Below, piece by piece: positions 1 to 64,000 of a DNA stretch of 64,000 nt. The notes beneath the pieces were generated by a model that saw only the letters and a program-made list of their open reading frames with translations, did no database searches and was not told the DNA's origin. A program made the position numbers and the translations under genes. The first letter of the stretch is position 1. Each line of letters starts with the position of its first letter. Source of the DNA: Radicibacter daui (GTDB lineage: Bacteria > Pseudomonadota > Alphaproteobacteria > Radicibacterales > Radicibacteraceae); the NCBI GenBank assembly GCA_030657355.1, contig CP131056.1, positions 2,686,501-2,750,500 of the forward strand, read 5' to 3'.

Positions 1-47
1 GTACGGTCGGCAAAACCCAGCAGGCGGCTGCGCAGAAAGGCAGACAT
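1..47 (-). CDS. ABC transporter permease, PotC-like, N-terminus only
   Basis: Only the first 15 codons and part of the next are inside the window, reading MSAFLRSRLLGFADR from an ATG at 47. The start overlaps the stop codon of the upstream permease gene by the classic ATGA arrangement, so translation is probably coupled. In PotABCD-type operons the second permease (PotC) follows PotB directly, and the position of this gene fits that role. The identity rests on context, because too few residues are visible to see a transmembrane domain. Confidence 0.6.
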   Translation of the reverse strand, partial: MSAFLRSRLLGFADR

Positions 48-934
48 CAGGCGCGCCCCCGGGTGAGCCAGCGGGCAGCCGCCAGATAGGCCGCCACCAC
101 CAGCAGCATGAGGATCATGGAGAGCGCGGATGCCATCGGGATATCGGCGCGGCGGATCACCTGCATGAGGATGAGCTGCGGCAGCACCAGTTGGTTGTTC
201 CCGCCCAGAATCTGCGGCGTCACATAGTCTCCGACCGCCACCACGAAGGTCAGGAAGGCACCCGAAGCGATGCCCGGCATGGTGAGCGGCAGCGTCACCC
301 GCCAGAAAATGGCGAACGCCCCGGCACCAAGATCGGCAGCGGCAAGGTGCAGCTTCGGATCAAGCCGAGAAAGGCTGGAATAGATGGTGAGCGTGCACAG
401 CATGGTGAAGAAATGCACGAAACCCAGCACCGTGGCGCCCTGATTAAAGGAGAGTTTGAGTGGCTCTGAGATGAAGCCCAGCGAAAGCAGCGTCTGGTTG
501 ATCACCCCGTTGGGCGCCAGAACCAGCAGCCAGGCGTAGGAGCGCACCACATAGGAGGTCCAGAACGGCAGTACCGCCAGCATCAGCACCAGCCGCTGAA
601 AGCGCGGGGCGATGCGGGTGGCGATAACCCATGCCAGCGGATAGGCCAGCAACACCGAGAAAACGGTGACGAGAAGCGTGACCTCCAGCGAATTCCAAAG
701 GCCCTTCACGAAGGCCGACTGCTCGAAAAACCGCCGGTAATTATCGAGCCCCGGCACCGTCACCAGCTCCCGCCCCTGCTGGCGAAAGAAACTCCACAGC
801 GCAATCGCCAGCGTGGGCAGGAGGAAGAAGGCAAAGGTCCAGAGCGCGGCAGGCGCGGCAAGCGCAAGGCCACGCACCGCCTGCCGGCGGGCTGCCTTGC
901 GCTCCGGCGTCACTCCAGTGACGGTATCGGTCAT
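47..934 (-). CDS. ABC transporter permease, PotB-like (polyamine-type)
   Basis: A 295-residue inner-membrane permease with about six hydrophobic segments, the first at about residues 24-46. Residues about 195-215 carry the EAA-like cytoplasmic loop of binding-protein-dependent permeases (AAADLGAGAFAIFWRVTLPL), which docks the ATPase. Length and layout match PotB/YdcU-type permeases for spermidine, putrescine and related cations. It lies 21 bases downstream of a PotD-like binding protein and overlaps the next permease by four bases, so it belongs to one operon. The ATPase gene must lie outside the window. The substrate is inferred only at family level. Confidence 0.9.
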   Translation of the reverse strand: MTDTVTGVTPERKAARRQAVRGLALAAPAALWTFAFFLLPTLAIALWSFFRQQGRELVTVPGLDNYRRFFEQSAFVKGLWNSLEVTLLVTVFSVLLAYPLAWVIATRIAPRFQRLVLMLAVLPFWTSYVVRSYAWLLVLAPNGVINQTLLSLGFISEPLKLSFNQGATVLGFVHFFTMLCTLTIYSSLSRLDPKLHLAAADLGAGAFAIFWRVTLPLTMPGIASGAFLTFVVAVGDYVTPQILGGNNQLVLPQLILMQVIRRADIPMASALSMILMLLVVAAYLAAARWLTRGRA

Positions 935-955
935 GCGATCCGTTCCCGTCCCAGG

Positions 956-2014
956 TCAGTTCTGCAGCACTTCGGCCCAGAGATCCTGCATCTTCTGGTC
1001 AAAGGCTTCGGTCGGCGACGGGTACGGGTAGGATTTGGCAAGGAAGGTCGGCTGCTCGTCCCAGCGCAGGGCCTTTTTCTGCTCCGGCGTCAGCGTGGCC
1101 TTGCTGCTCGCCGGCATGCCCCAGTAGCAGGAAGAGGTCGCAAGGGCGGCCTGCCCGGCGGGCGAAAGCACATACTGGACGAACTTCGTCGCATCCGCCT
1201 TTTTCTTGCTGTCGGCAAAAACGCCGATTGCCTGCTGCCAGCGAATGCCGCCGACATCGGGCAGCACCCAGTCGAGATTGGGTTTGTCGGCAGCAATGCC
1301 GGCCACGGCATATTCACCGCCGCCCGCCAGAATGCCGACCTGCCCGGTGGCGAGCGCCGTTTGCGAGGTCACGATATCGCCAACCAGCGCCGAGTTCTCG
1401 CGCATGGCCAGCAGCTTTTCCTTGATGGCAGGCAGGTCCGCCTCGGTCAGATCCTGCGGCTTCTTGCCGAGCGCAACCGCCACCTGCCCGATGATGGGCA
1501 GGTAATAATCATAGATCGCGACCTGGCCCTTGAAGGCCGGGTTCCAGAGCGTGGTGATATCCCGCGCCTGAGCCTCGGTGACCTTGGACTTGTCAAAGGC
1601 AATGGCGTTGTAACCGAACTTCTCCGGCACCGCGTACATCTTGCCGTCGACAGTGTGGTAGTCCGGCAGGCGCACGGCCTCCGGCACATCGGAGAGCGGG
1701 AAATCATCGGGATTGAGCGGTGCCAGCAGGCCGCGGGCAACCACGCGCTTTACGTCGGTGGTATCGACGACAAACACATCCCAGTCACCGGGCTGCGACT
1801 GGTCGACGAGCGAAAGCGCCGTGCCGGTGCCCTCGTAATCCTTAACATTGACGGTAATGCCGGTGGCATCGGTAAAGGGCTTCAGGAAGGCTTCGTCGGT
1901 GTGATCACACCACACCAGAGCGCTGATTTCTTCCGCTGCCGCCGGGCTTGCGGCCAGCAGCAGGGCCGGAACGAGGCCGGTGGTGACGGCCAGCAGGGCA
2001 CAGTATCCGTTCAT
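956..2014 (-). CDS. ABC transporter periplasmic substrate-binding protein, PotD-like
   Basis: A 352-residue protein with a Sec signal peptide (hydrophobic residues about 6-26, cleavage near ASPAAA-EE). The mature part begins ISALVWCDHTD and has the two-lobed solute-binding arrangement of the spermidine/putrescine (SBP_bac_8) family. An AGGAGAG ribosome site precedes the ATG. It is followed at short spacing by two permeases. The preceding gene in the same direction is an arginine deiminase-superfamily hydrolase, which suggests that the ligand may be a polyamine or a guanidino compound. That substrate is inference. Confidence 0.88.
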   Translation of the reverse strand: MNGYCALLAVTTGLVPALLLAASPAAAEEISALVWCDHTDEAFLKPFTDATGITVNVKDYEGTGTALSLVDQSQPGDWDVFVVDTTDVKRVVARGLLAPLNPDDFPLSDVPEAVRLPDYHTVDGKMYAVPEKFGYNAIAFDKSKVTEAQARDITTLWNPAFKGQVAIYDYYLPIIGQVAVALGKKPQDLTEADLPAIKEKLLAMRENSALVGDIVTSQTALATGQVGILAGGGEYAVAGIAADKPNLDWVLPDVGGIRWQQAIGVFADSKKKADATKFVQYVLSPAGQAALATSSCYWGMPASSKATLTPEQKKALRWDEQPTFLAKSYPYPSPTEAFDQKMQDLWAEVLQN

Positions 2015-2108
2015 CTCTCGCTCTCCTGTTCAGGTTTTGTGGCGGCCCCGTCGATGCGGGAGCCGTCCTTGTTGTTCTTAAAAAACCCCGTCTCTGCCGG
2101 GCGGGCCC

Positions 2109-2987
2109 TTACACCCCCTGACGCTTCAGCGGCATGGTCATGCAGTGAACGCTGCCACCGCCGGAGGAAAAGACGTCGAGCGCCGGGGTAATGACCTCCA
2201 GGCCTTCGGCGCGCAGCATGTCGTTGACGCGCACGGAATGTTTCGGGGAGATCACCCGGCCATTGCCCAGCGCCAGCACGTTGCAGGCCATATCGCGCAT
2301 TGCCTCGGCATAGGTGACGGGCAGGATGCGGATGCCGTTTGCGGCAAGCCAGGCCAGAAACTCCTCTCCCACCGCATCCGGGCAAACCAGCGCAAGGCCA
2401 TCGGCCACCATGGAGAAGATGACGTCCAGATGGAGGAAATGCTCGTCGAAGAAGACGGGCAGCACCTTCCAGCCTTCCTCTTCGAACAAGCTCAGGAACT
2501 GGCGCGCCCCGGCTTCGTCGGTGCGGATACCGCTGACGCCGACGGCAACAAGGCCCGGACGGATGATGTGGATATCGCCGCCTTCCAGCGTGCCGGTGGT
2601 GGACCAGCCCCAGGGCAGGCCGCCGGTGCCGGCATAGAATTTGGTGACGGAGGCATATTCCCCGCGCCGCTCCTTGCGATAGAGCTGGGTGATCAGCGGC
2701 CCCCAGGGCGTCACCTGGCTGCTGTCGCGGGTATAGACCTGATAGGGCAGATGCGGCTCGGGCGTCAGGTAATGCAGGCGCACCCCGGCGCCTTCCAGCG
2801 CATCCTCAAGCTCGCGGTACTGGCCAACCACTTTCTGGCGATCCGCCCGGCCGCCGGCGCCCATCGTCTTCAGGACAATGGCGTTACTCGGAATGTAATC
2901 ATAGTAGTCCGGCCGGCAGAGCAGCACATCCGTGAGCACCCCGGTTTCGCAGTCCACCTGCCAGCGCGTGTTGACGCCCGCTTCCAT
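2109..2987 (-). CDS. Arginine deiminase / amidinotransferase-superfamily hydrolase (DDAH-like)
   Basis: A 292-residue cytoplasmic enzyme of the pentein fold. Motifs seen in order are TRDSS near residue 90, EGGD near 138 (substrate guanidine binding), HLDVIFSM near 186 (the catalytic His motif, HLDTVF in arginine deiminases) and GGGSVHCMTMPL at the C-terminus with the catalytic cysteine C282. The family removes ammonia or an alkylamine from arginine, dimethylarginine or related guanidino compounds through a covalent thiouronium intermediate. It sits first in an operon with PotDBC-like transport genes and divergent from a LysR regulator, so it probably acts on the imported ligand. Arginine deiminase and dimethylarginine dimethylaminohydrolase cannot be separated here by motif alone. 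Confidence 0.85.
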   Translation of the reverse strand: MEAGVNTRWQVDCETGVLTDVLLCRPDYYDYIPSNAIVLKTMGAGGRADRQKVVGQYRELEDALEGAGVRLHYLTPEPHLPYQVYTRDSSQVTPWGPLITQLYRKERRGEYASVTKFYAGTGGLPWGWSTTGTLEGGDIHIIRPGLVAVGVSGIRTDEAGARQFLSLFEEEGWKVLPVFFDEHFLHLDVIFSMVADGLALVCPDAVGEEFLAWLAANGIRILPVTYAEAMRDMACNVLALGNGRVISPKHSVRVNDMLRAEGLEVITPALDVFSSGGGSVHCMTMPLKRQGV

Positions 2988-3099
2988 ACCCGGCCTTCCC
3001 TGTTCAAAGCCTTTTGATTGAATTGACGATATCCGCTTGCCGGGAGGCGAAAAATTATGGAGCGTGAAGGCTTGGTTTTGCCTTTCTCAAAGTATTGCC

Positions 3100-4056
3100 A
3101 TGCTCACGCTCGATACTGTTGACCTGCGCCTGCTGCGCGTCTTCATCGCCGTGGTGGATGCCGGCGGCCTTGCCGCGGCGGAGCCGGAGCTTGGTATTGC
3201 GCTCTCCACCATCTCCAACCACATCACGGCGCTGGAAACCCGCCTTGGCCTGACGCTTTGCCGGCGCGGGCGCGGCGGCTTCAAGCTGAGCCCTGATGGC
3301 GAGGCGGTGCATGCCGAAGCAAGGCGGCTGCTGGCAGCCGCAGACGGGTTCGGCAGCCGGGTGAGCGCGCTCAAGAAGCGGCTCAGCGGTACACTCGTCA
3401 TCGGGCAGGTCGACAACACCATCACCGACCCTGCCGCCCCGCTGGACAGAGTCTTCGCCCGGTTGGCAGAGGCCGCGCCCGGCCTTGCGCTCCATATCGT
3501 GACGCGCTCCCCCAACGAGCTGCTGCGCGATGTCGCCGACGGGCAGGTGGCGGTTGCCATCGGCTCCTTCCCGCGCCTGACACTGGGGCTCGACTATGTC
3601 GATCTCTATTCAGAGCGACACAGTTTCTATCTCGGCCATCACCATGCGCTCTGGCCGCGGGCGGAAGAAGAAATCGCCATTGAGGAAATCCGCCGCCATC
3701 GCCTCGTCTCCCGCACCTATTGGGGGGCGCGGGATCTGAAGCCCTTCTCCCTCACCTCCGCCGCGGCGGTGGTGGGCGATATGGAGGCGGCGGCCCGGCT
3801 GATCCTCTCCGGCGCCTTCATGGGTTATCTGCCAACCCATTATGCCGGGCGCTGGGCCTCCCGTGGCGAGCTCAAGGCACTGAGACCGGCGGAGCTTTCC
3901 TATGACGCGCTGTTCCAGATCGCCCACACGCATGAGGGCCGCACCAGCGCACCGGTCAAGCTGTTCCGCCAGATCGTGATCGAGTGTTTCCGCGCCCGCA
4001 CCGCCGCGCTGCCGCCGGCAACACCCGCCGGCCGGCTGGAACCCGTCATCAGCTGA
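3100..4056 (+). CDS. LysR-family transcriptional regulator
   Basis: A 318-residue regulator counted from the ATG at 3100. An in-frame start 63 bases earlier would add residues not typical of the family. The N-terminal winged helix is clear: LRLLRVFIAVVDAGGLAAAE, then STISNHITALETRLGLTLCRR. The remainder is the periplasmic-binding-like effector domain. It is transcribed away from the hydrolase and PotDBC-like operon, the usual layout for a LysR protein controlling its divergent neighbour, and is convergent with a CodA-like deaminase gene only 12 bases away. The effector is unknown, a guanidino or polyamine compound being the simplest guess. Confidence 0.92.
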   Translation: MLTLDTVDLRLLRVFIAVVDAGGLAAAEPELGIALSTISNHITALETRLGLTLCRRGRGGFKLSPDGEAVHAEARRLLAAADGFGSRVSALKKRLSGTLVIGQVDNTITDPAAPLDRVFARLAEAAPGLALHIVTRSPNELLRDVADGQVAVAIGSFPRLTLGLDYVDLYSERHSFYLGHHHALWPRAEEEIAIEEIRRHRLVSRTYWGARDLKPFSLTSAAAVVGDMEAAARLILSGAFMGYLPTHYAGRWASRGELKALRPAELSYDALFQIAHTHEGRTSAPVKLFRQIVIECFRARTAALPPATPAGRLEPVIS

Positions 4057-4068
4057 TCGCCGGAAAAG

Positions 4069-5361
4069 TCAGCCGGCAGCGTGCGGCGCGTAGGAGGCCG
4101 GATCGACCTTGGCCGGCCGGCCTTCCAGCGTCAGGGTGCTGGTGGCAGGCTCGGAGCGCGCAATCACCTTGCCGCGCCGCACGACAGCAAGCCGGCGGGC
4201 ACGCAGGCGCACCGCCTCGATGGCGTCGGCTGCCTGGAACAGCACGAGATCGGCATTGCGACCCGGCGCGATGCCATAGCCATCCAGCCCCATGATCTCG
4301 GCAGGGTTGGTCGTAACGGCCTCAAAACAGAAGCGCATCGCCTCGCGGCTCGTCATCTGCCCCACATGCAGCCCCATATGGGCGACATCCAGCATGTCGG
4401 CGGTGCCCAGCGAATACCACGGGTCCATCACACAATCCTGCCCGAAGGCGGCGATGATGCCGTGTTTGCGCATCTCCGGAATACGCGTCTGCCCGCGCCG
4501 CTTGGGATAGGTATCGTGCCGGCCCTGCAGCACGATGTTGATGAGCGGGTTGGCAATCGCCGCCACACCGGCCTCCGCCATCAGCGGCAAGAGCTTGGAG
4601 ACGTAATAATTATCCATGGAATGCATGGAGGTAAGGTGCGAGCCCGCCACGCGCCCCCCTAGCCCCAGACGCTGGGTTTCATAAACCAGCGTCTCGATAT
4701 GGCGGGAGAGCGGATCGTCGCTCTCGTCGCAATGCAGATCGACCATCAGCCCGCGTTTTTCGGCGATTTCGCAGAGGCGCCGCACGCTCTCCGCCCCATC
4801 TGCCATGGTGCGCTCAAAATGCGGGATGCCGCCCACGATATCGACGCCCATATCGAGCGCCCGCTCCAGATTGGCCGCCGCCGTGGGCGAGCGCAGGTAA
4901 CCATCCTGCGGGAAGGCGACAAGCTGCAGGTCGATATAGGGCGCGATACGACGCTTTACTTCCAGCAGGGCTTCCACCGCCAGCAGCCGGTCATCGCACA
5001 CATCCACATGGGTGCGGATGGCAAGCAACCCTTGCGAGACGGCAAGGTCGCAGTAGCGCATGGCGCGCTCGATCACCGCCTCCTGCGTCAGCAGCGGTTT
5101 GAGCTCCCCCCAGAGCGCAATGCCTTCCAGCAGGGTGCCGCTTTCATTGAGGCGCGGCAGGCCAAGCGAGAGCGTGGCATCCATGTGGAAGTGGCAATCG
5201 ACCAGGGGCGGCGCCACAAGCCGGCCGGCAGCGTCGATCACCTCCCCCGCCGTCACATTGATGCCCGGCTCCACCGCCTTGATGGTGCCGCCCACGCAGG
5301 CGATATCCATACCGGTGCGGCCGTCAGGCAGCGTCGCGTTGGTAATCAGCAGTTCAACCAT
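4069..5361 (-). CDS. Amidohydrolase, cytosine deaminase (CodA)-like
   Basis: A 430-residue metal-dependent hydrolase. It shows the metal motif HFHMD near residue 57, LHCDE near 210 (metal His and proton-shuttling Glu), GSHL near 241 and GQDCVMDPWYSLGTADMLDV near 309, which closely follows the CodA metal-aspartate region (GHDDVFDPWYPLGTANML). CodA-type enzymes deaminate cytosine, isoguanine, creatinine-like or other cyclic amidines. The D-to-C change directly after the conserved aspartate may mark a different substrate. A GGAGGCG ribosome site precedes the ATG. The next gene in the same direction upstream is a glycerate kinase, 48 bases away. The true substrate cannot be read from the sequence. 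Confidence 0.82.
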   Translation of the reverse strand: MVELLITNATLPDGRTGMDIACVGGTIKAVEPGINVTAGEVIDAAGRLVAPPLVDCHFHMDATLSLGLPRLNESGTLLEGIALWGELKPLLTQEAVIERAMRYCDLAVSQGLLAIRTHVDVCDDRLLAVEALLEVKRRIAPYIDLQLVAFPQDGYLRSPTAAANLERALDMGVDIVGGIPHFERTMADGAESVRRLCEIAEKRGLMVDLHCDESDDPLSRHIETLVYETQRLGLGGRVAGSHLTSMHSMDNYYVSKLLPLMAEAGVAAIANPLINIVLQGRHDTYPKRRGQTRIPEMRKHGIIAAFGQDCVMDPWYSLGTADMLDVAHMGLHVGQMTSREAMRFCFEAVTTNPAEIMGLDGYGIAPGRNADLVLFQAADAIEAVRLRARRLAVVRRGKVIARSEPATSTLTLEGRPAKVDPASYAPHAAG

Positions 5362-5409
5362 GGGAAACGACGCCTCCGGACAAAACAGGACGAAGAAATA
5401 ATCCGCCTT

Positions 5410-6666
5410 CTAGCGGATGAGGATGGCACGGAAATCATTGACGTTGGTAAGTGTCGGCCCGGTGGTCACCAGCCGATGATGAGCGGAAAAGAACCCCCAG
5501 GCATCATTATCCGCCAGATGCGCGGCGGCCGCTTTCCAGTCCCTGAAGCCGGCGATGAAGCCAGCATCGACAACAGCACCCGCATTGTTCTCGATGCCAT
5601 CGATACCATCGGTGTCGCAGGCAATCGCGGAAATGCCGCTGGAACCTTCAAGGCGCAGCAGCAGGGCAAGCAGGAACTCGGCATTGCGCCCGCCGCGCCC
5701 ATCGCCCTTTACCGTCACCGTCGTCTCCCCGCCGGAGATCAGCACGCAAGGCGGCCGGGCGGGATCGCCATAACGGGCGGCGGAAAGCGCCATGCCGGCC
5801 ATGACGGCCGCAACATCGCGCGCCTCGCCTTCGATGGCATCGCCCAGGATCAGCGGCGTAACCCCGAACTCCGATGCCTTGCGGGCTGCCGCTTCAAGCG
5901 AAGAGCGCGGCGTTGCCAGCATGTGCACCGGGCCGGGCGCCTGCCCCACCGGCGCCGGATTGGCCCGCAGGACGGCGAGTGTCTCGCCGCTCACCTCGAT
6001 ACCGTAGCGGGCAAGGATGGCAATAGCACCTTCCGGATCGGCATCAGCCGCTGTTGCCGCCGGGATGGTGGGGCCGGAACCGATGACGGCCGGGTCATCC
6101 CCCGGCACATCCGAGATGAGGTACGTCACCTGCCGCGCCTTGCCGGCGGCAGCGGCCAGACGGCCGCCCTTGATGGCGGACATTGCACGGCGCACCCGAT
6201 TCATCTCACCGATGGCGGCGCCGGATTTCAGCAGCGCCCGGCTGATGCGGCGCTTCTCGTCAGCAGAAATACCCTCGGCCGGCAGGTTGAGGAGCGCGGA
6301 AGCGCCGCCGGAGATGAGGAAGATGACGAGGTCATTCGGCCCGGCCTCTTCGGCGAGTTTCAGGATACGGCGAGCTGCGGCTTCGCCGGCAGCGTCGGGC
6401 ACCGGGTGAGCCGCCTCCACCACCTCGATGAACTGCGTCGGCGCACCATGATCATAGCGGGTGACGACAAGACCGGTGCAGCCGTGCAGCCAGCTCGCCT
6501 CGAACGCCGCCGCCATGGAGGCCGCAGCCTTGCCGGCGCCCAGCACCAGCGTGCGCCCATCGGGACCGGGCGGCTCCGGCAGCAGTCCGTCGAACTTGCC
6601 GGCAGGCCTGGCCTCGCCAAGCGCAGCCTCGAACAGCGCCTCCAGTATCTGCCGGTCCCCGCTCAT
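5410..6666 (-). CDS. Type-2 glycerate kinase (GckA/TtuD, MOFRL family)
   Basis: A 418-residue protein counted from the ATG at 6666, which has a strong GGAGGGGG ribosome site. An upstream in-frame start would add 31 unlikely residues. It has the GCK/DUF4147 N-terminal domain with VLGAGKAAASMA and ISGGASALLNLP, then the MOFRL C-terminal domain with SGGETTVTVKG, GRGGRNAEFLLA and CDTDGIDGIENNAGA. The family phosphorylates D-glycerate to 2-phosphoglycerate, although several members are annotated as hydroxypyruvate reductase TtuD. It would link glyoxylate, tartrate or allantoin catabolism to glycolysis. It lies upstream of, and in line with, the CodA-like deaminase. Confidence 0.9.
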   Translation of the reverse strand: MSGDRQILEALFEAALGEARPAGKFDGLLPEPPGPDGRTLVLGAGKAAASMAAAFEASWLHGCTGLVVTRYDHGAPTQFIEVVEAAHPVPDAAGEAAARRILKLAEEAGPNDLVIFLISGGASALLNLPAEGISADEKRRISRALLKSGAAIGEMNRVRRAMSAIKGGRLAAAAGKARQVTYLISDVPGDDPAVIGSGPTIPAATAADADPEGAIAILARYGIEVSGETLAVLRANPAPVGQAPGPVHMLATPRSSLEAAARKASEFGVTPLILGDAIEGEARDVAAVMAGMALSAARYGDPARPPCVLISGGETTVTVKGDGRGGRNAEFLLALLLRLEGSSGISAIACDTDGIDGIENNAGAVVDAGFIAGFRDWKAAAAHLADNDAWGFFSAHHRLVTTGPTLTNVNDFRAILIR

Positions 6667-6857
6667 CGCCGCTTCCCCCTCCCGCAAAAGCCGGCAAGAT
6701 CGGGCCGGCCTTTTACTAACGCCCTGCAAAGCAAGGATTGTTTTTGGCCTCGCCAGCAAACGTCAACTGACGGCGCCCTGCAAGCCCGCTTTTTGCCTCG
6801 ACCGCAACCAAGGGGCGATGTAGGACGGAACAACAGGAAATCCTTATCCAAGAGTGG

Positions 6858-7826
6858 ATGGACATAATGAACAAAATCCTCCTGGGGATGCTCACGTCGG
6901 CTGCGCTGCTGGCCGCCACCTCCGCCCATGCCGACCCGAAGATGGTGGCGATTACCGCCATCGTTCAGCACCCGGCGCTCGACGCCGTGCGCGACGGGGT
7001 GAAGAAGGGCCTGACCGACGCCGGTTTCGTCGAAGGCAAGGATGTGGCCTACACCTACGAGAGCGCGCAGGGCAATCCGGCCACCGCCGCGCAGATCGCC
7101 CGCAAATTCGTGGGTGACAATGTGGCCGTGATCGTCGCCATCTCCACCCCTTCCGCCCAGACGGCGGCGGCGGCCACCAAGGATATCCCGATCGTCTTCT
7201 CCGCCGTGACTGATCCGGTCGGCGCCAAGCTGGCCGCCACCGCGGAAAAGCCGGGCGGCAACATCACCGGCACCTCCGACATGCTGCCGGTGGGCGACCA
7301 GGTGGCCCTCATCAAGGAAATCACCCCGAAGGTCACGAAGCTCGGCGTGCTGTTCAATCCGGGTGAGGCCAACTCCGTCTCCTCCGTCGCGGCGTTGAAG
7401 GAAGCGGCCGGCAAGGCGGGCATCACCGTCGTCGAAGGCCCGGCCAACAAGTCGGCTGACGTGCAGAGCGCTGCCCGCGCCCTGATCGGCAAGGTGGATG
7501 CGCTCTATGTGCCCACCGACAACACCATCGTCTCCGCGCTCGAAGCGGCTGTGGGGGTTGCCAATTCCGCCAAGGTGCCGCTTTACGCTGCTGACACCGA
7601 CAGCGTGGCACGTGGTGCCCTCGCTGCCGTGGGCTTCAACTATTTCGACGTCGGTGTGCAGACCTCCGAGCTGGTGGCCAAAGTGCTGAAGGGCGAGAAG
7701 GCCGGCGACATTCCGGTCAAGTTCGCCAGCGGCACCGACCTGCAGATCAACAAGGCCACCGCAGCGAAGATCGGCGTCACCTTCCCCGACGCCGTGCTGA
7801 AGCGGGCGAGCAAGGTGATTGAGTAA
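6858..7826 (+). CDS. ABC transporter substrate-binding protein, TrpX/ABC_sub_bind family
   Basis: A 322-residue exported protein with a Sec signal peptide (hydrophobic residues about 6-23, ending AATSAHA-DP). The mature chain carries the hallmarks of the PF04392 family: VAITAIVQHPALDAVRDGVKKG at the start, VFSAVTDPVGAKL, NITGTSD, LGVLFNPGEANS and LYVPTDNTIVSA. Streptococcal TrpX of this family binds tryptophan, but many proteobacterial members have unknown ligands. The start could instead be the ATG three codons later. It heads a substrate-binding protein, permease, ATPase operon that is interrupted by a palindromic intergenic element before the permease. Confidence 0.88.
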   Translation: MDIMNKILLGMLTSAALLAATSAHADPKMVAITAIVQHPALDAVRDGVKKGLTDAGFVEGKDVAYTYESAQGNPATAAQIARKFVGDNVAVIVAISTPSAQTAAAATKDIPIVFSAVTDPVGAKLAATAEKPGGNITGTSDMLPVGDQVALIKEITPKVTKLGVLFNPGEANSVSSVAALKEAAGKAGITVVEGPANKSADVQSAARALIGKVDALYVPTDNTIVSALEAAVGVANSAKVPLYAADTDSVARGALAAVGFNYFDVGVQTSELVAKVLKGEKAGDIPVKFASGTDLQINKATAAKIGVTFPDAVLKRASKVIE

Positions 7827-7856
7827 GAACAGGCCAAGGGTCATGCCTTAACGGAG

Positions 7857-7972
7857 AGTGCCCCCCTCTGCCGCGTTGCGGCATCTCCCCCGTAAACGGG
7901 GGAGAAAAATCCTTCCCCATTCACGGGGAAGGTGGCCGTAGGCCGGATGGGGGTGGGCACTTTCCACCAGTA
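7857..7972. repeat. Mosaic palindromic intergenic element (RIME-like)
   Basis: Four hairpins follow each other: TGCCGC/GCGGCA at 7869-7883, TCTCCCCCGT/ACGGGGGAGA at 7884-7905, CCTTCCCC/GGGGAAGG at 7911-7932 and GGCC/GGCC at about 7934-7944. The ends look like inverted repeats (AGTGCCC at the left, GGGCACT at the right). The composition closely resembles rhizobial intergenic mosaic elements as I remember them. It sits between the binding-protein and permease genes of one operon and could form strong RNA stems that stabilise the upstream transcript or lower downstream expression. Confidence 0.6.
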
Positions 7973-8042
7973 CAAGCCCACCATTAAAAAAGCACGTCCC
8001 CGGCCCGGCCACCGCCGGGCCGGTTCATTATCAGGAGCAGTG

Positions 8043-8936
8043 ATGTCCGCCTTCGCCTTTTTCGGCGCCGTGGAGCTGGGGCTCGTTTATGCGCTGGTTG
8101 CGCTCGGGGTCTATATCTCCTTCCGCGTGCTGGATTTTCCGGACCTGACGGTTGACGGCACCTTCCCGCTCGGCGCGGCGGTAACGGCGGTGCTGATCGC
8201 AGGCGGCTGGAATCCGTGGCTGGCGGCCATTGTCTCCATGATTGCCGGCGCGGCGGCAGGGCTGGTAACGGCCTATGTCAGCGTGCGCTTCAAGGTGCTG
8301 CACCTGCTGGCCTCCATCCTCACGATGATCGCCCTGTTTTCCGTCAATCTGCGGGTCATGGGCCGGCCCAATGTCGCCCTGCTCAATGAAGAGACGATGC
8401 TGACGCCGTTCCTGACCTGGGGCGATGCTGCGGGCATGCCAGACTATATCGTGCGGCCGCTTTTCCTCTTCGTACTGGTCACGCTCTTTGCGCTGGGGCT
8501 TGCGCGCTTTCTCGTCAGCGACCTCGGCCTTGCGATGCGGGCCACCGGCGCCAATGCCCGCATGGCGCAGGCACAGGGAATTCCGGTGGGCGCGCACATT
8601 CTCTCCGGCATCGCGCTTTCCAATGCACTGGTCGCCCTTTCCGGCTCGCTCTTCGCCCAGACCAATGGCTTTGCCGATGTCACCGCGGGCGTCGGTACCA
8701 TCGTGGTGGGGCTTGCCGCCGTCATCGTCGGCGAAACGCTGCTGCCCAGGCGCGGCCTCCTGCTGGCGATGATTGCCTGCATGGTCGGCTCCATCCTCTA
8801 CCGGCTTGCCGTACAGTTTGCGCTCAATCTTGATTTTATCGGCCTGCAGGCAGCGGACCTTAACCTTGCCACCGCCGTTCTGGTGCTCTTCACCCTCATC
8901 CTGCCCCGCCTGCGCCAGAAGGGCCGCGCCGCATGA
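8043..8936 (+). CDS. ABC transporter permease, TrpY/LivH-like
   Basis: A 297-residue membrane protein starting at the ATG at 8043, which has an AGGAGCAG ribosome site. The longer in-frame reading runs back into the palindromic element and is rejected. It has eight or nine hydrophobic segments and the BPD_transp_2 signatures LDFPDLTVDGTFPLGAA near residue 30 and GLAMRATGANARMAQAQGI near 160, the cytoplasmic ATPase contact. It overlaps the ATPase start by four bases. Together with the upstream TrpX-like protein and the downstream ATPase it forms a full TrpXYZ-type importer. The ligand is not determined. Confidence 0.9.
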   Translation: MSAFAFFGAVELGLVYALVALGVYISFRVLDFPDLTVDGTFPLGAAVTAVLIAGGWNPWLAAIVSMIAGAAAGLVTAYVSVRFKVLHLLASILTMIALFSVNLRVMGRPNVALLNEETMLTPFLTWGDAAGMPDYIVRPLFLFVLVTLFALGLARFLVSDLGLAMRATGANARMAQAQGIPVGAHILSGIALSNALVALSGSLFAQTNGFADVTAGVGTIVVGLAAVIVGETLLPRRGLLLAMIACMVGSILYRLAVQFALNLDFIGLQAADLNLATAVLVLFTLILPRLRQKGRAA

Positions 8937-9727
8937 TCACCGTCGATAGTCTCTTCGTTACCTTCAACCGCGGCACCCCCATCGAGCGCAAGGCGCTGTC
9001 GGGGGTTTCGCTGACGCTGGAGAAGGGCGAGTTCTGCTGCGTCATCGGCTCGAACGGCGCCGGCAAGTCCACCCTGCTCGGCGCCATTGCCGGCGACGTG
9101 ATGGCCGAGAGCGGCAGGATCACCCTTGACGGGCGCGACGTCACCCGCCTGCCGGCGGAAAAACGCGCCGGCCTCGTCGCCCGCGTGTTCCAGGACCCGC
9201 TGGCCGGCAGCTGCGGCGCGCTCACCATTGGCGAGAACCTTGCCCTCGCCGCCGCCCGCGGCAACCGGCGCGGCCTCGGCAAGGCGCTCGGCAAGAGCCG
9301 CATGGAAACCCTGCTGGCGCGGGTGGAAGAACTCGGTATCGGCCTCGAAAAGCGCCTCGGCCAACCGATGGGCACGCTCTCGGGCGGGCAGCGGCAGACA
9401 CTGTCGCTGGTGATGGCGACCCTCTCCCCCTCCTCCATTGTGCTGCTGGACGAACACACCGCCGCGCTCGACCCGGCCAATGCCGAGTTCGTGCTGCACC
9501 TGACGGCCTCGCTCGCCAGGCGCTTCAACCTCACCGTGCTGATGGTGACCCACTCGATGCGCCAGGCGCTCGATTACGGCACCCGCACGCTGATGCTGCA
9601 TGAAGGCGGCATCATCTTCGACGTGCAGGGCCCCGAACGCGCCACGCTGGATGTCGAGGACTTGTTGGAGAAGTTCCGTATCGCGCGCGGGCAGAGCCTG
9701 GCGGATGACAGGTTGCTGGCGGGCTGA
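8933..9727 (+). CDS. ABC transporter ATP-binding protein, TrpZ-like
   Basis: A 264-residue nucleotide-binding subunit. Walker A is GSNGAGKST near residue 37, the Q-loop follows in RVFQDP, the signature is LSGGQRQTLSL near 149, Walker B is IVLLDEHTAALD near 168, and the switch His is in VTHSM near 205. The Walker B motif has the catalytic Glu followed by His rather than the commoner Pro, a feature shared by this subfamily. The start overlaps the permease stop as ATGA, indicating coupled translation. It completes the TrpXYZ-type operon and is convergent with the RND outer-membrane gene nine bases downstream. Confidence 0.92.
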   Translation: MITVDSLFVTFNRGTPIERKALSGVSLTLEKGEFCCVIGSNGAGKSTLLGAIAGDVMAESGRITLDGRDVTRLPAEKRAGLVARVFQDPLAGSCGALTIGENLALAAARGNRRGLGKALGKSRMETLLARVEELGIGLEKRLGQPMGTLSGGQRQTLSLVMATLSPSSIVLLDEHTAALDPANAEFVLHLTASLARRFNLTVLMVTHSMRQALDYGTRTLMLHEGGIIFDVQGPERATLDVEDLLEKFRIARGQSLADDRLLAG

Positions 9728-9736
9728 AGAGGTTAA

Positions 9737-11161
9737 TCAGCTGTTCGTCACCGCAGCAGCTTCCCCCGGCCCTCCCCCCAGCGCCTTGTAAAGCGCCACC
9801 AGTTGGTCCGACACGTCCGTATCCGCCTGCGCCAATTGCTGCTGGGCTGTCGTCAACGTGCGCTGCGCGTCCAGCACGTCGAGGAAGGTGGCAAGGCCCT
9901 GACGGTAGAGGGCCTGGGATTGGTCGACGGCTTTCTGGTCGGCGGCGACGGCCGCAGTAAGAGACTGTTTACGACGCTGGGCTGACTGGTAGCGGGTGAG
10001 CGCGGCTTCCACTTCCTGCAGAGCGTCCAGCAGCGCGGAGCGATAACTGGCAAGGGCCTGGGTGGCGCGGGCCCTGGCGGCATCGACTTCGGCCTTACGC
10101 AGGCCGCCGTCGTAAAGCGGAGCGCTGATGGCGGCGCCGATGCTGGCGGTCAGCGTGCGCACGATATCGTCGGTCAAAAGGCCGCTTACCGCGTACCCTA
10201 GCGAGCCGGGAATACTGAAGCCGGGATAGATCGAGGCTTCGGCAATGCCGATGCGGGCCGTGGCGGCAGCGAGATTATGTTCGGCCGCCCGGAGATCCGG
10301 GCGGCGGCGCAGCAGGTCGGCTGGCAGGCCGACTGCGGGGGCGTCTTCCATCACCGGGATGATGCCGGTGAACTTGATCTCGACCGGCAGGCTGCCCGGC
10401 GGCACGCCGACCAGCACGGCAAGGGCATTGCGCGCATCCTCGATATCCGCCTCGATGGGCGGCAGCTGGGCTTCCAGCGTGGAGACGGCCGCCTGGGCAC
10501 GCACGAGGTCAAGCTGGGAGACAAGGCCAGCCTGGGCGCGGCGGGAGACCAGATCGAGCGTCGAGCGCTGTAAGTCGAGGGACCGTTCGGAAAGATTGAG
10601 CCGGCGCTGCGCCCCACGCAGATCGACATAATTGCGGATGATCTCGGCGATCAGCGTCACCTGCGCAAAGCGGTGATCTTCCACCGCCTGCTGCTCTTCA
10701 GCTTCCGCCGCTTCCACGGCGCGGCGCTGGCCACCGAAAATATCGAGCTCCCAACGGGCATCGAAACCAGGCTGGAAACTGCCGGTGAACTCGGATTTTC
10801 CATCATCCTTGCCGCCGCTGACCTTGCTCTGCCGGCCGGTGAAATCGGCGCCGACATCCACGCTCGGGCCAAGGCCGGCAACCGCCTGTCGACGCCCGGC
10901 CCGCGCCTCGACGATGCGGGCGGCGGCAAGATCGAGCCCCGGATTGCCCTTGAGGCCAAGATCGACAAGCTGGTTCAGCAGCGGGTCGCCGAAGGCAAGC
11001 CACCAGCCGTCCAGCTCCCTGTCGGCAGAGGCCGCGGCTGGCACCGTGCCGGCATAGGAAGCCGGCACGGCAAGCTGCGGCGCCTTGTAATCCTCCCCCG
11101 CTGTAACGCACGCCCCCAGAAGCGGCAGACACCCCGCCGCAAGCCACCAGCCAGCCTTCAC
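9737..11161 (-). CDS. RND efflux outer-membrane lipoprotein, NodT family
   Basis: A 474-residue OprM/NodT-type channel. The N-terminus is a lipoprotein signal with lipobox LLGAC near residue 18. Two internally related OEP repeats follow, rich in long helices: LDLAAARIVEARAGRRQAV near 80 in the first, and RPDLRAAEHNLAAATARIGIAEA near 290 in the second. The C-terminus ends in a helical repeat with QALYRQGLATFLDVLDAQRTL. It forms the trimeric outer-membrane duct of a tripartite drug or metabolite efflux pump. It is last in the operon and its start overlaps the pump gene stop by four bases. Confidence 0.92.
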   Translation of the reverse strand: MKAGWWLAAGCLPLLGACVTAGEDYKAPQLAVPASYAGTVPAAASADRELDGWWLAFGDPLLNQLVDLGLKGNPGLDLAAARIVEARAGRRQAVAGLGPSVDVGADFTGRQSKVSGGKDDGKSEFTGSFQPGFDARWELDIFGGQRRAVEAAEAEEQQAVEDHRFAQVTLIAEIIRNYVDLRGAQRRLNLSERSLDLQRSTLDLVSRRAQAGLVSQLDLVRAQAAVSTLEAQLPPIEADIEDARNALAVLVGVPPGSLPVEIKFTGIIPVMEDAPAVGLPADLLRRRPDLRAAEHNLAAATARIGIAEASIYPGFSIPGSLGYAVSGLLTDDIVRTLTASIGAAISAPLYDGGLRKAEVDAARARATQALASYRSALLDALQEVEAALTRYQSAQRRKQSLTAAVAADQKAVDQSQALYRQGLATFLDVLDAQRTLTTAQQQLAQADTDVSDQLVALYKALGGGPGEAAAVTNS

Positions 11162-14100
11162 GAAACCTTCTCCCCTTCCTCGGCCACGTGAATGGTGGCG
11201 GCGGCGGCCAGTTCGCCTTCCAGATGGCGGTCAATGTCGCCCTTGGCTTTGCTGAAGCGGGCGATGAGCAGATAGAAGACCGGCGTCAGGAACAGCGTGA
11301 AGATGGTCGCAAAGCCAAGCCCGCCCACCACCAGCCAGCCGATAGCCTCCCGCGCCTCGGCGCCCGGACCGTGGCTGATGACGAGCGGCACACCGCCCAC
11401 GACGGTGGCGATCATCGTCATCAGCACCGGGCGCAGGCGCACGATGGCGGCGTTGCGCACCGCCTCGCGCACGCTCATGCCGCCATCGCGCAGCTGGTTG
11501 GCGAACTCGACAATGAGAATCCCGTTCTTGGCCATCAGCCCCACCAGCATCACAAGGCCAATCTGGCTGTAGATGTTGAGTGTGGTGCCGGTGAAAAGCA
11601 GCGCCAGAATTGCCGCCGCCACACCGAAGGGCACGGTGGAGATGACGACAAAGGCACTGGCAAAACTCTCGAACTGCGCCGCCAGCACCAGAATAACGAC
11701 CACGAGTGCCACCGCGAAGGTGGTGGCGACACCGGACGAAGTCTGGTTAAGCGTCGCCGCCTCGCCGATGAAGGTAAGGCGCACGCCCGCCGGCAGGATT
11801 TTGGCCGCTGCGGCGCTCGCCGCGTCCATCGCCTTGCGCAGCGGGAAGTCGGGTGCAAGGCTCATGGTGACGGTAACAGCGCGCCGGGTCGATTCACGCG
11901 CCAGCGACGGTGCCGTCGAGGTTTCCTTGAGGGTAATGACGCTGGAGAGCGGCAGCACCCGACCGCCTGCCGCATCCACAAACACATTCAGAAGGTCGCT
12001 CGGATCGTTGATCACGCCGCCTTGCGGCTCGACCATGATCGGAAGCGCCTTGTCGCCCACATAAAGGTCGCCAAGGTCATTGCTGTTAACCATGCTCTTG
12101 AGCGCGGTGGCGATGCTCTTGATGTCGATGCCAAGATCGGCGGCCCGCTCCCGGTTGATCTCCACCGAAAGCTGCGGCTGCGACGGGTCATAGGAAATAC
12201 TGGCGCTGTCGAAGCCCGGATTGGCTGACCGTGCTTCCACCGCCATGCGGTTTGCCAGATCGGCCAACTGCTCGTAGTTGCTGCCAACGAGCGCAAATTG
12301 CAGGCCGCGCCCGCCCCCCCGGATGCCGAGGCTGTTGGGTGACAGCAGCGCCACCTGCGCCCCCGGAATGGCACCCAGCTTCGGGCGCAGCTGGCGCACG
12401 ATTTCCTGCTGGCTGATCGAACGCTCCTGCCATGGAGCAAGCGTGACGATCACAAAAGCCCGGTTGGTATCGCCGCGGCCAACCAGCGTATAGACATGCT
12501 GCGCCACGCCCTGCTTCAGGAGCGGCTCGACCAGGGCTTCCACCTTGCGGGCCTGGGCATCGGTGAAATCAATGCCGGAGCCCTGCGGCGCGGTAAGCGA
12601 GATCAGCATCGACCCGCGGTCTTCGCTCGGCAGCAGTTCTTCCTGCACGTTGCTGTAGGCAAGGGCTGCCGCAACGATTACCAGCCCGGCAAGCGCCAGC
12701 GCCACAAAGGGCGCGCCAAGCGCACGGTCGAGCAGGAAGGTATAAAGCCGGCCCCAGAAACGCCCGAAGGCCGCCAGCCAGCGCGGCAGGGGTTTATGCC
12801 CGTCCTTGCCACCAAGGCGAGAGGCCAGCATAGGACAGAGCGTCAGCGCCACCACCGCCGAGATGGTGACGGAGATGGCGAGCGCATAACCGAATTCGGT
12901 AAAAAGCCGCCCGGCCGTACCCTGCATGAAGGAAATTGGCACAAAGACGGAGGCCAGCGTTGCCGTCGTTGCCAGCACGGCGAAGAAGACCTGCCGCGTG
13001 CCGAGCACGGCTGCCGCGCTGCGGCCAATGCCGGCGGCGCGGAAACGCTCGATATTCTCCAGCACCACGATGGCATCGTCGACAACAAGGCCTGTTGCCA
13101 GCACCAGCGCCAGCAACGTCAGGTTATTGATGGAAAAGCCAACCAGCCAGATGACCGCCACGGTGCCGATGAGGGCAACCGGCATGGTGATGGTGGGAAT
13201 GAAGGTCAGCCTGAGCGAGGCCATGAAGGCATAGATGACGGCGGTAACGATGAGCACGGAAAGGCCGATGGCCCGCGTCACCTCGTCAATCGAGCCCTGG
13301 ATGAACAGCGCGTCATCCGCCGTCTTGTAGATCGAGATGTCCTTGTGGCTGGCATTCAGCTGCGCAATCACCCGGTCGACATTCTGCGAGATATCGATGG
13401 TGTTGGATTGCGCCTGACGCAGGATGCCGAGACCGACGACGGGATTACCGTCGAGCCGCACATAACTGGTCGGATCTTCCGGCCCGATGACGACGGAAGC
13501 GACATCCCCCACCCTGGTTGTCGGGCTCAGCGGCAGCGCCTCGATAGCCGCCGCGGTGGTGGCACTGGCATTGGCACGCACCACAAGCGTCTGGCTACTG
13601 GTGTCGAAATTGCCGGCGGGGGTGTCGAAGGCCGCATCCGTCAGCACATCGCCCAGATGGCCCAGCGAGATGCCGCGGCTTGCAAGAGCGATGGTATCGA
13701 GGAAGACGCGCACCTGGTCTTCCCGCTCGCCATTGATCTGCACATCGGCAACGCCTGGCACGGCGGCAAAGGTGTCGGAAATCTCGTCTTCCACCAGCGT
13801 CGTCAGCGCAGCGGCATCCAGTGTCGGCGAGGTAACGGCGAGACGGATGATCGGCTGATCATCATTGTTGGCCTTGACCACGGTGGGCGGATCGACATCG
13901 TCCGGCAGGCGCCCCTGCACGGAGGCCACGGCATCGCGCATGTCGCTGGCCGCCACATCCAGCTTTACCGATGGCTGGAATTCCACGGTGATGCGGCTCT
14001 GGCCAAAGCTGCTGGTGGAGCTGATGGAGGATACGCCTGCCACGCGCGAGACGGCGCCTTCGATAACGCTGGTTACCTGCGCATCGATCGTCTCCGGAGC

Positions 14101-14277
14101 GGCGCCGGTAAAGCTGGCGCGCACGGTGATGATCGGCCGGTCGACATTCGGCAGTTCGCGCACTTCTACCGCCGTCATGGCCGCGAGGCCGGCGACGACG
14201 ATCAGCAGGTTGATGACCGTTGCCAGTACCGGGCGGCGAACGCTGAGCGCCGCGATATCAAAATTGGGGGAGCGCAT
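11158..14277 (-). CDS. RND-family efflux pump inner-membrane protein (AcrB/MexB-type, HAE1)
   Basis: A 1039-residue proton-driven exporter, the usual length for the HAE family. The first transmembrane helix is at about residues 16-36, and large periplasmic loops lie between TM1 and TM2 and between TM7 and TM8. TM4 carries the proton-relay aspartates in LATGLVVDDAIVVLENIERF near 405, and the second half opens with a second helix after LDRALGAPFVALALAGLVIV near 530. It lies between its adaptor (six bases upstream) and outer-membrane partner (four-base overlap). No regulator gene is adjacent, so control of the pump is not evident here. The substrate range is unknown. Confidence 0.95.
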   Translation of the reverse strand: MRSPNFDIAALSVRRPVLATVINLLIVVAGLAAMTAVEVRELPNVDRPIITVRASFTGAAPETIDAQVTSVIEGAVSRVAGVSSISSTSSFGQSRITVEFQPSVKLDVAASDMRDAVASVQGRLPDDVDPPTVVKANNDDQPIIRLAVTSPTLDAAALTTLVEDEISDTFAAVPGVADVQINGEREDQVRVFLDTIALASRGISLGHLGDVLTDAAFDTPAGNFDTSSQTLVVRANASATTAAAIEALPLSPTTRVGDVASVVIGPEDPTSYVRLDGNPVVGLGILRQAQSNTIDISQNVDRVIAQLNASHKDISIYKTADDALFIQGSIDEVTRAIGLSVLIVTAVIYAFMASLRLTFIPTITMPVALIGTVAVIWLVGFSINNLTLLALVLATGLVVDDAIVVLENIERFRAAGIGRSAAAVLGTRQVFFAVLATTATLASVFVPISFMQGTAGRLFTEFGYALAISVTISAVVALTLCPMLASRLGGKDGHKPLPRWLAAFGRFWGRLYTFLLDRALGAPFVALALAGLVIVAAALAYSNVQEELLPSEDRGSMLISLTAPQGSGIDFTDAQARKVEALVEPLLKQGVAQHVYTLVGRGDTNRAFVIVTLAPWQERSISQQEIVRQLRPKLGAIPGAQVALLSPNSLGIRGGGRGLQFALVGSNYEQLADLANRMAVEARSANPGFDSASISYDPSQPQLSVEINRERAADLGIDIKSIATALKSMVNSNDLGDLYVGDKALPIMVEPQGGVINDPSDLLNVFVDAAGGRVLPLSSVITLKETSTAPSLARESTRRAVTVTMSLAPDFPLRKAMDAASAAAAKILPAGVRLTFIGEAATLNQTSSGVATTFAVALVVVILVLAAQFESFASAFVVISTVPFGVAAAILALLFTGTTLNIYSQIGLVMLVGLMAKNGILIVEFANQLRDGGMSVREAVRNAAIVRLRPVLMTMIATVVGGVPLVISHGPGAEAREAIGWLVVGGLGFATIFTLFLTPVFYLLIARFSKAKGDIDRHLEGELAAAATIHVAEEGEKVS

Positions 14278-14283
14278 CGCCCG

Positions 14284-15432
14284 TCAGCTCCCGGTGCCCG
14301 TATTGGCCGCCTGTTCGCTGACCTTGAGGCCCGGGCGAACCTTCTGGATGCCCTCGATGATGATATGGTCACCCGCCTTGAGATCGCCGGAGACCAGAAC
14401 GCGGCCCTCGCTGCGCTCGATCATGGTCACGGGCACCCGCTCGGCCTTGCCGTCAGCCACGCGCCACACGCCGGCACCGTCCCTGCCCCACTGCACAGCC
14501 GCCTCTGCCACCGAGGGGAAGGCCCTGAGCGGAAAACTGAGGGTCACGGCAAAAGACATGCCCGGGCGCAGCAGGTCCTCATCATTGGGCAGCAGTGCGC
14601 GCACGCGGATGGTGCGGCTCATCGGATCGATACGGCTGTCGATCGCGGCAACGGCGCCAGCAAAACTGCGGCCAAGGAAGGCCGGGGTGGTCGCCTCGAT
14701 CTCTTGGCCATCCTGCAGCTGGGCCGCGAAAGCCTCCGGAACTTCGAACTCGACCAGCAGGGACGAACGGTCATCGATGCTGCCAAGCCGGCTGGTCGGC
14801 GTCACCCGGTCGCCGACATCGACCATCGACAGGCCCATCATGCCGTTGAAGGGCGCCTTGACGCTGCGATGGTCCAGCGCCACCCGCGCCTGGTCGAGCG
14901 CATTGCGGGCCTGATCCAGCGTCACCCGCGCCTTGTCCACTTCCGTGGCGGACACGGCGCCCGTCGGGGCAAGGCTGTCATAACGGGCAAGCGTATTGGT
15001 GGCATCCGTTACCTGCAGCTGAGCAAGCTTCAGCTCCAGCTGTTCCTGGTCATCGTCCAGCTTCACCAGCACATCGCCGGCCATCACCTTCTGGCCGGGA
15101 TGAAAGGCGATGGTCGCCACCTCACCGGAGACGCTGGGAAACAGATCAACCGCCTGCACGGCATCGCCGGTGCCAACGGCACGCACGGTGTTGCGGGCAT
15201 GCTCTGTTCGGGCGGGCTCGGTCAGCACCACGGTCTCCCGGGAGCCGCCGCCCCCGCCAATGCCGCCGTTACGGTACTGGCCACCAGTTGCGCCACCCGC
15301 TTGCTGCCCTGCCGTGCCCTTCCCGGTACCGCCCAGCTTGTCCGCAAAGAGAAACCAGCCCCCTGCGCCGGCCGCGACGATGAGCGCAACCAGCAGGAGT
15401 TGCAGCAGGAAGGAGCCCTTGGCGGATTTCAT
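14284..15432 (-). CDS. RND efflux periplasmic adaptor (membrane fusion protein)
   Basis: A 382-residue AcrA/MexA-type adaptor. One membrane anchor lies at about residues 6-28 (LLQLLLVALIVAAGAGGWFLF), followed by a Gly- and Gln-rich linker. The lipoyl half-motifs are seen as VSGEVATIAFHPGQKVMAGDVLVKLDD near 105 and VKAPFNGMMGLSMVDVGDRVTP near 195, separated by a coiled-coil hairpin. The C-terminal membrane-proximal domain ends DHIIIEGIQKVRPGLKVS. It is the first gene of the tripartite operon. It bridges the pump and the outer-membrane duct. Confidence 0.93.
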   Translation of the reverse strand: MKSAKGSFLLQLLLVALIVAAGAGGWFLFADKLGGTGKGTAGQQAGGATGGQYRNGGIGGGGGSRETVVLTEPARTEHARNTVRAVGTGDAVQAVDLFPSVSGEVATIAFHPGQKVMAGDVLVKLDDDQEQLELKLAQLQVTDATNTLARYDSLAPTGAVSATEVDKARVTLDQARNALDQARVALDHRSVKAPFNGMMGLSMVDVGDRVTPTSRLGSIDDRSSLLVEFEVPEAFAAQLQDGQEIEATTPAFLGRSFAGAVAAIDSRIDPMSRTIRVRALLPNDEDLLRPGMSFAVTLSFPLRAFPSVAEAAVQWGRDGAGVWRVADGKAERVPVTMIERSEGRVLVSGDLKAGDHIIIEGIQKVRPGLKVSEQAANTGTGS

Positions 15433-15846
15433 CAGGGAACGTTTTCCTTAAGCATGCAGATCATCGACAGGAACCTCCGGCTGGTCCGGAGAAAAGCCAT
15501 CCGGCGATTTATGCACCCGTTGAGTTTCCAATTTACTATCAGATCACCGCAACGTGCTGGTGCGCCAATAAAAAATAGGCTCAAGGCACTCCCGGCGCCC
15601 CATCACCGACGGACGGGACCGCGGGGCCCCGTTAAAGAACGGGGGTGCTCCACCCTTCAGCCTCGTGACCAAGGGATGTCAGGGCCGGACGAGCTTCCCC
15701 GCCAGATCGGGCCGCAGATGATCCTCCCGGCAACCGGCAGAGGACATAAGGCCCTGTTACGCCTCATCCCGTTTCGCCCCGATTATCGCTCAAAAGCGCA
15801 GCGGGGCTAAGTATTTTGATAGAGGTTCGCAGCCAGAATCCGGCGG
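15433..15846. other. Gene-free stretch upstream of the RND operon
   Basis: About 414 bases without a supportable gene on either strand. The side nearest 15440-15600 should hold the promoter of the leftward RND operon, but I could not find a convincing -35/-10 pair. A small perfect hairpin, CCCCGTT-AAAG-AACGGGG, lies at 15627-15644. No regulator gene, tRNA or repeat was seen. Confidence 0.5.
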
Positions 15847-17460
15847 TCAGGGCAACAGGGCCGGCAGATACTGGTAAAGCCAGGTTTCAGAGAGCGCCAT
15901 GTCTCCCTGCTTCAGGAACAGGCGCAGATCGACCGGGTCGGTGCCATCCACGCTGACCTCAAAGCTCGCCCGCCAGCGGTCCGTGCCTGATACCGGCAAC
16001 ACCTCGACACTGGCGATCTGCCCGCGTGACGCGGCGATGGAAGCATCGACGGCGGCGCCGGCATCAAGGCCGGCAAGGCGCCCGCCTTCAAAGTCGACCA
16101 CGAAGCGCACATAACCCTGCCGTGCCGGGCTGCCGACCGGACCGCCGGCACCGGCGCGTGTTGCAACCACATGCGCATCCGGACCGCCAAAAGGTTCAGC
16201 CGCCGTCCAGTAGAGCCGGTAGTCGGCCGCCACGGCCGCCCCCCTCTCCACCGCACCGTCGGTTACCCAATAGGCAACCACATTGTCGGTGATCTCGGTG
16301 TCAGTCGGGATTTCAACCAGTTGCACCACGCCCCGCCCCCAGCTGGAAAGCGGTTCGATCCACGCGTCGGCCCGGCGCTCGTAGTGGAAGAGGCTGTCCT
16401 GATAGTTGCCGAACTCGCGGTCACGCTGCAGTAGCCCGAAGCCGCGCATGTTGTCATCAGCAAAACTGGAGACCGCCAGCTGGCCGGGATTGTTGAGCGG
16501 GCGCCAGATGCGCTCGCCGCCACCGGTCCAGATGGCAAGCCCGTCGCTGTCATGCACCTCCGGCCGCCAGTCGGGCGAGGAACGCCGGTTGGTCTCGGAA
16601 TACCAGTACATGGAGGTCAGCGGCGCAATGCCGAGGCGCTGGATATCCTCGCGGGCGAAGAGACGCACGGCAACCGTCATCACCACGCCCTTGTCGCGTG
16701 TGACGTCCATGCGCGTTGCGCCAGTAAGGCTCGGCCCGTCGAGCTGGCCATAGATGGTCATCAGCGCATCGGGGCTTGCCGGCGGCGCGAGCCAGAAGCG
16801 GGTAAAGCGCGGAAATTCCTCCGGCTTGCCGAGCGCGGTATTGACGGCAACAGCACGGGCGGAAAGCCCGTACTGGTGCAACTCCCCTTCCGAGCGGAAA
16901 TAGGAAGCGCCGATGAAGGAAAGCCAGTCGGTCGCCAGCCCGTCATTCATCAGACGGAAACCGGCAAAGCCGATATCGTCCGGCAACTCTCGCGCCGGAC
17001 CGCTTGCCGGCTCGTCAAAATAATCCGGCGAATAGAGCACCTGCCGTGCCTTGTCGCCTTCCACCAGATAAATCTCGACCGGCTGCTGGAAACGCCGGCT
17101 CAGATGGAAGAACTGCACAGGCACCGCTGTGCCCGGGATCGTCAGCGTGTGGTCGCCGCGCGGATGGATCAGCAGATGATCATCCTCATGCATCTGGCTG
17201 AGGATAACGCCGGCGCGCACCGGGTCCGGCTCATAGGGGCGACCGGCCGCAACCTTCATGCGCTCCACGAGCGCATCGAAGGAAAATGGCCTGGGACTGC
17301 CGAGTGCCGGGGTAAAACCGGCCGGAGCCGCGGGCACTTCCGGAGCGGGAGTTTGTGGCGCCGGGGCTGCCGGGGCCGGATCGTCCGCCAGCGCAGGGCC
17401 GGCAAAACCGGCAAGGGCACTGGCAATCAGCAGATCTCGGCGCGACAGGGTAACTGGCAT
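15847..17460 (-). CDS. Periplasmic glucan biosynthesis protein, OpgG/OpgD (MdoG) family, Tat-exported
   Basis: A 537-residue protein with a twin-arginine signal (LSRRDLLIASALAGFAGPALA at residues 5-25) followed by a Pro/Ala-rich linker to about residue 55. The MdoG domain then runs to the C-terminus. Recognisable segments include PFSFDALVERMKVAAGRPYEP, YWYSETNRRSSPDWRPEVHDSDGLAIW, FGLLQRDREFGNYQD and GVVQLVEIPTDTEITDNVVAYW. The family shapes osmoregulated periplasmic glucans. The Tat signal favours the OpgD branch over Sec-exported OpgG. The ribosome site AAGGGG precedes the ATG. No glucosyltransferase (OpgH) lies nearby. Confidence 0.9.
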   Translation of the reverse strand: MPVTLSRRDLLIASALAGFAGPALADDPAPAAPAPQTPAPEVPAAPAGFTPALGSPRPFSFDALVERMKVAAGRPYEPDPVRAGVILSQMHEDDHLLIHPRGDHTLTIPGTAVPVQFFHLSRRFQQPVEIYLVEGDKARQVLYSPDYFDEPASGPARELPDDIGFAGFRLMNDGLATDWLSFIGASYFRSEGELHQYGLSARAVAVNTALGKPEEFPRFTRFWLAPPASPDALMTIYGQLDGPSLTGATRMDVTRDKGVVMTVAVRLFAREDIQRLGIAPLTSMYWYSETNRRSSPDWRPEVHDSDGLAIWTGGGERIWRPLNNPGQLAVSSFADDNMRGFGLLQRDREFGNYQDSLFHYERRADAWIEPLSSWGRGVVQLVEIPTDTEITDNVVAYWVTDGAVERGAAVAADYRLYWTAAEPFGGPDAHVVATRAGAGGPVGSPARQGYVRFVVDFEGGRLAGLDAGAAVDASIAASRGQIASVEVLPVSGTDRWRASFEVSVDGTDPVDLRLFLKQGDMALSETWLYQYLPALLP

Positions 17461-17585
17461 GACGCCCCTTCAAACTCGGCTATGGGGTAAGGCTGGAAGG
17501 GCGCATTTAGTCAAAGCTGCTGCATTGCGGCAAGGGGTATCGGCGGCAAAAACCGGTCCTGCCGCCGCAATCCCTGCCGGCCCGC

Positions 17586-18599
17586 TCAGGGCATCAGCGA
17601 CAACACGGCCGTAATGGTTGCCCGCCCGGCTTCAGCCGGCACGGGAACCGGTGCCTCGCCCCGGATGGCGGCGGCAACACCGGCATAATAATCAGCGTAA
17701 TTGCCGCGCTTGGTCGGGATGCGTTCCACCCGGCCATCGACATGGGTGAGCGTGCCCCACTCCGCTTCCGGCGCTTCGCCATAACCGGCATCCGTCGGCA
17801 CCATGCCGGCCTTCAGCTGGTCCTCCTGCGGATCGGTTCCGCCAACAGTATAGACGCCGTTGGTGCCATAAATCGTGTAACGCGGTCCGGGCACCGGATA
17901 GAGCATGCCGGCGTTCAATACGCAGCGCACTGCCTTCTCCCCCTCACCATGGATGGACAGGATGGAGAAGCTGTCATCGACGATGCCACCCGGACGCTGG
18001 CGCGTTGCCCCGCCGGAGAGGTGGCTCGCCGGGCCAAAGAGGGTGAAGGCCTGATCAAGCAGGTGCGGTCCCAGATCGTAGAGCAGGCCGCCGCCCGGAA
18101 CGTCCTTCTCGCGCCAGCGGTCGCGCACTTCCGGGCGGAAACGGTCGAAACGACTGTGGAATTCCACCACCTGCCCCAGTTTGCCGGAGCGGATGAGATC
18201 GCAGACGGTCAGGAAGTCGCCATCCCAGCGGCGGTTCTGGAAGGTGGAGAGCACGAGCTTGCGCTCGGCCGCGAGTGCGATCAGCGCATCGGCCTCTTCC
18301 AGCGTCACGGTAAAGGGTTTGTCCACCACCACATGAGCACCGGCTTCCAGTGCGGCCCGTGCCTGCGGGTAGTGCAATTCATTCGGGGTGGCGATCACGA
18401 CGAGATCGGGCGTACCCGCCGCGAGGCGGGCTTCCAGCGTGGGATAAACCGTTGCCCCCGGCACCACTGAAGCAACAGCATCGACCTGGCTGGTGATGAC
18501 GGCATCAAGCTTCAGCCCCGGCAGGGCCATGATGACCGGCGCGTGGAACGTACGGCCGGCAAGGCCAAAACCCACCAGCGTGACCGATAGCTGAGACAT
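17586..18599 (-). CDS. Gfo/Idh/MocA-family NAD(P)-dependent oxidoreductase
   Basis: A 337-residue enzyme counted from the ATG at 18599, which has an AGAGGGGA ribosome site. The N-terminal Rossmann fold shows VTLVGFGLAGRTFHAPVI near residue 6 and VVIATPNELHYPQARAAL near 65. The family catalytic Lys motif is GAHVVVDKPFTVTLEEA near 88, and FQNRRWDGDFLTV near 123 opens the C-terminal substrate domain. Such enzymes oxidise or reduce sugars, inositols or related polyols. The YhhX-like sequence (FSTFQNRRWDGDF) suggests the YhhX/YdgJ branch. It is flanked by an OpgG-type gene and a chemoreceptor, neither of which identifies the substrate. Confidence 0.92.
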   Translation of the reverse strand: MSQLSVTLVGFGLAGRTFHAPVIMALPGLKLDAVITSQVDAVASVVPGATVYPTLEARLAAGTPDLVVIATPNELHYPQARAALEAGAHVVVDKPFTVTLEEADALIALAAERKLVLSTFQNRRWDGDFLTVCDLIRSGKLGQVVEFHSRFDRFRPEVRDRWREKDVPGGGLLYDLGPHLLDQAFTLFGPASHLSGGATRQRPGGIVDDSFSILSIHGEGEKAVRCVLNAGMLYPVPGPRYTIYGTNGVYTVGGTDPQEDQLKAGMVPTDAGYGEAPEAEWGTLTHVDGRVERIPTKRGNYADYYAGVAAAIRGEAPVPVPAEAGRATITAVLSLMP

Positions 18600-18654
18600 G
18601 TCCCCTCTCTTCCCGCCGATGAGTGCGGCGCCACTTTTCAGCAATATTTACAAA

Positions 18655-18686
18655 AACATCCGGGCCGCCAAAGCGGCCCGGATGTT
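18655..18686 (-). terminator. Rho-independent terminator after the chemoreceptor gene
   Basis: A perfect 14-base-pair stem (AACATCCGGGCCGC / GCGGCCCGGATGTT) with a CAAA loop. On the minus strand it runs into a five-T tract (GTTTTTG). It lies 19 bases past the chemoreceptor stop and before the start of the oxidoreductase gene, so the two genes are separate transcripts. Confidence 0.85.
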
Positions 18687-18705
18687 GCTCCTGTCCCAAG
18701 CAGTA

Positions 18706-21654
18706 TCAGCCTTGGCGCACGCCGTCGACAAAGGCATCGGCACTGCGGCCAAGCACGCCCATACGGTCGTTGAGTTCGCCCGCCACCTCGCGGATGCCCT
18801 CAACCTGCTGCACTGCCGTTTCCGAGGCGCTGCGTGCCATGTCGAGGCTTTGGGTGGCCTCGCTCGCCCGGCTGGAGGCCTGGCGTACGGCCCGATCGAT
18901 TTCGCGGGCGGCAGCTTCCTGCTCCTGCACCGCCGCGGCCACGGATTCAGCCGCCTCGTTCACTTCGCGGATCGCCTCGCCGATGCCGTTGATGGCGTCA
19001 GCCACCTGCAGCGTCGAGTGCTGGATACCACCGATGAGGGAGGCGATCTGGTCGGTTGCCTTGGTGGTCTGCTCGGCAAGGTTTTTCACCTCGTTGGCAA
19101 CCACGGCAAAGCCCCGGCCCGCTTCACCCGCCCGCGCCGCCTCGATGGTGGCGTTAAGCGCCAGCAGGTTGGTCTGGCTGGCAATAGCGCCGATCAGCTC
19201 CAGAATACCGCGCACCTCGTCAGCGGATTTGCGCAGGGCCGAGACCTGGGTTTCCGCCTGTTCACCGCGCTCCACGCCCTTGCGGCTCACCTGAGTTGCC
19301 AGCGACATCTGGCGAGCGATCTCGTTGATGCTTTCGCTGAGCTGGGCAATGGCCGTCGAGACAGTTTCGACCTCGCTGCGGACGGCAGTGGACGCACCGC
19401 CGGCCGCCTCGTTGCCCTCCTCGACCGAGTCCACCGCCTCGTTCAGCACGGAAGCGGACTGGCTCATCCGGCCGACGGCGGCATTGAGGGCCTGGATGGT
19501 ACCGCGCACTTCACTGTCGAACCGTTCGGCAAGGCCGCTCATGGTGCGACGGCGCTCCTCTGCCGCCTGTTCTCGCTCCCTGTCGGCAGCAAGGCGGTTT
19601 TCCTCCACCTGCCGCGTGGTATTGCGGAAAACGGAGAGCGCTTCGGCCATCTCGGTGATCTCGTCGGTACCGCCGGTCGGCACTTCAACGCTGGTATCGC
19701 CCGAAGAAATGGCCCGCATGGCACCCGACAGGCGCTCAAGCCGCGCGACGATGCGCTTGCGTACGAAGAACAGAACACCGCCGGCAACCAGCAGCGCCAC
19801 CACGACGAGCCCGCCGAGGATCAGACGGTTGCTGTGCACAGTGGCTTCCGCCCCTGCCACCTGTCCCTGCGTACGCTCGCGCGCCAGCGAAACGACCCCC
19901 TGCAGGCCGAGCTTGTTAAGCGCCTCTTCCACACTGGAAAGGCCGGCATGAGCCTGCTTGATCGCGCCAAGCTCTGCCTCTCGGGCCGCAACAACACCTT
20001 GCGGACCGAGCGCCCTGTCGAGGCTGGCAAGGCCGGCACCGAGCGGAGATTTCGCATCGAACCCGTCTGCCTTCAGCACCGATGCCGGTTCCTTGAGCGC
20101 GCCGGAGATGTCGGTCAGATCGACGGGATCGTCAGAGGCCGCCGCCTGGCTCAAAAGACCGATGGCGAGGTTCGCCTGCGCCTGCATGTCCAGCAGGTTA
20201 CGCAGGGCACTCACATCCTTCTTCAGAAGGTCGGTGATCATCTCGGCATTCTGCGACTGCGTCTTCTGCGAGGCGCTGGCGAGCGTGTCGCGGGCCTGCT
20301 GCACCACCGGCTCGGTGGCCTTGCTGAAAGCATCGGCAGCCGTCCGCAGCCCCTCAAGGCGCGAGATCCGCAGCTGTGACCAGGTGGTATGTGCGCGCTC
20401 GCCGGCCTGCAGCTCATCGGCATGCAGCTTGAGCGGAGAGTTGCGTCCGTTACCGAGCTTCAGAAGCTCGGTATAGAGCGAGGTGATGGTGTCGTAAGGG
20501 GCAGCTTCCGGAAGAGACTTCGCCAGATCACGGCTGGAGCGCATCAGCTCCTTGTTGAGCTTGTCGAGCTCGGCAATCCGGTCCGCCGTTTCCGCCAGCG
20601 TGCCTTCGATGGTGTAGGCATAACTCTGGGAAATCGCCGCCTTCATTTGCAGGAGCGTGTCACGCAGCTCCGACGTTGTCTCCGGCGCGGCAAGCGCGGC
20701 ATCGAGGGCGCCGAGCAGCGTTGCCATGTCCGCCTGCAACTTGCCCATCAGCGCGCGTCGGGCATCGGCAAACACCTTTTGCGACTGGACCGTGGCGTTG
20801 ATCTCGTTGGTGCGCACGGTGAAAAGGTTCTGGTCGCCATCCCCGAACTCCAGGAGATCGGAGGCCGGCTGAACCAGCGGTCCGCCGGATTGCGGCAGGC
20901 TTTGCAGCCTCGCCACCAGCTCCGCCTTCTCAGCCACAAAGGCATCGTGCAGCGTGGCGGCTTCTTCGGGTGTATCGGCGGCGGCGCCTTCAAGGATCAG
21001 GCTGACAGTGCCATTGGCGATGGCGCGCACTTCCAGCACAGTTGCCAGCGTGCCGACTTCGTTGCCGATGAGAGCAGAGAGCGCCTGACGCGCCTCATCA
21101 TTAATCTCGCCCGCGCGGGTAATGAGTTCGTTGTTGGCGGCATCGACGGCGCCGGTAATGGCCTTGCGCACGGCGGCATGTGCCGCCTTGGCATCGGCAA
21201 TCGACTGCTCGCGGGCACCGGCCAGTTCATTACGCCGGGTCACGCTGCCCTGAAGGGCGGTCAGCGACCTTTCAAGCTCGCCAACAGCCGCGCGCAGCTC
21301 TTCCACCGGGCTGCCCTTGCCGGCGGCACCGCTGCCGCTCACTTCGTCAAGCGCAGCGCGCAGGGCAGCGATCCGCGCCGCAACGGCGCTGGTATCGATT
21401 TCGGTCGAGGTATTATCGTGAAGCTGGGAGGCAAATAGCGAGACGTCCTGGCTGCGGCTGGCAAGGGCCACCGCTCCGCCAAGCGACCGGTCGCTTTCCT
21501 GGCCCAGACTGGCAACGCTGGAGCCGACATTGTCGAGCGCGATCCAGCCGATTCCGGCGGCGACAGCCGTCAGCGCACCCATACTGAGGAGCGCCACCAT
21601 CAGCCGCGCACCTATCCCAACGCGGCCGCCCTGGCCGCGATCCTGCGTTTCCAT
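18706..21654 (-). CDS. Methyl-accepting chemotaxis protein with a very long periplasmic sensor
   Basis: A 982-residue receptor. TM1 lies at about residues 15-43 and TM2 at about 622-648 ([21 protein letters not shown]), enclosing a helical, Ala/Leu-rich sensor of about 570 residues. A HAMP domain follows ([19 protein letters not shown]), then the methylated helices and the signalling tip with [11 protein letters not shown] and [25 protein letters not shown]-like sequence ([20 protein letters not shown]). Most receptors have 150-300-residue sensors, so this one is unusually long and may contain two or more stacked four-helix modules. No che genes are adjacent. No CheR-binding pentapeptide is visible at the C-terminus. 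Confidence 0.93.
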
Positions 21655-21792
21655 CGGCGCCTCCTCGTTACCCTGCCGCCCCGGTTTTTATAATTCGGGA
21701 CCTGACCTCTTTGAGGCTCTCATGCAGGACGGGAGAAGCCCATACTTCTCCCGTATAGCCACAGTAGATTAGGCTCTCTTAAAACACCCTTA

Positions 21793-22917
21793 TCAAAGCC
21801 TCTTTTCGGTCGCCGGATCGAAGAGGCTGATCTTGCTCATGTCGATCATGAAATTCATGGTCTGACCGGCAGGACGTGCGTCATGCGGACGCACGCGGGC
21901 GATGGCCTGATTGCCCCCCAGGGTCACGTAGGTCAGCGTGTCGGCGCCGGTCGGCTCCGTCACATTGATCTCGCATTCCATGGTGGTCATGGCCGAGTTC
22001 TCGCGCAGCTCGGCCTGGATGACATGGGTCATCGTCTCCGGGCGGATGCCGAGGATGACCTCGCGGCCAACCCAGTCCCCCAGATGCGGCGCCGGCTCGA
22101 AGAGCGGAAGCACGACATCGCCGGTTTCGCCATTGGCGGTACGGCGCAGGCGCACGCCCAGGTGATTGCCTTCCGACACCAGCGTGGCCGGTGCGAAATT
22201 CATCGCCGGGGAACCGACGAAGCCCGCCACATACATGTTGGCCGGACGCTCATAGACTTCCTGCGGGGCTGCGAACTGCTGGACGATACCGTCCTTCATC
22301 ACCGCCACGCGGGTGGCGAGCGTCATGGCCTCGATCTGGTCGTGGGTCACATAGACGATGGTGGTGCGCAGGCGCTGGTGCAGCTTCTTGATCTCGGTGC
22401 GCAGCTCGACACGGAGCTTGGCATCAAGGTTGGAGAGCGGCTCGTCGAAGAGGAAGATCTTCGGATCGCGCACCAGGGCGCGGCCCATGGCCACACGCTG
22501 GCGCTGGCCGCCGGAAAGCTGCGCCGGCTTGCGCTGCATCAGGTGGGTGATCTGCAGAATGTCCGCCGCCTTGGCGATCAGTTCCTTCTGCTTGTCCTTG
22601 GGCACACCGCGCATCTCGAGGCCGAAGGAGATGTTCTTCTCCACGGTCATGTTCGGATAGAGCGCGTAGGACTGGAACACCATGGCGATGTTGCGGTCCT
22701 TGGGGTGCACATTGTTGATGACGGTATCATCGATGGCGATGTCGCCCTCGGTGATGGTGTCGAGGCCGGCGATCATGTTGAGCAGCGTGGACTTGCCGCA
22801 GCCCGACGGCCCCAGCAGCACCAGGAACTCGCCGTCAGCCAGATCGAGATCGATCCCTTTCAGGATCTCCACCGGTCCGTAGCGCTTCTTGATGTTACGA
22901 ATGGAAAGAGAGGCCAT
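21793..22917 (-). CDS. Carbohydrate ABC transporter ATP-binding protein (UgpC/MsmK type)
   Basis: A 374-residue CUT1-class ATPase. Walker A is GPSGCGKST near residue 37, the signature LSGGQRQRVAMGRAL near 135, Walker B IFLFDEPLSNLDA near 154, and the switch His is in YVTHDQIEAM near 192. The C-terminal TOBE regulatory domain begins near 240 (GFVGSPAMNFAPA). It lies five bases after the second permease gene in the same direction, completing the four-gene GtsABC-like operon. ATPases of this type often serve more than one sugar transporter. Confidence 0.94.
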   Translation of the reverse strand: MASLSIRNIKKRYGPVEILKGIDLDLADGEFLVLLGPSGCGKSTLLNMIAGLDTITEGDIAIDDTVINNVHPKDRNIAMVFQSYALYPNMTVEKNISFGLEMRGVPKDKQKELIAKAADILQITHLMQRKPAQLSGGQRQRVAMGRALVRDPKIFLFDEPLSNLDAKLRVELRTEIKKLHQRLRTTIVYVTHDQIEAMTLATRVAVMKDGIVQQFAAPQEVYERPANMYVAGFVGSPAMNFAPATLVSEGNHLGVRLRRTANGETGDVVLPLFEPAPHLGDWVGREVILGIRPETMTHVIQAELRENSAMTTMECEINVTEPTGADTLTYVTLGGNQAIARVRPHDARPAGQTMNFMIDMSKISLFDPATEKRL

Positions 22918-22922
22918 GATCC

Positions 22923-23816
22923 TTATCCCTTGACCGAACCGGCCGTCAGGCCGCGCACGAAATACTTGCCGGCGATGATGTAGACGAGGAGCGTTGGCAG
23001 AGCGGCGATGATCGCGCCGGCCATGTCCACGTTGTACATCTTCACACCGGTGGAGGTGTTGACGAGGTTGTTGAGCGCCACCGTCAGCGGCTGCTGCGGG
23101 CCGGAAGTGAAGGTCGCGCCGAACAGGAAGTCGTTCCAGATCTGGGTGAACTGCCAGATCACCGTCACCACGATGATGGGCGGGCTGATCGGCAGCATGA
23201 TGCGCCAGAAGATGGTGAAGAACCCTGCCCCGTCGATGGTCGCCGCCTTCACCAACTCGTCGGGCACCGAAACATAGTAGTTGCGGAAGAAGAGCGTGGT
23301 GAACGCAAGGCCATAGACGATGTGGACGAAGATGAGGCCGTAGGTGCTGTTGTCACCGGTGAGGCCCAGCTTGCCCAGCGTCTGCGCCATCGGCAGGATG
23401 ACGACCTGGAACGGAATGAAGCTGCCGAACAGCATCATCGCGAAGATGACGTTGGCGCCGCGGAAGCGGAACTTCGTCAGCGCAAAGCCGTTGAGCGCGC
23501 CCAGCAGGCTGGAAATCGTCACCGCCGGCACGACCAGCAGCAGCGAGTTCTTGAAATAAGGCGCAAGCCCGCGGCAATCGACGCCGATACAGGCGCTGTC
23601 CCAGGCCGTCTTCCACGCATCGAACGAGATTTCGCGCGGCAGCGAGATCAGCGACTGGGTACGGGTTTCCGCCAGCGTCTTGAGGCTGGTGGAAACCATG
23701 ATGCCCAGCGGCGCCAGGAAGTAGAAGGCGAAGAGGATGAGCACTGCGTAGATCACGAAGCGCCCGATGGCATGCCCGCGACCGCCGGTGCCGGGCAGGT
23801 TGGCAAGCTCGCTCAT
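22923..23816 (-). CDS. gtsC: Glucose-type sugar ABC transporter permease, GtsC-like
   Basis: A 297-residue CUT1 permease with six membrane segments. The EAA loop, which contacts the ATPase, is seen as DELVKAATIDGAGFFTIFWRIMLPI near residue 200. The periplasmic insert holding ACIGVDCRGLAP near 80 resembles that of GtsC-type glucose permeases. Its start overlaps the stop of the first permease by four bases (ATGA), so translation is probably coupled. With the upstream permease it forms the heterodimeric channel. Confidence 0.88.
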   Translation of the reverse strand: MSELANLPGTGGRGHAIGRFVIYAVLILFAFYFLAPLGIMVSTSLKTLAETRTQSLISLPREISFDAWKTAWDSACIGVDCRGLAPYFKNSLLLVVPAVTISSLLGALNGFALTKFRFRGANVIFAMMLFGSFIPFQVVILPMAQTLGKLGLTGDNSTYGLIFVHIVYGLAFTTLFFRNYYVSVPDELVKAATIDGAGFFTIFWRIMLPISPPIIVVTVIWQFTQIWNDFLFGATFTSGPQQPLTVALNNLVNTSTGVKMYNVDMAGAIIAALPTLLVYIIAGKYFVRGLTAGSVKG

Positions 23817-24724
23817 CGCTTGCGCTCCCTGAGTTCGGAATAGAGGTAGGGCACGATGATCGCGATCACGATGCCCAGCATGAAGATGGCCGAGGCGGAA
23901 CCGACATTGATCTGGTTACGCCGGAAGGTCATTTCGTACATGAAGTTGGCCGGCAGCGAGGACTGGAAGCCCGGACCGCCATTGGTCAGCGCCACGACAA
24001 GGTCGAAGCTCTTGACCGCCAGATGCATGAGAATGACGAAGGCGGAAACGAAGACCGGCCGCACCGACGGGATGATGATGCCCAGATAGATGCGCGGCAG
24101 GCTGGCGCCATCGAGATAGGCCGCCTTGATGATTTCCTGGTCCACACCGCGCAGGGCCGCCAGCACCATGGCCATCACGAAGCCGGACGCCTGCCAGACG
24201 GCGGCGATCACCAGCGTGTAGATGACCATGTCGGTGTCCTGGATCCAGTCGAACCGGAAGTTCGCGAACCCCATCTCGTGCATGAAGCGCTCGATGCCGA
24301 TATCCGGCGTCAGGATCCACTTCCATGCCACGCCGGTGACGATGAAGCTGATCGCCATCGGATAGAGATAGATGGTGCGCAGAACGCCTTCGGCCCGGAT
24401 GCGCTGGTCCAGCAGCACGGCGAGCAGGCAGCCCAGCACCATCGCCACAACGATGAAGAGGCCGCCGAAGATGAAGAGGTTTTCAAAAGAGACCGAGAAG
24501 CGCGAGGCCTCGATCATCTTCCTGTAACCATCCAGGCCGGCGAACTGGTAGCTCGGCAGCATGCGGCTGTTCGAAAACGACATGTAGAGCGTCCACAGGA
24601 TGAACCCGTAGACGAAAAACAGCGACGCGGCGAAGGACGGCGCCACCACAATGGCGGATATCCATCTCTGGACGAAGGCAAACATGCCCCCGCCCGGGCG
24701 CGTCCCGAGCTCTGTGCTCGACAT
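23813..24724 (-). CDS. gtsB: Glucose-type sugar ABC transporter permease, GtsB-like
   Basis: A 303-residue CUT1 permease with an AGGAGCC ribosome site before the ATG. Six hydrophobic segments are seen, the first at about residues 20-48. The EAA loop is ALRGVDQEIIKAAYLDGASL near 195. The sequence stretch YLYPMAISFIVTGVAWKWILTPDIGIE is typical of glucose/mannose-type permeases. It follows the binding-protein gene after a 266-base gap that contains a strong stem-loop, and overlaps the second permease gene. Confidence 0.88.
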   Translation of the reverse strand: MSSTELGTRPGGGMFAFVQRWISAIVVAPSFAASLFFVYGFILWTLYMSFSNSRMLPSYQFAGLDGYRKMIEASRFSVSFENLFIFGGLFIVVAMVLGCLLAVLLDQRIRAEGVLRTIYLYPMAISFIVTGVAWKWILTPDIGIERFMHEMGFANFRFDWIQDTDMVIYTLVIAAVWQASGFVMAMVLAALRGVDQEIIKAAYLDGASLPRIYLGIIIPSVRPVFVSAFVILMHLAVKSFDLVVALTNGGPGFQSSLPANFMYEMTFRRNQINVGSASAIFMLGIVIAIIVPYLYSELRERKR

Positions 24725-24943
24725 GGACCGAGGCTCCTAAATAGCGGGTTCGACAAAGTGAGACATCATAGCAGGACGGCCAGGATCGCTCCCGCAGCGA
24801 TCGATGGTTCCTCTTGTTCTTGCTACGGCGCCCGCAGCACGGGCACCTCCCCCTAAGTCCGGTTTTTATCGCCGCCCCTGCCTTAAGCCGGGCGGCCGGG
24901 GGCCGGATACCCCCTTGGTTACTGCAGCCCCCGTGAAGACAAA

Positions 24944-24972
24944 CGCGGTGCCGGAGGAGCTCCGGCACCGCG
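24944..24972 (-). terminator. Intercistronic stem-loop after the sugar-binding protein gene
   Basis: A perfect 12-base-pair stem (CGCGGTGCCGGA / TCCGGCACCGCG) with a five-base loop, 18 bases past the binding-protein stop. On the minus strand only a short GTTTGT follows, so it may act as a partial terminator or RNA-stabilising stem. That would keep the binding protein in excess over the permeases, as is common in sugar ABC operons. Confidence 0.65.
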
Positions 24973-24990
24973 CCCGGTCTTCAGACGCCC

Positions 24991-26268
24991 TTAGTCCTTG
25001 GCGTTTTCCATTTCCTCGGCCAGCTTGGCGACAGCGTCGTCAGCCGACATGCTGGAGTTGAAGAACTCGGTCGCCACGTCGAGGAAGGCGCCGCGGACGG
25101 CACCGGCCTGCAGGATTTCGTGAGCAACGGAGCCAACCAGCGTACCGCCCTTGGAAGCGGTGTCGAGGTCATCCATCGACTTGATGGCGCAGCTGTCGAA
25201 CTTGTCGCGCGGCACGCCGATACGGGCCGGGATGGAGCCCTTGTAGAGGTTGAAGATTTCCTGGAACTTCTCGCCCATGATGAGCTTGGCGAGAACCTTC
25301 TGGCCTTCGACCTTGTCGTCACCCTTCACCTTGAACATGGCGATGCTGTCGCTGTTCAGGATGTAGCCATGCTCGGACGGGGTCGGGACGCAGAGGAAAT
25401 CGGTACCGGCCTTCTTGCCGGCAGCGAAGAACTCGCCCTTGGCCCAGTCACCCATGATCTGCATGCCGGCCTTGCCGTTCATGACCATGGCGGTGGCGAG
25501 GTTCCAGTCGCGGCCCGAGGCGCCGTCATCGACATAGCCCTGGAACTTGCGGAAGTAGGTGAAGGCCTTCTTCATGGTGTCGGACTTGAGCGACGCCTCG
25601 TCGAGGTCGCCCAGGGCCTTGTTGAAGAAGTCAGCACCGCCAACACCGAGGATGATGGTCTCGAGGACGGTCGCGTCCTGCCAGTCCTGGCCGCCATGGG
25701 CGAACGGGATGAAGCCGGCAGCCTTGATCTTGTCGGCAGCCGCGAACAGGCCGTCCCAGGTGTTCGGAACGCTGTCAACGCCAGCCTTCTTGAGGACTTC
25801 CGGGTTGGCCCAGATCCAGTCGACGCGGTGGATGTTGACCGGAACGGCCACATACTTGCCGTCGTACTTGACGATCTTCTGGATCTGCGGCGGCAGGAGC
25901 TTGTCCCAGCCTTCGGCATCGGCAACGGAGTTCAGGTCGGCAAGAGCGCCCTGCTCGGCCCAGTCGGCGATGTTCGGGCCCTTGATCTGCACGGCAGAGG
26001 GCGGATCGCCGGCGAGCACGCGGCTACGCAGAACGGTCGCCTGGGCGTCACCGCCGCCACCGGCAACCGGGCTATCGACCCACTTGCCACCGGCAGCTTC
26101 AAATTCGGACTTGAGTTCGGCGGCAGCCTTGGCTTCGCCACCGGAGGTCCAGTAGTGCAGAACCTCAACGGTCGGCTCAGCGTGCGCGACGGTGGTCAGC
26201 GCGCTGGTGGCCATGAGGGAGACGGCAAAAGCCGCGCCCACGAATGCGGACGTACGCATGAAAGACAT
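24991..26268 (-). CDS. gtsA: Glucose-type ABC transporter substrate-binding protein, GtsA-like
   Basis: A 425-residue periplasmic protein with a Sec signal (hydrophobic residues about 10-28, ending VAHA-EP). The mature chain starts VEVLHYWTSGGEAKAAAELK and contains AGGGGDAQATVLRSRVLAGDPP, QIKGPNIADWAEQGAL, KYVAVPVNIHRVDWIWANPE, IPFAHGGQDWQDATV and GKAGMQIMGDWAKGEF. These follow the Pseudomonas glucose-binding protein GtsA very closely as I remember it. It is the first gene of the transport operon and is divergent from a two-component system, matching the GltR/GtrS-gts arrangement. Glucose or mannose is the likely ligand, by family inference. Confidence 0.9.
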   Translation of the reverse strand: MSFMRTSAFVGAAFAVSLMATSALTTVAHAEPTVEVLHYWTSGGEAKAAAELKSEFEAAGGKWVDSPVAGGGGDAQATVLRSRVLAGDPPSAVQIKGPNIADWAEQGALADLNSVADAEGWDKLLPPQIQKIVKYDGKYVAVPVNIHRVDWIWANPEVLKKAGVDSVPNTWDGLFAAADKIKAAGFIPFAHGGQDWQDATVLETIILGVGGADFFNKALGDLDEASLKSDTMKKAFTYFRKFQGYVDDGASGRDWNLATAMVMNGKAGMQIMGDWAKGEFFAAGKKAGTDFLCVPTPSEHGYILNSDSIAMFKVKGDDKVEGQKVLAKLIMGEKFQEIFNLYKGSIPARIGVPRDKFDSCAIKSMDDLDTASKGGTLVGSVAHEILQAGAVRGAFLDVATEFFNSSMSADDAVAKLAEEMENAKD

Positions 26269-26391
26269 CTGTCAATTTCCTCCCGGACTTAAGCTTCTGT
26301 TCAGGCTCAAGGCACCAGCTTTGTTGGGGCCGGCCGTGAGCCATCCCGGTGGGATTGCTGAACCTTAAGACCCGATTATGCAGCAAAAAAA

Positions 26392-26440
26392 CCGTTACAA
26401 ATGATTTCACCGGCGAAAACCGGTTACATTCGGTTACAAA
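26392..26440 (+). promoter_or_regulatory. Tandem GTTACA repeats, candidate response-regulator operator
   Basis: GTTACA occurs three times on the plus strand, at 26394-26399, 26423-26428 and 26433-26438, in the contexts CCGTTACAA, CCGGTTACATT and CGGTTACAAA. The last two are exactly 10 bases apart, one helical turn, as expected for tandem binding of an OmpR-type regulator dimer. They lie in the 296-base divergent region between the sugar-transport operon and the response-regulator gene. Confidence 0.45.
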
Positions 26441-26564
26441 ATTAATTCGAAATCTCAGGAAGGCGGCCGGAAAGCGCTGCAGTGCCGCAGGATGCTGGAC
26501 AGCGCGGCATCGGCTCCCCCATCTTGTGCCGCAAAATTCCCCTTCCGCGTTATGCGAAGTTTTC

Positions 26565-27296
26565 ATGTCCACTCCGCGCCATTTGCTGGTCGTCGACGAC
26601 GATCCCGAAATTACCGAGCTGCTGCACGACTTTCTGGCAAGGCAGGGATTCCGCGTTTCCACCGCGGCTGATGGCCCGGCAATGCGCAAGCTGATGGAAA
26701 GCTGGGATTTCGACCTGGTGATCCTGGACGTGATGCTGCCAGGCGAGGACGGACTGTCGCTGTGCCGTGACCTGCGCGGCAAAAGCAATATTCCCATCAT
26801 CATGCTGACGGCCGCCTCCGAGGAAACCGACCGCATCGTCGGACTCGAGGTCGGCGCCGATGATTACCTCATCAAACCCTTCAGCCCGCGCGAGTTGCTG
26901 GCGCGCATCCGCGCCCTCTTCCGCCGCACCGCACCGGACGCCAGCGGCCCCGCCCCCACGGCCCATCCACGCACGCGCACTTTCCGCTTTGCCGGCTGGA
27001 CGCTGGATGAGGGCTCGCGCGAACTGCGCTCGCCGGACAAGGTGCTGGTGCCGCTCTCCGGCGGAGAATTTGCCCTGCTGATGGTGTTTCTCACTCACCC
27101 CCGTACCATTCTGGATCGCGAGGGACTGCTGGACGGCACGCGCGGGGTGATGCCGGTACCTTTTGACCGGTCCATTGATGTTCAGGTGAGCCGTCTGCGT
27201 CGCAAGATAGAGTCGGACGCCAAGGAACCCTCGCTGATCAAGACCGTGCGCGGGCAAGGGTATCTGCTGGCCTGCACGGTGGATGAGAGCTGGTGA
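26565..27296 (+). CDS. OmpR-family response regulator (GltR-like)
   Basis: A 243-residue regulator counted from the ATG at 26565, because the longer reading adds 72 residues unlike the family. The receiver domain at residues 1-120 shows the acidic pocket VVDDDPE, phosphoacceptor D55 in VILDVMLPGEDG, the conserved Thr in IIMLTA and Lys in LIKPFSPREL. A winged-helix domain occupies about 145-240, with RSIDVQVSRLRRKIE and IKTVRGQGYLL. The kinase gene follows with a GTGA overlap. Divergence from a GtsABC-like glucose transporter matches pseudomonad GltR, which controls glucose uptake. That specific role is inference. Confidence 0.92.
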   Translation: MSTPRHLLVVDDDPEITELLHDFLARQGFRVSTAADGPAMRKLMESWDFDLVILDVMLPGEDGLSLCRDLRGKSNIPIIMLTAASEETDRIVGLEVGADDYLIKPFSPRELLARIRALFRRTAPDASGPAPTAHPRTRTFRFAGWTLDEGSRELRSPDKVLVPLSGGEFALLMVFLTHPRTILDREGLLDGTRGVMPVPFDRSIDVQVSRLRRKIESDAKEPSLIKTVRGQGYLLACTVDESW

Positions 27297-28777
27297 CGCC
27301 CCTTACCCGCTTGCCGGCAAGGCTGCTGGCCCGGCTGCTGCCTGACCGCCTCGCGGGGCGCATCTTCCTGACCACGGGCGCCACGCTGGTGGGCGTGGTG
27401 GTGGTTATGGGCGCCATAGGCTTTTATGCCGAGCGTCAGCAGCGCGCCGCCGATAAAGCCGCCGCAATGGCACCGGCACTCTTGCAGATTTATGCCGCTG
27501 CCTTCTCCCAGCCCTCACCGGGCGACGTATCGGCGCTGCAAGAGATCGCCCGCCGGGCTGGCCTCGCCGAGGACGAACTGACGGTCGGCTTGCGCGCCTC
27601 CGGCGAGGTGCCGCCGCCGGGCTGGAACGCCGAGGCACTGTCTGAACTCAGTTATGGACCGGATACGGTGATCTGGGCCTGGCACGGCGTCTTTGCCCAC
27701 GAGGCGCTGGCCGAGGCCCCCTTCAGCCTGATGCTGCCGGAACTCGCCCGGCTGCTGGCCCACCAGCATGACCGCATGATGCTGAGTGTGCATCTGCCGG
27801 CGGGCGGCTGGCTGGACTTCACCAGCCCCGATTACTGGCGCACGCGCGCAACGCCGGTACAGCTCGGGCTGATGGCCATCGGCGCGCTGGTCATTGCCGC
27901 CCTGATGTTCGGCGCCCTTGCGCAGAAACTGGCCGAGCCCTTTACCCGCATTGCCCGCGAAGCCGGGGAGCCGGGATTTGACCTCAGCGCCCCCCCCCTG
28001 GAGCCGGGCGGCCCGCATGAGGCGCGCGCGGCGGCAGAGGCCATCAATCGCACCCAGGCTGAACTGCGCGAAATGATCGGCGAGCGCACGCGCATGCTGG
28101 CCGCCATCAGCCACGACCTGCGCACCCCGGCAACGCGGCTTCGCCTGCGGGCCGAATATATCGAGAGCGAGACGCTGAAGGACAAGATCCTCGGCGATCT
28201 CGACGAGCTCAGCGGCATGATCTCCGCCGTGCTGGAATTCCTGCGCGAAGGCTCCACCGACGAGGAATTCCAGATCGTGGCCTTCGCCAGCCTGCTGCAA
28301 AGCCTGTGCGACGATTATATCGATACCGGCATGCCGGTGATCTATCACGAACCGCCGCCCTTGCGTTTCACCACCGTGCACAGCGTTTTTGGCGGCGGGG
28401 GCGAAGCGGTGGATTTTGAGCAGGTACGCTCCCTGCGCCTGTCCTGCCGGCCCAAAAGCCTGCGTCGGGCCTTTGCCAATCTCATTGAAAACGCCGTCAA
28501 ATATGGCGGGCGGGCGCATGTGCGCGTCGATGCCTCGGCAGATCAGGTGCTGGTGGAGGTGAGCGATAACGGCCCCGGCATCCCGGCACGCGAGCGCGAG
28601 AACGTGTTCAAGCCCTTCTATCGCCTCGAAGCCTCGCGCAACCGCGCCACCGGCGGCAGCGGGCTTGGGCTTTCCATCGTCAAATCCGTCATCGCTGCCC
28701 ATGGCGGCACCATCGAGCTGCTGGACAATCCCGATGGCGGGCTGCTTGTACGTACGACGCTGCCCCGTCATCTTTGA
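27293..28777 (+). CDS. Sensor histidine kinase (GtrS-like)
   Basis: A 494-residue membrane kinase starting at a GTG that overlaps the regulator stop. TM1 lies at about 24-46 and TM2 at about 190-211, enclosing a periplasmic sensor of about 140 residues. A HAMP segment follows, then the HisKA helix with H274 in AAISHDLRTPATRLRLRAE. The catalytic domain shows the N-box NLIENAVKYGG, the G1 box DNGPGIP, KPFYRLEASRN and the G2 box GGSGLGLSIVK. It should phosphorylate D55 of the upstream regulator. The periplasmic sensor probably reads a sugar or sugar acid, or a liganded binding protein, as proposed for GtrS in pseudomonads. Confidence 0.92.
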   Translation: MTPLTRLPARLLARLLPDRLAGRIFLTTGATLVGVVVVMGAIGFYAERQQRAADKAAAMAPALLQIYAAAFSQPSPGDVSALQEIARRAGLAEDELTVGLRASGEVPPPGWNAEALSELSYGPDTVIWAWHGVFAHEALAEAPFSLMLPELARLLAHQHDRMMLSVHLPAGGWLDFTSPDYWRTRATPVQLGLMAIGALVIAALMFGALAQKLAEPFTRIAREAGEPGFDLSAPPLEPGGPHEARAAAEAINRTQAELREMIGERTRMLAAISHDLRTPATRLRLRAEYIESETLKDKILGDLDELSGMISAVLEFLREGSTDEEFQIVAFASLLQSLCDDYIDTGMPVIYHEPPPLRFTTVHSVFGGGGEAVDFEQVRSLRLSCRPKSLRRAFANLIENAVKYGGRAHVRVDASADQVLVEVSDNGPGIPARERENVFKPFYRLEASRNRATGGSGLGLSIVKSVIAAHGGTIELLDNPDGGLLVRTTLPRHL

Positions 28778-28828
28778 GCTGATAGCCGCCCGTCTTTTAA
28801 AAGCCCGCTCCGGAAAGCCTCATTGCCG

Positions 28829-29449
28829 ATGCCTGCCGCCGCCCCTCCCCGTCGCTCCCGTCCCGCCGCCAGTCAGCCGGGTCGCGTGTGGCAACGCATG
28901 CTCTCGGGCCGGCGGCTCGATCTTGCCGACCCGAGCCCGGTGGATATCGAGCCGGAGGACATCGCCCTCGGCCTTGCCCGCCAGCACCGCTGGAACGGCC
29001 AGACCCGCGGGGCTTTCGGCTTTTCGGTCGCGCAGCACAGCATTCTGGTGCGCGACATCATGGCCGGCGCCCATCCGGGGCTCGACCGGCGCTGGCAACT
29101 GGCGGCACTGCTGCACGATGCGCCGGAATTCGTCTGCCATGACCTGATCACGCCGCTCAAGAATCTGGTGGGCGATGTGTTCCGCGATGTGGAGAACAAC
29201 CTGCTGCGGGCCATCCATCTGCGTTTCGGCCTGCCGGCGGTGGTGCCGGTGCCGGTGCGCAAGGCGATCAAGACCGCCGACAAGGTGGCGGCTGCCACCG
29301 AAGCCATCTCGCTTGCCGGGTTCACCCGCGAGGAACTGGGGCCGGTACTGGGGATCACCGTTCCCCCGCTCGACCAGGAGATCGAGGCCTGGGCGAGCGA
29401 CATCGCCTGCGAGCGTTTCCTTGCCGAACTTTATGGCCTGCTCGACTGA
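28829..29449 (+). CDS. HD-domain phosphohydrolase, YfbR-like
   Basis: A 206-residue protein counted from the ATG at 28829; an in-frame TTG two codons earlier is also possible. After a Pro/Arg-rich N-terminus it shows the HD metal-site residues: SVAQHSILVRDIM (first His), LLHDAPEFVCHDLITPLK (HD pair) and IKTADKVAAATEA (distal Asp). YfbR-type enzymes dephosphorylate deoxynucleoside monophosphates, but members of the broader group have other substrates. It follows the kinase gene by 51 bases and is in the same direction. It may not be functionally related to sugar uptake. Confidence 0.82.
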   Translation: MPAAAPPRRSRPAASQPGRVWQRMLSGRRLDLADPSPVDIEPEDIALGLARQHRWNGQTRGAFGFSVAQHSILVRDIMAGAHPGLDRRWQLAALLHDAPEFVCHDLITPLKNLVGDVFRDVENNLLRAIHLRFGLPAVVPVPVRKAIKTADKVAAATEAISLAGFTREELGPVLGITVPPLDQEIEAWASDIACERFLAELYGLLD

Positions 29450-29493
29450 GCTTTTGCCGGTTGGCGGCGGCTTTTCTGCCCTAGGTACTGGAC

Positions 29494-29768
29494 TTGACCG
29501 GGGGCACCCTATATTACCCATCAGACGGACCGGACAGAGCCTTCCCAGCCAGTGGATAAAGAGGCGCTGTCGTCGGAAGGTCGATGGGTGCCCAAAGCCC
29601 CGAAGACACCGGGTTCGTTTCGATAGAGAACGGCCGAGATGCTGGAGTGCCTTGCCGGAAGGCTGGCCTGTCCGTGGGTTTTATACCCGGACGGCGGCCC
29701 TGCCGGGATTGCCGGAACAGCACGGGCGCGTAGCGTTTTAAAAACCGATTAAAAGAAGATGGCGGATC
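29494..29768 (+). other. Structured gene-free stretch upstream of the HTH gene
   Basis: About 319 bases lie between genes and contain several nested stems. GGGCAC (29502-29507) can pair with GTGCCC (29588-29593), CCATC (29518-29522) with GATGG (29583-29587), and CCTTCC with GGAAGG inside. Further hairpins (GCCTT/AAGGC, CCGTGGGT/ACCCGGACGG, TGCCGG/GCCGGA) follow up to about 29725. A TTGACC and a TATATT lie at its left end but only 10 bases apart. It could be a structured 5' leader or a small RNA. I recognise no known RNA family. Confidence 0.3.
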
Positions 29769-30407
29769 ATGCAGAGCAAGCGTCGCGGCCGTATTCCCCA
29801 GTCCGCCTGGCCAGACATTCTGCGCCGGCACGAGCAGGGTGAATCCTTAAGCTCGATCGCGCGGGATTTCGACTGCACGCCCAGCGCCATTTCCTATGTC
29901 ATCAAGAAGAACCAGGCCGGGGCCGATAATGGCGGTGCCGAGGCCAGTGAAAGCGATGAAGAAATGACCAACGAGAACGAGCCGGAAACCGGCACCGAAG
30001 TGGCCGGCGAGGCCCCCGCAGCGGTTGAAGAGGCGCCGCGCACCGAAGAGGCGCGCCCGCGCACCCGCATGCTGCGCATGAAGCAGCCGGCAGCCCCGAC
30101 GCCCGTCGCCGCTGCCGATGTTGCCGGAGACAGCGATGCCGGCGACAGCGGTGACGATAGCCATGGCGCTCCCGCGCCGCGTCAGGCGACCGACATTCGT
30201 GTGGAAGAGACCGCGGCAACCTGCCGCGCCGCCTACACTACCTGGCGTTCCGCCCCCTCGCCCGAGACGCTGGATGCGCTGCAGACCAGCCTGCACGAGA
30301 TCCGCAAGGTGATTGCCCGTGTCGAGATCGAGATTGCCGCCGCCCGTGGCAGCGAGCCGATCCAGCGTCCGGCACAGCGCCACGTCTATCGCGCCGCGCG
30401 CCGCTGA
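29769..30407 (+). CDS. Small HTH protein with acidic disordered middle, function unknown
   Basis: A 212-residue protein. Residues 1-48 form a resolvase-like helix-turn-helix (IPQSAWPDILRRHEQGESLSSIARDFDCTPSAISYVIKK), suggesting sequence-specific DNA binding. Residues about 50-140 are rich in Glu, Ala and Pro and look disordered. The C-terminus (about 150-195) is helical, with a possible oligomerisation helix LDALQTSLHEIRKVIARVEIEIAAA. Proteins of this layout recur in alphaproteobacteria as hypothetical regulators. It is preceded by a structured leader and followed by a strong terminator, so it is probably a single-gene transcript. Confidence 0.8.
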   Translation: MQSKRRGRIPQSAWPDILRRHEQGESLSSIARDFDCTPSAISYVIKKNQAGADNGGAEASESDEEMTNENEPETGTEVAGEAPAAVEEAPRTEEARPRTRMLRMKQPAAPTPVAAADVAGDSDAGDSGDDSHGAPAPRQATDIRVEETAATCRAAYTTWRSAPSPETLDALQTSLHEIRKVIARVEIEIAAARGSEPIQRPAQRHVYRAARR

Positions 30408-30458
30408 CCCGCACGCCACCACAAGGCTTGTCGGCAATCGCCGGCAGGCCCGGGATAT

Positions 30459-30490
30459 AAAATGGCCGCCCTGAAAAGGGCGGCCATTTT
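30459..30490 (+). terminator. Rho-independent terminator after the HTH gene
   Basis: A perfect 13-base-pair stem (AAAATGGCCGCCC / GGGCGGCCATTTT) with a TGAAAA loop, followed by GTTT. The A and T flanks make it usable in both directions. It lies 51 bases past the HTH gene stop. Confidence 0.9.
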
Positions 30491-30510
30491 GTTTGGCGCC
30501 TCACCGTCGA

Positions 30511-30538
30511 TAACGATTGCTTTTTATGAAAATCGTTA
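30511..30538. promoter_or_regulatory. Inverted repeat upstream of the pentapeptide-repeat gene
   Basis: TAACGATT and AATCGTTA form perfect 8-base arms around a 12-base AT-rich centre (GCTTTTTATGAA). It lies about 155 bases before the pentapeptide-repeat gene, in an AT-rich stretch that should hold the promoter. It could be an operator or a second, weaker terminator. Confidence 0.35.
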
Positions 30539-30693
30539 TGAAACAGAGGGCTATATCCTTAAGAGTTAATGACCTGCTGCTTTGCGCACGGCAAATTAGC
30601 GTTTTGTTGATGGTCTTGCGGCAATATCCGCAATGTCCGTAAAAACTCCGGCCGGCAGTCGGAAAGAATAATAAACAGAAAGGTCTACGACGT

Positions 30694-31950
30694 ATGGCGA
30701 CCACCGTGTCTCCGCAGGAATTGATGGAGGTTCTCGCCCGGCATGACCGTTATCTGAAGAAGATGACCGGCGGCCGGCGTGGCAACCTGTCGATGGCGGA
30801 TCTGCGCGGTGTGGACCTGCGCGAAGCAAACCTCTCCCAGGCCAAGCTCTCCGGCGCCAATCTCAGCCGTGCGCTGCTGCAATATGCCAATCTTTCGGAG
30901 TGCGACCTGTTTGCCGCCAACCTGGAACGGGCCGACTGCACGGGCGTGAATTTCGGCGGAGCGGATCTGCGCGGGGCCTATCTGCGTGGCGCCAAGCTGC
31001 GCGGTGCCATCCTGCGCGCAGCGGACCTGCGCGGCGGCGCACTGCTTTATGAGCAGGACAATGCCGACGATCCGGAACGCGCCCCCTCCAACCCGCATGG
31101 CGCCGACCTTTCCAACGCCACCATGATCGAGGCGGATTGCACCGGCGCGCAGATGGCCGGCTGCAACTTCTCCGGCGCCAAGATGCCGCGCGCCAACCTC
31201 ACCTCTGCCGTGCTGCGCGGCGCCAACCTTTCCAATGTCGACCTTGACGGCGCTGACCTGCGCAAGGCGGACCTTACCGGCGCGCAGGTCTATAATGCCA
31301 ACCTGCGCAACACCAATCTCGAGGGCGCGACGCTGGATGGCGTGGACCTCAGCACGGTGGATATGACAGGGGCGCATTTTTCACTTTCCGCCGACAGCCT
31401 GTCGGACCAGATCCAGACCGCGCTCAAATCCCACCAGGACTGGATCCGCTCCGATGGCGCCAATGGCGCCCGCGCCAACCTGACCGATGCCGACCTCTCG
31501 CAGATCGACCTGACGCCGTTCAACCTCAGCGGCGCCAACCTGCGCGGCGCCAACCTGACCGGCGCCAAGATGCATGGCTGCATGATGGTGATGACCGACT
31601 TCACCAATGCCCGTCTCACCCGCTGCGACCTGTCGGAAGCCATTCTCGACGGGGCCGTGCTGGTGAATGCGGATCTTTCCGCCTGCAACATGACCAATGC
31701 GCAGCTGGCACCGGTGGACCTCAAGAACGCCAAGGGCGAGTTGATTGGCCGTCAATGGGCCGCCAACCTTTCCAACAGCCGCCTGCGCGACGCCGTTCTG
31801 GTGGGCGCCAAGCTCACCAAGGTCAACCTGACGGACGCCGACCTCACCAATTGCGACCTGCGCAATGCCGACCTTACCGGCAGCATTCTGGACGATACCG
31901 ACATGACCGGTGCACGTCTTGAAGGCGCAAGGCTGCCGCCGCGCGAGTAA
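30694..31950 (+). CDS. Pentapeptide-repeat protein
   Basis: A 418-residue protein built largely of A(D/N)LxX repeats that fold as a right-handed quadrilateral beta helix. A helical N-terminus (residues 1-40) precedes a first repeat block (about 41-120), a short interruption (EQDNADDPERAPSNP), a second block to about 225, a helical insert (SLSDQIQTALKSHQDWIRSDGA) and a final block from about 255. No signal peptide is present, so it is probably cytoplasmic. The family includes gyrase-protecting proteins such as Qnr and MfpA, but the interrupted, longer layout here gives no specific function. It has its own promoter region. Confidence 0.9.
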   Translation: MATTVSPQELMEVLARHDRYLKKMTGGRRGNLSMADLRGVDLREANLSQAKLSGANLSRALLQYANLSECDLFAANLERADCTGVNFGGADLRGAYLRGAKLRGAILRAADLRGGALLYEQDNADDPERAPSNPHGADLSNATMIEADCTGAQMAGCNFSGAKMPRANLTSAVLRGANLSNVDLDGADLRKADLTGAQVYNANLRNTNLEGATLDGVDLSTVDMTGAHFSLSADSLSDQIQTALKSHQDWIRSDGANGARANLTDADLSQIDLTPFNLSGANLRGANLTGAKMHGCMMVMTDFTNARLTRCDLSEAILDGAVLVNADLSACNMTNAQLAPVDLKNAKGELIGRQWAANLSNSRLRDAVLVGAKLTKVNLTDADLTNCDLRNADLTGSILDDTDMTGARLEGARLPPRE

Positions 31951-32159
31951 AATGCCTGCGCGAAGGCGCAACCTCATCACATGAGCGAAGAGAACCGGGT
32001 CGGGGCGATGGCGCCGGGCGATGAGGCCCTCCCTGTCGTCCTCAACTGGCTCGGCGATCAGCAGCCCTGAAAAATGGCTGACACAACCGCTCTGGACGCC
32101 ATTGCATCCAAACTTCAAAAAATTGTATAGCCGTAATAAGCCGAATTAAAATTTCTATA

Positions 32160-33569
32160 ATGATATGGGTGCAAAACGTGAAAAAAAGCGGCGCCTTAAA
32201 AACGATACTAAAAACTACCTTTCTTTCGGCCATTGGAACATTAGTACTAGGCTTGGGCGGCTGCGCCCTCGATCCAGCAGGACTGGCAATTTCTGCCGCC
32301 GGATCACTGTACAGCCCCCCGGATCCAGCAACCGTAATCGTGCCTGAATTCAAAAACAGCTTCGGAGCCTACAATTGCCCGTCGCTGGCTGAAGCAGAAG
32401 TTACTCTCAAGGCAGATTCGAATGATCCCGGTGATGTCGTGTTGTTGGGCGCGCTCGAGGCCATAAGGCAGCTGAAAGCGGAAAAAGGCTGCTCAGCCAT
32501 TACGCAGACTGCCCCCACTCAGACATCGGCAAATTCAACGGCCAATAACGTTTCTCAAACGCCCCCCGACCTTCAGGGCGGTTTCGGCCTAGAGATCGAA
32601 ACTCTGTCGAGTTCGATTGGCACCGCAATCGGCCTAAACCCGGCTCAGGGTGCCGTCGTGATCAGCGCCCTCAAAGGGGGAACTGGCGAAAAAGCTGGCC
32701 TTGAACCACTGGACGTCATTGTCGAAGTCGCGGGCCAGAAAGTGGCAAATGCCGCCGACCTGCAAGGTATCGTCTCGAAAATGCGCCCGGGTTTCAATGC
32801 ACCGGTCCGGATATGGCGCGATCATACGTTCGCAGATCTGACGGTTGAGGTAGCAACACCACAGGCCCCCGTTGCCGCAACGGCCGCGGCGCCCGCAGCG
32901 GCAAATTCCGCCTCGACAGAGTCCAGGCGCGGATGGCTTGGCGTCGTTGTGTTCAGCGAAAGCCTCTCTATACCTCTCGTGCGTGATCTGAATCTGCCGG
33001 ACGCACACGGCGTCCTGGTGGTCGGAACCGGCATGGAAAGCGCTGCAGCGCAGGCCGGTCTGAAAGCCTTCGATATTATCCAGTCGATAGACGGCCAGGC
33101 GTTTGACCGCCCTGACCAGCTGTTAAGCTACCTGTCATCCCGCAAGGCCGGAAACACGGTCAATATTCAGATATTGCGCAATCATTCCACCATCCCCCTC
33201 ACCGCCACCCTAAAGGCAGAGGAACCGGCCAATCCCCCCGTCCCGGCAGGTGTTGAAATCTACTGCTATGCCACGGCGTCCCCGTATGTTCCCGAACAGG
33301 GTGGCAGCGTTTACTGGATAAGCACCCTGTTCCCGGTTCCCGGCGCCACCCTGAAAACCGCGGTCGAGCACGGGAATGTCGTCGGCCCGCAATTCAGACA
33401 ATATCTGATCAGCCAAGGGATAAGCCCCGGGAAGGTCGAGGCTGCATTCGGCATTTGCAGCACCTACGGGTCGGCCAACGACAGCCTTCAGGCGTCTGTG
33501 GCCCGCAACAAGACCGCAGCCTTTACGTCAACCGGCTCAACCATCGTCACCCTCCGCTGGGCTCCCTGA
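32160..33569 (+). CDS. Lipoprotein with two PDZ domains, function unknown
   Basis: A 469-residue protein from the ATG at 32160; a GTG six codons later is an alternative start and neither has a clear ribosome site. The N-terminus is a lipoprotein signal with lipobox GLGGC near residue 35. PDZ1 spans about 135-230 (GAVVISALKGGTGEKAGLEPLD) and PDZ2 about 258-352 (GVLVVGTGMESAAAQAGLKAFD), resembling the tandem PDZs of HtrA/DegP proteases. No serine-protease domain is present. A C-terminal region of about 115 residues with three cysteines is not recognised. It is probably a membrane-anchored periplasmic scaffold or chaperone. Its upstream region is AT-rich compared with its neighbours. Confidence 0.8.
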   Translation: MIWVQNVKKSGALKTILKTTFLSAIGTLVLGLGGCALDPAGLAISAAGSLYSPPDPATVIVPEFKNSFGAYNCPSLAEAEVTLKADSNDPGDVVLLGALEAIRQLKAEKGCSAITQTAPTQTSANSTANNVSQTPPDLQGGFGLEIETLSSSIGTAIGLNPAQGAVVISALKGGTGEKAGLEPLDVIVEVAGQKVANAADLQGIVSKMRPGFNAPVRIWRDHTFADLTVEVATPQAPVAATAAAPAAANSASTESRRGWLGVVVFSESLSIPLVRDLNLPDAHGVLVVGTGMESAAAQAGLKAFDIIQSIDGQAFDRPDQLLSYLSSRKAGNTVNIQILRNHSTIPLTATLKAEEPANPPVPAGVEIYCYATASPYVPEQGGSVYWISTLFPVPGATLKTAVEHGNVVGPQFRQYLISQGISPGKVEAAFGICSTYGSANDSLQASVARNKTAAFTSTGSTIVTLRWAP

Positions 33570-33731
33570 GCCCGGCCGGCACAAGGCGCACGCAGGGCGA
33601 TCACGCGTTACCCTGCGGCGCGTCAACCTCGATCATCGGCTCACGCTGCCAGGAATGTGGCCGGCCGCATGGCTCCCTTGCCGGGGCATAACTTGCCAAA
33701 ATCCGGCTTTGACGTCATAACCCGCCCCATC

Positions 33732-34775
33732 ATGACATCCCTGCCGCCCCTGAGCCGCCGCCTGTCGGTGGCGCCGATGATGGACTGGACCGACCGGCAC
33801 GACCGGTTTTTCCTGCGCCTCATGGCGCCGCGCGCGCTGCTTTACACCGAGATGGTGACGACGGGCGCGATCAGGCATGGCGACCGCCAGCGCCTGCTGG
33901 GCTTCAGCCCGCAAGAGCAACCGCTTGCCCTGCAACTGGGCGGCAGTGACCCGGCAGAACTCGCAAGCTCGGCAAAGGTGGGCGCCGACTGGGGTTACCG
34001 CGAGATCAACCTCAATGTCGGCTGCCCGAGCGACCGCGTGCAGTCCGGCCGCTTCGGCGCCTGCCTGATGGCCGACCCGAAGCTGGTGGGTACTTGCGTT
34101 ACCGCCATGCGCGAGGCGGTGGATATCGATGTAACCGTCAAGCACCGTATCGGCATTGACGGGCGCGAGAGTTACGAGGAACTGACGGATTTCGTCGGCA
34201 TCGTCGCCGAAGCCGGCTGCGCCTCTTTTACCGTACATGCCCGCATCGCCATCCTTGCCGGCCTCAGCCCCAAGGAAAACCGCGAGATCCCGCCGCTCAA
34301 ATATGACTGGGTCTACCGGTTGAAGCGGGACTTCCCGCAGCTGGAGATCTGTATCAATGGCGGGATCAAGACCGGCGAGGCCATCACCGGGCATCTGGTC
34401 CATACCGACGGCGTGATGATTGGCCGCGAGGCCTATCAAAATCCGTGGTTTATGGTGGAAGCTGAAGAACGTGCCTTCGGCCCCTCCCCCGATCTGCCGG
34501 AAAGCCGCGAGGCGGTAGTCGACCGCCTGCTGCCCTATATCGAGCGCGAATGTGCGGCCGGCACGCCGCTTCCCGCCATCAGCCGGCATATTCTCGGCCT
34601 CTTCTCCGGCCTGCCCGGCGGGCGCGCCTGGCGGCGCCATCTGTCCGAAAACGCCTTCCGCCCCGGCGCCGGTGCGGATGTGGTGCGCGGCGCCCTGGAC
34701 GCCCTGCTCATAGCTGCACAGAGCGTACGCGCCGGCGGCACAAGCAACGATGCCGGGCGCGACGCCGCAGAATAG
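33732..34775 (+). CDS. dusA: tRNA-dihydrouridine(20/20a) synthase DusA
   Basis: A 347-residue flavoenzyme that reduces uridines 20 and 20a in the tRNA D-loop with NADPH. The match to DusA is strong along the whole length: RRLSVAPMMDWTDRHDRFFLR, LLYTEMVTTGAI, ALQLGGSDPAELA, EINLNVGCPSDRVQSGRFGACLM (catalytic Cys before PSD), GLSPKENREIPPL, INGGIKTGEAI and DGVMIGREAYQNPW. The ATG at 33732 was chosen because it best matches the family start; in-frame GTG 33657 and ATG 33669 would add 21-25 residues. It appears to be transcribed alone. Confidence 0.95.
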   Translation: MTSLPPLSRRLSVAPMMDWTDRHDRFFLRLMAPRALLYTEMVTTGAIRHGDRQRLLGFSPQEQPLALQLGGSDPAELASSAKVGADWGYREINLNVGCPSDRVQSGRFGACLMADPKLVGTCVTAMREAVDIDVTVKHRIGIDGRESYEELTDFVGIVAEAGCASFTVHARIAILAGLSPKENREIPPLKYDWVYRLKRDFPQLEICINGGIKTGEAITGHLVHTDGVMIGREAYQNPWFMVEAEERAFGPSPDLPESREAVVDRLLPYIERECAAGTPLPAISRHILGLFSGLPGGRAWRRHLSENAFRPGAGADVVRGALDALLIAAQSVRAGGTSNDAGRDAAE

Positions 34776-35060
34776 CGCTGCGGGACCGCAAGGGCACCCT
34801 TCCGCCCCTCTGACCTTCTTTTTGCGTTGTTTTTCACTAGACGAATGATCGGCAGCCTCCACACACAAATGGAAAAATACTTCCACCAATACAAATAATC
34901 AGATTATCTGTGCACTGGGGAATACAACCCCATCAAAGCGCTCACCTTCCCGATTTCTCACAACGGCGCCCAGTAAAAGAGAAACAAGTTTGAGACATAA
35001 CACCGCACTCACTGTATGTTTTTCCGATAATTGAAAAACACATCAGAGAGAGACTGCCTT

Positions 35061-35402
35061 ATGCGGTTTTTTTTGAGGTCTATGCTGACGGGATGCTTTC
35101 TGACCCTTGCCCTTTCAGGCGCAGCAACCGGCGCGATGGCAAAAGACAGGCATGTGAAGATCACCAACAACACCGACAGCATCCTGTCTGAATTTTATGC
35201 CTCAGATGTCGAAAGTGAAGATTGGGAAGAGGACATCCTGGGCGCCGATGTTCTGCGCCCGGGCGAAAGCTCCAATATCGATATCGATGACGGATCAGGT
35301 TCCTGTCATTTTGACTTCAGAGCTGTATTCGAAGACGGAACAAAAATTGTGGATGAGTCCGTAAACGTTTGCAGAACAAGAGTTTTTACCTACGGTGACT
35401 GA
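35061..35402 (+). CDS. Small secreted protein, conserved, function unknown
   Basis: A 113-residue protein from the ATG at 35061. A Sec signal peptide covers residues 1-28 (FLTLALSGAATGAMA-KD). The mature part of about 85 residues begins RHVKITNNTDSILSEFYASD and has an acidic middle (ESEDWEEDILGADVLRPGES) with two cysteines that could form a disulfide (GSCHFDF and NVCRTRV). This resembles a family of small periplasmic proteins found in alphaproteobacteria, with no established role. It follows a 285-base AT-rich stretch with no other gene and ends at a strong hairpin shared with the convergent permease gene. Confidence 0.8.
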   Translation: MRFFLRSMLTGCFLTLALSGAATGAMAKDRHVKITNNTDSILSEFYASDVESEDWEEDILGADVLRPGESSNIDIDDGSGSCHFDFRAVFEDGTKIVDESVNVCRTRVFTYGD

Positions 35403-35406
35403 CACG

Positions 35407-35440
35407 AGGCGCCAGGCCGGCTAAAACCGGCCCGGCGCCT
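35407..35440. terminator. Bidirectional hairpin between convergent genes
   Basis: AGGCGCC-A-GGCCGG pairs with CCGGCC-C-GGCGCCT around a CTAAAA loop: 13 paired bases and one mismatch. It lies four bases after the small secreted protein gene and 11 bases beyond the stop of the opposing permease gene. No long T-run follows on either strand. Confidence 0.7.
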
Positions 35441-35451
35441 TGCACCGGTGC

Positions 35452-36387
35452 TCACACCCTCGCCGGGTTGCGCTCCAGCAAACCATCCGGCCGCAGGATC
35501 AGCAGCAGGGTGAGGCCGACAAACACCGCCACATCGCGGTAGAGAAAACCAAAATAGGCGGCATAGAAGGTTTCAAAAAAAGCCAGCACCACCGCACCGA
35601 TCAGCGCACCGGTGAAGGAAGTGAGCCCGCCCAGCACGGCAGCGAAGAGCGCCTTGAGCCCCATCATCAGCCCCATATAAAAACTGACGCTGCCATAATA
35701 GATGGCAATGATGGCGCCGGAGACGCCGGCGGACACCCCGGCCAGAATGTAGGAAACCAGCTGGATACGGCTGGCATCCACCCCCAGCAGCGCCGCCATG
35801 GCGATATCCTGCGAACAGGCGCGCCACAGGCGGCCGAAGCGGCTGTGGGTGGCGTACCACACCAGAAGCCCCGCCAGCACGAAGCCCAGCACGGTAACCA
35901 GTATCTGGATGAAGGTGGCCTGCACCGGAAACACCGGGGAGGCGATCAGCCGGATCGGCTGGGCAAACAGCGGTGGCAGCGTCTTGTCGCGGCTGCTGTT
36001 GGCAAGGCGCGCTGCCTCCTCCAGCAGGATGGAAAGGCCGATGGTGGCAACCAGCATGGCAAGCGAGCGACGGCCCAGCAGCGGGCGCGCCACAAGGCGG
36101 TCCACCACCACCGCAACAGCCACCGTGGTGATAATGCCAAGCCCGGTGCCCAGCAGCGCGATGATCGGCAGCGGCAGGCCGGTCAGGAACACCATGAGGG
36201 TGATCTGGTTGAGCGTCGTATAGGCGCCCCACATGGAAAAGCTGCCAAAGGCAAGGTTGACCTGGCCGGAAACGCCATAGACCAGCACATAGGCGACGGT
36301 GAGAAGCGCATAGAAGGCGGAAAGCTGGGTGGCATTGATGAGCTGCTGCAGGAAAAACAACAGCTCCGGCATCTCCCCGATCTGCAC
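35452..36387 (-). CDS. Branched-chain amino acid-type ABC permease, LivH-like, orphan
   Basis: A 311-residue permease. The GTG at 36387 has a good GGGAGGG ribosome site eight bases upstream; an internal ATG at 36372 is the alternative, its GGGGAG lying too close. About eight membrane segments are seen. BPD_transp_2 signatures include VYGVSGQVNLAFGSFSMWGAY near 45 and ACSQDIAMAALLGVDASRIQ near 190, and a Gly-rich segment GLKALFAAVLGGLTSFTGALIGA near 255. LivH normally sits with LivM, LivF, LivG and a binding protein; none is adjacent here. It is flanked by unrelated genes, so it must share partners encoded elsewhere or be a relic. Confidence 0.85.
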   Translation of the reverse strand: MQIGEMPELLFFLQQLINATQLSAFYALLTVAYVLVYGVSGQVNLAFGSFSMWGAYTTLNQITLMVFLTGLPLPIIALLGTGLGIITTVAVAVVVDRLVARPLLGRRSLAMLVATIGLSILLEEAARLANSSRDKTLPPLFAQPIRLIASPVFPVQATFIQILVTVLGFVLAGLLVWYATHSRFGRLWRACSQDIAMAALLGVDASRIQLVSYILAGVSAGVSGAIIAIYYGSVSFYMGLMMGLKALFAAVLGGLTSFTGALIGAVVLAFFETFYAAYFGFLYRDVAVFVGLTLLLILRPDGLLERNPARV

Positions 36388-36643
36388 CGCGCCCGCCCTC
36401 CCGGCCTGTCCCCACCGGCAGCCTGCCCCGGCAAGCCCCGCTTTTGCCAGCATCAAGCGCGGGCCGCGGGCAAACTGTCAATCATCGCGGAGCTTGCGGC
36501 AGGCAAGGCGTTCCGGTCAGGCCTGGTCCGTGGCCGGCTGCGCGTGGCAGTTGCAGGCCCTGCCATCAGCCGTCATCATCTGGAAAACATCGCTGCCGGC
36601 GCCTGCAGGCCCCGGCACCGGTAGAACAGGTGAGAGCTCCCGC

Positions 36644-37153
36644 ATGTCCTCCTTTGCCCCGCTCCCTTCCCTGATCCAGTTCGGCCGGCGCGGCCTGATT
36701 GCCCTTTCGGTCGCCGCCCTGCTGGTAACCGCCTGCGGCAAGAAGGAAGAGGCAAAGAACAGCCCCTGGTTCAGCTTCAGCGGCGGCGGCTTTGTGTTCA
36801 ACTACCGGGAGGCAGAGGCCTATTACGGCTTCATCGCCAAGGTCGAGCGAACGCTACCGGAGAATGCGACGGTGGAAGCGAGCTTCGAGAACCCGGCCGG
36901 CGGCCCCGATCTGGTGCTGACCCAGCCCGCGATGGCAAACCGCATCACCTATGTGTTCCAGTCCCCGCCCCTTACCGGCATCGTCAAGGCTAAGCCCTAC
37001 AAGGCGACCCTGCGCCTCAAGGACAACAAGAGTGGCAAACTGCTGGGGGAGGTAACCACCAGCTTTACCTCCAGCGAGGACCAGAGCGTGATGCCGCTGC
37101 GTCCGCTGGTGGAGGGGCCGGCGGATAGCGATACCCCCTCCTGGCTGCGCTGA
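36644..37153 (+). CDS. Lipoprotein, GGGF-FNYR family, copy 1
   Basis: A 169-residue protein from the ATG at 36644. It has a lipoprotein signal with lipobox LVTAC near residue 31. The mature domain of about 135 residues carries WFSFSGGGFVFNYREAEAYYGF, TVEASFENPAGGPDLV, YVFQSPPLTGIVKAKPYKATL and a C-terminal TTSFTSSEDQSVMPLRPLVEGP. It is predicted to be a beta-rich envelope lipoprotein. I do not know a function. The next gene encodes a clear paralogue, 73 bases downstream in the same direction, with about half the residues identical by eye. Confidence 0.82.
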   Translation: MSSFAPLPSLIQFGRRGLIALSVAALLVTACGKKEEAKNSPWFSFSGGGFVFNYREAEAYYGFIAKVERTLPENATVEASFENPAGGPDLVLTQPAMANRITYVFQSPPLTGIVKAKPYKATLRLKDNKSGKLLGEVTTSFTSSEDQSVMPLRPLVEGPADSDTPSWLR

Positions 37154-37226
37154 TTACCGCCCTCTCCTCTACCGCTCTTCGCCTTCCGTGATACCGGCCC
37201 CAACAGGCTCAAGGACAAAGCCCGCC

Positions 37227-37712
37227 ATGCCAGCCTTCACAGCTCCCCGCCGCAGCCTGCTGATCGCCGCCGCCTGCCTTGGCCTGCTGGCCGCCTGCGG
37301 CGATGACGACAGCAAACCCTACTTCAGCTTTACCGGCGGCGGTTTCATCTTCAATTACCGCGTGGCCGACAGTTATTACGGCTTCGTCGCCAAGGTGGAA
37401 CGCAAGCTGCCGGAAGGCGGCACGGTGGAAGCGAGCTTCGAGGATCCGTCGGGCGGCCCGGCTTTTGTGGTGACGCAGCCGGTCAGGCCTGAGCGTATCA
37501 GCTACGCCTTCCGCTCGCCGCCGCTGAAGGGCGTCGTCAAGGACAAGCCCTACAAGGTGACGCTGAAGCTCCTGGACAAGGACGGCAGCACGGTGATTGC
37601 CGAATATGACAAGACCTACACTTCCAGCCTTGATGAAGAGATCATGCCCGAGGAGCCGCTGACCATCGGCCCCGGTTACGCAAAGAACCCCAACGCCCCC
37701 GCCAACCCGTAA
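37227..37712 (+). CDS. Lipoprotein, GGGF-FNYR family, copy 2
   Basis: A 161-residue paralogue of the preceding lipoprotein, from the ATG at 37227. The lipobox is LLAAC near residue 22. Conserved blocks align one to one with the first copy: YFSFTGGGFIFNYRVADSYYGF, FVAKVERKLPEGG, TVEASFEDPSGGPAFV, YAFRSPPLKGVVKDKPYKVTL and TYTSSLDEEIMPEEPLTIGPG. The C-terminal tails differ. Tandem duplication followed by divergence is the simplest origin. Both products probably sit in the periplasm-facing side of a membrane; their role is unknown. Confidence 0.82.
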   Translation: MPAFTAPRRSLLIAAACLGLLAACGDDDSKPYFSFTGGGFIFNYRVADSYYGFVAKVERKLPEGGTVEASFEDPSGGPAFVVTQPVRPERISYAFRSPPLKGVVKDKPYKVTLKLLDKDGSTVIAEYDKTYTSSLDEEIMPEEPLTIGPGYAKNPNAPANP

Positions 37713-37787
37713 AAAGCCGGCACAGCGGCATCGGCGCGACGTTCTTGTCATAGCCTGATCATCATCAGGGCGGTAAGGTCCTTCCCC

Positions 37788-38324
37788 ATGAGCCGCCCGC
37801 CCTACCGCGATGCCGTGCGTAATTCAGGCATCCTCACCATTCTGGCCGCGTTTGACCCGCATCTTGCCGGCACGCCGCCGCTTGGCATTGCCCTGCCGGC
37901 GAGCGACCTCGATGTGCTGTGCCACGCCCCGGATGCCGCGGCCTTCACCCGCGCCGTGTGGGATGCCTTCAGCGCCTATCCGGAATTCACCCTGCGGCAG
38001 TGGATGGGCGAAGGGCGGCCGGTGATCGCCAGCTTCTACGCCTTCGGCTGGCCGTTCGAGATTTTCGGCGCCGCCCTGCCGGTGCGGGAACAAACGGGCT
38101 GGCGGCATTTCGATATCGAGCGCCGGCTGCTTGCCCTCGGGGGCGAGGCCTTCCGCGCCGAGATCATTGAAGCGCGGCGCACCAACATGAAGACGGAGCC
38201 CGCCTTCGCCGCCGTGCTGGGGCTTGGCGGTAACCCTTACGAGGCGCTGCTGGCACTTGAGGGACAGGCGGACTTAGAGCTGGCCGGGCTCCTGAGGCAA
38301 GCCGGATACGCCGGCGCAGACTGA
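37788..38324 (+). CDS. DUF4269 family protein
   Basis: A 178-residue cytoplasmic protein of the DUF4269 family, which has a nucleotidyltransferase-like core. Family features are visible as LGIALPASDLDVLCHAPD near residue 33 (the DxD-like acidic pair), WPFEIFGAALPVREQTGWRHFDIERRLL near 88 and RRTNMKTEPAFAAVLGLGGNPYEALLAL near 132. No reaction is established for the family. It follows the lipoprotein pair by 75 bases in the same direction and is convergent with a GntR regulator 18 bases away. Confidence 0.85.
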   Translation: MSRPPYRDAVRNSGILTILAAFDPHLAGTPPLGIALPASDLDVLCHAPDAAAFTRAVWDAFSAYPEFTLRQWMGEGRPVIASFYAFGWPFEIFGAALPVREQTGWRHFDIERRLLALGGEAFRAEIIEARRTNMKTEPAFAAVLGLGGNPYEALLALEGQADLELAGLLRQAGYAGAD

Positions 38325-38342
38325 CCGGAAACCGGCGTCACC

Positions 38343-39053
38343 TTATCCAATCCACAGCGGCGTTGCGTGCCGGGCCGTCAGAACGGCTTTCAGCAGCACG
38401 GCCCGCGTACCCTCGATATGATCGGTGATGGCGGAGCGTGCCCGGGCCACATCGCGATCTTTCATCGCGCCAACGATGTCGGCATGCGTTGCGTGGATAT
38501 CGGGGTAGGCCACTTCCGAGCGCGCTTCGATATAGAAAAACCGCTCCAGCTCATTGAGGAGCTGCAGGACGGATCGATGCAGCCGCGCATTGTGCGCTGC
38601 CTGTGCAATCAGTTCATGAAACCGGTTATTGATCTCGTTCGCACGATCCGGATTGGCTCGGTAAATATCGTCCGGCACGGAAGCCGAAAGAGAAGCGAGC
38701 TGCTCCAGTTCCTTGTCGCTTGCGCGGACGACGGCCAGCTCTGTGGCACCGGCCTCCACAATCTGTCTCATGTCGAAAATCTCATTGATATCTGACACTT
38801 TGACAGGCTCGACCATGTATCCGCGACGAGGATAGGCGCGCACCATTCCTTCGAACTGCAGCCGCATCAACGCCTCTCTCACCGGCGTCTTGCTCATGGA
38901 GAGGCGCTCGGCGATGTCGAGCTCGGTGAACTCGTGGCCTGGCAACATGGCGCATTCAACTATTTCTTTTCGCAAAAGCTTGTAAGCCTGCTCAGTGAGC
39001 GAGGTTTTTACTGCCTTTCGGCCATTATTTTCTGCGCTTTCATATAATTTCAT
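38343..39053 (-). CDS. GntR-family regulator, FCD (FadR) subfamily
   Basis: A 236-residue repressor or activator from the ATG at 39053, about 11 bases after a G-rich ribosome site; a GTG three codons upstream lies too close to it. The N-terminal winged helix spans about 17-80 (LTEQAYKLLRKEIVECAMLPGHEF, MSKTPVREALMRLQFEGMVRAYPRRGYMV). The FCD effector domain follows from about 90, with metal-binding candidates in RFHELIAQAAHN and HATHADIVGAMKDRD, as in FadR-C proteins that bind a metal and a carboxylic acid. It is divergent from the Dpp-type transport and hydrolase operon, which it most likely controls. Confidence 0.93.
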   Translation of the reverse strand: MKLYESAENNGRKAVKTSLTEQAYKLLRKEIVECAMLPGHEFTELDIAERLSMSKTPVREALMRLQFEGMVRAYPRRGYMVEPVKVSDINEIFDMRQIVEAGATELAVVRASDKELEQLASLSASVPDDIYRANPDRANEINNRFHELIAQAAHNARLHRSVLQLLNELERFFYIEARSEVAYPDIHATHADIVGAMKDRDVARARSAITDHIEGTRAVLLKAVLTARHATPLWIG

Positions 39054-39118
39054 TTTTATCACATCCCCCCGATCATTTTTAGTGCAAACGCTGCCTAATT
39101 TTGCGGCGCAAAAAACAC

Positions 39119-39148
39119 TTGAAACGGTAAGATAGTCAATAACATACT
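39119..39148 (+). promoter_or_regulatory. Candidate promoter of the Dpp-type operon
   Basis: TTGAAA at 39119-39124 and CATACT at 39143-39148 are separated by 18 bases. The -35 matches four or five of six consensus positions and the -10 four of six. The candidate operator palindrome starts directly after the -10, as expected for repression. Confidence 0.3.
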
Positions 39149-39164
39149 TCGTAATATATTATGA
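39149..39164. promoter_or_regulatory. Near-perfect palindrome, candidate GntR operator
   Basis: TCGTAATATATTATGA is a 16-base palindrome with a single mismatched pair, lying in the 190-base divergent region between the GntR gene and the transport operon, 80 bases before the first permease start. FCD-type GntR proteins bind short AT-centred palindromes of this size. Confidence 0.45.
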
Positions 39165-39243
39165 AACACCCTTAGGCGTACACACTTTTTCGGCGAGGGC
39201 CGATCAACGGTCCCGCGAGCAAGGCAACAGCGGAGAACGACAC

Positions 39244-40188
39244 GTGATCAGTTACGTGCTCAGACAGGTGGGCCTTTCAGTGGGCGTGCTTGTTTCGGCA
39301 ATCATCATCCTGTTCAGCCTGATTTATCTGGTGCCGGGCGATCCAGCGACGATCGCCCTCGGCCCGAGAGCCAGCGAGCAGCAGAAGATTGTCTTCCGCC
39401 AGTCGATGGGGCTCGACCAGCCCGTTCCGGTCCAGGCTTTCCATTTTGTCAGCAAGCTTGCCACGGGCGATCTGGGGACTGACCTGCTCACCCGCCAGCC
39501 CGTCTTGCGGCTTGTCGGCGCCGCGCTGCCAAAAACGGTCACGCTTGCTCTCACCGGCCTTGGCTGGGCGCTTCTGCTCGGCGTGCCGATGGGTTGCATC
39601 TCCGCCATGCGGCCCGACAGCATGACCGACCGCCTGATCGGCCTCGTGTCGACCAGCGTCGTGGCGCTGCCGTCCTTTCTGCTCGCAATCTACCTGCTAA
39701 TCGCGTTCGCGGTAACACTTCGCTGGTTGCCGGCCATGGGGGCGGGAGAGCCCGGAGACATCGGCGACCAGATCCAGCATCTGATTTTGCCGGCTTTTGC
39801 CGTTGGCCTCGGCTGGGTGGGCTATATCGCGCGGCTGGTGCGTGCCTCCCTTCTCGAAACACTGCAGGAAAATCACGTGCGCACCTATCGGGCGTTCGGC
39901 GTTTCCGACACGCGGATCGCCATGCGCTACGCCCTGCCCATCGCCATGATCCCCGTGGTGGCGGTTATCGGGGTCGGGCTCGGCAATCTGCTGTCAGGCG
40001 CCGTGCTGGTTGAGGTGGTGTTTTCGAGACCGGGGCTCGGCTCACTCGCCCACGATGCCGTCACCACCCGCAACTCGCCGGTTCTCGTCGGCACCGTGCT
40101 GGTGACAACGCTGCTCTACATTGCCGCCAACCTTTCGACCGACATTCTCTCGGCGCTGCTCGATCCGCGCCTCCGCAAGGAGGCCTGA
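39244..40188 (+). CDS. Peptide-type ABC transporter permease, DppB-like
   Basis: A 314-residue permease starting at a GTG with a GGAGA ribosome site. DppB features include the N-terminal YVLRQVGLSVGVLVSAIIILFSLIYLVPGDPA, MGLDQPVPVQ near residue 55, and the EAA loop ETLQENHVRTYRAFGVSDTRI near 205. Six membrane segments are seen. It begins a five-gene transporter operon and is separated from the second permease gene by one base. The family imports di- and oligopeptides, nickel complexes or opine-like compounds. Confidence 0.92.
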   Translation: MISYVLRQVGLSVGVLVSAIIILFSLIYLVPGDPATIALGPRASEQQKIVFRQSMGLDQPVPVQAFHFVSKLATGDLGTDLLTRQPVLRLVGAALPKTVTLALTGLGWALLLGVPMGCISAMRPDSMTDRLIGLVSTSVVALPSFLLAIYLLIAFAVTLRWLPAMGAGEPGDIGDQIQHLILPAFAVGLGWVGYIARLVRASLLETLQENHVRTYRAFGVSDTRIAMRYALPIAMIPVVAVIGVGLGNLLSGAVLVEVVFSRPGLGSLAHDAVTTRNSPVLVGTVLVTTLLYIAANLSTDILSALLDPRLRKEA

Positions 40189-40189
40189 T

Positions 40190-41086
40190 ATGACAACAGT
40201 TGAAGAAACCCCGCCGGTTTCTGCGCCCCCTGCCCTGAAAGCCCTGCCCGGCTGGAGCACGGTACGCAGGCTCCTCTCCAGCCCTTCCGGCGCGATCGCC
40301 CTTGTCGTTGTAGTCGCGCTGGTATTTTGCGCCGTCTTCGCCCCTCTGGTCGCGCCTTATGATCCGGTCCAGATCGCGCCGCGCATCCGCTTCCAGGGGC
40401 CCAGTCTCGAGCACTGGCTGGGAACCGACCAGCTCGGCAGGGACGTGCTGTCGAGGGTTATCTTCGGCACCCGCGTCGCCTTCAAGGTTGCCCTTTCCGG
40501 AACCGCGGCAGCGCTTCTGCTGGGCCTCGTCCTCGGCATCGTCGCCGGTCTCGGCAAAAGCTGGATCGACGGCGTCCTGCTCCTGGTCTGCGACGCCATG
40601 CGGTCACTGCCCATGATCCTTTTCGCACTTGCCGTGGTCGCCATTTACGGCCCGAGCATGGCGACGCTGATTACCGTTATCACCTTCTCGATGGCGCCCG
40701 GCTATTTCCGGGTGGTGCGCAACCAGGTGCTGGTGCTGCGCAACATGGACTTTGTTGTTGCCTCCCAGTCCATGGGTGCATCACTGGGGCGGGTTGCCAT
40801 CACCCATCTGGTGCCCAACCTGATCGGGCCGATCATCGTCCTGATCGCAATGGACATCCCGGCCGTCATCGGGATCGAGTCCGGCCTCTCCTTTCTGGGA
40901 CAGGGGATCCAGCCGCCGGAGGCAAGCTGGGGAACCATGCTGAGCGACGGCTACAGCTTCCTCCGCCAGGCGCCCCATCTCGCCATCGCCTCCGGCCTGC
41001 CCGTCATTGTCGCCACTATCGCCTTCACCTTCCTTGGCGAAGCGCTGCGCGACGTGCTCGACCCCAAGAGCTCGAGGGGGCGGTGA
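40190..41086 (+). CDS. Peptide-type ABC transporter permease, DppC-like
   Basis: A 298-residue permease from the ATG at 40190, which has an AAGGAGG ribosome site. A longer in-frame reading overlaps the upstream gene and is rejected. It shows the DppC N-terminal OppC_N segment (SSPSGAIALVVVVALVFCAVFAPLVAPYDP), WLGTDQLGRDVLSRVIFGTR near 90 and the EAA loop NMDFVVASQSMGASLGRVAITHLVPNL near 200. Motif GIESGLSFLGQGIQPPEASWGTML near 245 is characteristic. One base separates it from each neighbour, so it is part of one operon. Confidence 0.92.
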   Translation: MTTVEETPPVSAPPALKALPGWSTVRRLLSSPSGAIALVVVVALVFCAVFAPLVAPYDPVQIAPRIRFQGPSLEHWLGTDQLGRDVLSRVIFGTRVAFKVALSGTAAALLLGLVLGIVAGLGKSWIDGVLLLVCDAMRSLPMILFALAVVAIYGPSMATLITVITFSMAPGYFRVVRNQVLVLRNMDFVVASQSMGASLGRVAITHLVPNLIGPIIVLIAMDIPAVIGIESGLSFLGQGIQPPEASWGTMLSDGYSFLRQAPHLAIASGLPVIVATIAFTFLGEALRDVLDPKSSRGR

Positions 41087-41087
41087 C

Positions 41088-42053
41088 ATGACAGCCATCA
41101 TCGACATGAATGATTTCTCGATCACCTATGCCGGAGAGCGCGGGCCTGTGCCCGCCGTCCGCGGGGTCAACCTGACGCTTGAGAAAGGCAGGATCCTCGG
41201 CCTTGTCGGCGAGAGCGGCTCAGGCAAGTCCAGCCTCGTCAGCGCCATGCTGGCCTTGTTGCCGAAGAGCGCAAAAGTCTCTGGCCGGCTGTCGATCGGC
41301 GCAGACGACCTTTATGCGCTGAGCGAGGCACAACGGCGGGCAATGCGCGGCCAACGTCTCGCCACCGTCTCCCAGGACCCCTTTACCGCGCTCAATCCCG
41401 TCATCCGGATCGGGGCACAGCTGGTTGAATTCCAGCACCGGCTGAAGGGAATAAGCCGATCGCAAAAGCTGGAACGCGCGCGCGAAATGCTGGCGCGCGT
41501 CGGCATCTCCGATCCCGGAACAAGGCTTACGCAGTATCCGCACCAGCTTTCCGGCGGGCTGCGCCAGCGCGTTGCCATCGCGGCGGCGCTTCTCGTCAAC
41601 CCGTCGATCCTGATCGCCGACGAACCGACGACGGCGCTCGATGCGACCACCGAGGCGGAAGTGATCGAAATCATCCGCGAGCTGCGCGGTGCCGTCGACG
41701 GATCGATCGTCTTTGTCACGCACGATATGGGGGTCGTGGCACGACTGTGCGATGACGTGGCCGTCATGTATGCCGGCGAACTTGTCGAGAGCGGCCCCGT
41801 TGCCGAGGTGCTTGAGCGCCCGCAGCACCCCTATACACGCGCGCTGCTGGCCTGTGACCCCGCGCGCATAGAAACGCCGTCCCGTTCCCTTCCCACCATT
41901 CCCGGCACCGTGCCGTCACCCCACGCGCTGCCGGCCGGTTGCATCTTCTCGCCGCGCTGCGGTGCCGTCATCGACATTTGCCGGTCGGTCCGGCCGGCAT
42001 TCCTGCCGTCAGACCAGTCACGGGTGGCCTGCCATCGCACGGAGGCATCATGA
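41088..42053 (+). CDS. Peptide-type ABC transporter ATPase, DppD-like
   Basis: A 321-residue ATPase from the ATG at 41088, one base after the permease stop. Walker A is GESGSGKSS near residue 40, the Q-loop is in TVSQDPFTALNP, the signature is LSGGLRQRVAIA near 155, Walker B is ILIADEPTTALD near 173 and the switch His is in VTHDMG near 208. The C-terminal oligopeptide/dipeptide extension has four cysteines (GCIFSPRCGAVIDIC and VAC), which in this family can bind an iron-sulfur cluster. The stop overlaps the next ATPase start. Confidence 0.93.
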   Translation: MTAIIDMNDFSITYAGERGPVPAVRGVNLTLEKGRILGLVGESGSGKSSLVSAMLALLPKSAKVSGRLSIGADDLYALSEAQRRAMRGQRLATVSQDPFTALNPVIRIGAQLVEFQHRLKGISRSQKLERAREMLARVGISDPGTRLTQYPHQLSGGLRQRVAIAAALLVNPSILIADEPTTALDATTEAEVIEIIRELRGAVDGSIVFVTHDMGVVARLCDDVAVMYAGELVESGPVAEVLERPQHPYTRALLACDPARIETPSRSLPTIPGTVPSPHALPAGCIFSPRCGAVIDICRSVRPAFLPSDQSRVACHRTEAS

Positions 42054-43069
42054 TCCCGCTGCTCGAAGTCAATGATCTGGTCGTGCGCTACCCAGCCGGA
42101 TCGCTCTTCGGCGCCCTGAAGGGTGAGCCGCGGAAAGTAACCGTTCTTGCCGGCGTGAGCCTGAAGCTCAACCAGGGCGAAACACTGGGCCTCGTCGGCG
42201 AGAGCGGGAGCGGAAAGACCACGCTCGGCCGCGCCATCGGCGGCATGACGCCGATGTCCTCCGGTTCGATCACGCTTGCCGGCGTAGGCGCTACCGGGCG
42301 GAAAGACGGCTTCTGGAAGGAAATGCGCCGCAATGTCGGCTTCATGTTCCAGGATCCGATGGCGGCGCTCGACCCTCGCATGCTGCTGTCGGCGTCCATA
42401 ACAGAACCGCTGGCGGTCACTGGAACCGGTCGTGCCGAGCGTCGCCGCCTTTCAGTCGACCTGCTGCGGGAAGTTGGCCTCTCGCCGGATTTCGCCGCCC
42501 GTTATCCGCACCAGATCTCGGGCGGCCAGGCACGCCGGGTTACCGTAGCCCGGGCACTCGCCCTGCGCCCCAGGCTCGTCATCGCCGATGAGCCGACCGC
42601 AGGCCTCGATCTTTCCGTGCAGGGAGAGCTGCTCAATCTGCTGAACACGATCCAGGCAGACAGCGGCGTGAGCTTTCTGTTCATCACGCACAATCTCGCC
42701 GTCGCCCGGCATGTCACGGACCGGATCGCCGTCATGTATCTGGGACGCATCGTCGAGACCGCCCGGACGGCCGACATCTTCGCCCGGCCTGCCCATCCCT
42801 ACACGCGGGCCCTGCTGTCGACCCACTCCACCGACACTTCCGCCGGGCTGCTCAAGGGCGAAGTGCCGAGCCTCAGGCGGCGCCCGGGCGGCTGCGAGTT
42901 TCACACCCGGTGTCCGATCGCCGCCGATCGCTGCCGAAGCGAAGCCCCGAATGAACGGGCCGTCGCTACCGACCACCTCGTCCGCTGCCATTTCCCGCTG
43001 GTGCCCGCCAGCGAGGCCACCGAGCAAGCCCCCCTGAACCACCAACCCGTCGTACGGAGTCTCGCATGA
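42050..43069 (+). CDS. Peptide-type ABC transporter ATPase, DppF-like
   Basis: A 339-residue ATPase from the ATG at 42050, overlapping the DppD-like stop by four bases. Walker A is GESGSGKTT near residue 49, the Q-loop is in FMFQDPMAALDP, the signature is ISGGQARRVTVARAL near 158, Walker B is LVIADEPTAGLD near 181 and the switch His is in ITHNLAVA near 214. The C-terminal extension carries GGCEFHTRCPIAADRC with further cysteines, as in DppF/OppF. It pairs with the upstream ATPase as the asymmetric motor of the transporter and overlaps the binding-protein start. Confidence 0.93.
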   Translation: MIPLLEVNDLVVRYPAGSLFGALKGEPRKVTVLAGVSLKLNQGETLGLVGESGSGKTTLGRAIGGMTPMSSGSITLAGVGATGRKDGFWKEMRRNVGFMFQDPMAALDPRMLLSASITEPLAVTGTGRAERRRLSVDLLREVGLSPDFAARYPHQISGGQARRVTVARALALRPRLVIADEPTAGLDLSVQGELLNLLNTIQADSGVSFLFITHNLAVARHVTDRIAVMYLGRIVETARTADIFARPAHPYTRALLSTHSTDTSAGLLKGEVPSLRRRPGGCEFHTRCPIAADRCRSEAPNERAVATDHLVRCHFPLVPASEATEQAPLNHQPVVRSLA

Positions 43070-44625
43070 AAACATCCCGTTTCAATCGCCGCCAGATCCT
43101 TAAATCGATGAGTGCGGCCACTCTTGGCGTGGCCGGTGCCAGCCTGCTGGGAAAGAACTCTGCCTTCGCCATCGAGGGCAAGACGCTGAAGATCTGGAAC
43201 GACGGCGATATCCGCAATCTGGACCCGGCGACACGGGGTGGCTGGTATGACGAGACCACCATGTTCGCGATCTTCGCCGGACTGGTTCAGTTCAAGTCGG
43301 GCGATACATGGGGCTGGCAGCTGGATGCCGCCGAAAACATCGACGACAAGGACCCGCTTGCGATCCCCTTCAAGCTGCGCCCCGGAATGATGTGGACCAA
43401 CGGTTATGGCGAAGTCACGTCCGAGGACGTGAAATACTCCTACGAGCGTTTCGCCGATCCGAAGGTCAATGCGGTCTATGCCTCGGACTGGGATGCGCTC
43501 GACACCGTTGAGATCACCGATAAATATTCCGGCGTCATCAAGCTCAAGAAACCTTTCGCGCCTCTCTTCACCAGCACGCTGCCGCATGCATCCGGCCTGA
43601 TCGTCTGCAAGGCGGCCCTGGAAAAGAATGGCGGCGTCATCACCACCGACCCCTTCGCGACCTCGGGCCCGTACCAGCTTTCCGACTGGAAGCCGCGGGA
43701 GCGCATCACGCTGACCCGCAATCCGGGCTGGAACGGCCCCAAGCCCTACTTCGATGAAATCCAGCTTTACCCGATTGCAGACAAGACGGCGGCTGAAACG
43801 GCCTTCGATGCCGGGGATCTCGACGTCACGTCGATCAACATCTCATCGGTCGGCCAGCGCAAGGGGGGTGATGCCACCCTGACGGTCAGGCCGGCACTCG
43901 CCTACACCTGGATGGGCATGAATGTCGAAAACCCGAAGCTGAGCGATATCCGGGTGCGCCGCGCTATCCAGCAGGCAATCAATGTTCCGGAGGTGATCTC
44001 GGCCACCTTCGGCGATGCTGTGGAGCCCGCATATGGCATCATTCCGCCGCCGCTGCCCGGCGCCCGCACCAAGCTGCTCTATCCCTATAACCCGGCCGCA
44101 GCAAAGGCGCTGCTGGCCGAGGCCGGCGTTTCCAACCTGACGATCAAGGTCGAGTTCGGGACGGATGCCGATCTGCTCGTCGCCGGCCAGGTGATGCAGG
44201 CCCAATTGGCCGAGGTCGGGATCACGCTCGAGGTCCGCCAGATGGATGGCGCAACCCTGACGGCCCAGCAACAGGACGAAAAAGGCGGCACCTGGAAGGA
44301 CATCGAGATGTTCTTCATCACCTTCACCACCGCGCCCGACCCGAGCTGGGTCACGGAATGGTTCAAGTGCGACCAGGTCGGCGTCTGGAACTTCCAGCGC
44401 ACCTGCGACGCCTCCTGGGACAAGGAAAACGACGCCGCGTCCGAGGAGTTTGATGAGACCAAGCGAGCGCAAATGTATGTCGACCTGCAGGACAAGCTGG
44501 AGGAAACCGGCGCCTATGTCTTCCTCTACCACGGCTCCAATGCCTGGCTTTCTCCCAAGGGGCTGAAGGGCGCGTGGACGCCCGACGGCCAGTGGGCATT
44601 GCTGCGGGAAATGGCGCTCGCCTGA
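43066..44625 (+). CDS. Peptide-type ABC transporter substrate-binding protein, DppA-like
   Basis: A 519-residue SBP_bac_5 protein with a twin-arginine-like export signal (FNRRQILKSMSAATLGVAGASLLG, ending SAFA-IE). The mature chain contains KTLKIWNDGDIRNLDPATRGGW, WTNGYGEVTSEDVKYSYERFADPKVN (the family signature), GVIKLKKPFAPLFTSTLPHASGLIV and RRAIQQAINVPEVISATFG. Tat export is less common than Sec for this family. It is last of the five transport genes (order B-C-D-F-A rather than A-first) and is followed by a strong hairpin. The ligand is unknown. Confidence 0.92.
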   Translation: MKTSRFNRRQILKSMSAATLGVAGASLLGKNSAFAIEGKTLKIWNDGDIRNLDPATRGGWYDETTMFAIFAGLVQFKSGDTWGWQLDAAENIDDKDPLAIPFKLRPGMMWTNGYGEVTSEDVKYSYERFADPKVNAVYASDWDALDTVEITDKYSGVIKLKKPFAPLFTSTLPHASGLIVCKAALEKNGGVITTDPFATSGPYQLSDWKPRERITLTRNPGWNGPKPYFDEIQLYPIADKTAAETAFDAGDLDVTSINISSVGQRKGGDATLTVRPALAYTWMGMNVENPKLSDIRVRRAIQQAINVPEVISATFGDAVEPAYGIIPPPLPGARTKLLYPYNPAAAKALLAEAGVSNLTIKVEFGTDADLLVAGQVMQAQLAEVGITLEVRQMDGATLTAQQQDEKGGTWKDIEMFFITFTTAPDPSWVTEWFKCDQVGVWNFQRTCDASWDKENDAASEEFDETKRAQMYVDLQDKLEETGAYVFLYHGSNAWLSPKGLKGAWTPDGQWALLREMALA

Positions 44626-44664
44626 GCCGCTGATCCGGCAGGGAACTATTACCGGATGCTTCCA

Positions 44665-44689
44665 GGTGCACGGCGTCAAGCCGTGCACC
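44665..44689 (+). terminator. Stem-loop between the transporter and the MFS gene
   Basis: A perfect 10-base-pair stem (GGTGCACGGC / GCCGTGCACC) with a GTCAA loop, 40 bases past the binding-protein stop. It has no T-run, so it is more likely an mRNA-stabilising or partial-termination stem than a full stop. Confidence 0.55.
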
Positions 44690-44711
44690 CCCTCTAACTG
44701 GCTCCTTTTCA

Positions 44712-45986
44712 ATGACATCCGTGAAGTCGGAAACACCGTCCCTCCCCTGGCGGCAACGCTCGGCGCGCGCCCTGCGCAACCCGCTCTATCGCCGTTACTT
44801 TTTTGCCCAGATGCCTCTGGTCGTGGGCTCCTGGATCCATTCGATCGCCGTGGGCTGGCTGATGTGGCGGCTTTCGGCCTCTCCCTGGCTGCTGGGGCTG
44901 CTGGCTATTTGCGACATGGGGCCGACCTTCCTGCTCGGGCCGGTCACCGGCACGATCAGCGACCGTATCCGGCGCAGAAACCTTCTGATCCTCACCCAGT
45001 CGACCTTCATCATTCTGGTCTCGGCGCTCGCGCTTCTGACCCTTACCAATCACGTGACGCCGGAAATCGTCATGCTGTTCACGCTGTTGCTGGGCATCGT
45101 CACCGCCTTCGACAGCCCCTCCCGTCAGGCCTTCGTGGCCGAACTGGTCGGCCTTGATGACCTTCGCAATGCCATCGCCCTCAACTCCATGCTGTTCAAT
45201 GCCGCCCGGCTGATCGGCCCTGCAGTGGGCGGTGCGATTGTCGCAACCTTCGGCGAAGGGTGGTGCTTTGCGCTCAAGGGGCTCGCCTATGTGCCAATGC
45301 TGATCATGCTGATCACCCTCAAGGGCGTGCCCCATCTTGAGCGCGCCAGGGCGCCGTTCTTCCGCGAGATGCGCAGCGGATTTGCCTTTGTCCGCAGCCA
45401 CGCCCATGCCGGCCGGATCCTGATCCTGGTTGGCATCTGCAGCTTCACCAGCGTGCCCTACTTCTCCTTCCTGCCCATCCTTGCCAACAAGATGCTGAAG
45501 TCCGATGCCAGCATCGCCGGCATCCTGATGAGCATTACCGGCGTGGGCGCCGTCTGTGCCGCGATCATACTGACGGTGTTTGATCGCATCACGGTGCTGC
45601 AGGTCTATCCGAAATGGTCGGCCTTCCTGCTGGGGCTGGCACAGATCGGCATCGGTTTTTCGACCAGCACGCCCGTTACGGCCGCCCTCGCCCTGCCGAT
45701 GGGTTTTGCCATCCTGTCGCAAAACCTTGCTTCCAACTCCCTGCTGCAACACTTCACGCCGCCCGCCTATCGCGGGCGGGTAATGGCCATGTACTCGATG
45801 ATGCTGCTCGGCACCGTTCCTTTCGGCTCGCTCATCGTCGGCGCCGTTGGCGAACGCCTCGGCATGCCCGTCACCTTTATCGCGGGCGGCATCCTGTGCT
45901 CGGCAACAGCCCTGCTCGTCGCCTTTCTTCCCAAACCGCCGGAGCTCGATCTTCCCGGGCCTTCCGTCCAACCGTCTGCTGTCTGA
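44712..45986 (+). CDS. Major facilitator superfamily transporter
   Basis: A 424-residue protein of the MFS_3 (enterobactin exporter-like) branch with twelve hydrophobic segments. Family signatures are GPVTGTISDRIRRRNLLILTQ near residue 76 (the cytoplasmic loop 2 motif), FDSPSRQAFVAELVGLDDLRNAIALNSMLFNAARLIGPA near 136 and SNSLLQHFTPPAYRGRVMAMYSM near 345. No convincing ribosome site precedes the ATG. It follows the ABC operon after a stem-loop and precedes a hydrolase gene by 13 bases. It may export a hydrolysis product or provide a second transport route. Confidence 0.9.
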   Translation: MTSVKSETPSLPWRQRSARALRNPLYRRYFFAQMPLVVGSWIHSIAVGWLMWRLSASPWLLGLLAICDMGPTFLLGPVTGTISDRIRRRNLLILTQSTFIILVSALALLTLTNHVTPEIVMLFTLLLGIVTAFDSPSRQAFVAELVGLDDLRNAIALNSMLFNAARLIGPAVGGAIVATFGEGWCFALKGLAYVPMLIMLITLKGVPHLERARAPFFREMRSGFAFVRSHAHAGRILILVGICSFTSVPYFSFLPILANKMLKSDASIAGILMSITGVGAVCAAIILTVFDRITVLQVYPKWSAFLLGLAQIGIGFSTSTPVTAALALPMGFAILSQNLASNSLLQHFTPPAYRGRVMAMYSMMLLGTVPFGSLIVGAVGERLGMPVTFIAGGILCSATALLVAFLPKPPELDLPGPSVQPSAV

Positions 45987-45999
45987 AGGAAAATACCTC

Positions 46000-47985
46000 G
46001 TGGATAACACCTATCTCAGCCCCGAAGCCGCGCCCTACCAGCAGATCACCATTCCGCTTGCGGATGGCACGATCCTGACCGCGAGGCTGTGGATGCCGGA
46101 GAAGCCGGCGGCCAGGAAGGTCCCGGTGGTGATGGAATGGATCCCCTACCGCCAGTCGGACAACACCGCGGTCGGCGATTCCATGGTGCATGGCTATTTC
46201 GCCATGAACGGCATCGCCGCCATCCGCGTCGACCTGCGCGGCAGCGGCAATTCAGATGGCCTTCTGCATGATGAATATCTGAAGCAGGAGCAGGATGATG
46301 CCTGCGAGGTCATCGCCTGGCTCGCCGCGCAGGAATGGTGCAACGGCAATGTCGGCATCATCGGCATTTCCTGGGGCGGCTTCGCCGGGCTGCAAATCGC
46401 TGCCCGCCGCCCCCCGGCACTCAAGGCCATCATCACCTGCTGCTCCACCGATGACCGTTACAGCGACGACGTTCACTTCATGGGCGGCGGGCTGCTGGTC
46501 GATGGCATGCAATGGGGCTCCGGCCTGTTTGCCCAGCTTGGCCGGCCCGCCGATCCGGCCCATGTCGGCGACAGGTGGCGGGAGATGTGGCTCAACCGCC
46601 TCGAAAATGTCGAGCCGCCACTGGCGAGCTGGTTTGCCCATATGGAGCGCGACGCGTTCTGGCAGCACGGCTCGGTGTGCGAGAACTTCGACGATATCCA
46701 GTGCGCCGTCTATGCCGTGACCGGCTGGGCCGATGGTTATTCCGACCCGGTTCTGCGGCTGATGGAAAACCTCAATGTGCCGCGCAAGGGCATGATCGGC
46801 CCCTGGACCCACATGTATCCGAACTGGGGCGTTCCGGGACCGAAGATCGGCTTTCTGGAAGAATGCATGCGCTGGTGGCGCCACTGGCTCCTGGAAGAAA
46901 AGACCGGCATCATGGACGAGCCGATGCTGCGGCTCTGGGTCGGCGAGGATCTGAAGCCCCACGCGCGTTATCCCGAAATTGGCGGACGCTGGATCGCCGT
47001 GCCGCAATGGCCCTGCGAAGGCAGCCCGGCAACTTTCCATCTTGATGACCGCACCCTGTCATCCGCGCCGGCAAAGGCGATCCGCCCGGTCCGGGTCGAT
47101 ACGGTGCAGGGTCTCGGCGCCTATGGCGGCGAGTGGTGCCCGCTTGATGGCGGGGGCGACGGCCCGGAATTCCATGCCGACAACCGGCCGGATGACGGTC
47201 TCTCGGTCTGTTTCGACACGCCCGTGCTGGAAGAAGCCGTTGAGCTTGTGGGCATCCCGCGCCTGAAGCTGGACCTCGCCCTCGATGGCCCGAAGGCAAC
47301 GGTCATCGTACGGCTGAACGAGATTGGCGAGGACGGCACCTCTGCGCGCGTCACGCTCGCCATCCGCCGCATAACGCGGCCCGAGGGTGTCGCCGCCGGA
47401 GAGCGTTTCTCCTATGAAATTCCGCTGAAGGGCGTGGCCTATAAATTCAGGCCCGGCCGCCGTATCCGTGTGGCGCTCTCGACCACCTACTGGCCGATGG
47501 TCTGGCCGGAGCCGTCAAAGGGCGGGATCACTTTTTATCCTGAAGCGACCTCCTTCCTGCTGCCTTCCATGCCGGAGGCCGCGGTTCATCAGCTCAAGGA
47601 ATTCGGCCCGCCGGTCTCCGCCGCCCCCATCCCCTCCGAAGACCTTGTGCCGGGCACCGTCAGCCGGATTGCCAGCTGGGATGCCGTGACAGAAGAAATG
47701 CGGCTCATCAGCGCGAGCGAACGCAAGACCTACAAGCTGGGCGAACTCACCCTGGGCGGCCGGGGGGGCCACGGCTATTCGGTCATGCCCCATGACGGTT
47801 CTTCCGCCAAAGCCTATTTCGAGAGCGTTCAGCGCTACGAGCGGCCGGGCTGGATGATCCGGCTGGAGACCCGGAGCGACGTGTTCTGGGAAGATGGCAA
47901 GCTCATCCTCAAGGCGCGTTATGAGGCTTTCGAGAATGACACCTCCGTCTTCTCGCGCGAGTGGCGCCAGGGCTTCGATTACTGA
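46000..47985 (+). CDS. CocE/NonD-family serine hydrolase (X-Pro dipeptidyl-peptidase S15 type)
   Basis: A 661-residue hydrolase starting at the GTG at 46000, which has an AAGGAAA ribosome site. A longer in-frame reading into the MFS gene is rejected. The alpha/beta-hydrolase core holds the nucleophile S124 in IIGISWGGF, the acid in TGWADGYSD near 245 and the His in IGPWTHMYP near 270. The C-terminal beta-sandwich (PepX_C, from about 370) shows DGLSVCFDTPVLEEAVELVGIP and YKFRPGRRIRVALSTTYWPM. Relatives cleave cocaine, alpha-amino acid esters, glutaryl amides or X-Pro peptides. The absence of an export signal puts it in the cytoplasm, acting on imported substrate. Confidence 0.9.
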   Translation: MDNTYLSPEAAPYQQITIPLADGTILTARLWMPEKPAARKVPVVMEWIPYRQSDNTAVGDSMVHGYFAMNGIAAIRVDLRGSGNSDGLLHDEYLKQEQDDACEVIAWLAAQEWCNGNVGIIGISWGGFAGLQIAARRPPALKAIITCCSTDDRYSDDVHFMGGGLLVDGMQWGSGLFAQLGRPADPAHVGDRWREMWLNRLENVEPPLASWFAHMERDAFWQHGSVCENFDDIQCAVYAVTGWADGYSDPVLRLMENLNVPRKGMIGPWTHMYPNWGVPGPKIGFLEECMRWWRHWLLEEKTGIMDEPMLRLWVGEDLKPHARYPEIGGRWIAVPQWPCEGSPATFHLDDRTLSSAPAKAIRPVRVDTVQGLGAYGGEWCPLDGGGDGPEFHADNRPDDGLSVCFDTPVLEEAVELVGIPRLKLDLALDGPKATVIVRLNEIGEDGTSARVTLAIRRITRPEGVAAGERFSYEIPLKGVAYKFRPGRRIRVALSTTYWPMVWPEPSKGGITFYPEATSFLLPSMPEAAVHQLKEFGPPVSAAPIPSEDLVPGTVSRIASWDAVTEEMRLISASERKTYKLGELTLGGRGGHGYSVMPHDGSSAKAYFESVQRYERPGWMIRLETRSDVFWEDGKLILKARYEAFENDTSVFSREWRQGFDY

Positions 47986-48005
47986 GCGTGGATGAAGGTT
48001 TGAAG

Positions 48006-48647
48006 ATGGCCGTTCAACAATCCGTCATCCGGGTTGCTGCCAGGACCGCCCGTGTCGTCCCCCTGAAAAGGGGCGACACGGTCGATGTGGTCAATATCGA
48101 GGGAGGTCAGGTTGTGGACACCTGGGCCTTCCCGGCAGCGGGGCCCGCAGAAGAGCCCTTTGAATACATGTCGATGGAGCATTCCCGCATCCATCACTAC
48201 CGGCTCATGTTCCGGCCCGGCGATGTACTGATCACCAACCGGCTGCGACCGATCCTGACTTTTGTGGAAGACCATTCCCCTGGCGTGCACGACACGCTCT
48301 GCCCCGCCTGCTGCGCCGAAAGCTACCGGCTCTATTACGGGGCGGAAGGCCACCATGCCAATTGCAGCGACAATCTTGCAGGGGCGATGGGGCAGCGGGG
48401 CCGGGCGCTGCCCATGGTGCCGACGCCGTGGAACCTCTTCATGCACACCATCGTCGTCAGAGACAGTGCGCTTGAAGATCATGCCAGCGAGGCAAAGCCG
48501 GGCGACCATGTGCGCCTGCGGGCGGAAATGGACTGCCTTTTTGCCGTCTCCGCCTGCCCGCAGGACATCATCGTCATCAATGGCGATGATGGCGTGCCGC
48601 GCGATATCGAGCTGAGGGTCAGGCCAGCGGCCCCGGAGGCCGGCTGA
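48006..48647 (+). CDS. DUF1989 family protein (urea carboxylase-associated / CgdAB-like)
   Basis: A 213-residue protein from the ATG at 48006. Family features are RVVPLKRGDTVDVVNIEGGQVVDTWAF at the start, EYMSMEHSR near 55, DHSPGVHDTLCPACC near 96 and GAEGHHANCSDNLAGAM near 115. The family includes the two subunits of carboxyguanidine deiminase (CgdA, CgdB) encoded next to urea or guanidine carboxylases. No carboxylase gene is present here, so this member probably acts on another small N-containing compound. It lies 20 bases after the CocE-like gene and overlaps the nitrilase gene by one base. Confidence 0.88.
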   Translation: MAVQQSVIRVAARTARVVPLKRGDTVDVVNIEGGQVVDTWAFPAAGPAEEPFEYMSMEHSRIHHYRLMFRPGDVLITNRLRPILTFVEDHSPGVHDTLCPACCAESYRLYYGAEGHHANCSDNLAGAMGQRGRALPMVPTPWNLFMHTIVVRDSALEDHASEAKPGDHVRLRAEMDCLFAVSACPQDIIVINGDDGVPRDIELRVRPAAPEAG

Positions 48648-49429
48648 TGTCGCTTACCCGTCTCGATGTCGCCATCTGCCAGCCGGGCCCGCCTCCGAAT
48701 ACGCCGGAAGAAGCACTGTCGCTGGTGCGCCGGTGGCTGGAAAAAGGCCCAAAGGGCGGTCTGCTGGTGATGCCCGAACTGGCTTTGTGCGGGTATGGCG
48801 ATGCGCAGAGAACCCGCCAGCTTGCCGCGCCGCTCGATGGCAGCTTCATAACCAGCCTCCGGCAGATTGTGCGGGAGGCCGGAACCGGGCTGGTCGCCGG
48901 TTTTGCCGAAAAGAGCGCAAACGTGCTCTACAACGCGGTGCTGGCCATAGACGAGACCGGTGAGATCGCTGGCATCTACCGCAAGGTCAATCTCTGGGGA
49001 GAGCATGAAAAGGGGCTGTTCACCGTCGGCGCCCCCTCGCCCCCCATCCGCTGGGGCGCCTTCACCCTCGGCCTGCTGGTCTGTCACGATCTCGACTTTC
49101 CCGAGACCGCCCGGGACCTTGTACGGCGCGGCGCCGATGTGCTGGTTGCCGCAAGCGCCACCAATCATCGTTACGGGCTGGTGGCGGAGAAGGTTGTGCC
49201 CACCCGGGCCTATGAGAATGTCAGTTACATCGTCTATGCCGATGCGGCCGGCCCGGACGGCGATTTTCATTTTCTCGGCGAAAGCCGGATCGTCGCGCCC
49301 GATACCAGCCTGCTTGCCCGCTTGCCGGGCCAGGCGCCGGGCATAACCCAGGCACGGCTATCGGCGGCAACCCTCGCCGACATGCGCCAGCGGCACCCCT
49401 ATCTGCAAAATCCGACATCGGGTTGCTAG
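48647..49429 (+). CDS. Nitrilase-superfamily C-N hydrolase
   Basis: A 260-residue carbon-nitrogen hydrolase with the full catalytic triad: E44 in VMPELALCGYG, K113 in YRKVNLWGEHEKG and C146 in LLVCHDLDFPE. A second conserved Glu is present at EHEKGLF. Such enzymes hydrolyse amides, N-carbamoyl amines or nitriles through a thioester. The start codon overlaps the DUF1989 stop by one base (TGATG), so translation is probably coupled and the two proteins likely act in one pathway. An amidase or carbamoylase step after the CocE-type hydrolase is the simplest reading. The substrate is unknown. Confidence 0.92.
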   Translation: MSLTRLDVAICQPGPPPNTPEEALSLVRRWLEKGPKGGLLVMPELALCGYGDAQRTRQLAAPLDGSFITSLRQIVREAGTGLVAGFAEKSANVLYNAVLAIDETGEIAGIYRKVNLWGEHEKGLFTVGAPSPPIRWGAFTLGLLVCHDLDFPETARDLVRRGADVLVAASATNHRYGLVAEKVVPTRAYENVSYIVYADAAGPDGDFHFLGESRIVAPDTSLLARLPGQAPGITQARLSAATLADMRQRHPYLQNPTSGC

Positions 49430-49484
49430 GCAGGCTGGCCAATGGCCAATGGCCAGCGCCGACTGACCGGCAACAGACGCGACG

Positions 49485-51248
49485 CTAATAGCCCGCAGCC
49501 AGCCCCGCTGGCCGGCGGTTATCATTCGCTCCTTCCAGCAGGCCCGTTGCCGGGTTGCGCAGGATCGCCTCGTCAGCGCCCCAGGGCGACCGCTCGGTGA
49601 ACTGGTACCCCATCGCCCCCAGCGCCTTTTGCGTTTCTGGCGTCAGATAACCCGGCTCCACCGACACACTGTCCGGCAGCCACTGGTGATGCAGGCGCGG
49701 CGCATCCACGGCCTGCTGCATGTTCATGCCGAAATCGACCACATTGAGAATGCTGCCCAGCACCGTGGAGATGATGGTGGAGCCGCCGGGGCTGCCGGTC
49801 ACCATGAACAGGCTGCCCTTCTGATCCAGCACGATGGTCGGCGTCATCGAGCTGAGCGGGCGCTTGCCGGGCTCGACCTGATTGGTTTTGCCCTGCACAA
49901 GGCCGAAGGCATTGGGCACGCCGGGCTTGGAGGTAAAATCATCCATCTCGTCATTGAGGAAAAAGCCGGTATCGCCGGCGATCTTGCCGTTCCCGAAGAA
50001 AAAATTGATTGTGTAGGTCACGGAGGCGGCGTTGCCGGCGGCATCGACGATGGAATAGTGGGTGGTGTGCTCCCCCTCCTCCGCCCCGAGGCCTCCCTTC
50101 ACCTCTGAAGAAGGCGTCGCACGATCCGGCTTGATCTGGGCGCGGATTTTTTCGGCATAGTCCGGCGACAGCAGCTCATCCACCGGGTTTTCCACGAAAG
50201 CGGGGTCGCCGAGGTAAGTGTTGCGGTCGGCAAAGGCGTGACGCGCGGCCTCGACCAGATAATGCGTGGTCTGCGCCGAGCCATATCCCCAGTCGGCCAG
50301 CGGATAGGCTTTGAGGGTTTGCAGCATCTGGCAGACCGTGGTGCCGCCGGAGCTGGGCGGCGGGGCGGAAATCACCCGGTAACCGCGATAATCGCAGCTG
50401 ACCGGCTCACTCCAGGGCGCCGTATAGTCGGCAAAATCCTTGAGGGTAAAAAGCCCGCCATTCTGCTGGCTGGCCGCGACAATCGCCCCGGCAATCGGCC
50501 CCGTGTAGAAGGCCGGCGCCCCGTCGGCGGCAATCAGCTCCAGCGTTCTGGCCAGTTGCGGCTGGATAAGACGCTCCCCGGCCTTGTAGGGCGAGCCATC
50601 GGCATGGAGAAAGATGCTCGCCACATTGGGCTCGGCGACAAAATCCTTGGCCCGCAGCCCCAGAATCCGGGCGTCGGCCTCATTCAGCACAAAACCGTCG
50701 CGCGCCAGCGTTATGGCGGGCGCCATCACGGCGCTGCGCTTCATCGTGCCATACCGCGCCAGCGCCTCTTCCAGCCCCATCACCGTGCCGGGCACGCCGA
50801 TGGAAAGCCAGGAGCTGCGGCTCAACTCCGGCACCGCATTGCCATCCTTGTCCAGAAACATGGTGGGCGTGGCAGCGAGCGGCGCTTTTTCGCGAAAATC
50901 CAGAAACAGGTTCTGCCCGCTTGCCAGATGCAACGTCATGAAGCCGCCACCGCCGATATTGCCGCAGCAGGGATGCACGACAGCGAGAGCGTAACCGACG
51001 GCCACCGCCGCATCCACGGCATTGCCGCCTTGTTTGAGGATATCGACCCCGATATCCGTCGCCAGATGTTGGGCCGTCACCACCATCGCGTGAGGCGCGG
51101 TGACCGGCATGGCAGCGGCCAGTTTCTCGCGGGTGGCCTCCGGCGCGGCGATGTCAGGCAAGGCGGCTGCGTTGCTCGCACTATCGGCAGCCTCCGCGGC
51201 GGTGCTGGCCAGAGCCAGAGCGGCTAGCAGGGCGGAAAGTCGGAGCAT
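49485..51248 (-). CDS. ggt: Gamma-glutamyltranspeptidase
   Basis: A 587-residue N-terminal nucleophile hydrolase with a Sec signal (residues 1-20, ASTAAEA-AD), so it is periplasmic. The precursor self-cleaves before the catalytic Thr in EGEHTTHYSIVDAAGNAASVTYT near residue 410. Other signatures are MVVTAQHLATDIGVDILKQGGNAVDAAVA, CCGNIGGGGFMTLH, PPPSSGGTTVCQML and NDEMDDFT. GGT transfers or hydrolyses the gamma-glutamyl group of glutathione and related amides. It is convergent with the peptide-type uptake and hydrolase cluster, 55 bases from its last gene, so it could supply released peptides or amines. A functional link is only suggested by position. Confidence 0.93.
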   Translation of the reverse strand: MLRLSALLAALALASTAAEAADSASNAAALPDIAAPEATREKLAAAMPVTAPHAMVVTAQHLATDIGVDILKQGGNAVDAAVAVGYALAVVHPCCGNIGGGGFMTLHLASGQNLFLDFREKAPLAATPTMFLDKDGNAVPELSRSSWLSIGVPGTVMGLEEALARYGTMKRSAVMAPAITLARDGFVLNEADARILGLRAKDFVAEPNVASIFLHADGSPYKAGERLIQPQLARTLELIAADGAPAFYTGPIAGAIVAASQQNGGLFTLKDFADYTAPWSEPVSCDYRGYRVISAPPPSSGGTTVCQMLQTLKAYPLADWGYGSAQTTHYLVEAARHAFADRNTYLGDPAFVENPVDELLSPDYAEKIRAQIKPDRATPSSEVKGGLGAEEGEHTTHYSIVDAAGNAASVTYTINFFFGNGKIAGDTGFFLNDEMDDFTSKPGVPNAFGLVQGKTNQVEPGKRPLSSMTPTIVLDQKGSLFMVTGSPGGSTIISTVLGSILNVVDFGMNMQQAVDAPRLHHQWLPDSVSVEPGYLTPETQKALGAMGYQFTERSPWGADEAILRNPATGLLEGANDNRRPAGLAAGY

Positions 51249-51437
51249 CTGGGGGGCCTCGCCGGAAGTTTTTATGCCGTGGCTTACGAGGCTAAACCAG
51301 CCTCTTCCGGATCAAAGCATTAAATGGCCGCTGCGGCTGGTGGCAGTGAACCGCGTCACGTCACAACCTTGCCTACCCCCGCCTTCTCGTTCGGTGCCCC
51401 TGCCCGATCATAAAACGAGAACAGATTGTCCATCAGC

Positions 51438-51456
51438 ACAATATTGTTGATATAAT
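51438..51456 (+). promoter_or_regulatory. Palindrome and -10 element before the 146-residue protein gene
   Basis: ACAATATTGT, a perfect 10-base palindrome at 51438-51447, is followed by TATAAT at 51451-51456. A TTGTCC lies 19 bases before the -10, a long spacing. The TATAAT is 52 bases before the ATG of the next gene, which has a GGGAGG ribosome site. Confidence 0.4.
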
Positions 51457-51508
51457 TGCCTGTATCGGGGAGTGCGACCCGTACTTTCCGGATCATCGGG
51501 AGGCATCA

Positions 51509-51949
51509 ATGGGCAAGCAGAATTTTCTCCGCGAAAAGGTACAGGTTCAGTACACGGTGAAGCTAAAGCTCACCGACAATGACCGTTCCCTGCAGGACTT
51601 CGAGCCGGACGCCGGCAAACTCATCAAGGTCATTGAAAAAGAAGACTGGAGCGTCGACGCGAAGCTGAAAAAGAAGCGCGACAGTTACGAAATCGACCGC
51701 ATCATGAGCATCGGGTACCCGCAGGTCCGCAACGGCCATGTCGGCGAAAGCGGCCATGATTGGCAGTGGCAACTCGATACAGAAAGTATGGGAAGCGGAT
51801 CGCGCGACCGGCTTTATCTCGACGACGTCAGCGCCAGCGTCACTCGAGAAAGGGAAAACGGCACGATCAAGGTTGGCCGGGACGACTTCATGGTTATTGA
51901 CTGCGAAGTAACCATAAAAGGCAAATTCACCGCCGGTACAAAACACTGA
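51509..51949 (+). CDS. Hypothetical protein, unrecognised
   Basis: A 146-residue cytoplasmic protein with a clear GGGAGG ribosome site and a consensus-like -10 upstream. It is highly charged, lysine- and aspartate-rich, with VQYTVKLKLTDNDRSLQDF at the N-terminus and alternating beta-type segments such as FMVIDCEVTIKGKFTAG at the C-terminus. No membrane segment, signal or known motif is seen. It is followed by its own 9-base-pair hairpin, which separates it from the orphan antitoxin gene. It marks the left end of the accessory region. I cannot assign a function. Confidence 0.7.
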   Translation: MGKQNFLREKVQVQYTVKLKLTDNDRSLQDFEPDAGKLIKVIEKEDWSVDAKLKKKRDSYEIDRIMSIGYPQVRNGHVGESGHDWQWQLDTESMGSGSRDRLYLDDVSASVTRERENGTIKVGRDDFMVIDCEVTIKGKFTAGTKH

Positions 51950-51963
51950 GGCAGCCGAACGAG

Positions 51964-52003
51964 CCGCGCTAACAGCAGCATTCATATGCTTCTCTTAGCG
52001 CGG
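51964..52003 (+). terminator. Hairpin after the 146-residue protein gene
   Basis: CCGCGCTAA (51964-51972) pairs perfectly with TTAGCGCGG (51995-52003), with a further AGCAT/ATGCT pairing inside. It ends 33 bases before the antitoxin ATG. A T-run is not present. Confidence 0.55.
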
Positions 52004-52035
52004 TTCACACCAACACCAAGGGACGAACCGTGCTG

Positions 52036-52368
52036 ATGACAAAGCGCAAGCCGGTGACGGTGGGCGAAGTTCTCCGGGAAGATTTCATGCAGCCCATGGA
52101 GTTGACGCAGATAGCGCTGGCCGAAGCAATGGGCGTTCAGCGCAAGCACGTGAACGAGCTTTGCAATGACCGCCGGACCGTAACGGCCGCAACCGCGCTC
52201 ATCCTTGCGCGCGTGTTCGGCAACAGCCCTGATTTCTGGCTCAACATCCAGCGCCGCACTGATTTGTGGGAAGCGATGAACAGCCCCCAAGAGCGAGAGC
52301 GCATTGAGCGGGCGAAGCCTCTAGAGACGTCGGCTTCAGCCCCCTCATTTAATGCACTGTCACCGTAA
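52036..52368 (+). CDS. higA: HigA-type antitoxin, orphan
   Basis: A 110-residue HTH_3 protein from the ATG at 52036; a GTG two codons earlier, six bases from AGGGA, is an equally plausible start. The DNA-binding domain reads MELTQIALAEAMGVQRKHVNELCNDRRTVTAATALILARVFGNSPDFWLNIQ across residues about 22-75, typical of HigA antitoxins of the VapI/HigA family. In higBA loci the RelE-like HigB toxin gene sits directly upstream. Here only about 80 bases with a terminator hairpin lie upstream, and no toxin remnant is recognisable. It may be a solitary regulator. A 15-base tandem repeat covers its stop codon. Confidence 0.85.
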   Translation: MTKRKPVTVGEVLREDFMQPMELTQIALAEAMGVQRKHVNELCNDRRTVTAATALILARVFGNSPDFWLNIQRRTDLWEAMNSPQERERIERAKPLETSASAPSFNALSP

Positions 52369-52386
52369 TTCCTGTCACCGTAATTC
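52357..52386. repeat. 15-base tandem repeat over the higA stop codon
   Basis: CTGTCACCGTAATTC occurs twice in direct contact (52357-52371 and 52372-52386), without mismatches. The higA TAA stop lies in the first unit and is copied in the second, where it is again in frame. Confidence 0.9.
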
Positions 52387-52389
52387 CCT

Positions 52390-52412
52390 CCTCTCGACCC
52401 GCCATGGTTGTT
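52390..52412 (+). repeat. Leader repeat A, copy 1 (before paralogue 1)
   Basis: This 23-base segment begins CCTCTC and ends CATGGTTGTT. It matches 53248-53270 at 20 of 23 positions. It lies 48 bases before the ATG of paralogue 1; its partner lies 33 bases before the start of paralogue 2. Confidence 0.75.
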
Positions 52413-52460
52413 TCGTCGCTGGTGTCCAACACACCGCGATGACAACGGAAAGCTCCCCCG

Positions 52461-53195
52461 ATGAAGAAACGGCATATCAAGGTGCTGCGTCGTGTCTGGC
52501 TCTTTGTCGCTGGCGGGTTCTTTGGGATCGTGCTCCTTCTCCTCGCGGTCATTGTTTGGGGCGCTCTGGCTCGTAGCGATGCTTCGCTCGTCGCAATAGC
52601 CCGTTGGGTCAGTGAAATACCCGGCAGCACGTGGGCCGGTTGGGCACAAGCATTTGGCACCCTTGCCGCTATTGCCTTCACGGCGACCCTTGGCCAACGG
52701 CAACTGCGCGTTGCCAGACGTCATCATGAAATCTAAATGGAGAGACAGAGGCGCAATGACGAGCAGCAAGCTCGTCGGCAAGCGGCGGACTTGCTTCCCA
52801 TTGTCCGCAAGGCGGGGTCGGAGATGGAACGATTTGACGCGATGTTTTGGGAAGTGTTGCCAGACGACTACATTACCCGTGGCATCACGTTTCCTAGAAT
52901 GGCCAAAGAGCTTGACGATTTCGATATCGGTGATGGGTTGGAGGCTAGACTTCCGCAACCACTTTCGGAACAGTTGTACTAAGTCAGATGGCAGATCCTG
53001 CTTGCAAAGGTAAGCATGATAGAAGCGAGCGACACAATCGCCCGCCGATCCAACGATGCAGCAATCAACGCAATGTACAGGCTCGCAAGAAAACGCCTTA
53101 CGGACGCCTGGGTTGCAACTGATACGGCTGTACAGGCCATCTCGTTGTTCGTCATGAAGGGCCCGGACCGGCCGAGCCCCACCCAGAGGAAATGA
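52461..53195 (+). pseudogene. WxxW-TM paralogue 1, interrupted by two in-frame TAA codons
   Basis: From the ATG at 52461 the frame stays open to a TGA at 53193-53195, apart from TAA at 52734-52736 and TAA at 52980-52982. Read through, it would give about 242 residues, the size of the intact paralogues downstream. The first part shows a membrane segment (VWLFVAGGFFGIVLLLLAVIVW, residues 12-33) and the family motif WAGWAQAFGTLAAIAFTAT near 59, then a basic linker. The second part starts at an ATG right after the first stop (ERQRRNDEQQARRQAADLL) and looks like the charged helix of the family. It is probably a decayed copy; two separate coupled small genes are the alternative. Confidence 0.6.
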
Positions 53196-53247
53196 GCGAG
53201 GCATTTTTGCTGACGGCAACACGTTGGCTAAGCGCGCATAACCCCTT

Positions 53248-53270
53248 CCTCTCAGCCCGTCATGGTTGTT
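53248..53270 (+). repeat. Leader repeat A, copy 2 (before paralogue 2)
   Basis: It matches 52390-52412 at 20 of 23 positions, including the shared CATGGTTGTT end. Both copies lie a short distance before members of the same membrane-protein family, so it may carry a shared control signal or be a relic of gene duplication. Confidence 0.75.
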
Positions 53271-53303
53271 AACTAGCCGCAGAAACAGCGGTTGGGGGCG
53301 AAT

Positions 53304-54119
53304 TTGAGCAGTTTGGAACCGGCGAAGCGACAACCTGCTTCGGCTGAAGTCCTCCCGCAGGAAACCAGATACACAGCCTGGGCTTTTGCCGCCGGCGGTT
53401 GCTTTGGCGCGACCTGCCTGATGCTCGTGTGGATCGCAGCCAACGGCTCCGGGATCGATGGCAAGATCGATTGGGCGAAGTGGCTGCAGACGACCGCTGG
53501 TCTCTGTAGCGGCTTCGGTGCCCTTGTGGCGGTACTGATTAGCCTCTGGACTTATTCGAAGCAGCACAGGGCTCAACTCGCGGCTGAAGCGCGGCAGCAC
53601 CTGATTGCAGCCCGCCAGATTGCCGAAGACAAGATTGACCGCCTGTTCCGGGCGCACGCTTATCTGAACGCTGCGGCCGCAGCGACTAAAAGGGCTGGGC
53701 AGATACTTCCCGAAGAGGACGAAGAGCAGGCTGCGTACCGCCTTATGACAGTTGATTTCGCCCAAATCGCAGAGGCTCTGGAGGCGTACCCTGAGCCTTT
53801 GACGTCGGGAGAAATAATTCAGCTCAGTGTCCCGGCCGAGGTTACCAAGGGTCTGCTCGAAATTGCCAACATCTGTCGCTACGCCCAGCGCCGACACGCA
53901 GAGTTGAGTACAATCCAGCATACGGGCGCCCCCAACGACGGGCATCGCCTTTTTGAGTGGTTTTCGCGGGTAAACGTGCTCATCGCTGCAGTTAAGCGCG
54001 ACCTGAACCGGCTCGAGCGGCTCATACAGGTCACCCAGGACTTCACAGAAAAGGAAATGAGGGCAATCGCCGTAGAACACGACGCGATGGACCGCGTCGG
54101 CTCGCAAAAGGGGGTATGA
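53304..54119 (+). CDS. WxxW-TM paralogue 2, membrane protein of unknown function
   Basis: A 271-residue protein. No ATG or GTG suits the start; the TTG at 53304, about six bases after GGGGG, is the best choice. TM1 is at about residues 26-46 (WAFAAGGCFGATCLMLVWIAA), the family motif DWAKWLQTTAGL near 57, and TM2 at about 65-82. The cytoplasmic rest is helical: a basic linker (YSKQHRAQLAAEARQHL), a middle with DFAQIAEALEAYPEPLTSGEIIQLSVPAEV and a C-terminal helix ending VTQDFTEKEMRAIAVEHDA. No enzyme motif is visible. The next paralogue starts one base after its stop. Confidence 0.75.
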   Translation: MSSLEPAKRQPASAEVLPQETRYTAWAFAAGGCFGATCLMLVWIAANGSGIDGKIDWAKWLQTTAGLCSGFGALVAVLISLWTYSKQHRAQLAAEARQHLIAARQIAEDKIDRLFRAHAYLNAAAAATKRAGQILPEEDEEQAAYRLMTVDFAQIAEALEAYPEPLTSGEIIQLSVPAEVTKGLLEIANICRYAQRRHAELSTIQHTGAPNDGHRLFEWFSRVNVLIAAVKRDLNRLERLIQVTQDFTEKEMRAIAVEHDAMDRVGSQKGV

Positions 54120-54800
54120 TTGAACGAAGTCAGCACTAAAGCCGCAGTCCTAGCCATGCTCGCCTTTGCGCTTGGCGTCGGCGCCACCGTCCTCTGCATC
54201 ATCGGCGCCAGCGTGATCGACGCCATTTTCTCCCTGAGCAAGAGCGACTGGGCAGCCTGGGTGCAGGCGGTTGGCAGCATTGGGGCCATCATCGGCGCCA
54301 TATGGATTTCCCGGCACGAAATTAGGGTTCAACGACGGCAGCGCGACATTGAACACAACGACAGAATGCGGCGAGTAGCACTCAACGTCTGGAGAACTTT
54401 GTTTTCCAAGTACAGCGAAGTTGAGGAGATTAAATCGGGCCGGGAGGAAGTTCGTTTCTTGATAAACCAAGTGAACAGCTCTCGTGCGGCGGGGCAGGTT
54501 CCCAGCTTTCAAACACATCAGCAAATAACACGCCTTACCCGCGAACTTCGGGAGAAGTCGAAAAGTATTCGTATGACGGTTGAGATCATTGACGAATTGA
54601 TGGCCGCACGTACGGCAGCTTATGAAGACGCCCTCAAAATAATTCAAACGATCAACATCCTTGGCCGCTTCGGCCATGACGTCAACAATCAGGGATTTGA
54701 AAAGAAATATCCGGCGTTTATAGCGCTCTACAACACTGTAGAGAGCCGATTGGAAGCCTTCCGACAAGGCGACAACTACCCAAAAGATCCAGCCATTTAG
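54120..54800 (+). CDS. WxxW-TM paralogue 3, membrane protein of unknown function
   Basis: A 226-residue protein starting at a TTG directly after the paralogue 2 stop, with an AAGGGGG ribosome site five bases upstream, so the two are coupled. TM1 is at about residues 8-36, the motif DWAAWVQAVGSIGAI near 43 runs into TM2 (to about 62), and a basic stretch RHEIRVQRRQRDIEHNDRMRR follows. The C-terminal half is helical, with REKSKSIRMTVEIIDELMAARTAAYEDALKIIQ. Orientation should be N-in, C-in by the positive-inside rule. A 9-base direct repeat (CCATTTAGC at 54793 and 54808) spans its stop. Function unknown. Confidence 0.78.
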   Translation: MNEVSTKAAVLAMLAFALGVGATVLCIIGASVIDAIFSLSKSDWAAWVQAVGSIGAIIGAIWISRHEIRVQRRQRDIEHNDRMRRVALNVWRTLFSKYSEVEEIKSGREEVRFLINQVNSSRAAGQVPSFQTHQQITRLTRELREKSKSIRMTVEIIDELMAARTAAYEDALKIIQTINILGRFGHDVNNQGFEKKYPAFIALYNTVESRLEAFRQGDNYPKDPAI

Positions 54801-54892
54801 CAGAACACCATTTAGCGCAGTCATCCTCTCGCTCTCCCCGCTGAAGCGCGATAGCCTGTCGCCCTCATGCCCTTTGTGGTGGAGAGCGCCCC

Positions 54893-55564
54893 ATGTGCGG
54901 CCGATACGTCCAGACCCTGCCCGCCGAAGCGATGCGGCGCCTGTTCAAGGCCGGCGGCGCGCTGCCCAACCTCAGCCCCAACTACAACGCGGCGCCCACG
55001 CAGCGCCTGCCGGTGTGCCGCTTTAACCCGGAGACGGGCGAACGCTCGCTGGATGTGCTGCGCTGGGGCCTTGTGCCCAGCTGGGCGAAGGATCTCTCCA
55101 TCGGCGCCCGCACCATCAACGCCCGGGCGGAGGGCGTGGCGGAGAAGCCCAGCTTCCGCAGCGCCTTCAAGGCGCGCCGCTGCCTGGTGCCGGCCGATTA
55201 TTTCTATGAGTGGAAGAAGGAGGGCAGCGCCAAGCAGCCCTTCCGCATCGGCCGGGCCGATGGTCCGCCGCTGGTGTTCGCCGGCCTGTGGGAAGGCTGG
55301 CAGGACAAACAGAGCCAGGAATGGGTGCGCACCTTCACCATCATCACCACCACGCCCAGCGCGCAGATGGCTGCCCTGCATGACCGCATGCCGGTGATCC
55401 TTGAGGAGGAACACTGGCCGGCCTGGCTGGGCGAGGAGAAGGCCGAGCCCGCCAGCCTCCTGCCCCTGCTCGCACCCTGGCCCGGCGAGCTGGAGCTGGT
55501 GGCCGTGAGCAAGGATGTCGGCAACGTCGCCAACAACCGCCCGGATTTGATTGATGCGGTTTGA
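54893..55564 (+). CDS. SOS response-associated peptidase (SRAP, YedK/HMCES family)
   Basis: A 223-residue protein that covalently caps abasic sites in single-stranded DNA. All key residues are visible: catalytic C2 directly after the initiator Met (MCGRY), the Asn in PNYNAAPTQ near 31, the Glu in PADYFYEWKK near 104 and the His in LHDRMP near 163. RWGLVPSWAKD and TINARAEGVAEKPSFR are also typical. Self-removal of Met exposes the cysteine that crosslinks to DNA. It is embedded in the paralogue array, and its end is overlapped only by the ribosome-site region of paralogue 4. It may be ancestral core sequence or island cargo. Confidence 0.93.
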   Translation: MCGRYVQTLPAEAMRRLFKAGGALPNLSPNYNAAPTQRLPVCRFNPETGERSLDVLRWGLVPSWAKDLSIGARTINARAEGVAEKPSFRSAFKARRCLVPADYFYEWKKEGSAKQPFRIGRADGPPLVFAGLWEGWQDKQSQEWVRTFTIITTTPSAQMAALHDRMPVILEEEHWPAWLGEEKAEPASLLPLLAPWPGELELVAVSKDVGNVANNRPDLIDAV

Positions 55565-55580
55565 GGGGGGGAATGCGCGA

Positions 55581-56273
55581 GTGACGGAGAAAGAGGACGT
55601 CGGCTACCACCTGTCGCGCATCGTTGCCCTCTTGCGGGAGCGCGGTCTCCGGCAGATCGCCCGCACCGAGCCCAGGCTCGTCAAGACCGTTGCCCTTTGC
55701 GGCGGCTCCTTCATGGCCGGTATCTTTGTCGTGTCGATCTTCAGCGACCTGAGCGCGGGTGACTGGGCGGCCTGGGTACAGGCGATTGGCAGCATCGCCG
55801 CTCTGTTCATCGCGATAGGGATTGCTCAGTGGCAAGTCGCTGAGACCCGCCGCGACGCAGAAGCCAGAATAGCCGAAGAGAGAGAGCGAGCCCTCCAGTT
55901 GCAGCGAGCGACAGCCGCCAGCGTTGCTGGTGAGATAACGCGCCACCGGGGCGAGCTCGAAAAGTCCTTGAGGAAGGCGGGGCAGAAAATCAATGACAGC
56001 AACACTTGGCACAGGCTGAAGGACGAGTTGCAAAAACTGCAGCTCCCCAAAAACCTCGAAATCAGATTGCCTACTGATTTGCTCGCTGCTTGCCGTGCGA
56101 TCAGGCTGCTCGAAATTGAGTTCTCGGAGCAAATAGAGGAGTGGCCGGTCAACCCAAACCCATCCCCCGCCCATCTCGAACTCAGGGACAAAATGATCAA
56201 CACCGGGCGTGGCATCTCGGCGGCTTTGAATACTCTGGAGCAAGCCTTGAGGGCATTCGCCCAAGCCAACTAG
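55581..56273 (+). CDS. WxxW-TM paralogue 4, membrane protein of unknown function
   Basis: A 230-residue protein. The GTG at 55581 is preferred because a G-rich ribosome site lies about nine bases upstream and the resulting start VTEKED resembles VTENAN and MTENAT of paralogues 5 and 6; an ATG at 55554 overlapping the SRAP gene is the alternative. TM1 is at about residues 37-55, the motif DWAAWVQAIGSIAAL near 61 runs into TM2, and a charged coiled-coil stretch (ETRRDAEARIAEERERALQLQRA) follows. The C-terminal domain (LPTDLLAACRAIRLLEIEFSEQIEEW) is helical. No catalytic motif is visible. Confidence 0.78.
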   Translation: MTEKEDVGYHLSRIVALLRERGLRQIARTEPRLVKTVALCGGSFMAGIFVVSIFSDLSAGDWAAWVQAIGSIAALFIAIGIAQWQVAETRRDAEARIAEERERALQLQRATAASVAGEITRHRGELEKSLRKAGQKINDSNTWHRLKDELQKLQLPKNLEIRLPTDLLAACRAIRLLEIEFSEQIEEWPVNPNPSPAHLELRDKMINTGRGISAALNTLEQALRAFAQAN

Positions 56274-56352
56274 CGACGCGCAGCAGCCGCGACCCGGATA
56301 CTGGAGCCGGCATACAATGCGTTGAAGTGTGCTCTGGCGCGGAAATACCTCC

Positions 56353-56393
56353 GGTGGATATAAGATCTGCAGCAAACAATGCAGACGAGTGCC
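56353..56393 (+). repeat. Leader repeat B, copy 1 (before paralogue 5)
   Basis: This 41-base segment matches 57301-57341 at 40 positions. It contains a -10-like TATAAG and a hairpin (TCTGCA at 56366-56371 with TGCAGA at 56380-56385, loop of eight). It ends five bases before the GTG of paralogue 5. Weaker similarity extends leftward to 56332. Confidence 0.85.
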
Positions 56394-56397
56394 CCCT

Positions 56398-57153
56398 GTG
56401 ACCGAGAACGCTAATGCCAGCGCCGCCGCGAAACTCAATCCGGGCGAAAAGGTAGAAAAACCGGCGGCCTACGCTCTCTGGTGCCTCGCCGTTGGCATAG
56501 CCTTCGGCTTCCTAGGCGCCGCCTACCTCAGCCATGAACTGATTGTTCCCACCCGCGAACTTCTTGAAGCAGTCCGGGAACTTCTGGCCGGTGACAAAGG
56601 GCCCGATTTCGGAAGTTGGGCAGACTGGAGCGCCGCCGTCGGCACCATCGGCGCTATTCTGTTCGGCGTACTCCAGTCTCGACGACAGATAAAAGAGACC
56701 AGAGATCTTCATCAATCGGAAATGCAGCACCAGCGCGACTTGCGCCTTTGGGAACTGCAGAAGGCTTCGACCGCCACGCTCGGACCATTGCTGAGTTTCA
56801 ACGCGGCTCTCGGGAACGCCATGCATGCAGCCGTGAACTACGACGGAAACCCGCAGTTCAATATGAAATTCCTGGAAGAAATTCTCCAAGAAACAGAAAA
56901 TAGTAAACTCGATATCGCACATGTAGCAGCAATGCCACCGGAATTTAAGACACGATTTATTTCCATTAGCGATGATTTTGAAGAACTTAAACATGAAATA
57001 TGGGCGATTCAATCTATCGATTACAATGAAGCATATGTCAGAGGATGCGAAAACTCCCTTACGAGACTTTTTGTAAGAACAGAAGATTTGTACGAAGATT
57101 TGCAACGGTTCATTGAACGCGACGAGATTCCCCAACCGGCAACAGCCCACTAA
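56398..57153 (+). CDS. WxxW-TM paralogue 5, membrane protein of unknown function
   Basis: A 251-residue protein starting at the GTG at 56398, fixed by alignment with the ATG of paralogue 6 after the same leader. TM1 is at about residues 22-42 (ALWCLAVGIAFGFLGAAYLSH), the motif SWADWSAAVGTIGAILFGV near 74 forms TM2, and a basic linker (QSRRQIKETRDLHQSEMQHQ) leads to a helical C-terminal domain with PPEFKTRFISI and a final YEDLQRFIERDE. The last third of the gene (about 56880-57110) is markedly AT-rich compared with the first part. It is clearly homologous along its whole length to paralogue 6. Function unknown. Confidence 0.8.
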   Translation: MTENANASAAAKLNPGEKVEKPAAYALWCLAVGIAFGFLGAAYLSHELIVPTRELLEAVRELLAGDKGPDFGSWADWSAAVGTIGAILFGVLQSRRQIKETRDLHQSEMQHQRDLRLWELQKASTATLGPLLSFNAALGNAMHAAVNYDGNPQFNMKFLEEILQETENSKLDIAHVAAMPPEFKTRFISISDDFEELKHEIWAIQSIDYNEAYVRGCENSLTRLFVRTEDLYEDLQRFIERDEIPQPATAH

Positions 57154-57218
57154 GCTTCTGGGCCATGCAGAACACCTGAACTCGCCCCCGTTTGGCAGTC
57201 CTGAAGCTCATCCCGCCA

Positions 57219-57275
57219 CATAACCCACCCCCGGATAAGCGATCAGCGGCAACCACGCCTCGACCAGACATTGAC
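57219..57275 (-). pseudogene. Remnant: duplicated 3' end of the adjacent minus-strand gene
   Basis: The minus strand reads EAWLPLIAYPGVGYVAG followed by a stop, against EAGLPLIAYPGVGYEAS and a stop at the end of the gene at 58165-58599. At the DNA level 57219-57267 matches 58176-58224 at about 44 of 49 positions. Only this short end is present, between paralogues 5 and 6. It is best explained as part of the tandem duplication that made paralogue 6. Confidence 0.75.
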
Positions 57276-57300
57276 GTTCCCTCTGGCGCAGCACACCTGC

Positions 57301-57341
57301 GGTGGATATAAGATCTGCAACAAACAATGCAGACGAGTGCC
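57301..57341 (+). repeat. Leader repeat B, copy 2 (before paralogue 6)
   Basis: It matches 56353-56393 at 40 of 41 positions; the one difference lies in the hairpin loop, so the TCTGCA/TGCAGA stem (57314-57319 and 57328-57333) is preserved. It ends four bases before the ATG of paralogue 6. Confidence 0.85.
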
Positions 57342-57344
57342 GCA

Positions 57345-58115
57345 ATGACCGAAAACGCGACCGCCGCCGATCAATCGCATCCCAACGCGATAGGCATCAC
57401 GGGTGAAAACTACGGCACCTGGTGCCTCGTGGTTGGTATCGCTTTTGGGTTCCTCGGCGCGTCCTTCTTCGGGCACGAATTGTATCGTGCGATTTGCACT
57501 GCCCTCGAACGGGGAGGGAGCCTCGAGATTGGCTCCTTGGCGGACTGGAGCGCAGCCATCGGCACAATTGGCGCAATTCTGTTCGGCGTGATCCAGTTTC
57601 AACGGCAGGTAAAAGAGACCAGACGTTTGCACAATGAACAAATGGAGACGACGAGGCGGCTCCATCAGGCCGAAATGAAAGCACAGTACGACGTGCGCCT
57701 TTATGAGTTGCAAAAAGACGCCGCTGAGATTCTTCCCGCCATCGACACTCTCGTTAATAATCTTATGAGATATTGGAGCCTGTCGATAACAAATATAAAA
57801 AAAGAAGAAGACTGGTCCGACGAAGATTTTTTGGAATTCGAGAAAGATTTTAAAAATATAATTCCGGAGATTCATTATATAATAAAATTTCCACCAGATT
57901 ATAAAAGTCGTTTTGCTGGAATCAGACGCGATATTAAGAAGGCAATTCAAGATGCAAAAACTTGGCAAAGAGATGGTCAATCCGAAAAAGAGGCTCAAAA
58001 CTGGTTGGCCCAGCTCGAGAAGTCTTTCTGGGCTGTCGATACGCTTCAGAGGGATTTGAACGATTTCATGGAGTTGGGCGAGCAACCCCCGGCGCGCACA
58101 CTCCGAGCCAGTTAG
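57345..58115 (+). CDS. WxxW-TM paralogue 6, membrane protein of unknown function
   Basis: A 256-residue protein from the ATG at 57345; an in-frame ATG at 57327 lies inside the conserved leader and is less likely. TM1 is at about residues 25-45 (WCLVVGIAFGFLGASFFGH), the motif SLADWSAAIGTIGAILFGV near 66 forms TM2, and a heptad-like linker (QVKETRRLHNEQMETTRRLHQAEMKAQ, shown in part) follows. The C-terminal domain has PPDYKSRFAGI, matching PPEFKTRFISI of paralogue 5, and ends LQRDLNDFMELGEQ. Bases about 57760-57960 are very AT-rich for this genome. Function unknown. Confidence 0.8.
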   Translation: MTENATAADQSHPNAIGITGENYGTWCLVVGIAFGFLGASFFGHELYRAICTALERGGSLEIGSLADWSAAIGTIGAILFGVIQFQRQVKETRRLHNEQMETTRRLHQAEMKAQYDVRLYELQKDAAEILPAIDTLVNNLMRYWSLSITNIKKEEDWSDEDFLEFEKDFKNIIPEIHYIIKFPPDYKSRFAGIRRDIKKAIQDAKTWQRDGQSEKEAQNWLAQLEKSFWAVDTLQRDLNDFMELGEQPPARTLRAS

Positions 58116-58164
58116 GCCGTTCCGGACACTTGAATCTGTCGCCGACAGAGGAAACGGAACTGTG

Positions 58165-58599
58165 TCAGCTCGCTTCATAACCCACCCCCGGATAAGCAAT
58201 CAGCGGCAGCCCCGCTTCGGCCAGGCGCCGGTTAGCGGCCTCCACCACGGCGCGCGGGCTTGAGGGCCTGCCATCCAGCCGCCACTCGCCGGTGCTGCGC
58301 TTGCAACTCACCCGGCCGCCCAGCGCTGCCATGGCGCGCTCCAGCGGGTTTCCGCGATTGCTGGCCGGCAGCGGCACTAGCCCGGCGGCCACACCCAGTT
58401 GCCGGCGGGCGATCCGGCGCTCCTCGGCTTTCGCTGTCGCCAGAATGCGCCGCACCTCCGCCCGGCTGATGCCGGTAAGCCGCGCGATCATCACCGCGCT
58501 ATGGGCAAGGGCGAACTACAACACCAGCCGGCGCAGAGCGAGCGTTACGGCCTCGTTCGTCTCCAGCAGCTGGGCCGGCTTGCGGGAGATGTGGCTCAT
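58165..58599 (-). pseudogene. Conserved hypothetical gene with an in-frame TAG at codon 28
   Basis: From the ATG at 58599 the minus strand reads MSHISRKPAQLLETNEAVTL, then a TAG at 58516-58518, and continues in the same frame for another 116 codons to a TGA at 58165-58167. A shorter product could start at GTG or ATG near 58494 (MIARLTGISRAEVRRILATA), which looks like a helix-turn-helix segment. The C-terminal part has STGEWRLDGRPSSPRAVVEA and LPLIAYPGVGYEAS. I do not recognise the family. The interruption suggests a broken gene, or a misassigned longer start. The 3' end is duplicated at 57219-57275. Confidence 0.55.
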
Positions 58600-58680
58600 A
58601 GCCCTGCCCCTCCGGCTGGCACCTGCACCGCACTGCCCGGCTCGCCATCCCCATGCTGCAGGATGAAGCCGCCTTCTGCC

Positions 58681-58850
58681 GGCAGGGCAGATCAGGCAGC
58701 GGCGAAGGCCGTCAGCGTTTCCACCGCGCTGGCCACGGCCACTCTACGGAAGCCACGGTGAAGCACTACGGCCGGGAAGCATCAGGAAGCCGAATGGGGC
58801 AGAGCCATAGTGACACGGAAAGCCCGCTTCACCCGATGCCAGTGGCATAG
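58681..58850 (+). pseudogene. Possible C-terminal remnant of a tyrosine recombinase
   Basis: In the frame starting at 58731 the sequence reads GHGHSTEATVKHYGREASGS, matching the box II pattern of tyrosine recombinases (G-H-x-x-x-x-T-x-x-x-Y, with nine residues from His to Tyr). The preceding codons in the neighbouring frame (AAAKAVSVSTAL) would join it if one base were missing near 58731. The remnant ends 69 bases from the 3' end of a tRNA gene, a common integration site. The rest of the gene is absent. The call rests on a short motif. Confidence 0.35.
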
Positions 58851-58858
58851 AATGTAAA

Positions 58859-58889
58859 ACTTTTCGCGGAAATGGTTAAAACCGCGAAG
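58859..58889 (-). terminator. Terminator of the tRNA gene
   Basis: TTCGCGG (58863-58869) pairs with CCGCGAA (58882-58888). On the minus strand the stem is followed by AAGTTTTAC, about 30 bases beyond the encoded CCA end of the tRNA. Confidence 0.6.
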
Positions 58890-58918
58890 TCACTGGAAGG
58901 CTATGTGCTTGATAAGAA

Positions 58919-58995
58919 TGGTGGTGCTGGGTGGACTTGAACCACCGACCCCCGCATTATGAGTGCGGTGCTCTAACCAACTGAGCTACAGCACC
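58919..58995 (-). tRNA. tRNA with CAT anticodon, probably tRNA-Met (elongator)
   Basis: A 77-base cloverleaf read on the minus strand. The acceptor stem GGTGCTG (58995-58989) pairs with CAGCACC (58929-58923), discriminator A at 58922, and CCA is encoded at 58921-58919. The D arm is GAGC-type with TAGCTCAGTTGGTTAGAGC, the anticodon stem is CGCA/TGCG around CTCATAA (anticodon CAT), and the T arm has GTTCAAGTC. The absence of three G-C pairs in the anticodon stem argues against initiator tRNA. An Ile2 tRNA with modified C34 is the alternative. Confidence 0.93.
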
Positions 58996-59173
58996 TTCCA
59001 GTTTGCCCTGACCCACAGGTCCGAAGGGCGCCGCCCCGTTCGCTGTAGCGCGAGGCGTGGGCGGGGTTTAAGGGGATCCGGGCATGGTGTCAACGGGTTT
59101 TTGAAACCCTTTCCCTGCCCCGCTCCGCAAACTTAAAAAAGCCTTTCCGTAAGGTGTTTTGCCCCTGCCTGGC

Positions 59174-60307
59174 TCAGGCCGCGAAACGGCCCTCGGCGCG
59201 CTCGATCCACCCGCCGCCGAGGCAGCGGTTGCCCTGATAGAGCACGCCGGCCTGGCCGGGGGCGACGCCGTAAAGCGGCTCATCCAGACGAATGAGTGCC
59301 GAGCCGGTCGCCGCGTCCCGCTCCACCGTCGCCGCTACCGGCGCCTGCATGGAGCGCAGCTTGACCTCCACACGCACCGGCGCGCCATCGGCGCCGAGAT
59401 CGCCGCCCAGCCAGTTGAGATCGCGCAGGTAAACCCGCTCGCGCGCCAGCGCTTCCTTGTGGCCGACGATGACGCGGTTCTTCTCCGGGTCCACCTTCAC
59501 CACATAAAGCCGCTCGGCCGTGCCGCCAACGCCAAGGCCGCGGCGCTGGCCGACGGTGTAGTTGATGATGCCCTCATGCTCGCCCACAGCCTTGCCGTCC
59601 ATGTCGACGATCTCGCCCGGCTTCAACGCGCCGGGCCGCATCTTGCCGACGACGCTGGCGTAATCGCCATTGGGCACGAAGCAGATGTCCTGGCTGTCCG
59701 GCTTGTCCGCCGTCACGAGGCCATAACGCTGCGCGAGCACGCGCGTCTCGGCCTTGCTGGCAAGGCCGCCGAGCGGAAAACGCAGGAAATCCAGCTGCTC
59801 GGGCGTCGTGGCAAACAGAAAATAGCTCTGGTCGCGCACCGGGTCGGCGGCGCGGTGCAGCTCGGCACCCGCAGCGCCCCGCTCGCGGCGCACATAATGG
59901 CCGGTTGCCAGCACATCGGCATCGAGATCACGCGCCGTTGCCAGCAAGTCGCGGAACTTGACCGTCTGGTTGCAGCGCACGCAGGGGATCGGGGTTTCGC
60001 CGCGCAGGTAACTGTCGGCAAAATCATCCACCACGCTCTGGCGGAAACGGCTTTCGTAATCCAGCACGTAATGCGGGATACCGAGCCTGTCCGCCACGGT
60101 GCGGGCGTCATAGATATCCTGGCCGGCGCAACAGGCCTTCTTGCGGCCGATGGCCTCGCCATGGTCGTAAAGCTGCAGGGTGATGCCGACGACATCATAA
60201 CCCTCTTCATGCAGCATTGCCGCGACAACGGAGCTGTCGACGCCACCGGACATCGCCACGACGACACGGGTGTCGGCGGGGGCCTTATCGATACCGAGAG
60301 AATTCAT
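59174..60307 (-). CDS. mnmA: tRNA-specific 2-thiouridylase MnmA
   Basis: A 377-residue enzyme that adds sulfur to U34 of tRNA-Lys, -Glu and -Gln. The PP-loop is SGGVDSS at residues 20-26, and the catalytic cysteine pair is C112 in [13 protein letters not shown] and the Cys of DSQDICFVP near 208. [22 protein letters not shown] and the C-terminal beta-barrel with [15 protein letters not shown] are all typical. The gene is complete, at normal length. On the minus strand a short CCTT/AAGG stem with six Ts (about 59135-59155) follows the stop and may terminate it. It is probably a single-gene transcript. Confidence 0.95.
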
Positions 60308-60384
60308 GGGCGCGGACTATACAGCCAAGCGCCGCGCCGGCCAATGCAGGAGGCCATGCGTCCGGCGCAAGGCCGTGAGCCGCT

Positions 60385-61578
60385 TCACTCAGACATCGCG
60401 GCCTCTCCGGCCGGCTCCGCCTCCGCCTCAGCCGCCGGCGCCAGCTGGAAACGTTCAAACCGCTCCAGCTCCGCTTCAATGGCGGGTTTCAGCCTCTCAT
60501 AGCCGTCGCCAAGCCAATTCCACTTCCTGATCTCCACCCGGCCATCCTGCCGATTGGTCTTGAGGTCGAGTGTTGCCACCATCTCATCCCCCACCAGCAC
60601 CGGCAGGGCGAAATAGCCCATCACGCGTTTTGCAGCCGGCACATAGGCCTCGAACCGGTGCTCATACCCGAAGAAGAGCCCCATGCGCTTGCGCTGGATC
60701 ACCAGCGGGTCGAAGGGGGAGAGGATGTGCACACGCGGCTCGATGGTGATGCTCTCCAGCGCTGCCAGCGCGGCGGGCGGCGCCCAGTGGGCCACCTTCT
60801 CCGCCCCTTCCACCACCACCGGCACCAGCTTGCGGCGATTGACGGCGGCTTCCACCAGCGCCTTGACGGCGCCTTTCAGGGAAAGGTTGCCGTAACAGAC
60901 GCTATCAAGGCTGATGAGCGCCTGCGCGCGGATCGCCCGCTTCAGCAGATAGTCGGCAAACTCCGCTTCGCTCGCCGGCTTCGGCTTGCGGCGCCAGCCG
61001 AAATGGCGGGCCGTCAGCTCATAGGTCTTGAGCATACCCTCGCGTTTCGAGATCACCAGATCGCCGGTATAGAAGCCGAAATTGAGCAGCCTTTTGGAAG
61101 GCTTGCGGCTTGCCCAGGGATGATCCTTTTCCTGCAGCACATCATCGTCGATATCGCGGATGGAAAGCGGGCCGTCCTTCCTGATGCGCTTCAACAGCGC
61201 CTCATATTCCGCCCCTTCCGGCAGGGCGTAGTAGAAACTCGGCGAGCTGCGGCGCTCGTCCATCGCGGGGATGAAGAAGCGGTAATCATCCTTGTGAACA
61301 TAAGCGAGCGCGTGGGTCCAGTACTCGAACACCTGCTTGTCCTCGCTCTGCGCCTGATGCAGATGCTCGCGGGCATAAGCGGGGTTGCGGGTATAGAGAA
61401 TGTGATGGTGGCTGCGCTCGATCACATTGATGGTGTCGATCTGCACATAACCCAGATGGTCGATGGCGGCCGGCGTCGCCTCCGGCCCGGCGCCGAAGGG
61501 ATATTCAACATCGAGCCCCTGCGCCTTCAGCCACAGCGCGCGCGCTTCCTTCAGCGTCAGATGTCTTGCCTTCGCCAT
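60385..61578 (-). CDS. Winged-helix DNA glycosylase, YcaQ/AlkX type
   Basis: A 397-residue protein of the HTH_42 family, from the ATG at 61578 with a GGGGAGAG ribosome site. The catalytic motif is the QxD form, Q46-I47-D48 in GYVQIDTINVIERSHHHILYTR, characteristic of the YcaQ/AlkX branch as opposed to the QxQ form of AlkZ. It also shows VFEYWTHALAYVHKDDYRFF near 95 and RVHILSPFDPLVIQRKRMGLFFGYEHRFEAYVP near 290. YcaQ unhooks DNA interstrand crosslinks made by nitrogen mustards and related agents. The gene is 77 bases upstream of mnmA in the same direction. Confidence 0.9.
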   Translation of the reverse strand: MAKARHLTLKEARALWLKAQGLDVEYPFGAGPEATPAAIDHLGYVQIDTINVIERSHHHILYTRNPAYAREHLHQAQSEDKQVFEYWTHALAYVHKDDYRFFIPAMDERRSSPSFYYALPEGAEYEALLKRIRKDGPLSIRDIDDDVLQEKDHPWASRKPSKRLLNFGFYTGDLVISKREGMLKTYELTARHFGWRRKPKPASEAEFADYLLKRAIRAQALISLDSVCYGNLSLKGAVKALVEAAVNRRKLVPVVVEGAEKVAHWAPPAALAALESITIEPRVHILSPFDPLVIQRKRMGLFFGYEHRFEAYVPAAKRVMGYFALPVLVGDEMVATLDLKTNRQDGRVEIRKWNWLGDGYERLKPAIEAELERFERFQLAPAAEAEAEPAGEAAMSE

Positions 61579-61727
61579 GCTCTCCCCGGGGCGCCCGCCG
61601 ATGATTTCTTTTGGTCGCAAACAGCTTAGCCACGCACCACGCGCGGTGCAAAAGCCTGGTCATGATCTCTGTGAAGCGCTCTACGCCCGCTACCAAAATT
61701 CTGGCTACCGGGCTATGAGACCAGAGC

Positions 61728-62945
61728 ATGCTGAAGAGGGCGAGGCTGGTGAGAGAGAAGCGGGATACAGCGCTGTCCAAATGGCTTGATCTTGCCCGCT
61801 GGCTATCAGCCCTTGCCGTGCTTGTCCGGCATATCGGCGACAAATATGCGGGCACCATCTGGGCGCTTCCGGCCGAAGATCGCAGCTTGCCCTTCTATGG
61901 CTTCCAGTTTCTGAGCGGTTTCTCCCACCAGGCCGTCATGGTTTTTTTCGTGTTGAGCGGCTTCCTGATCGGCACGCGCCATTATGATGAGCTGGCAAGT
62001 GGCCAGAGCGGCAAGATAGCCGGCTATCTCATTCGCCGTTTTGCCCGCCTGTGGGCCGTGGTGATCCCGGCGCTGCTCCTGGCCGCCGCGCTCGACAGCA
62101 TCGGCAGCCAGTGGCTGGGCGGGTTGGAGAGCGGCTTCTATCCGCGCCACATGATCCTGAACCGGGAGGGCATCGGCACGCTCGCCTGCAATGCCGTTTT
62201 TCTTCAGACCCTCGCCTGCCGCCAATTCGGCACCAACCTGGCCCTGTGGTCGCTTGCCAACGAAGCGATCTATTACCTTCTGTTTCCGCTCGTCATCCTT
62301 GGCTGGCAAAAGCGCGGCAGCCTGTCAGGTGCTTTGGCTCTTGTGACTGTTATCGGCGCCCTGCTGCTGGCAAGCATCATCCAGACCGAAGGCTCGTCGA
62401 TCGGCATTTACATGGCGGTGTGGCTCTCGGGGGTAGTGGCGGGCCGTCTCGGAAAGAAAAGTCCACTGGGCATCGGGCTTTCGGCAGGGCTTTTTCTGAT
62501 CTGGCTGCTGGGATGGCGCCTCTCTGGCCTTTACAACTCCTTCCGCATCGACAGCTGGCAATTGATCGCCAACGATCTGTGCCTGGCGGCCCTGCTGGCA
62601 AATCTGCTCTGGGCCATGCGCAGCAGGCACATGGCCCATGCCCCGCCCTTCCCCGCTTTCAGCCGCTTCATGGCAGGCTTCAGCTTCTCGCTTTATGCCA
62701 TCCATGTGCCCCTCTACATGCTGCTGGGGGCGCTCTACAACCGGCTGGGCCTCACGGTGCCGTTCACCGGAGACGGTTTGCAGCAGCTTTGCCTGCTGCT
62801 CCTGAGCCTGCTGCTCATTCTGGCCATCAGCGCCCTGTTTGCCCGGCTCACGGAACGCCAGACAGGGCGCTGGCAGCACGCGCTTTGTTTCCTTGCCACC
62901 AGCGCCGGGCTTATGGGCAAGCAGCGCTCCCGCGAGACCGGGTAA
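61728..62945 (+). CDS. Membrane acyltransferase, Acyl_transf_3 (OafA/YrhL) family
   Basis: A 405-residue integral membrane protein with about ten hydrophobic segments. The family motif at the N-terminus is WLDLARWLSALAVLVRHIGDKY near residue 19, with the conserved Arg and His that take part in acyl transfer. FVLSGFLIGTRHYDEL near 78 and RRFARLWAVVIPALL near 107 are also typical, and SLYAIHVPLYMLLG near 325 marks the last helices. It lacks the C-terminal SGNH domain found in OafA. Such enzymes acylate cell-surface sugars or exported metabolites. It stands alone between divergent and convergent genes, so the acceptor is unknown. Confidence 0.88.
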   Translation: MLKRARLVREKRDTALSKWLDLARWLSALAVLVRHIGDKYAGTIWALPAEDRSLPFYGFQFLSGFSHQAVMVFFVLSGFLIGTRHYDELASGQSGKIAGYLIRRFARLWAVVIPALLLAAALDSIGSQWLGGLESGFYPRHMILNREGIGTLACNAVFLQTLACRQFGTNLALWSLANEAIYYLLFPLVILGWQKRGSLSGALALVTVIGALLLASIIQTEGSSIGIYMAVWLSGVVAGRLGKKSPLGIGLSAGLFLIWLLGWRLSGLYNSFRIDSWQLIANDLCLAALLANLLWAMRSRHMAHAPPFPAFSRFMAGFSFSLYAIHVPLYMLLGALYNRLGLTVPFTGDGLQQLCLLLLSLLLILAISALFARLTERQTGRWQHALCFLATSAGLMGKQRSRETG

Positions 62946-62978
62946 CGCGCGACCTGTCGATCCGGCAGGAGCACGGCA

Positions 62979-63422
62979 TCACACATCGCCCTCACGGGCC
63001 TGAAAGGCGGCGCGCGCCTGCCGGATGCGGTCATGATAGGTGGCCGCCCATAACCACACGCCGCAAAAAGCCGCCCCCAGTTCCAGCCCCATATCCGTCA
63101 GGCTGTAATCGACATGCGGCGGAATGACCGGATGCACCGTCCGGGTCAGCAGCCCGTCACACTCCATCTGGCGCAGGGTCTTGGTCAGCATCTTCTGGCT
63201 GATACCCTCCACCCTGCGGCCGATTTCGCTGAAACGCAGCGAAGGCACGTCTTCCAGCGCTTCCAGAATCAGAAGAGTCCACTTGTCGGCGACATGGCCG
63301 ATGGTTTCACGCACCAGCGCGGCAAGCGCCGGGTCTTCCATCGCCGCCTCGATGCGTGCCTCAACCTCGGCAGCGGGAAGGCCGGTCATCGCCTGGCCAA
63401 AACGTACGGCAGAGGACGTCAT
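62979..63422 (-). CDS. HxlR-family transcriptional regulator
   Basis: A 147-residue winged-helix protein. The family core is VRETIGHVADKWTLLILEALEDVPSLRFSEIGRRVEGISQKMLTKTLRQMECDGLLTRTVHPVIPPHVDYSLTDMG, spread across residues about 37-112 (quoted here in overlapping form as the family order: KWTLLILEAL, RFSEIGRRV, ISQKMLTKTL, VDYSLTDMG). No cysteine is present near the N-terminus, so a redox switch of the HypR/YodB kind is not evident. It is divergent from a short-chain dehydrogenase gene, the commonest context for HxlR regulators, and probably represses it in response to an electrophile or quinone-like compound. Confidence 0.92.
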   Translation of the reverse strand: MTSSAVRFGQAMTGLPAAEVEARIEAAMEDPALAALVRETIGHVADKWTLLILEALEDVPSLRFSEIGRRVEGISQKMLTKTLRQMECDGLLTRTVHPVIPPHVDYSLTDMGLELGAAFCGVWLWAATYHDRIRQARAAFQAREGDV

Positions 63423-63424
63423 TG

Positions 63425-63468
63425 CTTACACTCTCTTTTGGGTAAGTATGGAACTTCATGGTGCTTAC
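63425..63468. promoter_or_regulatory. CTTAC/GTAAG repeats, candidate HxlR operators
   Basis: CTTAC at 63425-63429, GTAAG at 63442-63446 and CTTAC at 63464-63468 form two inverted pairs in the 133-base divergent region between the HxlR gene and the dehydrogenase gene. HxlR proteins bind short dyads of this kind. Confidence 0.4.
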
Positions 63469-63555
63469 TTTCCAAAATATAGCACCAACCCTATCTTCCG
63501 GTCACGCAAGCGCTTGCCCCTCCCTTTCCCCCGGAATCCACAAAAGGGTTTCAAG

Positions 63556-64000
63556 ATGCAGATGACAGGCAACACCATTCTCATCACCGGTGGTGGCAGC
63601 GGCATTGGCAAAGGCCTTGCCGAGGCCCTGCACGCACGCGGCAACCAGGTGATCATCGCCGGGCGCCACCAGGCAGTGCTTGAGGCCGTGACGGCCGCCA
63701 ATCCCGGCATGGCGGCGCTGGAGCTGGATATTGCCGATCCCGCCTCCATTACCCGCTTTGCCAGCTCGGTCACCGAAGCCTATCCGGACCTCAATATCGT
63801 CATCCAGAATGCCGGCATCATGCGCCTTGAAAAGGCGGAAGATGCCGCGGCGAGCCTTGCCGTTGCCGAGGAGTCAATCACAACCAACCTGCTCGGCCCC
63901 ATCCGGCTGACCGCCGCGCTGCTGCCGCATCTGTGCACCCGGCCGGCAGCGACCCTGATGACCGTGTCCTCCGGCCTTGCCTTTGTGCCGCTGGCCGGCA
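63556..64000 (+). CDS. Short-chain dehydrogenase/reductase, N-terminal part (DltE-like)
   Basis: The first 148 codons of an SDR enzyme, cut by the window edge. The cofactor motif is ITGGGSGIGKGLAEAL at residues about 9-24, followed by LDIADPASI near 58, the NAG motif in VIQNAGIM near 86 and the catalytic serine region TVSSGLAFVPLAG at the edge. The catalytic Tyr-x-x-x-Lys lies beyond the window. Its sequence resembles the DltE/YdfG-like branch. It is divergent from the HxlR regulator, which probably controls it. The start is the ATG at 63556; an ATG two codons later is possible. Confidence 0.92.
   Translation, partial: MQMTGNTILITGGGSGIGKGLAEALHARGNQVIIAGRHQAVLEAVTAANPGMAALELDIADPASITRFASSVTEAYPDLNIVIQNAGIMRLEKAEDAAASLAVAEESITTNLLGPIRLTAALLPHLCTRPAATLMTVSSGLAFVPLAG

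Follow-up and report, generated by a model that had tools for sequence, protein, structure and literature searches.

A chromosomal array of two-TM membrane proteins in Radicibacter daui, related to a prophage accessory family and a candidate for superinfection exclusion

Introduction

The chromosome of Radicibacter daui carries six genes of one kind in close succession, each for a small protein with two predicted membrane segments. Where did these genes come from, and what could several diverged copies of the same membrane protein do for the cell? A sequence-only reading of the DNA found that no known system fits and pointed to a conflict-related or signalling role such as phage defence, arguing from the repeated copies and from the antitoxin-like, SRAP and tRNA genes beside them. 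We have followed up this proposal by analysis of the window, that is, the whole 64-kb stretch at 2.69-2.75 Mb of the 5.06-Mb genome, and of relatives in bacterial genomes and viral sequences.

Results

The array and its setting

The array occupies most of a stretch of ~7.5 kb, mostly of lower GC, between a gamma-glutamyltransferase gene and tRNA-Met/mnmA. This stretch contains an orphan 146-aa ORF, a HigA-type antitoxin gene, six co-oriented two-TM genes, an SRAP gene and a broken minus-strand gene, here called gene X. The six-copy array with a broken first copy, as described earlier, is confirmed: five of the paralogues are intact (226-271 aa) and one has decayed. The features are as follows.

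52461-53205, plus strand: copy 1, decayed two-TM paralogue; a single frame interrupted by two in-frame TAA stops, without a frameshift; profile match across the whole stretch, E 6e-33
53304-54119, plus strand: copy 2, intact two-TM gene, 271 aa, the most divergent; ORF, recovered by the phage-relative profile
54120-54800, plus strand: copy 3, intact two-TM gene, 226 aa, beginning directly after the stop of copy 2; phrog_33632 E 2.9e-6
54893-55564, plus strand: SRAP gene between copies 3 and 4; PF02586 E 1.2e-76; host-like GC of 0.67-0.72
55581-56273, plus strand: copy 4, intact two-TM gene, 230 aa, nearest to the phage family and starting 17 bases past the SRAP stop; phrog_33632 E 5e-10; AlphaFold model
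56347-56393, plus strand: 47-bp element upstream of copy 5, 96% identical to 57295-57341
56398-57153, plus strand: copy 5, intact two-TM gene, 251 aa; ORF, recovered by the phage-relative profile
57208-57267, minus strand: duplicate of the gene X tail, a remnant of tandem duplication, 85% identical to 58165-58224
57295-57341, plus strand: 47-bp element upstream of copy 6, the repeat of 56347-56393
57345-58115, plus strand: copy 6, intact two-TM gene, 256 aa; AlphaFold model
58165-58599, minus strand: gene X, interrupted by a single in-frame stop and lying tail-to-tail with copy 6

A profile of the six copies finds only these six places in the 5.06-Mb genome, the next match being at E=0.04. Gene X shows a weak likeness to phrog_15781 and, apart from its duplicated tail, is single in the genome.

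The neighbouring genes were examined as possible partners, and as clues to a conflict function they proved weak. HigA matches TIGR02607, and a HigBA pair was rejected because no HigB toxin is recognisable beside it. The orphan ORF (51509-51949) adjoins the antitoxin gene and has no family match. SRAP was rejected as a partner, being present in just 2 of 78 related loci. An integrated element at tRNA-Met was likewise rejected: the tRNA end is not repeated anywhere in the window, as it would be if it marked such an element, and there is no integrase within ~94 kb of the array. The neighbouring HigA, SRAP and tRNA genes thus explain little, and SRAP and HigA may be passive neighbours. The array shows no sign of a current phage; because no phage genes or integrase were found near it, its descent from a prophage is something we can only infer.

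Architecture of the proteins

As the sequence-only reading had it, prediction places two membrane segments at the N terminus of each of the five intact copies. The 20 residues following the second segment hold 3-6 Lys/Arg (about 4), against about 2 in the loop, and this charge distribution suggests that both termini are cytoplasmic. The motif W-x-x-W-x-x-[AT]-x-G-[ST]-[IL], earlier ascribed to all copies, is present in copies 1, 3, 4 and 5; the corresponding residues are WAKWLQTTAGL in copy 2 and LADWSAAIGTI in copy 6. Across the family the hairpin is conserved and the cytoplasmic part variable, the conservation of the motif being partly biased by the motif-based search. The second hairpin helix of copy 4 bears a conserved Q67 and the small-residue series G70-x3-A74-x3-A78.

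Two copies were modelled with AlphaFold, copy 4 with 82 aligned family members from the window and elsewhere (pLDDT 84, pTM 0.59) and copy 6 with 68 members (pLDDT 80, pTM 0.52). The models agree in showing TM1, a very long helix made of TM2 and a stalk (residues 59-135 in copy 4 and 62-149 in copy 6; 80-90 residues), and three further main helices. The predicted C-terminal parts of the two copies follow one common helix order, although the shared alignment may favour similar models; these two models give no sign of unrelated C-terminal parts, which would have spoken against the earlier idea of a diversified system. Structural searches of the PDB and of viral models yielded nothing more specific than generic helical bundles, and no match reached an E value below 0.001.

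Duplication and divergence within the array

Copies 5 and 6 are products of a tandem duplication of ~950 bp, which besides the two-TM gene took in the tail of gene X, its neighbour on the minus strand. The expected pattern of a conserved N-terminal and a diverging C-terminal half is borne out by this pair: the N halves are 55% identical (dN 0.36, dS 1.65) and the C halves 25% identical (dN 0.93, dS saturated). Replacement of the C half was considered and rejected. At identical residues, third positions differ in 28 of 57 cases in the N half and 15 of 34 in the C half, and since this divergence is alike in both halves, it suggests faster protein change of the cytoplasmic part and not exchange. 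The 47-bp elements upstream of copies 5 and 6, with TCTGCA/TGCAGA arms, are 96% identical despite coding parts near synonymous saturation, and occur nowhere else in the genome; their identity points to gene conversion or to a site under constraint. Copies 1 and 2 are in turn preceded by a 32-bp repeat with 81% identity (52381-52412 and 53239-53270), and these copies too may derive from tandem duplication.

The state of the genes bears on the reading that the array is a decaying leftover of a mobile element with no present function. Copy 1 and gene X have decayed, and the locus forms a low-GC island amid core-type genes, as this reading would have it. Against it, five copies remain intact despite large divergence, and dN/dS between copies 5 and 6 is near 0.22 in the N half, albeit at high dS. 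We regard a functionless remnant as quite improbable.

Relatives belong largely to an unnamed phage protein family

The family matches PHROG 33632, whose profile is hit by 57 of the 82 family members, copies 3 and 4 among them, with a best E of 3e-35. PHROG annotates this group as of unknown function, and no literature naming it was found. Copies 2, 5 and 6 have no direct match to phrog_33632 and are linked to it only through the wider family profile. A profile made solely from phage relatives recovers each of the five intact copies, with E values from 2e-27 to 4e-6, and the likeness between array and phage proteins therefore exceeds chance. A C-half profile gave no signal with the C halves of the window copies; sequence comparison lends no support to C-terminal kinship of copies 2, 5 and 6 with phage proteins.

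No relatives of the family were found in Pfam, NCBIfam or the PDB. The PADLOC defence profiles do not match the five copies, and within the family they give borderline matches (E 4e-4 or weaker) to at most 4 of the 82 members.

Among 385 genomes of the class, a profile built from the window copies found just four weak matches beyond the source genome; since the comparison genomes share only the class, the lineage is isolated within this set. The wide profile matched 17 of 399 genomes of the phylum, with six copies in the source genome and one or two in the others. Pattern scans yielded 14 genome loci, mostly in Burkholderiales, and 64 and 62 partly overlapping loci in IMG/VR. Searches of annotated phage and plasmid records by tblastn found no relative, and a viral scan queried with copies 5 and 6 found no match. 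Four long relatives (L052, L079, L092 and L109) appeared to have extra N-terminal domains; these carry no Pfam domain and are most likely over-extended reading frames. On a Burkholderia contig (L052:3843-5508), an integrase is followed by a two-TM gene and a same-strand SRAP-like gene, an arrangement that resembles the window.

Phage context of the relatives

The relatives are located in DNA of temperate phages. Across the 105 distinct loci searched, 130 of 131 early lytic genes are encoded on the other strand from the family gene (65 loci, 37 sequence groups). The markers used were C5 and other DNA methyltransferases, RdgC, exonuclease, antirepressor, a PAPS-reductase-like gene and two unknown PHROGs. 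Two or three family copies occur in 26 of the 105 loci, and co-orientation holds for 137 of 137 family copies. In 49 of 57 loci the nearest tyrosine integrase is encoded upstream on the other strand, and S24-type repressor genes are located downstream in either orientation. No enrichment of sigma-70 promoters over shuffles was detected upstream of the family genes.

As viral contigs are phage by definition, proximity to integrases was tested on genomes drawn regardless of phages. A tyrosine recombinase lies within 10 kb in 11 of 17 genomic matches, where 0.78 would be expected (P about 9e-12). The count omitted a second copy beside one already counted, and is conservative because the locus of the omitted copy also carries an integrase-like gene. 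The relatives are thus not scattered single copies in stable core contexts, a finding that would have spoken against a diversified system.

This placement also weighs on the reading of the family as part of the lysis module, for example as a holin or spanin. Some weak matches point to holin families, yet only one member weakly matches such a family and 57 of the 82 match phrog_33632. The genes sit in the integrase/early region, opposite in strand to the lytic genes, and the proteins, of 190-270 aa, have a large helical cytoplasmic part. A lysis function is very improbable.

Relatives often begin only a few bases from a divergent DNA methyltransferase gene (e.g. L062, L063, L060, L108, L215 and L223), the starts sometimes overlapping. 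In 21 of 43 methyltransferase-holding loci (10 sequence groups), the starts of the two divergent genes are no more than 120 bases apart, and the genome loci L215 and L223 also have this arrangement. It would be expected if the family were a regulator or partner of a phage DNA methyltransferase, for instance in a modification-dependent barrier. Such a partnership nevertheless seems unlikely to us, considering that 62 of the 105 loci have no recognised methyltransferase nearby and that none is seen beside the window array.

Discussion

We conclude, with high confidence, that the six genes belong to the prophage accessory ('moron') family PHROG 33632 and form an amplified set of it on the chromosome. 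The window array is best explained as prophage-type genes that the chromosome has retained and multiplied in the absence of a phage. The earlier proposal of a conflict or phage role stands in part. It gains from relatives in the integrase/early region of prophages, encoded opposite to the lytic genes as in the layout of lambda sieB, and loses the arguments from HigA, SRAP and tRNA; what remains is context-based.

What the family does is a separate question. By analogy, its members most likely work like SieB of lambda and P22, as inner-membrane proteins that the host or lysogen makes and that exclude superinfecting phages, a proposal to which we give about an even chance. Because the genes are opposite in strand to the early lytic operon, they would be expressed in the resident state, outside the lytic programme. 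With both ends in the cytoplasm, the conserved membrane hairpin would pack into oligomers and form the effector part. The fast-changing helical cytoplasmic part, coupled to the hairpin by one long helix, would respond to a component of the incoming phage, and the outcome would be a membrane-level block or an abortive arrest of that phage. Several diverged copies could cover several phages. In this SieB-like scheme, the likely role as a resident-state inner-membrane protein whose hairpin acts in the membrane is argued from the placement of the genes, and the likely sensing by the variable part from patterns of conservation, themselves partly biased by the motif-based search. A membrane-anchored effector or sensor role, as proposed earlier, is what we infer.

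The same placement would be expected of prophage accessory genes without a defence function, that is, of membrane proteins that alter the physiology of the lysogen (stress, envelope, fitness), with six copies kept for such a reason; accessory loci are known to have many functions (PMC7067206). The rapid divergence of the cytoplasmic half and the recurrent multi-copy state look more like an arms race than housekeeping, and we consider this alternative rather unlikely, if the most serious of those weighed here.

The analysis makes an unnamed phage protein family a concrete superinfection-exclusion candidate that can be checked by plating, and the array is a case in which such genes have been amplified and retained by a chromosome that has no phage there. 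The strand rule, by which such genes run opposite to the lytic ones, may reveal other unannotated protective genes of prophages. More speculatively, temperate phages could possess, in this family, a membrane exclusion system of a new class. Its two-TM proteins, often present in several copies, would combine a hairpin of small residues with a cytoplasmic sensor that varies, and would be encoded antisense to the lytic genes and often beside a divergent DNA methyltransferase; at least one bacterium would also have gathered them into a stand-alone chromosomal array as a barrier to several phages. We hold this wider claim only tentatively.

Comparison with known exclusion systems

SieB is the closest known counterpart in layout. 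Lambda sieB is on the plus strand amid minus-strand int, exo, bet, gam and N, and ends one base before the end of N, so that it is tail-to-tail with an early gene. Placement opposite to the early operon is shared by the phage relatives (130/131) and does not apply inside the window array. SieB (PF14163), of about 185 aa, also has two membrane segments followed by a cytoplasmic tail, the layout that hydropathy and the models predict for the family. No kinship in sequence was detected: no family member matches the PF14163 profile, whereas lambda SieB matches at 1e-29, and hhalign of SieB against the family gives a probability of 1%. Matches to known defence families were likewise too weak to trust. 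SieB differs further in being single-copy and in a cytoplasmic part that looks different. SieB halts macromolecular synthesis midway in superinfection (PMC10883804), and in P22 it is under antisense RNA control (PMC12197685).

P22 SieA resembles the family as a prophage-expressed inner-membrane exclusion protein with highly diverse sequence types, and differs in its three predicted membrane segments and its size of about 160 aa (PMC10883804). The exclusion protein of Pseudomonas phage Fc02 is just 7.9 kDa and is likened to the family by placement, its gene reportedly sharing the strand of the repressor and running against the lytic operon (PMC9936078). Such antisense placement to the lytic genes of a prophage has been described as typical of accessory loci (PMC7067206).
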